From NCBI GenBank assembly GCA_015484905.1, contig WFUN01000026.1, positions 1-33,538 of the forward strand: a stretch of 33,538 nt of DNA, written 5' to 3'. This document shows positions 1 through 33,538 of the stretch, piece after piece. The notes below the pieces were generated by a model. That model searched no databases. It saw nothing but the letters and a program-made list of their open reading frames with translations, and was not told the origin of the DNA. Each line of letters starts with the position of its first letter. The stretch's first letter is position 1. The position numbers and the translations under genes are program-made. The DNA is from Hydrogenimonas sp. Its GTDB lineage: Bacteria; Campylobacterota; Campylobacteria; Campylobacterales; Hydrogenimonadaceae.

Positions 1-47
1 GCCGTCAGGATCATCCCCGCGACCTTCACCCACGCTACCCAGTTCAC
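1..47 (-). CDS. N-terminus of a membrane protein (partial)
   Basis: Read on the minus strand from a GTG at 47, the frame gives MNWVAWVKVAGMILT and runs off the window edge. A GAGGT ribosome binding site lies about 4 bases upstream of the GTG. The ATG further upstream hits a stop after two codons, so GTG is the likely start. The peptide looks like the beginning of a first membrane segment. It is divergent from alr. Fifteen residues are too few to name a family. Confidence 0.45.
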   Translation of the reverse strand, partial: MNWVAWVKVAGMILT

Positions 48-86
48 TTTACCTCATTTTTACGCATATTTGACTAAAATGCTTAT

Positions 87-1085
87 ATGTCACAGATACG
101 CATTTCAAGCAGAAATTTCTTTTACAATGTTAACCAAATCGCAAACAAAACTCAATCGATAAAAAAAGTAGCTTTGGTGCTCAAAGACAACGCTTATGGT
201 CATGGCCTTGTCATTATGGCCAAACTTGCACAAAAAGCCGGCATCCGGCATGCCGTTGTGCGTACTTTGGCCGAGGCTTTGAAGATAGAGTCTCTTTTTG
301 AGAGCATACTTGTGCTCTCCGATATTCCACAAACGGCCCCCTCACCGAAAATCAGGATAGCAATAAATGATTTTGGTGCCATAACCTCGATACCAAAAGG
401 TACAAACGTTGAGCTGAAGATAGATACTGGAATGCATCGCAACGGTATCGAGCCTGGACGCTTTCATGAATCTTTGGAAAAGATACAAAAACAGGGGCTG
501 AAACTTACGGGAGTCATGACCCACTACCGCAGTGCCGATGAGATTGGAAGCGACTTTTTCTGGCAGAAAAAAGTTTTTGAAAAAGTAAGAGAAGAGGCTC
601 TTCGTATCGGAATAGATGGGGTAAGGTGGCACAGTTGCAACTCGGCCGCGCTTTTTAGAACAGCACAATTTGATGAAGATATTGCCAGGGTGGGAATTGC
701 AGCTTACGGCTGTCTTGACATGCCCGGCTCTTTTCGCATTCCAAAATTACGGCCTGTTATGTCATTGTGGGCGGATCGCATCTCTACCAGAAGTCTTAAT
801 GCCCGATCGCGTGTAGGTTATGGAGGGAAAGGGGTATTGCAAAAGAGTTCCACAGTATCGAGCTATGATATCGGTTATGGCGACGGCTGGCCAAGAGATG
901 ATTACGTCCTACCGGACGGACGAGCGCTTATCGGGCGCGTATCGATGGATGCCATCAGTGTAGAGGGAAGTGACGACACCATTTGTCTTTTCAGTGACGC
1001 TTCCGATGCGGCCGTACAGTTTGGTACCATCAGCTACGAGATCATGACGCGGCTTAGTCCTTCTATAAAGCGTGTAGTCGTATGA
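87..1085 (+). CDS. alr: alanine racemase
   Basis: This is a PLP enzyme that interconverts L- and D-alanine to supply D-Ala for peptidoglycan. The PLP-lysine motif VLKDNAYGHG carries K33. The second catalytic residue, Tyr245, sits in SRVGYGG. The family stretches YDIGYGDGWPR and IGRVSMDAISVE follow. At 332 residues it is slightly shorter than the usual 350-380, which is common in this phylum. No clear Shine-Dalgarno precedes the ATG; a TAAAAT at 75-80 would place the transcript start almost at the ATG, so the mRNA could be nearly leaderless (inference). It overlaps the next gene by 4 bases, indicating translational coupling. Confidence 0.95.
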   Translation: MSQIRISSRNFFYNVNQIANKTQSIKKVALVLKDNAYGHGLVIMAKLAQKAGIRHAVVRTLAEALKIESLFESILVLSDIPQTAPSPKIRIAINDFGAITSIPKGTNVELKIDTGMHRNGIEPGRFHESLEKIQKQGLKLTGVMTHYRSADEIGSDFFWQKKVFEKVREEALRIGIDGVRWHSCNSAALFRTAQFDEDIARVGIAAYGCLDMPGSFRIPKLRPVMSLWADRISTRSLNARSRVGYGGKGVLQKSSTVSSYDIGYGDGWPRDDYVLPDGRALIGRVSMDAISVEGSDDTICLFSDASDAAVQFGTISYEIMTRLSPSIKRVVV

Positions 1086-1975
1086 AAATGGTTTTTGTCT
1101 TTTTACTGCTGATACTGTTGTCATATCCGGTTTGGGTTGTACACAAACAGACGCTCGGTTCGCACGAGAGGGTGGAAAAATCTCCATCCGAATGGGGGGC
1201 GGTATTCGAGAATATAGAGTATAAGACCTCCGACGGACTGAAGCTGTATGGATGGTGGGTCCCGGCAAAAAGCGAAAAAGCGGTGTTGCTCATACACGGT
1301 AACGGAGGAAGCCGCAACGGTTTTCACAGCGGTGTTTTCGAGCTTGGCAAATGGTATCGCGAGCACGGTTACAACGTAATGATGGTAGATCTGCGTGCTC
1401 ATGGAGAGAGTGAGGGCCAAAGGATCTATTTTGGAGCCAGGGAGCATGAAGATCTTCTTGGCTGGGTGCGCAGCATCGATCCCAAGGGCCGATTTGAGTG
1501 GATGATTCATGGATTTTCAATGGGAGCCGTTACCGCTTTGATGATGAAGCAAAAGGACCCATCGCGTTTTAAATGGGTTGTCGCGGATGCTCCGTGGATA
1601 GATTTTCATATTCTTGCGAAGCAGGAGCTTTACCGTCGCGCCAATCTTCCTCCGCTCTTTTACGGCTATGTAAGCTTTATTGCCAAAAGGCTGTTCGGTA
1701 TGGAGTTCGCGACGGTCGACAACAAGGAGCGCTGCAGGAAACTTTGTGGCAGCGATATCCTTTACATATTCGAATCAGAAGACACCCTCGTCACCCCAAT
1801 TCATAGAATACTACTTGAAAGAGCCTGTTCTGAGGCAAATATTGTCACATTTGAAGGAGTCGGCCATGTCGATGCATTCAAAGAGTGTCCCGACCTTTAC
1901 ACCGGTGCTATTTCAAGGTTTCTCTCCATAGCAGGCAAGAAGCGCTTTGTCACTGCCATAAATTGCGGAAAATAA
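1082..1975 (+). CDS. membrane-anchored alpha/beta hydrolase (BEM46/YfhR-like)
   Basis: The 297-residue protein starts with one hydrophobic segment (about residues 3-20), so it is probably anchored in the inner membrane or exported. The hydrolase core has the HGNGG oxyanion loop near residue 72, DLRAHGESEG near 103, and the nucleophile elbow GFSMG with Ser146. An aspartate in FESEDTLV and a histidine in GVGHVD near the C-terminus complete a plausible Ser-Asp-His triad. This matches the BEM46/YfhR serine hydrolases, whose substrates are mostly unknown. It is coupled to alr by an ATGA overlap, but the sequence gives no direct reason to connect it to cell-wall chemistry. Confidence 0.85.
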   Translation: MKMVFVFLLLILLSYPVWVVHKQTLGSHERVEKSPSEWGAVFENIEYKTSDGLKLYGWWVPAKSEKAVLLIHGNGGSRNGFHSGVFELGKWYREHGYNVMMVDLRAHGESEGQRIYFGAREHEDLLGWVRSIDPKGRFEWMIHGFSMGAVTALMMKQKDPSRFKWVVADAPWIDFHILAKQELYRRANLPPLFYGYVSFIAKRLFGMEFATVDNKERCRKLCGSDILYIFESEDTLVTPIHRILLERACSEANIVTFEGVGHVDAFKECPDLYTGAISRFLSIAGKKRFVTAINCGK

Positions 1976-1990
1976 CGACCCATAGCCTAA

Positions 1991-2020
1991 TTGGACATTC
2001 TTTAAAGTATATTTTATAAT
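1991..2020 (+). promoter_or_regulatory. sigma70-type promoter of the GGDEF-like gene
   Basis: TTGGAC at 1991-1996 and a perfect TATAAT at 2015-2020 are separated by 18 bases. The predicted start near 2027 gives a leader of about 93 bases before the TTG start at 2120. Confidence 0.6.
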
Positions 2021-2119
2021 ATAAATATGGAAAAATTTAACATAAGACAACACAATTTCTGGCAATATTTAATTATGAGCGAAAAAATATTTAAAATTGA
2101 ATGAGCAGGAGAGTCTGGG

Positions 2120-4162
2120 TTGGTTGATGGAAAAAAAGAGACCATTTTAAAAACCGCACTTTTTTTCGATGAGAAAAAAAGAGAGATCATCGAAGCTTGG
2201 CTGTCCAGAAAAAATGTATCGCAGATATTGTCGAAATACAATATATCACGCGACAGCTTCGGTTCGGATATTGCCATAGAGATTGTCAAATATTTCATCA
2301 AGGTTCTAAAATACGAAGAGTCTGTAGGCCAATGCCCCGCAATGAACAGATTTGTCGACCTGATGTACAGTAAAAAGATGTCTATAAAAGAGATCTTTCT
2401 CATTTGTATGGGTTTTAGACAAACACTTTTTTCTCTGATGATTGTAAACAAAAAAGTCGATAACGATGATCCATGGGTAATGGAGCTGCTTTCCGGAATT
2501 CTCGACAAAAATTTTTCCAGTGTATTGGAGCGTTTCGATGAACTTTTGTTGAAAGAGAGCCTCGAAAAACAGAAAGAGGAGTATGACAGAGACTTTACAA
2601 AAAGGATTCTTGCTATACTCGATCTGCAGGAAAACGCGATATTTAAAATCCGAAACAACAGGCTGTTTCTTGCCAATAGCGCTTTTTATGAAACAGTCGG
2701 CGCAGACAGTATGCAGAGTTTTATGCTCTCTTATCCGGAGGTATGGGGGTTTATTGAAAAGGTCGACAGATTCGAAACTCTCTTTAAAACAGGGAAGTAC
2801 GAGGAGTGGCTCAAAAGGTGTATAAGAGAGAGTGACGGCAAATGTGAAATCGAGCTCTTCGACCATCGCAGAAAGAGAAAAGCCCAGATGCAGATGAGCA
2901 TTCGTATGATGCCAAAAGGTTGGAGAGGAGAGTATGTCGTCGCGCTGCAGGATATTACCGAGCAAAAGGCGAAGCTGGCATCCGTTACCCAGATGGTTTA
3001 TACCGATGCCCTTACACAGGTATCGAACCGCAGAAAGTTCGAGCAGATGATTTCCGCATACATGAAAAGATACGAAAACGAAAGAGCCTCCTTTTTTCTT
3101 ATGTTGATAGATATCCACAATTTGACGGAAATAAATGAAATTTTGGGAAGGGACGCAGGGGATCTGATATTGAAAAGATTTGCAAGAATAGTCTCCGGCA
3201 ATCTTAAAAAGAAGGACTTTTTTGCCCGCATAGATGGCGATAGATTCGCAATGCTTGTCAGGGAGTCGGATCTTTCGCGGATCAAAGGAGAGGCGAAAGA
3301 TATACTTCGCCAGCTGCACGATATTTCTTATAGAGAGGAAGAGGGAGTGGCGGGGAATATCGCAGTAGTCTCATGCAGAGAGGAAGACAGTATAAACTCT
3401 ATGCTCAATCGTGGCGACAGGATAATCCAGCGTATAAAAGAGCAGGGTGGTGATAGAGTTATGGACGATACTCTTCTGGCGCAGGAGGATAGAAAAATCA
3501 AAAAGGCGGCCAAGACCTTTCTTGAGTATTGCCGCCGTCTGTCAGAGACGAAAAAGCCTCTTGAAGTTGTAAACTACTATCTCGAAATTCCTATAGATTC
3601 CAAAGCCGAGATCATCAGGATTTTGGGTGATTTAATCTGGGTAAAGCTCAGAAAAGTGGCCATTCATACGTTACGCAGAAACAGTGAAATATTTATAAAA
3701 ACAGAGCAAAAACCCCATTTCAAAGGGGTCGTAGAAGATATAGACAAAGAAAACATGTGGGTTCGTATAGGCGGTTTGGAGCCCGTTATGCACTCTCCGC
3801 TTGATCGCAACCGTTTTCATGTAAAGCTCGTCCCCTCTATTGAAGGGATTTTGTGCAAGGAGAGAATACGCGTACCTGTAGATATAGAAACCCTCTCCGA
3901 AGATACGGTTACCGTTTTTTTGGCATATCTTACCGATCTGTCTGTCGGCGACGAGATCGAAATAGAGGCTACTTTACGCTGGAACGAGATAACGAAAAAC
4001 GTGAAACTTCCAGGAACAGTCAAAGAAATCAAGAAGAGCAGATTTACCACAAGAGTCGTATCGTCTTTAAATGTGAGTAAAACGGTCAAAGAGACTCTTA
4101 TACAGTTTGTCGCCAACAGACAGCTTGAAATCATAAAAGAGCTTAAAGAGTCGATGATCTGA
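2120..4162 (+). CDS. PAS/degenerate-GGDEF signalling protein
   Basis: This is a soluble 680-residue multidomain protein. Residues 1-145 are a helical input region. Residues about 160-285 look like a PAS domain, ending in the typical VALQDITEQKAK linker. Residues about 290-450 are a GGDEF fold beginning TDALTQVSNRRKFE. The signature is DGDRF (372-376) instead of GG(D/E)EF, and the upstream metal/guanine region reads DIHNLTEIN rather than DxDxFKxIN. The domain is therefore probably not an active diguanylate cyclase and may bind GTP or act as a scaffold. Residues about 525-680 are beta-rich and could be a diverged PilZ-type domain, but I do not see clean RxxxR or DxSxxG motifs. The TTG start is preceded by AGGAG about 9 bases upstream; no in-frame ATG fits. 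Confidence 0.8.
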   Translation: MVDGKKETILKTALFFDEKKREIIEAWLSRKNVSQILSKYNISRDSFGSDIAIEIVKYFIKVLKYEESVGQCPAMNRFVDLMYSKKMSIKEIFLICMGFRQTLFSLMIVNKKVDNDDPWVMELLSGILDKNFSSVLERFDELLLKESLEKQKEEYDRDFTKRILAILDLQENAIFKIRNNRLFLANSAFYETVGADSMQSFMLSYPEVWGFIEKVDRFETLFKTGKYEEWLKRCIRESDGKCEIELFDHRRKRKAQMQMSIRMMPKGWRGEYVVALQDITEQKAKLASVTQMVYTDALTQVSNRRKFEQMISAYMKRYENERASFFLMLIDIHNLTEINEILGRDAGDLILKRFARIVSGNLKKKDFFARIDGDRFAMLVRESDLSRIKGEAKDILRQLHDISYREEEGVAGNIAVVSCREEDSINSMLNRGDRIIQRIKEQGGDRVMDDTLLAQEDRKIKKAAKTFLEYCRRLSETKKPLEVVNYYLEIPIDSKAEIIRILGDLIWVKLRKVAIHTLRRNSEIFIKTEQKPHFKGVVEDIDKENMWVRIGGLEPVMHSPLDRNRFHVKLVPSIEGILCKERIRVPVDIETLSEDTVTVFLAYLTDLSVGDEIEIEATLRWNEITKNVKLPGTVKEIKKSRFTTRVVSSLNVSKTVKETLIQFVANRQLEIIKELKESMI

Positions 4163-4180
4163 TATGTCCAAACAGCGAAG

Positions 4181-5392
4181 CTATTCGGCATCTTTGAGTC
4201 TGAAAGAGAGACTCAGAGCCAGAAGAAGCGAAGCCGCGGTTACAGTATAAAGAGCTTTATATCCTCCAAAATGCAAAATGAATCCGCCTATGACGGGAAA
4301 GAACATTCCAAGCGATACAATATTCATCTGCAGCGCTACATACAGCGGTCTTTTTCCTTCACTTGCCAATATTAATATGAGATTTCCTGAAGCGATACGG
4401 CTTCCGTCCGCTGCTGCTCCGAACAGGAAGAATATGAGCATATAAACCGGCAGTGAATCTGCTATGAAGGCAAGGAGTACTCCACACAAATGCATAAAGA
4501 TGGCTATATTTGCCGTCAGTCTGTTATAGCCTGCACCACTCAGTTTTCCCCAGAGTATGTTGCTGAGCATGGCGCCTGTCATCTGTATGGTTATCAGAGC
4601 GCCCACTGCCGTTCCGCTCAGTTCGATTCTGCTCTGTGCATCGAGAATGATGAAAGGGAGCGAAACCAGATGGCTGTAGGCCATTAGAAAAGTCGTGATC
4701 TGCAGCTGTAGCTGACGATCGGCCTTGAGGGTTTTGACTGCATGCTTCAAAAATTTTTTGAAAGAGTCTATTTTGACGTCGAAATGTTTTTTCACCGGTT
4801 CGTCGACTGTGGCGAAAGCCGCCAATCCCGCGCCCATCAAAACCGCACTGAGCATAAAAAGATAGCCGAAATCGTAAGGAGATTCGAAACTCTCCATAAT
4901 CAGGGCTGCCAGAGCTCCGCTCATGATAGCTCCAAGGCCGGTGAAGAACTGCCGCCACGCCATGGTTTTGCCTCTGAATCTGTGAGAAAATATCTTTGCG
5001 ACAATCTCTCTGAAGTAGATGGCTCCAAAACCCGCGCTGAAACTGAAAAGAAAAAGGCCTGTGCCGATACACCACAGCGTCAGGGTGGGATACTCTTTTC
5101 CAAAAAGTATGATACATACACCGATCATAAACCACGAGAGAAATCTGAAAAGGAATACGCGACGAAGATATGGTAGCATATATGCGTAATGCTGTGCCCT
5201 GAAGGCCGCATATAGCTGCATAATGACAGCTCCGCCGCGTAAAAGTGCGCTGAAGAAACCGACCAGGACGGGGTTTCCGCCAAAATAGCTGATCATAAGC
5301 GGCAAGATTGTGGCCGGCTCCGCTACCGTAGTTCCTACAGAGAGAAAGAAGCCATGAAGTATGTTTTTTACGTGATTGGAGAATTTATCCAT
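4181..5392 (-). CDS. major facilitator superfamily transporter
   Basis: The 403-residue protein has about ten to twelve hydrophobic segments and a short basic central loop (around KKHFDVKIDSFKKF). This fits the two six-helix halves of an MFS carrier. The loop after helix 2 and the RFRGKTMAWRQF stretch resemble MFS inter-helix motifs. Substrate cannot be read from sequence. The start overlaps the end of the TrpD2-like gene by 8 bases, with GAAGGTGA just before the ATG, so the two are co-translated. The 3' end faces the GGDEF-like gene across an 18-base gap. Confidence 0.8.
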   Translation of the reverse strand: MDKFSNHVKNILHGFFLSVGTTVAEPATILPLMISYFGGNPVLVGFFSALLRGGAVIMQLYAAFRAQHYAYMLPYLRRVFLFRFLSWFMIGVCIILFGKEYPTLTLWCIGTGLFLFSFSAGFGAIYFREIVAKIFSHRFRGKTMAWRQFFTGLGAIMSGALAALIMESFESPYDFGYLFMLSAVLMGAGLAAFATVDEPVKKHFDVKIDSFKKFLKHAVKTLKADRQLQLQITTFLMAYSHLVSLPFIILDAQSRIELSGTAVGALITIQMTGAMLSNILWGKLSGAGYNRLTANIAIFMHLCGVLLAFIADSLPVYMLIFFLFGAAADGSRIASGNLILILASEGKRPLYVALQMNIVSLGMFFPVIGGFILHFGGYKALYTVTAASLLLALSLSFRLKDAE

Positions 5393-6287
5393 TCACCTTC
5401 TCGTATGCCGCTTCAAAAGAGTCGGTATATCCTTTTGCAAATAGCCATAAAGCGGCATTTAAAGAGGCTACTCGCAGTAGCTCTTTTGAAGGGCTTTTGA
5501 GCATTCCGATGCTTTTGTGTTTCCCTATCGGTTCGAAAGATTTTTTATACCCGACTCCCATCTGTGCCGAATCTATTACAAACTCCCTTGTTTCACCCTC
5601 TTTATGAAACCAGACTCTGCATTTACCGAAAACCTCGGGTGTTCCTTCGTTCCCTTTTACGATGACGAGATGTTTGTATCTGTCGCCGAAAATCTCTATA
5701 TATTTTTTGACATAGGGTTTGTGAAAAACTCCTATAAGCGCCGTATCGCACTCAGCGATACCCGGCAAACGTTCCAAAGTGTTCAATCCGGTCCGCAGGC
5801 CGAGCCTGTTTCGCATGGTGCTGAGGTTTGCAAGTTTCGGGCAGTAGTCATTGCGATCCATATAATGGACATTTTCGGGCAGATCGACAGCTTCCGCAAC
5901 ATCTCTTACTGTGATACCTCCTTTGGTTGGCTGAAGCGCACCACCGCTGACGACAATATTTATTCCAAAAGGTTTTACGATTTCGGCCGCCAAAGGAAAT
6001 ATGTATGGATTATCGGCTTTTCCATCAAATGGATAGCCGAGCTCAAGACCGTTTTCAACAGGGCTTTTTATACTTGCTTCATCTATCGCTTCAAGAGCGG
6101 CGCGGAACTCCTCGACAGTTTCAGGCTTCATTCTCCAGCCGAGAAGAAACGCCGCTGCCTGTTCCGGCGAAGCGTCTGCATCCAGCATCTGTCGCATAAC
6201 GTCGAGCATCTCTTCATGGCTTAGATCTCTGTTGTGCTTCGCGCCTGTACCGACATATTTTAGATATTTTATAAAAGAGTGGCTCAT
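5385..6287 (-). CDS. TrpD2/YbiB-like glycosyl transferase family protein
   Basis: The 300-residue protein has the fold signature of the anthranilate phosphoribosyltransferase/thymidine phosphorylase superfamily. A helical N-terminal domain (YVGTGAKHNRDLSHEEM through FLLGWRMKPET) is followed by the alpha/beta domain with FDGKADNPYIFPLA and VVSGGALQPTKGG. The GTGGD phosphoribosyl-binding loop of true TrpD is absent, so I assign it to the TrpD2/YbiB group, whose E. coli member is a nucleic-acid-binding protein (established knowledge), rather than to tryptophan synthesis. The ribosome binding site is weak. It forms an operon with the MFS gene, with a -10 element about 60 bases upstream. Confidence 0.75.
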   Translation of the reverse strand: MSHSFIKYLKYVGTGAKHNRDLSHEEMLDVMRQMLDADASPEQAAAFLLGWRMKPETVEEFRAALEAIDEASIKSPVENGLELGYPFDGKADNPYIFPLAAEIVKPFGINIVVSGGALQPTKGGITVRDVAEAVDLPENVHYMDRNDYCPKLANLSTMRNRLGLRTGLNTLERLPGIAECDTALIGVFHKPYVKKYIEIFGDRYKHLVIVKGNEGTPEVFGKCRVWFHKEGETREFVIDSAQMGVGYKKSFEPIGKHKSIGMLKSPSKELLRVASLNAALWLFAKGYTDSFEAAYEKVNG

Positions 6288-6346
6288 GAGGTTCGCTTTG
6301 ATTGGTCTGAAGCCGCCCTTCGGCGAGGACGGCCTCTGTGAAGAAA

Positions 6347-6352
6347 ATTATA
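6347..6352 (-). promoter_or_regulatory. -10 element for the TrpD2-like/MFS operon
   Basis: A perfect TATAAT on the minus strand lies about 60 bases upstream of the TrpD2-like start and 23 bases past the htpX stop. No good -35 is visible at 16-18 bases. The -10 is flanked on its upstream side by the inverted repeat at 6357-6386. Confidence 0.4.
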
Positions 6353-6356
6353 CTAT

Positions 6357-6386
6357 ATTGTCATGTATCCATTGTTATCTGACAAT
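6357..6386. repeat. inverted repeat ATTGTCA-N16-TGACAAT
   Basis: Seven-base perfect arms at 6357-6363 and 6380-6386 are separated by 16 bases. One arm lies in the last codons of htpX and the other just upstream of the TATAAT at 6347-6352. It could be a dimer-protein operator or a weak hairpin. There is no following T-run of terminator type. Confidence 0.4.
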
Positions 6387-7235
6387 ACCCATCTCCTGTC
6401 GCAGACGCTCCAACCGTTCTATGCGCTGCTCGGTAGTAGGATGGGTTCTGAAGAGATTGGCAAAGCTTATATCTTTGCCTGTAAATGGATTTATTATAAA
6501 CATATGCGCCGTTTCCGGCGTCGCTTCCGGCAAGATTCCCTGTCGGTTGTAATTTTCGAGCTTGACAAGAGCGCTGGCAAGCCATTCAGGACGACCTGTA
6601 AGTCTCGCTGCACCTTCGTCCGCCTGGAACTCCCGGCTTCGACTTACGGCCATCTGTATGATCCCGGCTGCAATCGGCAGTATGATGGATAGCAAAATCA
6701 TAATGACCGGATTGACATTTCTGTCGTCTCGTCCGCCGAAAAAGGCTCCAAACTGCATAATGTTCGCTATCCACGCTATCGCGCCCGCGATTGTCGCCGC
6801 GATTGTGCCGATCAATATATCGTAGTGACGTACATGGCTCAGTTCATGTGCGAGTACTGCCTCTATCTCCTCTTCATCCAAAAGCTCAAGCAACCCTTCG
6901 GTAACCGCTACAGCCGCATGTTTAGGATTTCTGCCTGTAGCGAACGCGTTCGGGACGCGTTCCGGAATTATATAGACTTTTGGCATCGGCAGACCGGCTT
7001 TATCCGAAAGTCGGCGAACGATAGCCATCAGTCCCGGAGCACTCCTCTCGTCCACCTCCACTGCATGGTAGTGTGCAAGTACCAGTTTGTCGGAGTAGAA
7101 GTAGGATACGAAGTTCATTACGCCGGCAATGACAAGAGCCATCAGCATACCGGACTCTCCTCCGAAAATACCGCCTATCCATACCATAAGCAGGGTCATG
7201 AGCGTAAGGAGCACAATGGTTTTTACCGTTTCCAT
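6375..7235 (-). CDS. htpX: membrane zinc metalloprotease HtpX
   Basis: This M48 inner-membrane protease takes part in quality control of membrane proteins. Two hydrophobic segments occupy residues 6-46. The zinc motif is HELSH (130-134), and the third ligand is E202 in SREFQADE. Two further hydrophobic segments (about 142-162 and 177-198) lie between them, as in E. coli HtpX. The length of 286 is normal. AAGGAG stands 7 bases before the ATG. The upstream region has a near-consensus promoter overlapped by a HAIR-like palindrome, fitting heat-shock control. Confidence 0.95.
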
Positions 7236-7257
7236 AAAGATCTCCTTTTCGATACTG

Positions 7258-7278
7258 CTTTAGTGTATTTGACTAAAG
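7258..7278. promoter_or_regulatory. HAIR-like operator (candidate HspR site)
   Basis: CTTTAGT (7258-7264) and ACTAAAG (7272-7278) form 7-base arms with a 7-base spacer. This has the same geometry as the HspR inverted repeat CTTGAGT-N7-ACTCAAG and differs at one symmetric position in each arm. It covers the htpX start point and touches the -10. A further ACTAAAGT copy lies at 7295-7302, next to the -35. Confidence 0.5.
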
Positions 7279-7305
7279 TATACTCACAAATGCAACTAAA
7301 GTCAA
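7277..7305 (-). promoter_or_regulatory. htpX promoter
   Basis: On the minus strand TTGACT (7305-7300) and TATACT (7282-7277) are separated by exactly 17 bases, a near-consensus housekeeping promoter. The predicted start near 7270 falls inside the palindrome at 7258-7278. Confidence 0.7.
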
Positions 7306-7348
7306 GCCTTGTTATGCCTGACCGGCCACGGTCGTTGGCGCAACAGAT

Positions 7349-7732
7349 CTATGAAACGACCCCCGCCTTGAAAATTACACCGTCCAAGCCGATTTCAGCG
7401 GCGCTTTCCATCTCTTCTTCGTCTGAAATCGGAAGCAAAATCTTAGCGTCGAAAAGATAAGTTTCAGCTACCGCCTGAACCTTTTTTGCAAGTTCCGCCG
7501 GCACAATGATATAGCCTGCATGCAGAGCGTTCGCCATAAGAGCCTCTTTTACCGATTCTGCCATTACGGCATATCCGATACGGTTTTCATAACAGTGTCT
7601 GGCTATTTTTTTTGCTCTTGAAAATGGCCCCAGCCACAAAACACTGCCGGGAGGGGTATTTTCTATCTCTTCTACCGTTTCCACATAATAAAACGGTTCG
7701 AATGGAATATCTTCGTGACCTATAATTATCAT
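7349..7732 (-). CDS. hypothetical protein, last gene of the ribA operon
   Basis: This is a 127-residue protein I do not recognise. The likely start is the ATG at 7732, which overlaps the stop of the PP0621-like gene by 4 bases (ATGA). A longer frame reaching 7816 would run deep into that gene. It begins MIIIGHEDIPFEPF and has no signal peptide or membrane segment. It looks like a small alpha/beta cytoplasmic protein, with a repeated style of short hydrophobic strands (SVLWLGPF, GYIIVPAEL, AKILLPIS, DGVIFKAG). Its operon position after ribA, rsmG and the zinc-ribbon gene is all that can be said about function. Confidence 0.7.
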   Translation of the reverse strand: MIIIGHEDIPFEPFYYVETVEEIENTPPGSVLWLGPFSRAKKIARHCYENRIGYAVMAESVKEALMANALHAGYIIVPAELAKKVQAVAETYLFDAKILLPISDEEEMESAAEIGLDGVIFKAGVVS

Positions 7733-7968
7733 TTTTCTATCTCCGCACACTCTTTGCTGCAGTAGTATTTTCCATTCATTATGATAGCCTCCTGCGAGCT
7801 GACGAATGTAGCGCAATTTTCACACTCGACCATTATCTCCTCTCCCTCTTTGCGCTTTTTCGTTTCGAAACCGCCCTCTTTTTTGCGCGATTTTCCGAGT
7901 GCCGGTTTTTTTATAAACAGATAGTATATTCCCGCTATGATGGCTATGGTGAAGATTATTTTCAACAT
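7729..7968 (-). CDS. PP0621-like small membrane protein with zinc ribbon
   Basis: The 79-residue protein has one N-terminal membrane segment (about residues 3-18), then a basic linker. At its C-terminus is a treble-clef/zinc-ribbon-like module with cysteines in VECENC and YYCSKEC. This layout matches the PP0621 family of uncharacterised proteins. It overlaps the rsmG end by 7 bases and the next gene by 4, so it is translated as part of the ribA-rsmG operon. The function is unknown; the four cysteines suggest metal binding facing the cytoplasm. Confidence 0.75.
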   Translation of the reverse strand: MLKIIFTIAIIAGIYYLFIKKPALGKSRKKEGGFETKKRKEGEEIMVECENCATFVSSQEAIIMNGKYYCSKECAEIEK

Positions 7969-8567
7969 TCAGACGCTTCCTTTATCCATAGATAATTGCG
8001 CTTGCCGTGCGCTATAATCTCTATTTTACACCGCTGCATGCCTTCTATTTCGCTTTGAACCTTCTCTCCTTTGTAAAAGAGTATCTGGGTATTTTTGTCG
8101 ACAAAAGGGCGACACCACTCTATAAGAGTCTTCGTTTCTGCAACCGCACGGGATGTTATCATGTTGTATGGGCGCGGATCAAGCTCTTCGATGCGTCTGG
8201 CTTCCACGTTTACGTTTTCAAGGTTCAACTCAAGGCATATGAAGCGTAAAAATGAGGCACGTTTTTTTATCGGTTCGCATAGTGTGCACTCGGTATCCGG
8301 CAATACTACGGCAAGTACCATACCGGGAAATCCGGCTCCGGTCCCTATATCGAGCAAAGACTCAAACGGTGGCAAAAAAGTCAGAGGCCATATCGAATCC
8401 ATGATCTGCAAATGGATCTCTTCATATGTTTTGGAGCCTGTTAGATTGTGAATCCGGTTCCACTCCATCAGGCGTCTGGCGAATATATCGAGTCTTTCGA
8501 TGGAGGTGTCATCGAGCTTTGTCGAGAGCTGGTCCATGTTTCGGATTTTGGATTTTATACTTTTCAT
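7962..8567 (-). CDS. rsmG: 16S rRNA (guanine527-N7)-methyltransferase
   Basis: This SAM-dependent enzyme, formerly GidB, makes m7G527 in 16S rRNA. The SAM-binding motif LLDIGTGAGFPG is near residue 95, and the family segment MITSRAVAETKTLIEW follows. The length of 201 fits the shorter RsmG proteins. The start lies 5 bases after the ribA stop. Another in-frame ATG eleven codons in (MDQLSTKL) is possible. In Campylobacter jejuni the same neighbourhood order argF, hemB, ribA, gidB exists (from memory). Confidence 0.93.
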   Translation of the reverse strand: MKSIKSKIRNMDQLSTKLDDTSIERLDIFARRLMEWNRIHNLTGSKTYEEIHLQIMDSIWPLTFLPPFESLLDIGTGAGFPGMVLAVVLPDTECTLCEPIKKRASFLRFICLELNLENVNVEARRIEELDPRPYNMITSRAVAETKTLIEWCRPFVDKNTQILFYKGEKVQSEIEGMQRCKIEIIAHGKRNYLWIKEASEC

Positions 8568-8572
8568 CGTTT

Positions 8573-9151
8573 TTACAGCATATGCCCCATTTTACTCTTT
8601 TTGGTCTGCAGGTAGGATTCGTTGTGAGGGTTCGATTCAACGACGACAGGTATCCGTTTAGTTATCAGTATATCTTTGAGTCCTTCGATCTTTTTCGGAT
8701 TGTTGGTAAGCAGAGATATCTTTTCGATGCCGTAATGTCCAAGTATCTTTTCGACGATCTCGTAGGTACGCTCATCGCTGCTAAAGCCGAGCTGGTGGTT
8801 GGCCGCTACAGTATCTAAGCCTCTATCCTGCAGAGCGTAGGCGTTGACTTTGTTGAACAGACCTATGTTGCGCCCCTCTTGTCGTAAATAGATGATCATG
8901 CCTCCATGGTTTTGAATCATACGGAGTGCGAACTCAAGCTGTTCTCCACAATCACATTTTCTGCTTCCGAAGACATCGCCGGTAAGACACTCCGAATGCA
9001 CTCTGATCATGGGTATATCGGGAAGCGGATCTGTAAATATCGCCAGGTGTTCTTTGAAGCAGCCATTCTCCATACGCTCCTTGAATGCCTGTATTTTGAA
9101 GATCCCGAACTTGGTCGGCAAATCGGCGATATCTGAGATTTCAACATTCAT
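8573..9151 (-). CDS. ribA: GTP cyclohydrolase II
   Basis: This enzyme opens GTP in the first committed step of riboflavin synthesis. The zinc cysteines C55, C66 and C68 lie in the motif CLTGDVFGSRKCDC, and the catalytic/GTP-binding segment YLRQEGRNIGL follows. The length of 192 fits a stand-alone RibA without a DHBP synthase domain. The C-terminus (NPHNESYLQTKKSKMGHML) is typical of RibA. It is first in a minus-strand operon and divergent from hemB across 82 bases. GAGGAAAAG precedes the ATG at a rather long spacing. Confidence 0.95.
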   Translation of the reverse strand: MNVEISDIADLPTKFGIFKIQAFKERMENGCFKEHLAIFTDPLPDIPMIRVHSECLTGDVFGSRKCDCGEQLEFALRMIQNHGGMIIYLRQEGRNIGLFNKVNAYALQDRGLDTVAANHQLGFSSDERTYEIVEKILGHYGIEKISLLTNNPKKIEGLKDILITKRIPVVVESNPHNESYLQTKKSKMGHML

Positions 9152-9233
9152 TCGTTACTTTTCCTCAACTTTTGGTAAAATACTGCTTTTCCGTAGGTCG
9201 GACTGCGATTATATCATACCGTAAAGGGTGACC

Positions 9234-10199
9234 ATGTTTACACGATTCAGACGCAAAAGACTCAATCCCGTTTTAAGGAATCTGGTACGTGAAACCGTTC
9301 TTGTTCCGGACGATTTTATCTATCCTCTGTTCATAAAGAGAGGAGAGGGTATAAAAAATGAGGTCGCCTCCATGCCCGGAGTGTACCAGATGAGTATAGA
9401 CGAGGCGATAAAGGAGTGCGATACTCTAAAAACACTGGGATTGAAATCTATCATCCTTTTTGGCATACCGGATATCAAGGATTCCGTAGGAAGCGATGCT
9501 ATGTGCGAACATGGAGTTATAGCCACGGCGTTACGCGCACTGAAAGAGGCACATCCGGATATGCTGATCATAACCGACCTGTGCTTTTGTGAGTATACCG
9601 ATCATGGCCATTGCGGCGTGCTCGATCCGAAACTGAAAACGGTAGACAACGACATCACTCTCAAAAACCTTGCCGCTCAGGCGATAGTGCACGCCAAAGC
9701 CGGTGCCGATATGATTGCCCCGAGTGGAATGATGGATGGAATGATAACGGCCATAAGAGAGGGGTTGGATTCCGCCGGTTTTACCCATATACCCATAATG
9801 AGCTATTCGACGAAGTTTGCCAGCGCATACTACGGACCTTTCAGGGATGTGGCGGAGTCGAGTCCGAGTTTCGGAGATAGAAGAAGCTATCAGATGGATC
9901 CGGCAAACCGCCGTGAAGCCCTGCTCGAAAGTCTGGCGGATGAAGAGGAGGGGGCCGATATACTTATGGTGAAACCGGCGCTTGCATATATGGACATTAT
10001 AAGAGATATAAGAGAGTCGAGCAACCTGCCTCTGGCCGTCTACAACGTCAGCGGCGAGTACAGTATGCTGAAGATGGCCGCCCGTGCCGGGGTTATTGAT
10101 TATGAAAAAGTGATGATGGAGACACTTCTTGGGTTCAAACGCGCCGGAGCGGATATAATTATTACATACCATGCCAAAGAGGCTGTAGCGTTTTTATAA
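9234..10199 (+). CDS. hemB: delta-aminolevulinic acid dehydratase (porphobilinogen synthase)
   Basis: It condenses two 5-aminolevulinates to porphobilinogen in heme synthesis. The zinc site [14 protein letters not shown] supplies C117, C119 and C127, so this is a zinc-type enzyme. The two active-site lysines are K194 ([16 protein letters not shown]) and K247 ([11 protein letters not shown]). I start at the ATG 9234 (321 residues) because AAAGGG sits about 6 bases upstream. The in-frame GTG at 9228 has that Shine-Dalgarno directly against it. The next gene, argF, follows after 87 bases. Confidence 0.95.
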
Positions 10200-10286
10200 G
10201 AAAATATCATAGACACAATTTTAAAAAAAACTCAGCGAATATACCGTTTTTTTCAACCTAAAACGCGAAATCGCAAAGGATAAATT

Positions 10287-11216
10287 ATGCGACACTTTCT
10301 ATCGCTTAAAGACTTTACCAAAGAAGAGATTCTACAGATGATAGAGCTGGGCCTGCGCGTAAAGGCCGAGGTAAAAGCAGGACGTTATACTCCGTACCTT
10401 GAAAAACAGGTGCTTGCCATGATTTTTGAAAAAAGCAGCACTCGGACGAGAGTCAGTTTTGAAACGGGTATCTTTCAGCTTGGCGGTACAGGCCTTTTCC
10501 TCTCGTCACGCGATATCCAGCTGGGACGTGGAGAGCCGATGAAAGACACCGCACGTGTAATTTCGCGTATGTGTGATATGGTCATGATACGTACATATAA
10601 ACAGGAGAAGCTTGAAGAGTTTGCAAACTTTTCCGATATACCCGTCATAAATGGCCTGACCGATATGTATCATCCGGTTCAGCTTATGGCGGACTATATG
10701 ACCATGATCGAACATGGTAAAGACAAAAGACCGATAGTGGCATATGTAGGTGATGGAAACAATATGGCCCACAGCTGGCTGATGCTTGCATCGAAGATGG
10801 GGTTTGAGCTTCGCATAGCCACGCCCAAAGGGTATGAGTGTAATGCTGCTGTTGTAGCCGATGCCGCGGAATTTGCCAAAACGAGCGGTGCCGTGATAGA
10901 ATTTACCAACGATCCCAAAGATGCGGTCTGTGGAGCGGATGTCGTTACCACCGATACCTGGGTCTCAATGGGCAGCGAAGAGGAGAAGGATAGGCGTATT
11001 AAAGATTTTTCGGGATATACTGTAGACAGCGAAATGATGAAACTCGCACGTGCAGATGCAATTTTTCTGCACTGTTTGCCGGCATATCGCGGGCTAGAAG
11101 TTACAGAAGAGGTTCTCGAGAGTGATCAGAGTGTGGTTTTCGATGAGGCCGAAAACAGGCTGCATGCCCAAAAAGGGGTAATGGTGTGGCTAAATGAAAA
11201 ACGTTTAGAGGCATAA
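10287..11216 (+). CDS. argF: ornithine carbamoyltransferase
   Basis: It makes citrulline from ornithine and carbamoyl phosphate in arginine synthesis. The carbamoyl-phosphate motif SSTRTR is at residues 50-55, [12 protein letters not shown] follows in mid-protein, and HCLPAYRG, carrying the ornithine-side catalytic cysteine, is near residue 264. The length of 309 is normal. AAAGGATAAATT precedes the ATG. The stop codon shares one base with an ATG of the downstream UPF0763 frame. A biosynthetic rather than catabolic role is inferred from the absence of arcA/arcC nearby. Confidence 0.95.
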
Positions 11217-11227
11217 TGGAGATTGTC

Positions 11228-11722
11228 ATGAAAAACCTGAAGAACATCCCTTCGGAGCAGCAACTAAAAGAGATAGAGGCTGTAGCGAAACGGCTTGGTA
11301 TGCCAAAGCCGTCCGAACGGCCGGTGATGCAGATAATACCTGGCGAAGACGAAAATCGTAAAATACTCGAGCTGAAACGCGGCAGCTGGAGCGATGAACA
11401 ACCCTGGTTTATCATAGATGAAGAGGGTAGACTTCTCGTACTCTCCACCGCCGAAACCATGGCGACCATTATGAACTCTTTGCAGCATATGGGAGAAGAG
11501 GTCTTCAAAGCGCGTCTTGAGCGGGCGATAGCCAAAGAGCTGCCTATAGATTTTCACGATGTATGGGTGGTCGCCATGCATGAACTGCAGCAACGTATGA
11601 AAGAGGGAAAAGTGGCCCAGAGTGTCGATCTGGATACTCTTGTAAAAAAAATAAAACAGAAACATCCGAACCTTTTTTACTCTTTGAAAGATCTTCAGAT
11701 CGATGAGGGAGATAGAGTTTAG
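11228..11722 (+). CDS. UPF0763 (DUF2603) family protein
   Basis: This is a 164-residue cytoplasmic protein of a family I know only from Campylobacterota. Matching family landmarks are PWFIIDEEGR near residue 58, LERAIAKELPIDFHDVWVVAM in the middle, and IKQKHPNLFYSL near the end. Function is unknown. I choose the ATG at 11228 because GGAG lies 7 bases upstream; the ATG at 11216, overlapping the argF stop, has no such site. The gene follows argF as it does in Campylobacter jejuni (from memory), so it is probably in the argF operon. Confidence 0.85.
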   Translation: MKNLKNIPSEQQLKEIEAVAKRLGMPKPSERPVMQIIPGEDENRKILELKRGSWSDEQPWFIIDEEGRLLVLSTAETMATIMNSLQHMGEEVFKARLERAIAKELPIDFHDVWVVAMHELQQRMKEGKVAQSVDLDTLVKKIKQKHPNLFYSLKDLQIDEGDRV

Positions 11723-11857
11723 ACTCTTTCCTCTCTTTGTGATCTGCCATAAAAAATCTCCCGGCATTTTCGGTAAAAATCTCTTTTTGTAATTTGCCCC
11801 CAAAGCTTTGTATCAAAATTATAGAAGAGTATTATCACTCATGTTGAAGAATTTAAG

Positions 11858-11885
11858 TTGGTATTTATTACAATTTAATTATAAA
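11858..11885 (+). promoter_or_regulatory. promoter of the multiheme cytochrome gene
   Basis: TTGGTA (11858-11863) and TATAAA (11880-11885) have a 16-base spacer in a very AT-rich stretch. The predicted start near 11892 leaves a short leader with AAAGGAGA 5 bases before the ATG at 11915. A second AT box (TAGAAT, 11893-11898) would start transcription inside the ribosome binding site and is less likely. Confidence 0.45.
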
Positions 11886-11914
11886 CAATAATTAGAATAC
11901 TTAAAGGAGATATC

Positions 11915-14308
11915 ATGAGGAGTGTTCAGAAAATCTCTTCTTTTCTTTCATTTTCGCTGACGGCACTTTTTTGTACCGCATCTTTGGCATACGGCAGTAC
12001 AGAAAACGGAGTGGATATGAAAGGATATCCGAAAGAGCCGCCTTTTGGATTTTCAAAGATTGAGCCTTCCAAAAAGGTGAAAGGTTATTACGAGCCTGTC
12101 AACGCCTACAATATTTTTGTAAACTACGAACTTGGAATGCACTGTGTCGGATTTGACATAAGCTACTGCTGTGTAATTCCTCCATACAACTCCATTCAGG
12201 CACAGGTTGTCCGCTCCGGGATAGACGGAACTTCGCCACGCCTTCTTTCGCCTTCCGACGGTATAAAACTTTACTATTATACGAAAGACAACTCCTACAG
12301 CGAAGGTAACAAAATGCGCTACTGGTCGGTACCGAAAGATGTCGACGGTGACGGACATTTCGATTCTGCCGGAGACAATATGGCAAACTATGTATGGACT
12401 CACCTTTTCATATACAAAGATCTGGAGGGAACGATACCTGCCGGTGCGAAAGATAAAGATAGACTGAGAATAGGCCAACAGATAAAGGTACGTTTCGATT
12501 CTGGGCCGAGCGGCAAGCCTATGGCGGGCGGTTATATGGATTACGCCGGTGAAGACGGATCCAATGTCGTCTTCACCGACACACTTGTTCCGGCTGTAAA
12601 AAATGTGCCTCTTGCCCTTACCGCATCCTATATTTGGGATGCGCTCGGACTTCCGCTTACGGCGTTCAACGACAGCAGAAGACATGGCACAATACGTTCT
12701 GTGACCGAGAGAGAATTTCAGCCGTTTCAGTATTCCACGGTGCAGCTTCATACTTCGGACGGAAAGCCTCTTTTGAATGGACAAAAAAGGGTTATAGAGT
12801 ATTTCGGTACCAATCCTGTCGATATTCCGAACTGTTATGTCTGTCATTCCCGTCAGGGGAAGGCGGCTCAGATGGCGAGAGACGAAGGGCTTGAATATTC
12901 GGACAAAGAGTACGCTTACTGGAAAAGCTATCCCGATACGAGTGAATATATGGCGCGTCTTTCCGAGGCGTCAATCAACATTCTATCCCTGCACGATGCA
13001 CATCACGGGACGGATTTTCTTTCCGACTACAAGCCGGATGCACCGGGAAACAGATTGGGCAAAGTGGGCCCTGTCAACTGTGCAGACTGCCATGGAGACA
13101 ACATTTCCGGTAATCTCGAGTCTCCGAGGCCCACTTCTACCGGTTATAAAACGGTAAAAGCCAAGCCGCTTACGGAGGCTGTACACGGTTTCCACCTCGC
13201 AATTGTTCCAATGCCGGATGCCGCGGGCAGAAGCCAGGCATGCCAGGCATGTCATCCTACGCATTTTCAGGATCCTTCCATGAACGATGAGACAAACCCA
13301 TTCAGGGTTTTTGACCGTTATGGAAATGCACGCTTTGGCAAAAAGGATGTAAGGGAGAGCGGAGGTGGATGCTATGTACGTCGCGATGCACACTCCAACC
13401 CCGATGCGAAACCACCTTTTTTCCTGAATGAGTATGGAAAATACCTGCTTGAAGAGGTGAGTATGAAGGATGAGCATGGCAAGCCGGTTGAAAAGTTGCG
13501 CGGGCTCTACTGTACCAACTGCCATAACAAGATAGCGCAGACGTTTTATTATACCGACGATCTGAAAAATGCGCAGAATCTGGAAGGAAAGACCCTGCGC
13601 AACAGATCTCTGGATGAGATAATAGGAGCGATGACAGGCGGAGACAAAAAAAGATTTGTCGAATTGGCTGATCCAAGAACGACCGGAAACAATGAGGTTT
13701 TGAAATATTACAGTGAGCACACATCTATGACCCTTGTCAAAAACGTTGCCCAAAAAGGATTGGATCTGAAGCCATGGAACAATCCTGCAGGCAAAGCGGT
13801 ACCATACAGTGCGGTTTCAGGAGGCAGTGACTGGTGGCTGAGCGCTTCCGAACCACATTGTGCCGACTGTCATACAGCGCCGTTTGTGGAGAGCATGGGA
13901 GGCGGATACTTTCCTATCGACCAGCCTAACAAACTTTCACTATACCGCTATTCGAAAGCGCATGGAGATCTTGCATGCCAAAGCTGCCACGAATCTATTC
14001 ATGGACTCTATTCAACCCGATATGATGGACCGAAAAAAAGTGTGGATATTACAACGCATGAGCAGGCACTTCAATACAGCCCCGATGGTGAATATACCGG
14101 GCCGGTAACATGTGCGGCATGTCATACGGTAAACAGAAAAGGTGTGCCTGTGGAGCTTGCTGGAACGGAGTATGAAGAGGATTATTGGGCTTCAGTGACT
14201 CTTGCCCACTTTATGCGTTCAGGTGACCAGAAACTCTCCATCGAAGAGCTTGTGAAGAGATACCCATACGATAAATCGAGCGCTATAGTGAAAAAAGGGT
14301 GGAAGTAG
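11915..14308 (+). CDS. secreted seven-CXXCH multiheme cytochrome c
   Basis: The 797-residue protein has a Sec signal peptide (about residues 1-27, ending SLAYG). Seven CXXCH heme attachment motifs begin at residues 307, 389, 443, 533, 649, 688 and 733, so it should be periplasmic or outer-surface and carry up to seven hemes c. The N-terminal 300 residues contain no heme motif. They hold a Cys-rich stretch around residues 73-92 (LGMHCVGF, YCCVIPPYN) that I remember from large cytochrome-associated proteins in other phyla. Catalytic function is not recognisable: no MtrC, octaheme nitrite/hydroxylamine or tetrathionate reductase signature was evident. Monocistronic in appearance, it sits between UPF0763 and hemN. 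Confidence 0.85.
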   Translation: MRSVQKISSFLSFSLTALFCTASLAYGSTENGVDMKGYPKEPPFGFSKIEPSKKVKGYYEPVNAYNIFVNYELGMHCVGFDISYCCVIPPYNSIQAQVVRSGIDGTSPRLLSPSDGIKLYYYTKDNSYSEGNKMRYWSVPKDVDGDGHFDSAGDNMANYVWTHLFIYKDLEGTIPAGAKDKDRLRIGQQIKVRFDSGPSGKPMAGGYMDYAGEDGSNVVFTDTLVPAVKNVPLALTASYIWDALGLPLTAFNDSRRHGTIRSVTEREFQPFQYSTVQLHTSDGKPLLNGQKRVIEYFGTNPVDIPNCYVCHSRQGKAAQMARDEGLEYSDKEYAYWKSYPDTSEYMARLSEASINILSLHDAHHGTDFLSDYKPDAPGNRLGKVGPVNCADCHGDNISGNLESPRPTSTGYKTVKAKPLTEAVHGFHLAIVPMPDAAGRSQACQACHPTHFQDPSMNDETNPFRVFDRYGNARFGKKDVRESGGGCYVRRDAHSNPDAKPPFFLNEYGKYLLEEVSMKDEHGKPVEKLRGLYCTNCHNKIAQTFYYTDDLKNAQNLEGKTLRNRSLDEIIGAMTGGDKKRFVELADPRTTGNNEVLKYYSEHTSMTLVKNVAQKGLDLKPWNNPAGKAVPYSAVSGGSDWWLSASEPHCADCHTAPFVESMGGGYFPIDQPNKLSLYRYSKAHGDLACQSCHESIHGLYSTRYDGPKKSVDITTHEQALQYSPDGEYTGPVTCAACHTVNRKGVPVELAGTEYEEDYWASVTLAHFMRSGDQKLSIEELVKRYPYDKSSAIVKKGWK

Positions 14309-14412
14309 CTTTTGGGATGTGGGATGTAGGGGGGATGGAGAGGTATATTGAACTATTTACGGCGGTTTAGCACTTATTTATGGAAATTATGGGAAAATGC
14401 ACTCAATTTTAC

Positions 14413-14432
14413 TGCCGCGTAAAGGTGCGGCA
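14413..14432 (+). promoter_or_regulatory. hairpin just upstream of the hemN ribosome binding site
   Basis: TGCCGC (14413-14418) and GCGGCA (14427-14432) can pair, with an 8-base loop. The stem ends two bases before AAGGAG (14434-14439), the hemN Shine-Dalgarno, so it could modulate initiation. No T-run follows, which argues against a terminator. The rest of 14309-14412 shows only a short G-rich patch and no recognisable promoter. Confidence 0.35.
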
Positions 14433-14449
14433 TAAGGAGTGGCTATACC

Positions 14450-15817
14450 ATGATAGATTTCAAGCAGTTCATCAAGTACTCCAGGCCGGGGCCGCGTTAT
14501 ACCAGTTATCCGACTGCGGTGGAGTTTAGCGAAGATTTTACATATGAGAGATACCTGGAGAAACTGGGTGGACGCGATACGAGAAAACCCCTTTCTATAT
14601 ACATACATCTTCCCTTCTGCCGAAGTGCCTGCTATTTTTGCGGATGCAATGTGGTGTTTACTTCCAAAGAGGAGAAGAAGGTACGCTACATAGACTATCT
14701 CAAACGAGAATTCAAGATACTCGCTTCGAGCATGGATACCTCCAGTGAAGTGGTGCAGTTCCATTTTGGAGGCGGTACTCCGACCTTTTTCAGCGCAAAA
14801 CAGCTTGATGATATCATGACGACTCTAAAAAGCCACTTTCCGAAATTTACACCGGATGCGGAAGTCAGCTGTGAAATAGATCCCCGTTTTTTCAATGAAG
14901 AGCAGATGAAAGTGCTCAAAAAACACGGCTTCAGCCGTATTAGTTTCGGTGTACAGGATTTTGAACCTGTGGTACAGCAGGCGGTTCACCGGATACAGCC
15001 GTATGACATTACAAAAGAGGCGGTAGATCTGGCCAGGGCCTATGGGATAAAGAGTATAAACATAGACCTTATTTATGGCCTTCCTTTCCAGACGCTTGAA
15101 AGCTTCAAAAAAACTCTTGAACTGGCGCGCTCTCTCGATCCGGACCGGCTGGCCGTATTCAACTATGCACATGTGCCTTGGCTCAAAAAGACGATGAGAA
15201 AGCTCGATGAGACGACTATTCCCAGCCCCGATGTGAAGCTGGCTATCTTGCAGTATACGATAGATTACTTTACCGCCAATGGATACAAGATGATAGGTAT
15301 GGACCATTTTGCCAAACCGGATGACGAACTGTTCAGAGCGATAGAAAAAGGGGAGCTGCACAGAAATTTTCAGGGTTACACCACCAGAGGAGGTGTGGAT
15401 CTGCTCGGAATAGGTCTTACCAGTATCGGTGAAGGAGAAGACTACTACGCTCAAAACTACAAGGATCTACCGGAGTATGAAGCGGCCATCGATGCCGGCA
15501 GGCTCCCCTTTTGGCGTGGTATAGAACTGAGCGAAGACGACCGTATAAGAAAAGAGGTTATTATGGATCTGATGAGTAACTTCAAGCTCGATATCAAAAA
15601 AATAGAGAAACAGTTTGGCATAGATTTTAAAAGATATTTTGCCGATGCTCTCGAAGAGCTAAAGCCGATGGTACAAGAGGGTCTCGTTCATATAACGAAC
15701 GACGCCATTACAGTTTCACAGACCGGAACGCTTGTTATTAGAAACATTGCAATGCCGTTTGATGCATATATGCAAAAACATGCTGAAAGCAAAAAAACTT
15801 TCAGTAAAACCGTATAA
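14450..15817 (+). CDS. hemN: oxygen-independent coproporphyrinogen III dehydrogenase
   Basis: This radical-SAM enzyme makes protoporphyrinogen IX anaerobically in heme synthesis. The 4Fe-4S cluster motif CRSACYFCGC supplies C57, C61 and C64, with C66 as in true HemN. FHFGGGTPTF is the SAM/GGE-type motif, and the N-terminal KYSRPGPRYTSYPTA segment is diagnostic of HemN against HemW. The length of 455 is normal. It has a strong AAGGAG and is followed by the Fe-S protein gene after 67 bases. It would supply heme to the cytochromes encoded nearby, although that is context rather than proof. Confidence 0.95.
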   Translation: MIDFKQFIKYSRPGPRYTSYPTAVEFSEDFTYERYLEKLGGRDTRKPLSIYIHLPFCRSACYFCGCNVVFTSKEEKKVRYIDYLKREFKILASSMDTSSEVVQFHFGGGTPTFFSAKQLDDIMTTLKSHFPKFTPDAEVSCEIDPRFFNEEQMKVLKKHGFSRISFGVQDFEPVVQQAVHRIQPYDITKEAVDLARAYGIKSINIDLIYGLPFQTLESFKKTLELARSLDPDRLAVFNYAHVPWLKKTMRKLDETTIPSPDVKLAILQYTIDYFTANGYKMIGMDHFAKPDDELFRAIEKGELHRNFQGYTTRGGVDLLGIGLTSIGEGEDYYAQNYKDLPEYEAAIDAGRLPFWRGIELSEDDRIRKEVIMDLMSNFKLDIKKIEKQFGIDFKRYFADALEELKPMVQEGLVHITNDAITVSQTGTLVIRNIAMPFDAYMQKHAESKKTFSKTV

Positions 15818-15884
15818 CATTAACGTTGATTGAGAGGAATTCCATTGAAGAGATTCTGTCATAGATTGATTCGAAAGAGTATAA

Positions 15885-17165
15885 ATGTTTAACTATACTT
15901 CCATAAGCGACGAGTGCATAAAATGCGGAAAGTGCATTCCTGTGTGCACGATTCATCAGATAAACCCGGATGAAACAACAAGTCCGCGCGGTTTCATCGA
16001 CCTGCTTGGGGCCCACGAAAGAGGAGAGCTGGATATAGACAGAAATGCCAAGCAGATATTCGAGAGCTGTTTTTTGTGTACCAATTGCGTGGATGTATGC
16101 CCTAAAGATCTGCCTACGGATATGGTTATAGAAGAGGCACGAAAAGAGATTGCAGACAAATATGGTATAGCGTGGTTCAAACGCCTCTTCTTTTTTCTTC
16201 TGCGTCATCGTAAAATCATGGATATCGCCAGCAAATTGGGATATGTCTTCAAATCCTGCGCCGTAAGAACAGATGAGAAAAGAGGAGGTTTGATTCCACG
16301 CTTCAACCTTCCGATAATCAAAAAAGATAGACTGCTTCCATCGATGGCAAGCACCAGCGTGCTCAATTCGTATCCTGAAAATATCGACCATGGTGGCAAG
16401 AGGCGTGTAGCCATTTTCATAGGTTGCCTTGCAAACTACAATTACACAGATATAGGTCATGGGCTGGTGAAAATCCTCAAGAGACTGGAGATAGATATCT
16501 TTTTTGCAAAAGAGCAGAAGTGTTGTGCCGCGCCTGCGTATTTCACCGGTGATTTTAAAACGGTTGAAGTCCTCTCGAAACAGAATATAGAGTATTTTGA
16601 AAGCTTCATAGATAGAGTGGATGCCATCATAGTGCCTGAAGCCACATGCTCTGCAATGATAAAGCACGATTGGGCAGTTTTTTTCAGAAACAGGGGCGAA
16701 GAGGAGTGGGCCATGCGTGCGCAGAGGCTCAGTGAGAAGATTTTCATGGCGACGGAGTGGCTTGCGAACCATACCGAACTTTCCTCATTGCTTGAAAAGA
16801 GCGGAGTTGTCGGTGACCTGCTTGTAACCTATCACGATCCGTGCCATGCAAGAAAGGTACAAAATATCTATAAAGAGCCAAGAGAGCTGATAGGGCGTAA
16901 CTATCGTATGAAAGAGATGAGTGATCCCAACCGATGCTGCGGTTTTGGAGGAGTTACCATACAGACTGAGAAATTTCATCTGGCTGAAGCGGCAGGTAAG
17001 CCGAAAGCGGCGATGATAGATGAAACAAAAGCCGATATAGTGGCAGCCGAGTGCAGTGCATGCAGGATGCAGATAGGCAATTCACTTTATCAGGCGGAGT
17101 CTAAGGCGATATTCAAGAATCCAATAGAGCTCATAGCGGATGCATTGGAAAAAAGTGGCAAATAA
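15885..17165 (+). CDS. GlpC/GlcF-like (Fe-S)-binding oxidoreductase subunit
   Basis: The N-terminus has two 4Fe-4S ferredoxin motifs: C11, C14, C17, C21 and C62, C65, C68, C72. Two CCG domains follow, with QKCCAAPAYFTGD and HDPCHARK...RCCGFGG. This is the layout of GlpC, GlcF, LutA and HdrD-type subunits, which pass electrons from a flavoprotein dehydrogenase to the quinone pool or a heterodisulfide-like centre. No flavoprotein partner is encoded in the window, so substrate is open. The ATG has only a weak AAAGAG. A 15-codon TTG-initiated mini-ORF (15845-15892) with a better GAGAGG ends across the start codon and may couple translation. Confidence 0.85.
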   Translation: MFNYTSISDECIKCGKCIPVCTIHQINPDETTSPRGFIDLLGAHERGELDIDRNAKQIFESCFLCTNCVDVCPKDLPTDMVIEEARKEIADKYGIAWFKRLFFFLLRHRKIMDIASKLGYVFKSCAVRTDEKRGGLIPRFNLPIIKKDRLLPSMASTSVLNSYPENIDHGGKRRVAIFIGCLANYNYTDIGHGLVKILKRLEIDIFFAKEQKCCAAPAYFTGDFKTVEVLSKQNIEYFESFIDRVDAIIVPEATCSAMIKHDWAVFFRNRGEEEWAMRAQRLSEKIFMATEWLANHTELSSLLEKSGVVGDLLVTYHDPCHARKVQNIYKEPRELIGRNYRMKEMSDPNRCCGFGGVTIQTEKFHLAEAAGKPKAAMIDETKADIVAAECSACRMQIGNSLYQAESKAIFKNPIELIADALEKSGK

Positions 17166-17580
17166 AATTTTTCTCTTCCTGTTCGGGGTATTTTTTTTAG
17201 GATGTGCAGGCGGTGCATCCGCTGTGCCGGCCGAACATTGCAACGAGAAACTCTATGGGGCCAAATGGCAGATTGTAATGATTGACAACGACCGTGTTTC
17301 CATAAAACCGGCACCATTTATCCGTTTTTCAAAAGATGGCAGAAGCGGAGGGTTCGGGGGATGCAACAGTTTTTTTACCGAAGCGGTTATATCGCGAACC
17401 GCTATGACCTTTTCCAAAATAGGATCTACGAGACGTTTTTGTCCTAGTGTCAGCGGTGAGGTAGAACGACGAATCTTTTCCATCCTAAACGGGGTGAAAT
17501 GGTGGCAGTTCGATGAAGATGACAATCTCGTGATATTTGACAGCGAACATAGGCTTATACTTGAAAAAAGTGCCGAATAA
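17140..17580 (+). CDS. META-domain lipoprotein (HslJ-like)
   Basis: The 146-residue protein begins with a lipoprotein signal peptide ending FFLGC, then a single META/HslJ-type domain. The landmarks are the opening LYGAKWQIV, the [12 protein letters not shown] core and the later [15 protein letters not shown] helix. HslJ-type proteins are small envelope proteins of poorly defined function. Both the ATG at 17140 and the in-frame GTG at 17155 give a workable signal peptide, and neither has a clear Shine-Dalgarno. The gene overlaps the end of the Fe-S protein gene, and its stop shares a base with the lgt ATG, so it is translated next to the gene that lipidates it. Confidence 0.8.
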
Positions 17581-18410
17581 TGGAGTTTTGGCAACACATT
17601 TACGAACATTTCGACCCAGTCGCTTTTAGCGTCGGGCCTATCAAAGTGCACTGGTACGGCATTATGTATGTACTTGCACTGCTAACTGCTCTTTATGCTG
17701 CAAAACTCTATGTAAAACATGACAGTTACCCGATAGACGCCAAAACGCTCGACAGCTATTTCATTTATGTGGAAATAGGAGTGATTCTGGGCGCCAGACT
17801 CGGATATATTCTCTTTTATGATCCCCATACATTTTACTATATTACCCATCCGTGGCAGATTTTCAATCCGTTCCATGGAGGCACTTTTACAGGAATCAGC
17901 GGTATGAGTTACCATGGAGCGGTCATCGGTTTCATCATAGCTACATGGATCTTTGTAAAACGTACCAGAACCTCGTTTTGGATGTGGATGGATCTGGTTG
18001 CGTTAAGTGTACCCGTAGGTTATGTATTTGGCCGAATCGGAAATTTTTTGAATCAGGAGCTTGTAGGGCGAGTTACGGATGTTTCGTGGGGAATATACGT
18101 AAATGGAACCCTCCGCCACCCCTCTCAGCTTTATGAGGCGTTTTTAGAAGGGGTAGTTGTTGCGCTGATTCTCTTTTTTTACAGAAAAAGACAGCGTTTT
18201 GAAGGAGAGCTTATAGCGCTTTATGCCATTATGTACGGATTTGCCCGTTTTGTGGCCGAATTTTGGCGAGAACCGGATATACAGCTCGGTTATATCTGTT
18301 GTGGATGGGTAACGATGGGACAGATTCTCTCTTTGGCGATGATGGCGGCTGGAGTGGCCGGCTATGCGCTGCTTGCAAAGCGCCGCAGGCCTATTTTATC
18401 AAAACCGTGA
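17580..18410 (+). CDS. lgt: phosphatidylglycerol-prolipoprotein diacylglyceryl transferase
   Basis: This inner-membrane enzyme adds diacylglycerol to the lipobox cysteine of prolipoproteins. The Lgt signature [17 protein letters not shown] is near residue 150, [11 protein letters not shown] lies before it and [12 protein letters not shown] after it. About seven hydrophobic segments and 276 residues are normal for the family. The ATG overlaps the upstream META-lipoprotein stop by one base. The 3' end overlaps the convergent thioredoxin gene by 20 bases. Substrates in this window include the META protein, the diheme peroxidase and the 777-residue lipoprotein. Confidence 0.95.
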
Positions 18411-18909
18411 TCATCTGTTCCAGATCTTTTTTCGGTATATACCCGGGAATTATCCTCACGGCGTTTCCGTCTTTGTCGAACAAAACCGAAAAGGGAAGCG
18501 ATCCTCTCCATCCTGCACGCTGTGCTATATAGTTTTTAAACTCATTGTTGTCGACAGATTCATATATCGGGTAGTTGAAATGAAATCGGTTTTCGAGTTT
18601 TGAACGCTCCAAAAGATTCATCGGCTCCTGAGCGTGTATCGCCACTATCTGAAATCTTTTTGCATATTTTTTCTGCAGCTGCACGAGTTCCGGAATCTCT
18701 TTCATGCACCATTTGCAATACTTGCCGAAAAAGTTGAGCAAAACCACTTTCCCTTCATACTCCTTGATCAAAATACCGTTTTTTGTCCCTTTTACATGCA
18801 GTGTGGGAGCACTGTTGGCTTTGAGTATGAAAGTCGTCTCATCTTGAGCCGTAAGAGGCTGGATGAAAAGAGTCAAAAGTGTCATAAGTGCGAGAAACGT
18901 TTTTTTCAT
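18391..18909 (-). CDS. periplasmic TlpA-like thioredoxin-fold protein
   Basis: The 172-residue protein has a signal peptide (about 1-21, ending LTAQD) and a thioredoxin fold with active site CKWC in [17 protein letters not shown]. The cis-proline loop is SLPFSVLFD, and [12 protein letters not shown] resembles the TlpA/ResA C-terminus. It is expected to reduce or exchange disulfides in the periplasm, for example in apocytochromes before heme attachment, but its partner cannot be read from sequence. It begins with a 4-base overlap with the AI-2E permease gene. Confidence 0.85.
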
Positions 18910-19979
18910 GTTTTTTCCTTCAATGCAATATGTAGCTGATCGTAAAGTTTCAAGATAGCTATAAAAAGGGTGGTTATTGCCGGGCCGATTATCATTCCCC
19001 AGAATCCGAAAGTTGAAAGTCCGGCCAAAATGGAAAAGAAGATCAGAATTTCATTCATGGCCTTTGTCTCTTTGAGCAGTTTATAATCTATCTCTTTTAT
19101 GATCAGAGGCTTTAAAAAGGTATCGGCGACTATGGATATGACTATTATCGAATATAAAATAACGACAATAGCGGCACCGCTTCCCTGCGTGCTCCAAAGA
19201 TATAACGAAACAGGTACCCACAAGAGTGCTCCGCCTATGATAGGCACAAGAGATGCGAATCCGTACAAAATTCCAAGAAGCAGGGCATCCAGTCCGAAGA
19301 AAAGGGCGATTAGAGCGAAGAGAGCTCCTTCGAATATCGCAGTTACAAGTATGGAGAAAAAGACTACTCCCATCAAGTTTGATAGTTCATTGAAAAGCAG
19401 CTGAGTCTGGGCCGTATCGAGAGGCAATATACGTTTGATGAAGTGTCCGACCGGTTCGCCGTAAAAATAGACGAAAAAATAGAAAATCAGAATTAGAATC
19501 ATATCTTTGAAAAAGACGGCACTATGGGCGGCCATCGTTCCAAGAAAGGCTCCGGCGCTTTTGAGATAGGCGTTTATATGCTGTTCGCTGAAAATGTCCG
19601 ATATTGTAGCGTGAATGGCTTCTGGATCTATCTGAAACTGTTCGAGCCATTTTTGAGGAAGCGAGATCGACTGTAAAAAGAGCTCTATTTTCCTAAGATG
19701 TGCATGTATTTCGTTTGCATCGATGTTGACGACCAATATGGCGGCAGCATTGATAAGGTATACCAGAGGAGCGAAAAACATTACGCCAAGCAGAAGAGTC
19801 ATCAGGGCGCTGACTTTCCATCTTTTTTTGACACTTTTTCCTATTCTGCGGGAGATCCCAAGGGTTGCCAGCATCAATAAAACCGCAATGGCGATTGTCT
19901 GAACGAAAGGTTTGTAGACCAGAAAGACAAAATAGCCGGAGACGACGAGAAGCAGAATTATAAAATGCTGCGGTTTCAC
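18906..19979 (-). CDS. AI-2E family transporter (PF01594-type permease)
   Basis: The 357-residue integral membrane protein has the family layout: paired N-terminal helices (residues 5-40), another near 60-85, a long amphipathic periplasmic-type stretch (about 90-150), then a C-terminal block of helices. That block includes the [28 protein letters not shown] region typical of the TqsA/PerM family. Substrate varies in this family and is unknown here. It overlaps both ruvB and the thioredoxin gene by 4 bases, giving a tightly coupled ruvB-permease-thioredoxin unit. Confidence 0.85.
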
Positions 19980-20983
19980 AGGAGAGTGCCTTTTTGTATG
20001 GGCGAAATGTTGAAATGCTCATACGTTTTTGGCGTAGCTATGCGACCGCGTGCGGTTCTTTCGATATATCCGTTTGCCAGGAGATAGGGTTCTATGACAT
20101 CTTCTATCGTACCTTCGTCCTCGCTCAGAGCCGCGCCTATCGTGCTTAGACCCATAGGTTTTCCTTTCGCTTCGACGAGCAGTTTCAAAAGTCTGATATC
20201 GAGTTCATCGAAACCCTGTTCATTGACGCCGAGCTGATCAAGCGCGAATCTGGTTCTTTCAAGATGTATATGCTTTTCATTTTCCACTTCGGCGAAGTCT
20301 CTTACCCGTCTAAGCAGTCTAAGCGCTATTCGCGGGGTACCACGACTCCTTCGTGCGATTTCAAGTGCAGCTCTCTCTTCACATGGTTTTTCCAGTTTCA
20401 AAGCCGCCTGCTTGATAATAGTGGCAAGCTCTTTCGAGTTGTAAAACTGCATTCTAAAGTGCATTCCGAAACGTTCTCTTAGAGGGTTGGATATCATTCC
20501 GGCACGTGTGGTGGCGCCTATGAGGGTGAATCTGGGCAAGTCGAGTTTGATCGTCTGGGCTGCCGGACCGCTGCCGATGATTATATCGAGACGATAATCC
20601 TCCATCGCAGGGTAGAGAATCTCCTCTATGGCTGGAGAGAGACGGTGGATTTCGTCGATAAAAAGAATGTCGTTTTCTTCGAGATTGGTCAAAATGGCAG
20701 CCAAATCGCCACTTTTTTCTATCATCGGTGCAGCGGTCACTTTTATGGCGCTCTCCATTTCCGATGAGATAAGGTAGGCAAGAGTCGTTTTGCCAAGGCC
20801 TGGAGGGCCGAAAAAAAGGATATGATCGAGCGCTTCGCCACGCTTCTTGCTCGCTTCTATAAAGACTCTGAGGTTCTTTTTTGTCTTCTCCTGCCCGATA
20901 TATTCGTCCCATCTGCCCGGACGCAGAGTCGCTTCATAACTGCTTTCATGATCCAACTTCTCTATTTCAACCATTCTCTCCAT
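19976..20983 (-). CDS. ruvB: Holliday junction branch migration DNA helicase RuvB
   Basis: This AAA+ motor drives RuvA-bound Holliday junction migration. Walker A is GPPGLGKT (59-66), Walker B is ILFIDE with D110/E111, and [15 protein letters not shown] carries sensor 1/arginine finger residues. [19 protein letters not shown] marks the small AAA lid, followed by a winged-helix C-terminus. The 335 residues are normal. The ATG at 20983 has GGAGG 8 bases upstream. The 166-base gap before it (20984-21149) shows no clear promoter or terminator; it has only an oligo-T/oligo-A patch near 21085. Confidence 0.95.
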
Positions 20984-21149
20984 CTATTTCGCCTCCGGCA
21001 GATATGTGAGTTCTGGAAAACCGATATGGATACAGCGGTCGTTTGAAAGGGAGTGTCCGTATGTTTCAACCGGACCCCTTTTTTCCAAAAAACAGAAAGA
21101 AAGATTCGACTTACGCGCAGAGATTGCAGGCTTTTCGTTTTTCACTTTT

Positions 21150-21947
21150 TCACTTTGTATATGTATGATCTTTTGAGGGAAACGTACCGTTTTTTACCTC
21201 TTTTACATAACATTCAACAGCCTTTCTGACATGCATTGCACCATCGAGATATCGCTTTACAAATTTGGGTTTGAAAGATTCGAAAAAACCAAGCATATCC
21301 GACCAGACAAGAACCTGTCCGTCGGTAGCGCTTCCAGCTCCGATACCTATGACCGGAATGGAAACCGCCTCCGTAACGGCTTTTCCAAGTTTTTCCGTGA
21401 CTCCTTCGAGGACCAGTGCGAAAGCTCCGGCCTCTTCGATCGCGATGGCATCTTCGATCACTTCCTTGAAACTCTTTTCATCACGTCCCTGTACTTTGTA
21501 TCCCCCTTCGGAGCGGACGAATTGGGGTAGCAGACCTATATGTCCCATGACGGCGATCGCATTGTTGCAAAGGTGGCGTACAAGCTCCGCTTTGTATACT
21601 CCGCCCTCTATCTTTATGGCGTCGGCTTTCGTTTGACGAAATATTTCGACGGCATTTGAAAGGGCCTCTTCTTTGGTGTTGGTCGATCCAAAGGGCATAT
21701 CGCAAACGACGAAAGTTTCAGGTGCACCGTTACAGACGGCGCGAGTGTGATAGATCATCTGCTCAATTGTTACGGAAAGAGTGTCGGATTCGCCGTTGAA
21801 ACTCATGTTGAGGCTGTCTCCGACCAAAATCATGTCGACTTCATCGGCAAAAAGAGAAGAAAAGAGTGCATCATATGCCGTTATCATCGTCAGCTTGCGG
21901 TCTCCTTTGGCACTTTTGAGCGATGAAACTGTCTCTTTTTTTCTCAT
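21150..21947 (-). CDS. panB: 3-methyl-2-oxobutanoate hydroxymethyltransferase
   Basis: This is the first enzyme of pantothenate synthesis; it adds a hydroxymethyl group from methylenetetrahydrofolate to alpha-ketoisovalerate. Family segments are TMITAYDALFSSLFADE, the metal-site VDMILVGDSLNMSFNG, CDMPFGSTNTKEEAL, and the VIGIGAGSATDGQVLVW loop. The length of 265 is normal. AAGGGAATAG precedes the ATG. It is read divergently from the Hpt gene, with overlapping promoters in the 73-base gap. Confidence 0.95.
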   Translation of the reverse strand: MRKKETVSSLKSAKGDRKLTMITAYDALFSSLFADEVDMILVGDSLNMSFNGESDTLSVTIEQMIYHTRAVCNGAPETFVVCDMPFGSTNTKEEALSNAVEIFRQTKADAIKIEGGVYKAELVRHLCNNAIAVMGHIGLLPQFVRSEGGYKVQGRDEKSFKEVIEDAIAIEEAGAFALVLEGVTEKLGKAVTEAVSIPVIGIGAGSATDGQVLVWSDMLGFFESFKPKFVKRYLDGAMHVRKAVECYVKEVKNGTFPSKDHTYTK

Positions 21948-21974
21948 CTATTCCCTTTTGTTCGATTGAAACCG

Positions 21975-22003
21975 ATTCTATCCAAAAAATGGTATAATTG
22001 CAA
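21975..22003 (-). promoter_or_regulatory. panB promoter
   Basis: On the minus strand TTGCAA (22003-21998) and TAGAAT (21980-21975) have a 17-base spacer. It physically overlaps the -10 of the divergent Hpt/trpA promoter. Confidence 0.45.
21990..21998 (+). promoter_or_regulatory. extended -10 promoter of the Hpt-trpA unit
   Basis: A TG-N-TATAAT extended -10 (TATAAT at 21993-21998) lies 22 bases before the ATG at 22021. The -35 region is poor, as expected for extended -10 promoters. The short leader contains AGGAGG. Confidence 0.55.
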
Positions 22004-22020
22004 TCAAACAGGAGGCTTAG

Positions 22021-22419
22021 ATGGGTATCCGGAAGCGTCTGGAGCGGCAGTTCGACTACGATATTGTCGATGAGTTCATAGACCATTTCGACGTTATGAC
22101 AGAGGTTATGGAACCTGCTATTATCTCCTTGGAAAACGAAGAGTTGAAAGATGACAAAGTCAACGAACTCTTTAGAATCTTCCATAACATAAAATCGGCC
22201 TCTTCGTTTCTCAAAATGGATCGTGTCCATCTTCTTGCGGAGCTCTCTGAAGAGACTATGGAGCGGTTGAGAGAGGATCCGTCACTTGTGACAGAGGAGC
22301 TCATAGACTGGCTTTTGCTTGTGAGCGACCAGTTTCGCTCGTGGTATGAAGAGATATCGAGTGATGGTGAGCTGGAAGATATCAACCCCAAAATTTTGAA
22401 AATCCCGAAAATAGGATAA
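22021..22419 (+). CDS. Hpt-domain-like small protein
   Basis: This is a 132-residue all-helical cytoplasmic protein. The segment FRIFHNIKSASSFLKM (residues 51-66) fits the phosphotransfer motif HxxKxxSxxL, with His55 as the potential phosphorylated residue. Acidic helices surround it. The rest (EELIDWLLLVSDQFRSWYEEI) resembles the short helix after Hpt domains in CheA-like proteins. No kinase, receiver or regulatory domain is attached, so it would act as a separate phosphotransfer protein or a degenerate relative. AGGAGG gives a strong translation start. It precedes trpA by 3 bases and is probably co-transcribed, although no functional tie to tryptophan is evident. Confidence 0.7.
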   Translation: MGIRKRLERQFDYDIVDEFIDHFDVMTEVMEPAIISLENEELKDDKVNELFRIFHNIKSASSFLKMDRVHLLAELSEETMERLREDPSLVTEELIDWLLLVSDQFRSWYEEISSDGELEDINPKILKIPKIG

Positions 22420-22422
22420 TTT

Positions 22423-23163
22423 TTGAAAAAACTGGTAGCGTACATAACAACCGGATATCCGGATAAAAATTTCACTATAGATCTGGCTCTTTCGCTTAAA
22501 GAGGCCGGTGTGGATTCACTGGAACTTGGAATACCTTTTTCCGACCCCGTTGCCGACGGACCGGTAATAGAGGCGGCCAATCTTTTCGCTCTGCGAAAAG
22601 GTTTCAAAGTTGCGGATCTTATGGAAGTAAGTGAAAAGATAGCGCCAGAAATAGATACACTGTGGATGGGCTATTTCAACCCCTTTTACCATAGAGGGAT
22701 CGACTATTTTTTGCAAAATGCCAAAAGTTTTGGCGTAAGCGGTTTTATCATTCCGGATCTTCCGCATGAAGAGGCCGCTGTATACAAAGAGGCGTTTGAT
22801 AAGAGAGAGATAGCCCTGATAGAGTTCATAGCTCCGACGGACAGCCGTGACAGAATAGCAAAAATCGTTAAAGATTCAAAGAAATTTATCTACATGGTCG
22901 CTTATGCGGGAATTACCGGAGCCGACAGAAGAGAGTCGCTCGAGCCGGTAATAGAGGCGGTCAGAGAAGAGACGGAGACCCCCTTGTATATCGGTTTTGG
23001 CGTAGATGAAAAGACGGCTAAAGAGAGAGCCAAAGGGGTGGATGGAGTCATTGTAGGAAGCGCGTTCGTGCGTATTTTGCTTAAAGAAAACTTGACAAAC
23101 TCGCAAAAAATAGATAATATATCTACGCTTGCTCGTTCGATCAAAGAGAAGATCAACGGGTAA
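22423..23163 (+). CDS. trpA: tryptophan synthase alpha subunit
   Basis: It cleaves indole-3-glycerol phosphate and passes indole to TrpB. The catalytic residues are visible as E34 in LELGIPFSDP and D45 in DPVADGP. GFIIPDLPHEEA, AYAGITGADRRES and the phosphate loop IGFGVDEKTA follow. The 246 residues are normal. The start is TTG at 22423 with AGGAT about 6 bases upstream, right after the Hpt stop. No trpB is in the window. The 3' end contains the ssrA promoter. Confidence 0.95.
   Translation: MKKLVAYITTGYPDKNFTIDLALSLKEAGVDSLELGIPFSDPVADGPVIEAANLFALRKGFKVADLMEVSEKIAPEIDTLWMGYFNPFYHRGIDYFLQNAKSFGVSGFIIPDLPHEEAAVYKEAFDKREIALIEFIAPTDSRDRIAKIVKDSKKFIYMVAYAGITGADRRESLEPVIEAVREETETPLYIGFGVDEKTAKERAKGVDGVIVGSAFVRILLKENLTNSQKIDNISTLARSIKEKING
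23092..23120 (+). promoter_or_regulatory. ssrA promoter inside trpA
   Basis: A consensus TTGACA (23092-23097), a 17-base spacer and TAATAT (23115-23120) lie in the last codons of trpA. The predicted start near 23127 would leave about 42 bases to be removed from the tmRNA 5' end. Confidence 0.65.
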
Positions 23164-23168
23164 TAGAC

Positions 23169-23537
23169 GGGGTTGACTTGGCTTCGACAGGAGCAGGTGA
23201 TTTCCGGCTGCATGTCGATTTGGACACATCGTTAAACTGTCCACAATGCAATAAACGCAAACAACACAGATTATCGCCCCGCTTACGCCGTAGCGTAAGT
23301 TTAACCCTTGTTGGGGCTGCTCTCTCCGCCGACGCCATATAGGCGGATTTTGAGAGTATCACACCTTTATGGCTATATCTGTAGAGTGCCTCGCCTGCAG
23401 ACGAACCTTCGAGGCTCGCACGGCGCAGCTTTGGACATTGCGCGAAGCCGTGTTAAACAGAGCAATGTCGTCTAAGCATGTAGACGCCGGAAGTTGCTTG
23501 TTTCTGGACAGGGGTTCGATTCCCCTCAACTCCACCA
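23169..23537 (+). ncRNA. ssrA: transfer-messenger RNA (tmRNA)
   Basis: tmRNA rescues stalled ribosomes and tags the nascent chain. The 5' end GGGGTTGACTTGGCTTCGAC and the 3' end with T-arm (AGGGG-TTCGATT-CCCCT) and encoded CCA are both typical. The acceptor arm pairs 5' GGGGUUG with the bases just before ACCA through seven pairs, including one G-U. The tag frame lies at 23257-23298. The 369-base length and one-piece layout are normal. It is followed by a convergent peroxidase gene; no strong hairpin terminator is visible in 23538-23584. Confidence 0.95.
23257..23298 (+). other. tmRNA tag-peptide reading frame
   Basis: From the resume codon GCA the frame reads ANNTDYRPAYAVA then TAA. It resembles the Helicobacter pylori tag (VNNTDYAPAYAKAA) and the Campylobacter jejuni tag (ANNVKFAPAYAKAA), recalled from the literature. 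It keeps a hydrophobic-Ala end for ClpXP-type proteolysis. Confidence 0.85.
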
Positions 23538-23584
23538 AACATCTTCAACTCTCTTTGACTTCAAAATTTCTTCATATACAGCAA

Positions 23585-24751
23585 TCAGTCAGATGAGAGA
23601 AGATATTCATATCTTCGGTCTGTCAGAGTCTTTAGAAAAGATACGATAGCATCCTCCTCTTCATCGCTCAAACCAAGATTGCCAAGCTCCTCTTTATTCA
23701 TCGTTTCCGGAATTTCAGGAGATCTCCATGGCTCGCCTGTGTCTGGGTTTAACGCGCCTGGGACATCTCTGGTATTGTAAAAATGGACAACGGTTTTAAG
23801 AGACTTGAATACCCCGTTATGCATATATGGTGCCGTGACTGCAACGTTTCTGAGAGTAGCAACTTTAAAGGCGCCATTAAGCGATGGGTTGGATGTAACT
23901 GCGCCCAGACCGAGATCTCTGTAGCCATCTATTTTGCTCAAAGGATTGTTTTGATCATAACGTACGGCCTCATTTACCGGAACTCCAAGATTGTCAAACG
24001 TACCATCTGTAAAGAGCGGCTTTTCGCCTTTTTGACCTATATGAGGATGACAAGCGGTACAGTTGCCTTTATCCTCTCTAACAAAGAGTTCAAGCCCCCA
24101 TTTTTCTACAGGCGTGAGTTCTATCTCTCCATTCATATAACGGTCGTATCTGGAGCTAAATGGTGCGAACAGCTCACTTTTTTCAAATGTAGAGATTGCG
24201 TCTGCAACAGCATCGAAAACTTCTTTATCGTCGTCAAAGAGATCGTCGCCATAGAGTGTCCTCAATTGCGATACATAATCATTATTTTCCTCTATGCGGG
24301 CAACAACTTCCGAAATAGTCTCAAGTCGCATTTCTACGGGACTCAGCAGGGGAGCTTTTGCCTGCTCTTTCAGATTTTTTGCGCGCCCGTCGTGAAATTG
24401 GCCTCCCAGCCATAAACCGCCCTCTGTCTCGTCGTCGAGATGAAATGGCGCAGAGAACATGGCATATAGAATCGTGGGAGTATTTCGGTCTCCGAGCGAT
24501 ACGTTGTCATCGCCTATGGAAACTGCACCAAAATCGTTTTGAGCCCTCTGTCTGTCGGGGTCGGTGAATGCAAAATCGGGATTGTGGCATGTTGCACAGG
24601 AGAGATTGCCGTTTTTCGAAAGACGTTTGTCATTGAAGAGTCTTTCTCCAAGTGCCACTTTTTTCGGATCAAGTCTGTTTTCAAAAGAGTCTCCACATCC
24701 GCTAAAAAGAAAAATCATACCCAATAGAGCTGTTGGAAAAAGGGTTTTCAT
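23585..24751 (-). CDS. lipoprotein-type diheme cytochrome c peroxidase/MauG family protein
   Basis: The 388-residue protein has two heme c motifs, CATCH (52-56) and CTACH (231-235), which is the two-domain layout of bacterial diheme peroxidases and MauG relatives. The C-terminal YMHNGVFKSLKTVVHFYNTRD is a family hallmark. The signal peptide ends in LFSGC with Cys19, so it appears to be a lipoprotein rather than a soluble periplasmic enzyme. I start at ATG 24751 because AAGGAT lies 8 bases upstream; the in-frame codons at 24757 and 24781 have no usable site. Peroxide reduction is the likely role, but MauG-like oxidation of another protein cannot be excluded. Confidence 0.9.
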   Translation of the reverse strand: MKTLFPTALLGMIFLFSGCGDSFENRLDPKKVALGERLFNDKRLSKNGNLSCATCHNPDFAFTDPDRQRAQNDFGAVSIGDDNVSLGDRNTPTILYAMFSAPFHLDDETEGGLWLGGQFHDGRAKNLKEQAKAPLLSPVEMRLETISEVVARIEENNDYVSQLRTLYGDDLFDDDKEVFDAVADAISTFEKSELFAPFSSRYDRYMNGEIELTPVEKWGLELFVREDKGNCTACHPHIGQKGEKPLFTDGTFDNLGVPVNEAVRYDQNNPLSKIDGYRDLGLGAVTSNPSLNGAFKVATLRNVAVTAPYMHNGVFKSLKTVVHFYNTRDVPGALNPDTGEPWRSPEIPETMNKEELGNLGLSDEEEDAIVSFLKTLTDRRYEYLLSSD

Positions 24752-24766
24752 GCTCATATCCTTATT

Positions 24767-24785
24767 GATAATCAAAATCATTATA
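24767..24785. promoter_or_regulatory. Fur-box-like operator over the peroxidase promoter
   Basis: The 19 bases GATAATCAAAATCATTATA match the classical Fur box at 16 of 19 positions. On the minus strand the same bases contain TATAAT (24785-24780), a -10 suitably placed for the gene starting at 24751. A repressor bound here would block RNA polymerase. Fur or the related PerR could be the protein. Confidence 0.6.
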
Positions 24786-24888
24786 GGAATTATGCAAAAA
24801 TTATTCTTGTTTGGAGCTTAACCATGCGGTTTTTGTCCGGAATTTGGCGATAGCGGGGAAGTGATTGACTAAAACTGTTTCGAGTGTA

Positions 24889-26019
24889 TCAAAAAGATAT
24901 GAGGCAGGATAGAGCCAATGCAATTGAGGATGGATCTTCTACGGAGTTGCTTTTGAGTGAAATTAGAAAATCTTTGTAGTTTATATCGATACCTACGCTT
25001 TTAAAGCGCCTTTCATAAGATATAGTGGAGTAAAAAGAGTCTGTAAAGATGTATGAAAAGTTTAGATATGCAAACCATATGCCTTTTACGAAATCTCCTC
25101 CTGCGCTCATACCCGATTTTGCATCGTACCTGTATGAAGCCTCGACTCTATACTTGCCATAGAGTCTTTGAGTGTAGTTTACATACTTTTCTACTCCCGA
25201 AACCGTGGGATTGTAGACGACAAATCCGTTATCGTCATATTTTTTGTTGGAAGAGTTTATGTTTACGTAGCTGTAAGGCACTCTTTTCCACTTTATCTTT
25301 CCATACAGATCGTTGGCTATAAAACGAAAGGACAGATTTTTGACACGGTAGTCTATGGTTGCGTGGGTTGTATATCCATAACCTGTCGGCATTTGTACAT
25401 CAAGATTGTAGAGATAGTTTTTCGTATAGTGGTAGTCTGAGACTGCATTGAAGTCGTAATCTTTAGATGAGTTCGCAAGGGCGTTACCTTTAAGATACCC
25501 CTCTTGCATGCTTCTGCCTCGTAGTAGTTCGAAACCAAGGCCGAGCTTTAAAGAGCGATCTTTACTTTTTATTACATCGACTCTTTTTGCATATACGATG
25601 CCGTCTGTTTCAAATCCGTTTATGGAGATATCCAGATTATAGACTTTGCCTGGGATAAAGCCGGTATCGTTAAGCTGTTGCCAAGTCAGTAAAACTGTAT
25701 CTCGATTCGCTTTTATAAGCGACTGGTGACGATACGTATAACCGAAGTATCCCCATTTTTTAAAAGAAAAACCGATATCGGCCCTCATATCATCGAGAGC
25801 GAGATTGGTGCCGCTTCCGGGGTGAAAATCACCATGCCATCTGTTGAAAAGATCATTTAAAGATACGGGATCATCCGCTATGAAAGCTTTGGTATTTAGA
25901 GAAAACGATCTTTTTTTGTCAAGTGCAAGAGGGTCCACGATTGAAAATACTCCCGCTACGGCGCTCGATGAAAGCGCCATAGAGACGAGGAGTGCAGCAA
26001 AGAGTAAGTGTCTGCTCAA
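24889..26019 (-). CDS. putative outer-membrane beta-barrel protein
   Basis: The 376-residue protein starts with a signal peptide (about 1-22, ending SAVAG). After that it is rich in alternating aromatic/polar strands (WGYFGYTYRHQ, YGKYRVEASYRYD, IWFAYLNFSYIF) and ends LALSCLISF. A C-terminal Phe is the usual BAM recognition signal, so I infer an outer-membrane barrel. I recognise no family name. The start is TTG at 26019, four bases after the stop of the large lipoprotein gene, with no Shine-Dalgarno of its own, so translation is probably coupled. Confidence 0.65.
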   Translation of the reverse strand: MSRHLLFAALLVSMALSSSAVAGVFSIVDPLALDKKRSFSLNTKAFIADDPVSLNDLFNRWHGDFHPGSGTNLALDDMRADIGFSFKKWGYFGYTYRHQSLIKANRDTVLLTWQQLNDTGFIPGKVYNLDISINGFETDGIVYAKRVDVIKSKDRSLKLGLGFELLRGRSMQEGYLKGNALANSSKDYDFNAVSDYHYTKNYLYNLDVQMPTGYGYTTHATIDYRVKNLSFRFIANDLYGKIKWKRVPYSYVNINSSNKKYDDNGFVVYNPTVSGVEKYVNYTQRLYGKYRVEASYRYDAKSGMSAGGDFVKGIWFAYLNFSYIFTDSFYSTISYERRFKSVGIDINYKDFLISLKSNSVEDPSSIALALSCLISF

Positions 26020-26023
26020 AAGT

Positions 26024-28357
26024 CTAATATAGTGACTCGAACGAGCCGTCGATATATTTTATTCGATCTATGCCGGTACTGTTGTCCAGCGTTCCGATTA
26101 CACGGCCATCTTTGGTAAGCGGGGTCGTGGCATTGTAATCGATGTTTCCATTGTCTATGACTACGGTAAGAGCAAGACCGTTTCCTGTGGTGAGTGATAT
26201 GTTGCCGTCTCTTGTCGTATCGTTGTATCTTCCGTTGGCATTCACTGTCATAGCACCGTATACATATACGAAAGTGCTGTTGTTTTCATTTGTAGCAGGA
26301 TCGAATTCGTAAGCAAGGTTAAGACTCATATCGTCAAGTCCGGCACGTTTTAGTGTACCACTCAACGTAACTCTTGCGTGCGGCTCTTCGTTCGCGGTCA
26401 CGTTTATATCGGAGGCATTGAGAAGAGTGACACCCATTGTTCCTGCTACTTCCGTTTCGGTCTGTACATTTTTCAGACTTCCACTGAAGGTCATACTGCT
26501 TGGCAGATATCCGCTGTTTCCGATTGTGTAATTGTTTTCGTTGGTTGTCCAGAGCGAATCAATCTGAGGATTGCCGCCGTTTGAACAGGTTCCATTGAAC
26601 GTTACCGCCGCATTCGACAAATCGTTGTATGTGTACTCGCCGGCTATAGTTTCGTAGAAGTTTCCGCTATTGTCGGTAAAAATGGTATATACGGAATTGT
26701 CAATCATCGTTATATCAAAAGACTGATTGCTGTAATCGACATAAGGGTTGATCGGATCTGCCGGATTGCTGCAGCCTACATGCCCTCCTGCGTTTGTGAG
26801 ATGTTGTATGGAAAGTCCGCCTTTGTCAGCCATAGATTGGTTAAGCGTATATCCTACGCTCATGGTTCCGGTAGCGGTATAGTTTTGATCCAAAGCCCCG
26901 TTTAGGGTCAATTCGTTGAGTTTTACATAGTTGAGCGTGAATGGATCGGTCGTATTGGAGCTGTTGTAGTTGTATCCTATATCGGCTTTCACCCCTTTCA
27001 ATCCCGTCAGAGTGCCGTCTGCAGTGGAGAGATTGATATCGCTTACATTCAGACTCGCGCCATCGGATGTCTTCGTTAAAGAGATGTTGGCCTGAAGAGT
27101 CTGTAGATTTTGGGTAGATTCGAAAAGCTTGTTGGCAGGAAGTGTACCGCTGAAGCTCATTGAAAGAGATGTAAAACCATTTGGATCGATAGTGGTCGGA
27201 TCCGGAGCCGGAAGAGTGATCGTGCCGCTTCCTCTTTGATTAGCAGCTCCTCCGATTGTATCTGTAATGGTGTAGTTCCAGATAGAAGAGCCTGTGTCAG
27301 TTCTTGTAAGGTTTGCTTTCCTGGTATCTCCATTTGTCAGAGTTACAAAAGTGGTATTTACATCTATCAGGCTGTTTTGTATCCCATAATCTATGGCATC
27401 GGCCAGATTACCTATAACAGCAGCGGCAAGATCGCCGTTTAGCGTTACGTTTACAAATAGTGAATCCATAGCTTTGGCTTCCTTGTCGAAAAGGCCGCCG
27501 CTTTTGAAGAGATCGTCTCCTTGTGTTCTAAGATTCTGGAAAAAGGCTTTTGCCGAACCTACGTCATCCAAAGATCCGGCATTGTCAGGAACTTGTGGCG
27601 TATATGTCGTATTGTTTTCTGCAGCCTCCACAAAAGGTGTGGTGACATTGTTCTCTTTCATTTTCCTGGCAAGCGTGTCCGTTAAGTTGCTGTCGTCTCC
27701 AAGAACTCCGTCACTCGCATCTTCCGCTACAATTTCTACAAGCTCCTGGATAGTCAAATTGTTTTCTGTAGCGGCTGTGTGAAACGCCTCTATCACTTTG
27801 GCGTACAGACCTGTTGTAGGATCGGACGTAATGGGATCGGTTCCAAATATCTGTGCCGCAGCGACACGAGCCTGCTCCACTTTGCTCTTGTCGAGAGTCG
27901 CGTTAGGATCACCGCTTGTAGCCATCATGAACATTATGTGAGTGGAAGGAGCGATATTGACGGTGACCTCTTTGTCTTTTTCTACAGGCGCTGCAGAAAA
28001 GAGCTGCGTAGTTGTCGGGCAGGCTTTAGTCGTATTTGTATCTGGGAAAAAGAGGGAGGAGTTTTCGTCGCAGGTGACAGATACTATGGCTACACCTTCG
28101 AAGCCGTCGACGTCGATTTTGTATGTGCCGTTTTTATCGTCTGTTCTGCCGCTCCCTATTACCGTGCCGCCTGCACTGTTTGCACGGACTTCCACGACAC
28201 CGTTGAGTATCAGTTCGTCTACCGCCGTACCTGTGAGCGTAGTACCGGCTGCGGTAAGAGTGGAGGTACTGCTGCCGCCACCGCACCCACTCAATAGCAA
28301 AGAGCCTGCCAGTATCGCGCTGGCAATAGTACTGATTCGTCTGACTTGTGCATCCAT
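26024..28357 (-). CDS. large surface-type lipoprotein, unknown function
   Basis: The 777-residue protein has a lipoprotein signal peptide ending LLLSGC (Cys25) followed by a Gly/Ser linker. Residues about 40-95 (ELILNGVVEVRANSAGG to YKIDVDGFEGVAIVSV) resemble a carboxypeptidase-regulatory/Ig-like beta-sandwich. The remainder is beta-rich, very high in Asn, Thr, Asp and Gly, and repeatedly returns to LSGTL/LTLNG-like strands, as in extracellular adhesin-like or filament-like proteins. Nothing identifies an enzyme. It has AGGAGC 6 bases before the ATG and its own promoter. It is followed directly by the putative barrel gene, suggesting a pair that acts at the outer membrane. Confidence 0.7.
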   Translation of the reverse strand: MDAQVRRISTIASAILAGSLLLSGCGGGSSTSTLTAAGTTLTGTAVDELILNGVVEVRANSAGGTVIGSGRTDDKNGTYKIDVDGFEGVAIVSVTCDENSSLFFPDTNTTKACPTTTQLFSAAPVEKDKEVTVNIAPSTHIMFMMATSGDPNATLDKSKVEQARVAAAQIFGTDPITSDPTTGLYAKVIEAFHTAATENNLTIQELVEIVAEDASDGVLGDDSNLTDTLARKMKENNVTTPFVEAAENNTTYTPQVPDNAGSLDDVGSAKAFFQNLRTQGDDLFKSGGLFDKEAKAMDSLFVNVTLNGDLAAAVIGNLADAIDYGIQNSLIDVNTTFVTLTNGDTRKANLTRTDTGSSIWNYTITDTIGGAANQRGSGTITLPAPDPTTIDPNGFTSLSMSFSGTLPANKLFESTQNLQTLQANISLTKTSDGASLNVSDINLSTADGTLTGLKGVKADIGYNYNSSNTTDPFTLNYVKLNELTLNGALDQNYTATGTMSVGYTLNQSMADKGGLSIQHLTNAGGHVGCSNPADPINPYVDYSNQSFDITMIDNSVYTIFTDNSGNFYETIAGEYTYNDLSNAAVTFNGTCSNGGNPQIDSLWTTNENNYTIGNSGYLPSSMTFSGSLKNVQTETEVAGTMGVTLLNASDINVTANEEPHARVTLSGTLKRAGLDDMSLNLAYEFDPATNENNSTFVYVYGAMTVNANGRYNDTTRDGNISLTTGNGLALTVVIDNGNIDYNATTPLTKDGRVIGTLDNSTGIDRIKYIDGSFESLY

Positions 28358-28397
28358 TGTTCGCTCCTGTTGTAATTTGTATTATCGTAACATTCAT

Positions 28398-28403
28398 ATT
28401 ATA
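28398..28403 (-). promoter_or_regulatory. -10 element of the lipoprotein-barrel operon
   Basis: TATAAT on the minus strand lies 41 bases upstream of the ATG at 28357. The -35 is weak (TTTCTC at 17 bases). The remaining 28404-28629 region shows AT-rich sequence with a possible TACAAT (28580-28585) for the divergent sensor gene and nothing else recognisable. Confidence 0.45.
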
Positions 28404-28629
28404 TACCCGGCTCCTTTAACGAGAAATTAAAACATACTGTTTCAGGCTTTCTTAAACAAAAATCTGAGTATTTACAAAAAATGGTCGGCGTGACAGAGTT
28501 GATAGACTTTGACGTTAAAATTCATATGAAAACCGTATCTATTGGGAGTAAAAAGGTGTAAAATACTCAATATTTGCGATACAATTCGCTATTATGTAGT
28601 ATCTATCAAACCTTGTTAAGGATAAGTGC

Positions 28630-29529
28630 TTGCAGATAAAAGAGATCCAGCAGTTTTCAGAGATTCGCCCAAAAGCCAGGGCATATCTTTGCTACCTGCT
28701 TTCAAGAAACATTCCCAACAGAACGCCTGAAGTGACTCTCGATACGATCATCGCCGCTTTGAAGAAGATAAAAAAAGAGGTTAAAGAGATCGATACGCTT
28801 TATGTTCTCGATCCGAAAGGACGGCAGATAGCGAACAATGTAAGCAGAACTCCGGCTTTTCGCACCGGCGAGGGCGAAAACAGGGCGATGCGGGCCTACT
28901 ATTATCGGGCTGTCAGAGAGAAACGGTGTATTCTCACCGATCCATACCCTTCCAAAATAGGTGGCGCGCTCGTCGTTACCGCAGCCTATCCCGTATATAA
29001 CGACAAAGGACAGCTGCAATATGTAATCTGTGCCGACATACCTCTGGACAAACTTCTTTACATGGTGCATCCGGCATCGGCTGAGACGCTTTTTGGCAGA
29101 TTTACCAAAATAGGGTACGCTCTTTTTTCTCTGGCCCTGTTGGCTGTATCGGTATTCCTGTTTTTGAATGGAATCAAAAGTTTTTTGACATATGGATTCA
29201 ACCTGATCCATATAGATATCAAGGAGATGTTCGAGGCGACTATTCTTTTGACGCTCTCTTTGGCGATTTTCGATCTTGTCAAAGCGATATTCGAAGAAGA
29301 GGTACTTGGAGAGCACAAACGCGGCGAGCACGACGAGATACACAAGACTATGATCCGTTTTCTCGGTTCTATCATTATCGCCCTTGCCATAGAGGCGTTG
29401 ATGCTCGTATTCAAATTCGCTATAATCGACCCCGAAAAGCTAATATATGCCGTATATCTAATAGGTGGTGTAACGATGCTTCTGATCGGTCTTTCGTTCT
29501 ATCTTAGAAGTATTAGAAGAGGTGAATAG
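28630..29529 (+). CDS. PDC/Cache-type sensor with four C-terminal membrane segments
   Basis: Residues about 1-150 look like a PDC (Cache) ligand-binding domain: IDTLYVLDPKGRQIANN, AYYYRAVREKRCILTDPYPS and VVTAAYPVYNDKGQLQYVICADIPL. Four hydrophobic segments follow at about 157-180, 202-222, 240-262 and 267-290. No kinase, methyl-accepting, GGDEF or HAMP output domain is present. Usually a PDC domain is periplasmic and follows a first membrane helix, but here there is none, and an in-frame stop at 28597-28599 with no other start codon rules out a longer N-terminus. The TTG start has AAGGAT upstream. The stop overlaps the hisH GTG by one base. Confidence 0.7.
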   Translation: MQIKEIQQFSEIRPKARAYLCYLLSRNIPNRTPEVTLDTIIAALKKIKKEVKEIDTLYVLDPKGRQIANNVSRTPAFRTGEGENRAMRAYYYRAVREKRCILTDPYPSKIGGALVVTAAYPVYNDKGQLQYVICADIPLDKLLYMVHPASAETLFGRFTKIGYALFSLALLAVSVFLFLNGIKSFLTYGFNLIHIDIKEMFEATILLTLSLAIFDLVKAIFEEEVLGEHKRGEHDEIHKTMIRFLGSIIIALAIEALMLVFKFAIIDPEKLIYAVYLIGGVTMLLIGLSFYLRSIRRGE

Positions 29530-30146
29530 TGATTGCGGTTGTCGATTATAACATGGGCAATCTGGCCAGTGTCGTCAATGCGCTCGAAAAAGTCGGTGCC
29601 TCTTGTAAAATAGTTTCGGATCCGCACGAGATCAAAAGAAGCGATAAAATTCTGCTTCCCGGTGTGGGCGCTTTCGCGGATGCCATGAGGCATCTTCAAA
29701 AGAGCGGAATGGATGAAGCCATTTTGGAGTTCGCCCAAAGCGGAAAACCTCTGCTCGGCATATGTCTGGGGATGCAGCTTCTATTCTCAAGGAGCAGTGA
29801 GTTTGGCGAGCACAAAGGGCTGGGATTGATACCGGGAGAGGTTGTGCCGTTTGATCCTGATCTTTTCGACTCTTTGCACAAGATTCCGCACATGGGGTGG
29901 AACGAGCTCTTCGTTCAGAAGCAAAGTCCGCTTTTTGAAGGGCTTCCGGGAGATTTCTATCTCTATTTTGTGCATTCGTATCATGCCGTGACGCCGGATG
30001 AGTACGCGATAGGAAAGACATGGTACGGATATGAGTTTGTCAGCGCCGTTCAAAACGACAATATTTTCGGCATGCAGCCTCATCCGGAGAAATCACATGA
30101 CAACGGTTTGAAAATTTTGAAAAATTTCGTTGAATTTCAAGGATAA
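29529..30146 (+). CDS. hisH: imidazole glycerol phosphate synthase, glutaminase subunit
   Basis: It supplies ammonia from glutamine to HisF in histidine synthesis. The glutaminase triad is Cys79 (LLGICLGMQ), His185 and Glu187 (GMQPHPEKS). YNMGNLASV at the N-terminus and VHSYHAV are family segments. The 205 residues are normal. The GTG start shares a base with the sensor gene's TAG stop. hisA follows after 4 bases. Confidence 0.95.
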
Positions 30147-30150
30147 TAGT

Positions 30151-30867
30151 TTGGAAATACTTCCTGCAATAGACCTAAAAGATGGAAAAGCGGTCAGGCT
30201 GACCAAAGGATTGATGCAAAGTGCCAAAATATACAGCGATGAACCATGGCAACTTGCCGTGAAGTTCGAAGAGATGGGTTCGAAATGGCTTCATCTTGTC
30301 GATCTGAATGGTGCATTCGCCGGTGAACCCAAGAATCTGGACCAGATTGAAAAGATTCGTAAAAACTGCAATCTGAAAATGGAGCTCGGCGGCGGAATCC
30401 GTGACGAGGAGACGATAAAGCGCTATCTCGACCTCGGTATCGACAGGCTCATACTCGGCTCCGTAGCGGTGAGAGATCCGAAGTTTGTCGAAGAGATGGC
30501 GTCGAAATATCCGATTGCGGTAGGAATAGATGCGGTGGATGGATATGTGGCTGTTGAAGGATGGGCGCAAATCAGCAAAATGAAAGCGACCGATCTTGCG
30601 AAAGCCTTTGCCGATAGCGGCGTCGAAGCCATTATATGTACCGATGTCGGGCGTGACGGAACCCTTGAGGGGGTCAACATACCTTTTACCGTTTCCATAG
30701 CCGAAGCTTCTGGGATAGAGACCATCGCAAGCGGCGGAGTACGTGACATCGGTGATATAAAGGCCCTGCTTGAAACGAGAAAAGTTGCCGGGGTCATTGT
30801 AGGAAAAGCCTTTTATGAAGGTACGATAGATCTTGAAGATGCGTTCAGGCTTGTTGGAAACAGATGA
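30151..30867 (+). CDS. hisA: ProFAR isomerase
   Basis: HisA is a (beta-alpha)8 isomerase acting on the ProFAR intermediate of histidine synthesis. The catalytic Asp8 lies in [17 protein letters not shown], and the second catalytic aspartate is in [25 protein letters not shown] and [10 protein letters not shown] are the two phosphate-binding turns. I start at TTG 30151, giving 238 residues, because CAAGGAT lies about 6 bases upstream. A TTG at 30130 in the same frame would overlap hisH and add residues not seen in HisA. Confidence 0.95.
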
Positions 30868-30987
30868 GAGGGTAGATCGATGAGAAATTTTCCCTGGCAG
30901 CAAGTGTAAAAAAATTCTTAATCTTAATTAAATGGTCCAAACGATAAAATGAGCAAAACATAATTCTATATTTGTGAAGGACACCCA

Positions 30988-31365
30988 TTGAAGATAATGG
31001 TAGTAGACGACAGTTCAACGATGCGTCGTATTATTAAGAATACATTGGGACGATTGGGATACAAAGATCTCCTCGAAGCGGAGGATGGAGTTCAGGCATG
31101 GGAAGTGATGAAGCAGAATAAAGACGATATAGGTGTGTTGATCACGGACTGGAACATGCCCAATATGAACGGCCTGGAGCTTGTCAGGAAAGTGCGCAGT
31201 GAAAGTATTTTTGAAGATATTCCCATCATCATGGTGACTACCGAAGGAGGGAAAGCGGAAGTTATCACAGCGCTCAAGGCCGGAGTGAACAACTACATTG
31301 TAAAACCCTTTACGCCTCAGGTACTCAAGGAGAAACTTGAAGCGGTACTCGGCTTGAACGACTGA
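30988..31365 (+). CDS. cheY: chemotaxis response regulator CheY
   Basis: This is a single receiver domain of 125 residues. The acidic pocket is D7/D8 (MVVDDSS), the phosphorylation site is D54 in ITDWNMPNMNG, the Thr of MVTTEG is the switch residue, and the Lys of IVKPFTP completes the site. No output domain is present, so it acts by binding the flagellar motor switch or a kinase. The TTG start has GAAGGA 6 bases upstream. Its stop overlaps the prmA ATG by one base. Motility is therefore likely in the organism. Confidence 0.93.
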   Translation: MKIMVVDDSSTMRRIIKNTLGRLGYKDLLEAEDGVQAWEVMKQNKDDIGVLITDWNMPNMNGLELVRKVRSESIFEDIPIIMVTTEGGKAEVITALKAGVNNYIVKPFTPQVLKEKLEAVLGLND

Positions 31366-32210
31366 TGCGCGAAACTTACCACGAGCTGAAAGTAACCCCT
31401 TCGGCAGAGTTTGAACTGTTCCAGGATTTTTTAATGACCGTTTTTCAGGATACGATCGAAATAGGCAAAAAGAGTCTAATACTTCGCTCCGAAGATCCTC
31501 TCGATGAGATTGCCTGGGGCGCGAAGAGTTTTGCCGAGGCGTTGTCTGAAAAGTTTGGCAGACGGATCAATGTTCAAACGCAACTGAGTGAGAAGAGAAA
31601 TGAAGATTGGGTCGCAAAATATCGTGAAGCGATCCGTCCTGTGGAGATAGGAGAGTTTTATCTTCACCCGAGCTGGGAGAGCCCGCTGTGCGGGAAAACA
31701 AATATAACGATCGATCCCGCATTGGCGTTTGGATCTGGTCATCATGAGACGACTGCCGGTTGTCTGGCGGCTATAGGGAAGAGAGTGAAAAAAGGGCAGA
31801 CGCTGCTTGATGTGGGATGCGGAAGCGGAGTGCTGGGCATCGCCGCTTCGATGCTTGGTGCAACTGTGGATGCGTGCGATACAGATCCTTTGGCTGTAGA
31901 AAACGCGAAGAAAAATTTCGAGATCAACGGTTGTGCTCCAAGAAACATCTGGCTGGGCTCGGTTGGCGGAACCAAAGGGTGCTACGATGTCGTGGTGGCG
32001 AATATTGTAGCCGACGTCTTGAGGATGATAGCCGGTGACCTGAAAAGAAGAGCCAAAAATGACGGAATTTTGATTCTTTCAGGGATACTGGATTCAAAAG
32101 AGGATTTCATAGAAGAGGCTTTTGGCGATCTGGAGCTTCTTGAGACTATAGCCATGAACGAGTGGCGAACGAAAATTTATAGAAAAAATAAGGAAAAAAA
32201 TGGCGGATAA
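31365..32210 (+). CDS. prmA: ribosomal protein L11 methyltransferase
   Basis: This SAM-dependent enzyme methylates ribosomal protein L11. [16 protein letters not shown] and the SAM loop [16 protein letters not shown] are characteristic, followed by [10 protein letters not shown], the NPPY-like position. The 281 residues include the family's N-terminal substrate-recruiting region. It overlaps cheY by one base and ftsH by 11 bases. The cheY-prmA-ftsH order is one I recall from other Campylobacterota. Confidence 0.93.
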
Positions 32211-33538
32211 GAATCCAAAAAAAGATCCGAATGATCAAAACTTTTTCAAGAAAAACCCCCTTCTGACATTTGCAATCTTCTCTTTGCTTATCATTGTGCT
32301 TTTCAAAAGTTTCATAGATACGCAAGAGGGTCAGTTCGGTATACAAAATCCCAATGCCATAAATGGAGGAGCGCCTGTAACACAGACCAAAACGGTTCCC
32401 TATAGCGATCTGAAGAAGATGATTAAAGAGGGAAGGATAAAGTATGTGTCGATAGGGCAGATGACTATCAAGGCCATTTCGAGCGAAGGAGGATACAAAA
32501 CCCTATATATCGCAAAAAAGGTCGGCGAAGACAATACGCTGATACCGCTTCTTGACAAGATGGGAGTCGAATACAGCGGATACACCGAAAGCAACTGGGT
32601 TGGCGAAGTTCTTTTCGGGTGGGTGCTTCCCATATTGATCTTTTTTGGTATATGGATGTTTCTTGCAAGCAGGATGCAGAAAAATATGGGCGGCGGAATA
32701 CTTGGCATGGGAAGCAGCAAAAAGCTTGTCAATTCCGAAAAGCCCAATATCACGTTCGATGATGTGGCCGGAGTGGAAGAGGCGAAAGAGGAGGTCAAAG
32801 AGATCGTGGAGTTTTTAAAGTATCCGGAGCGTTATATACGCCTGGGTGCGAAGATACCAAAAGGCGTTCTTCTTGTGGGACCTCCTGGGACCGGTAAAAC
32901 CCTTCTGGCCAAGGCTGTTGCCGGAGAGGCAAACGTTCCTTTCTTCTCGGTGAGCGGGTCGAGTTTTATAGAGATGTTCGTGGGTGTTGGTGCGGCACGT
33001 GTCCGTGATCTGTTCGAGCAGGCTAAAAAAGAGGCTCCGGCGATTATTTTCATAGATGAAATAGACGCAATCGGAAAGAGCCGTGCAGCGAGCGGGCAGA
33101 TAGGGGGCAACGACGAGAGAGAACAGACTCTCAATCAGCTTCTTGCAGAGATGGACGGATTTAGTTCCGATACGCCGATCATAGTTCTTGCTGCGACCAA
33201 CCGCCCCGAAGTTCTCGACCCGGCACTTTTGCGCCCCGGAAGGTTTGATAGACAGGTATTGGTGGATAAGCCGGATTTTGAGGGTCGCATAAAGATTTTG
33301 AAAGTACACGTCAAACATATCAAAATGGCTCCTGATGTGGATTTGGAAGAGATAGCACGCCTGACTGCCGGCCTTGCAGGAGCGGATCTGGCAAATATCG
33401 TAAACGAGGCGGCGCTTCTTGCGGGAAGAAAAAACAAAGAGCATGTTGAGCAGGAAGATTTTCGTGAGGCTGTCGAACGGGCAATCGCCGGGCTCGAGAA
33501 AAAATCGCGCCGGATCGCTCCGAAAGAGAAACGTATAG
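32200..33538 (+). CDS. ftsH: ATP-dependent zinc metalloprotease FtsH (3' end outside window)
   Basis: The first 446 codons of the membrane AAA+ protease that degrades misfolded and regulatory proteins are present. There are two membrane helices (about 20-36 and 137-156), a periplasmic domain between them, Walker A GPPGTGKT (227-234), Walker [12 protein letters not shown], and the second-region-of-homology RPGRFDRQV with the arginine finger. The AAA lid ([21 protein letters not shown]) is complete. The HEXXH protease domain lies beyond the window edge. AAGGAA precedes the ATG, which lies inside the end of prmA. Confidence 0.95.

Follow-up and report, generated by a model that had tools for sequence, protein, structure and literature searches.

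A lipoprotein–barrel gene pair that probably displays a large lipoprotein on the cell surface of some deep-sea vent bacteria

Introduction

The locus studied here raises the question of what a large lipoprotein and a putative outer-membrane barrel, encoded one directly after the other, do together at the cell surface. How surface lipoproteins cross the outer membrane and are retained there is settled for few systems, and the signals in cargo of the type II secretion system (T2SS) are hard to recognise. The genes lie in a window (the whole stretch of DNA that was analysed, 33,538 nucleotides) from Hydrogenimonas sp. (assembly GCA_015484905.1, contig WFUN01000026.1). Campylobacterota dominate hydrothermal vents, a habitat in which surface proteins have to make contact with minerals and elemental sulfur. 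Judged by analogy with known systems, the pair probably displays a large lipoprotein on the cell surface of some deep-sea vent bacteria. A near-invariant short tail and a dedicated barrel beside T2SS genes would give a testable handle on both lipoprotein display and T2SS signals.

Layout of the gene pair

The features of the pair, all on the minus strand, are as follows.

24889..26019, minus strand: outer-membrane barrel gene (P0002), predicted FadL fold, 376 aa, TTG start; open reading frame, AlphaFold and VIA
25189..25299, minus strand: barrel residues 241–277, conserved and containing a hairpin, putative docking site; alignment and AlphaFold
25396..25431, minus strand: barrel residues 197–208 (HYTKNYLYNLDV), most conserved patch; conservation scoring
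26024..28357, minus strand: large lipoprotein gene (P0001), 777 aa; open reading frame and homologues in 21/100 relatives
26027..26062, minus strand: C-terminal tail of the lipoprotein, IKYIDGSFESLY, most conserved 12-residue window; rank 1/766 windows
26027..27364, minus strand: extended amphipathic beta domain, lipoprotein residues 332–777; AlphaFold, VIA and composition
27377..27571, minus strand: helical segment, residues 263–327; AlphaFold model
27611..28243, minus strand: N-terminal domain, residues 39–249, transthyretin-like beta sandwich with helices; VIA against 9i0d
28283..28357, minus strand: lipoprotein signal peptide and lipobox with Cys25, then GGGSS; read from sequence
28364..28368, minus strand: AGGAG ribosome-binding site of the lipoprotein gene; read from sequence

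The AGGAG motif stands 6 bases ahead of the ATG of the lipoprotein gene. The lipobox LLLSGC (residues 20–25) was read by eye, with GGGSS next to it. The TTG of the barrel gene follows the stop codon of the lipoprotein gene after 4 bases, and direct reading of the sequence ahead of this TTG gave no AGGAG-like ribosome-binding motif. The barrel protein carries a signal peptide and ends in phenylalanine. In all these respects (the reading-frame pair, the lipobox, the spacing, the C-terminal Phe and the missing ribosome-binding site) the initial annotation was confirmed from the sequence.

The tight coupling that it had described recurred across 16 loci, namely the window and 15 others, in which barrel starts were taken as candidate start codons. 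In 11 of the 16 a candidate barrel TTG lay within the last lipoprotein codons, giving a 17-base overlap; the remaining five, the window and its closest relatives, had gaps of 3–10 bases between the genes. Only the lipoprotein and the barrel genes recurred in all 16 loci. The MauG-type cytochrome peroxidase encoded downstream (23585–24781) was considered as a third partner and rejected, with no cluster common to at least three loci.

Distribution of the pair

Seventeen of 100 relatives carried barrel homologues, 18 copies in all, and by their coordinates 18/18 have a match to the lipoprotein immediately upstream in the same orientation. A scan of genome_contigs with one peptide pattern, which distant relatives outside Campylobacterota could escape, returned 15 loci, all with the lipoprotein upstream of the barrel and titled as Hydrogenimonas, Sulfurimonas, Sulfurovum, Nautiliales, Helicobacteraceae or Campylobacterales metagenome-assembled genomes. 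A phylum sample contributed two further pairs (G243 and G379). After removal of duplicates there were 25 distinct pairs, all from Campylobacterota. The possibility had been raised that homologues of the two genes are never side by side elsewhere; they were adjacent in 25/25, with the lipoprotein gene directly upstream, none of the 25 barrels found lacked its lipoprotein, and the cognate cargo encoded beside each had the conserved C-terminal end. Across 397 Campylobacterota genomes, the clear barrel matches (11) and the matches to the C-terminal domain of the lipoprotein (11) fell in the same 11 genomes. Partial barrel matches (E 2e-4 to 9e-4) in unrelated frames of about 1030 codons (G059, G072, G275) were set aside, as were two marginal and likewise partial C-terminal-domain (A6) matches in a single repeat protein (G411).

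G038 and G053 each had, in addition to their pair, another lipoprotein gene whose product ends in the same tail but which has no barrel gene next to it; these paralogues (G038:C55 and G053:C181) were not counted as pairs. Neither were barrel-less lipoprotein matches at contig ends (G012 and an N-terminal part in G038:C255), nor matches to the N-terminal domain only (G081, G016, G003, G017:C33 and the second lipoprotein of G062). A barrel search of 72,556 plasmids gave no match. Distances among barrels and among lipoproteins agreed no better than shared ancestry predicts (r 0.82 for the C-terminal and 0.79 for the N-terminal part of the lipoprotein).

Sequence families

Pfam was run on every row of alignments A1, A5 and A7, and Pfam and NCBIfam on both window proteins. 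Neither the lipoprotein nor the barrel, both unrecognised in the initial annotation, had a fitting Pfam, NCBIfam or PDB sequence family; matches were at chance level or of low complexity, among them folB (E 6e-4, far under its cut-off) and MucBP (E 0.16). The FadL-family profile Toluene_X (PF03349) matched 0/18 barrel members at E≤1 and nothing in the genome to which the window belongs; its control was positive in three genomes. Profiles for PorP_SprF and for Slam (SlipAM, PF04575) likewise matched 0/18 barrel members. Searches of the window's own genome with these two, and with the SprA translocon profile TIGR04189, were empty, and the control there was silent as well. The pair had no sequence match to FadL, PorP or PgcA.

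Predicted structure of the barrel

The AlphaFold model of the second protein, built with 16 sequences, was a barrel of good quality (pLDDT 87.4, pTM 0.83). The identification of this protein as a putative outer-membrane barrel is thereby borne out, and the soluble periplasmic fold that had been named as its alternative was not what the model gave. DSSP assigned 16 long strands, of which kinked ones may be split; the criterion for the FadL family is 14. The top match in VIA-align was TodX (Z 18.8, 6.1 A, 296 residues), and the top 20 rows were all FadL, TodX, TbuX or CymD. The next matches were chains of BAM complexes (9n2d_B from F. johnsoniae, Z 16.5; 9hiv_F, Z 15.5), which we take to be BamG, and of type IX secretion system (T9SS) entries (8gl6_F, Z 16.1; 6h3i_F, Z 15.4), presumably PorV. 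Folds missing from the VIA lists were not counted as evidence. Foldseek TM-scores were low, at 0.23–0.46 among the better rows, and no member's sequence matches FadL, so the kinship to FadL is to be read as a resemblance of fold only. Within that limit, an outer-membrane barrel of the FadL/TodX fold is predicted with confidence.

The best-conserved stretches of the barrel were residues 197–208, 241–252, 264–277 and 61–72. The region of residues 241–277 is a candidate docking site. The C-terminal window had no special conservation except for the final Phe, present in 17 of the 18 rows of the barrel alignment (A1).

Domains and tail of the lipoprotein

The AlphaFold model of the lipoprotein had a pLDDT of 82.3 and a pTM of 0.59. 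Its N-terminal domain best matched the non-heme domain of PgcA in VIA (9i0d, Z 12.7, 3.5 A, 156 residues, 17% identity); a sequence search gave no match of this domain to PgcA. The beta-rich character noted earlier held: the modelled beta domain is extended and antiparallel, with 29 strands of at least 3 residues between residues 332 and 777, and N, S and T make up 34.6% of residues 330–777. The strands tend towards one hydrophobic face (z 4.8 against shuffled strands). The best VIA match of this domain was a segment of ApoB100 (Z 12.5, 6.9 A, 226 residues), a resemblance that may be generic, because porins and ushers reached Z 9–10; LptD-like matches were weak (Z 8–9). Homologues of the lipoprotein occupied open frames of 682–1124 codons.

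The last 12 residues, (V/I)KYxDGTFESL-x, scored 3.43 bits against a median of 1.86, the highest of 766 windows. Overlapping reading frames were considered as the cause of this conservation and rejected, because the tail is also kept where the genes do not overlap and in two paralogues without an adjacent barrel (L121 and L122).

Linkage to type II secretion

Six of the 25 pairs lay in or beside T2SS gene clusters (L053, L054, L055, L058, L061 and G062); the other 19 had no T2SS genes beside them, and the distance to gspG in one of these (G031) was about 20 kb. In L053, L054, L055, L058 and L061 the pair was accompanied by gspG and gspF, and by gspC, gspD, gspE and other gsp-like genes where the sequence of the locus reaches that far. 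In L053, Pfam identified GspG, GspF, GspD with its N0 domain, GspE and a GspC-like protein with a PDZ domain. The barrel gene stood immediately before gspG in L053, L054, L058 and G062. In the last of these, gsp genes and the gene for a 1229-aa lipoprotein come ahead of the pair, and gspG and pseudopilin genes come after it; in L055/G028 the pair ended the gsp run. The gsp cluster of the window's own genome (G000) was on a separate contig (C92).

With gspG scored as PF08334, the gene was detected in 66/100 relatives, including 16 of the 17 with the pair (Fisher P 0.005); the one pair genome without it, G014, is 76% complete. In the phylum sample gspG occurred in 95/397 genomes, including 11/11 with the pair (Fisher P 9e-8). 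The count by genus is fairer, since the genomes are related, and gave 8/8 with the pair against 38/68 (P 0.007). Shared lifestyle and ancestry of T2SS-bearing Campylobacterota could explain part of the association.

The N-terminal domain reached beyond the pair. Its profile (A7) matched in 37/100 relatives, and gspG was present in 34 of these 37 compared with 32 of the 63 others (P 1e-5); with the pair genomes removed, the figures were 18/20 and 32/63 (P 0.001). Eight near-complete genomes had 15 N-domain genes, of which 6 lay within 25 kb of gspG, where 0.4 were expected; three of these six belonged to the genus of the window, and none of five was near in G054. In G016, a barrel-less 1154-aa N-domain lipoprotein took the place of the pair, between a Cache-domain gene and gspC-gspD-gspE-gspF. 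This linkage, together with the barrel-less cases, suggests that the domain marks a class of large T2SS-linked lipoproteins, some of which have a barrel.

Discussion

We propose that the two genes form a surface-display unit in which the T2SS exports the lipoprotein and its tail docks on the FadL-fold barrel, a reading to which we give about even odds (probability roughly 0.5). After synthesis and lipidation, the lipoprotein would cross the outer membrane, most likely through the T2SS. Outside, the last dozen residues and the beta domain that they end would bind the barrel, which would dock or stabilise the lipoprotein at the surface. The PgcA-like N-terminal domain would be the part common to other large lipoproteins encoded near T2SS genes. 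We infer export, exposure and docking from parallels with PulA, PgcA, SprF/PorP and BamG-BamH. Two features of T2SS surface-lipoprotein cargo are present, a lipoprotein signal and a T2SS in the same genome.

The initial annotation had left it open whether the barrel anchors, exports or partners the lipoprotein. Partnership is well supported by the gene pairing, the identical distribution and the conserved tail; as the exporter, the linked T2SS is likelier than the barrel. More tentatively, (V/I)KYxDGTFESL at the C-terminus may be a tag by which a campylobacterotal T2SS hands the lipoprotein to a FadL-fold barrel dedicated to docking, an independently reached counterpart of the PorP/PorV step of the T9SS. 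Such a docking step is not described for any T2SS in the literature searched.

Several other arrangements have to be weighed against display by the T2SS and the barrel. An uptake pair, with the barrel as a channel for hydrophobic compounds such as hydrocarbons and fatty acids, perhaps also elemental sulfur, and with the lipoprotein serving as a SusC/SusD-like surface or periplasmic receptor, would fit the closest solved structures, the hydrocarbon and fatty-acid channels FadL, TodX, TbuX and CymD, as well as the amphipathic beta domain with its resemblance to ApoB100. We nevertheless consider it unlikely: that domain matches porins and ushers almost as well, docking roles are also known for FadL-fold barrels, and uptake alone accounts for neither the T2SS linkage nor the barrel-less paralogues. 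It is quite improbable that the barrel itself exports the lipoprotein over the outer membrane in the manner of Slam, with the tail as export signal. Strict pairing and a strictly conserved tail would suit such an exporter, but a protein of 376 aa is too small for a periplasmic TPR domain and has no Pfam match, the structures it matches best do not include lipoprotein translocons, and the T2SS linkage would be left unexplained.

The pair might instead help the secreton, for example as an outer-membrane assembly or stabilising factor, without being its cargo. The position of the barrel gene directly before gspG, or of the pair at the end of a gsp run, could be read in this way; the pair, however, occurs in 17/100 relatives compared with 66/100 for gspG and is thus dispensable for the T2SS, and most pairs are unlinked, so that we give this role little credence. 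If the lipoprotein stayed in the periplasm and plugged or assembled the barrel in LptE-LptD style, with no surface exposure, strict pairing would likewise be expected, and the weak LptD-like matches of the beta domain point the same way. The large size of the lipoprotein, and an N-terminal domain that is common to large lipoproteins near T2SS genes and resembles the one in the surface lipoprotein PgcA, make this a long shot.

Guesses at what the displayed protein does include attaching to minerals, to sulfur or to other cells and capturing hydrophobic compounds. Some gsp genes of Sulfurovum indicum are reported to rise during growth on elemental sulfur (PMC10045233), which hints weakly that surface attachment is involved.

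Comparison with known systems

The open-licence literature searched yielded no paper that describes this pair or a T2SS partner of the FadL fold. The initial suggestion of an undescribed system was only partly borne out, since Bacteroidota have FadL-fold barrels with a known role in holding surface proteins.

Pullulanase PulA is a lipoprotein carried to the surface by a T2SS, and that account mentions no dedicated barrel partner (PMC7857515), whereas the present lipoprotein has a fixed one. PgcA of Geobacter sulfurreducens, a lipoprotein with a predicted surface location, occurs outside the cell, and its export is discussed in relation to the T2SS; expressed in Shewanella, it was reported to go unrecognised by the host T2SS and to remain periplasmic (PMC5732950, PMC11520253). 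Its N-terminal domain is similar to that of the present lipoprotein; PgcA carries three haem domains, and in the present lipoprotein a large beta domain comes next. The FadL/TodX channels share the fold of the barrel (Z up to 18.8); the present barrel is without sequence similarity to them and has a fixed lipoprotein partner.

BamG and BamH form, like the present pair, a barrel and a lipoprotein, and BAM-complex chains are among the best structural matches of the barrel. BamG is a FadL-homologous barrel whose extracellular loops bind the surface lipoprotein BamH, and bamG2-bamH2 is a putative operon (PMC12578637). BamG differs in that it binds BamA and is apparently essential, whereas the present pair occurs sporadically and has no sequence match to a known family. 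In the T9SS of Bacteroidota, SprF and PorP bind cargo with type B C-terminal domains, and sprB and sprF are adjacent and co-expressed (PMC9143113). The present pair resembles this combination of cargo with a C-terminal domain and a FadL-family barrel, which in the T9SS holds the cargo on the surface; here the cargo is a lipoprotein, the host belongs to Campylobacterota and the linked exporter is a T2SS. With no match to the PorP_SprF profile, another phylum and another secretion machine, the pair is not a member of the PorP/SprF docking pairs, but it would work like them.

Genes flanking the pair

Two genes bordered the lipoprotein–barrel pair in the window:
23585–24781, same strand as the pair: di-haem MauG-type cytochrome c peroxidase, approximately 100 bases downstream of the pair
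28630–29529, divergent from the pair: membrane protein that carries a Cache-like sensor domain

Across the 16 loci compared, the MauG-type peroxidase was not conserved as a neighbour of the pair. The gene for the Cache-like membrane protein, in which no output domain was found, was kept next to hisH/hisA and the pair within the genus.

Duplicated and irregular copies

One related genome (G001) contained the pair twice, on contigs C41 (locus L004) and C55 (locus L018). The C55 and C41 barrels shared 90% identity over residues 1–195 and 49% beyond, and this drop after residue 195 suggests recombination. Since the lipoprotein homologue in the complete genome of a second relative (G002, C1:331818–334136) was interrupted by a single in-frame TGA, it may be a pseudogene; the reading frame of the G002 barrel was open. 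In G012, the lipoprotein match (C102:4473–6008) reversed near the contig end, running on the plus strand up to residue 482 and on the minus strand from 482, which is probably an assembly artefact.

Other large lipoproteins with the shared N-terminal domain

Genomes G079, G054, G091 and G067 each gave 5 to 10, mostly weak, matches to the N-terminal domain of the pair's lipoprotein. Lipoproteins with this domain possibly constitute a large family in the Campylobacterota. Within the type II secretion (gsp) gene cluster of G062, an extra 1229-aa lipoprotein with the domain preceded the pair (C1, L125:4129–7818).

In G016 (C1, L135:4155–7619), the position of the pair was taken by a 1154-aa lipoprotein that shares this N-terminal domain and is encoded without a barrel; it adjoined the Cache-domain, hisH and hisA genes and was followed by gspC–gspF. 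Judging from this arrangement, the pair's locus seems to swap large lipoproteins.
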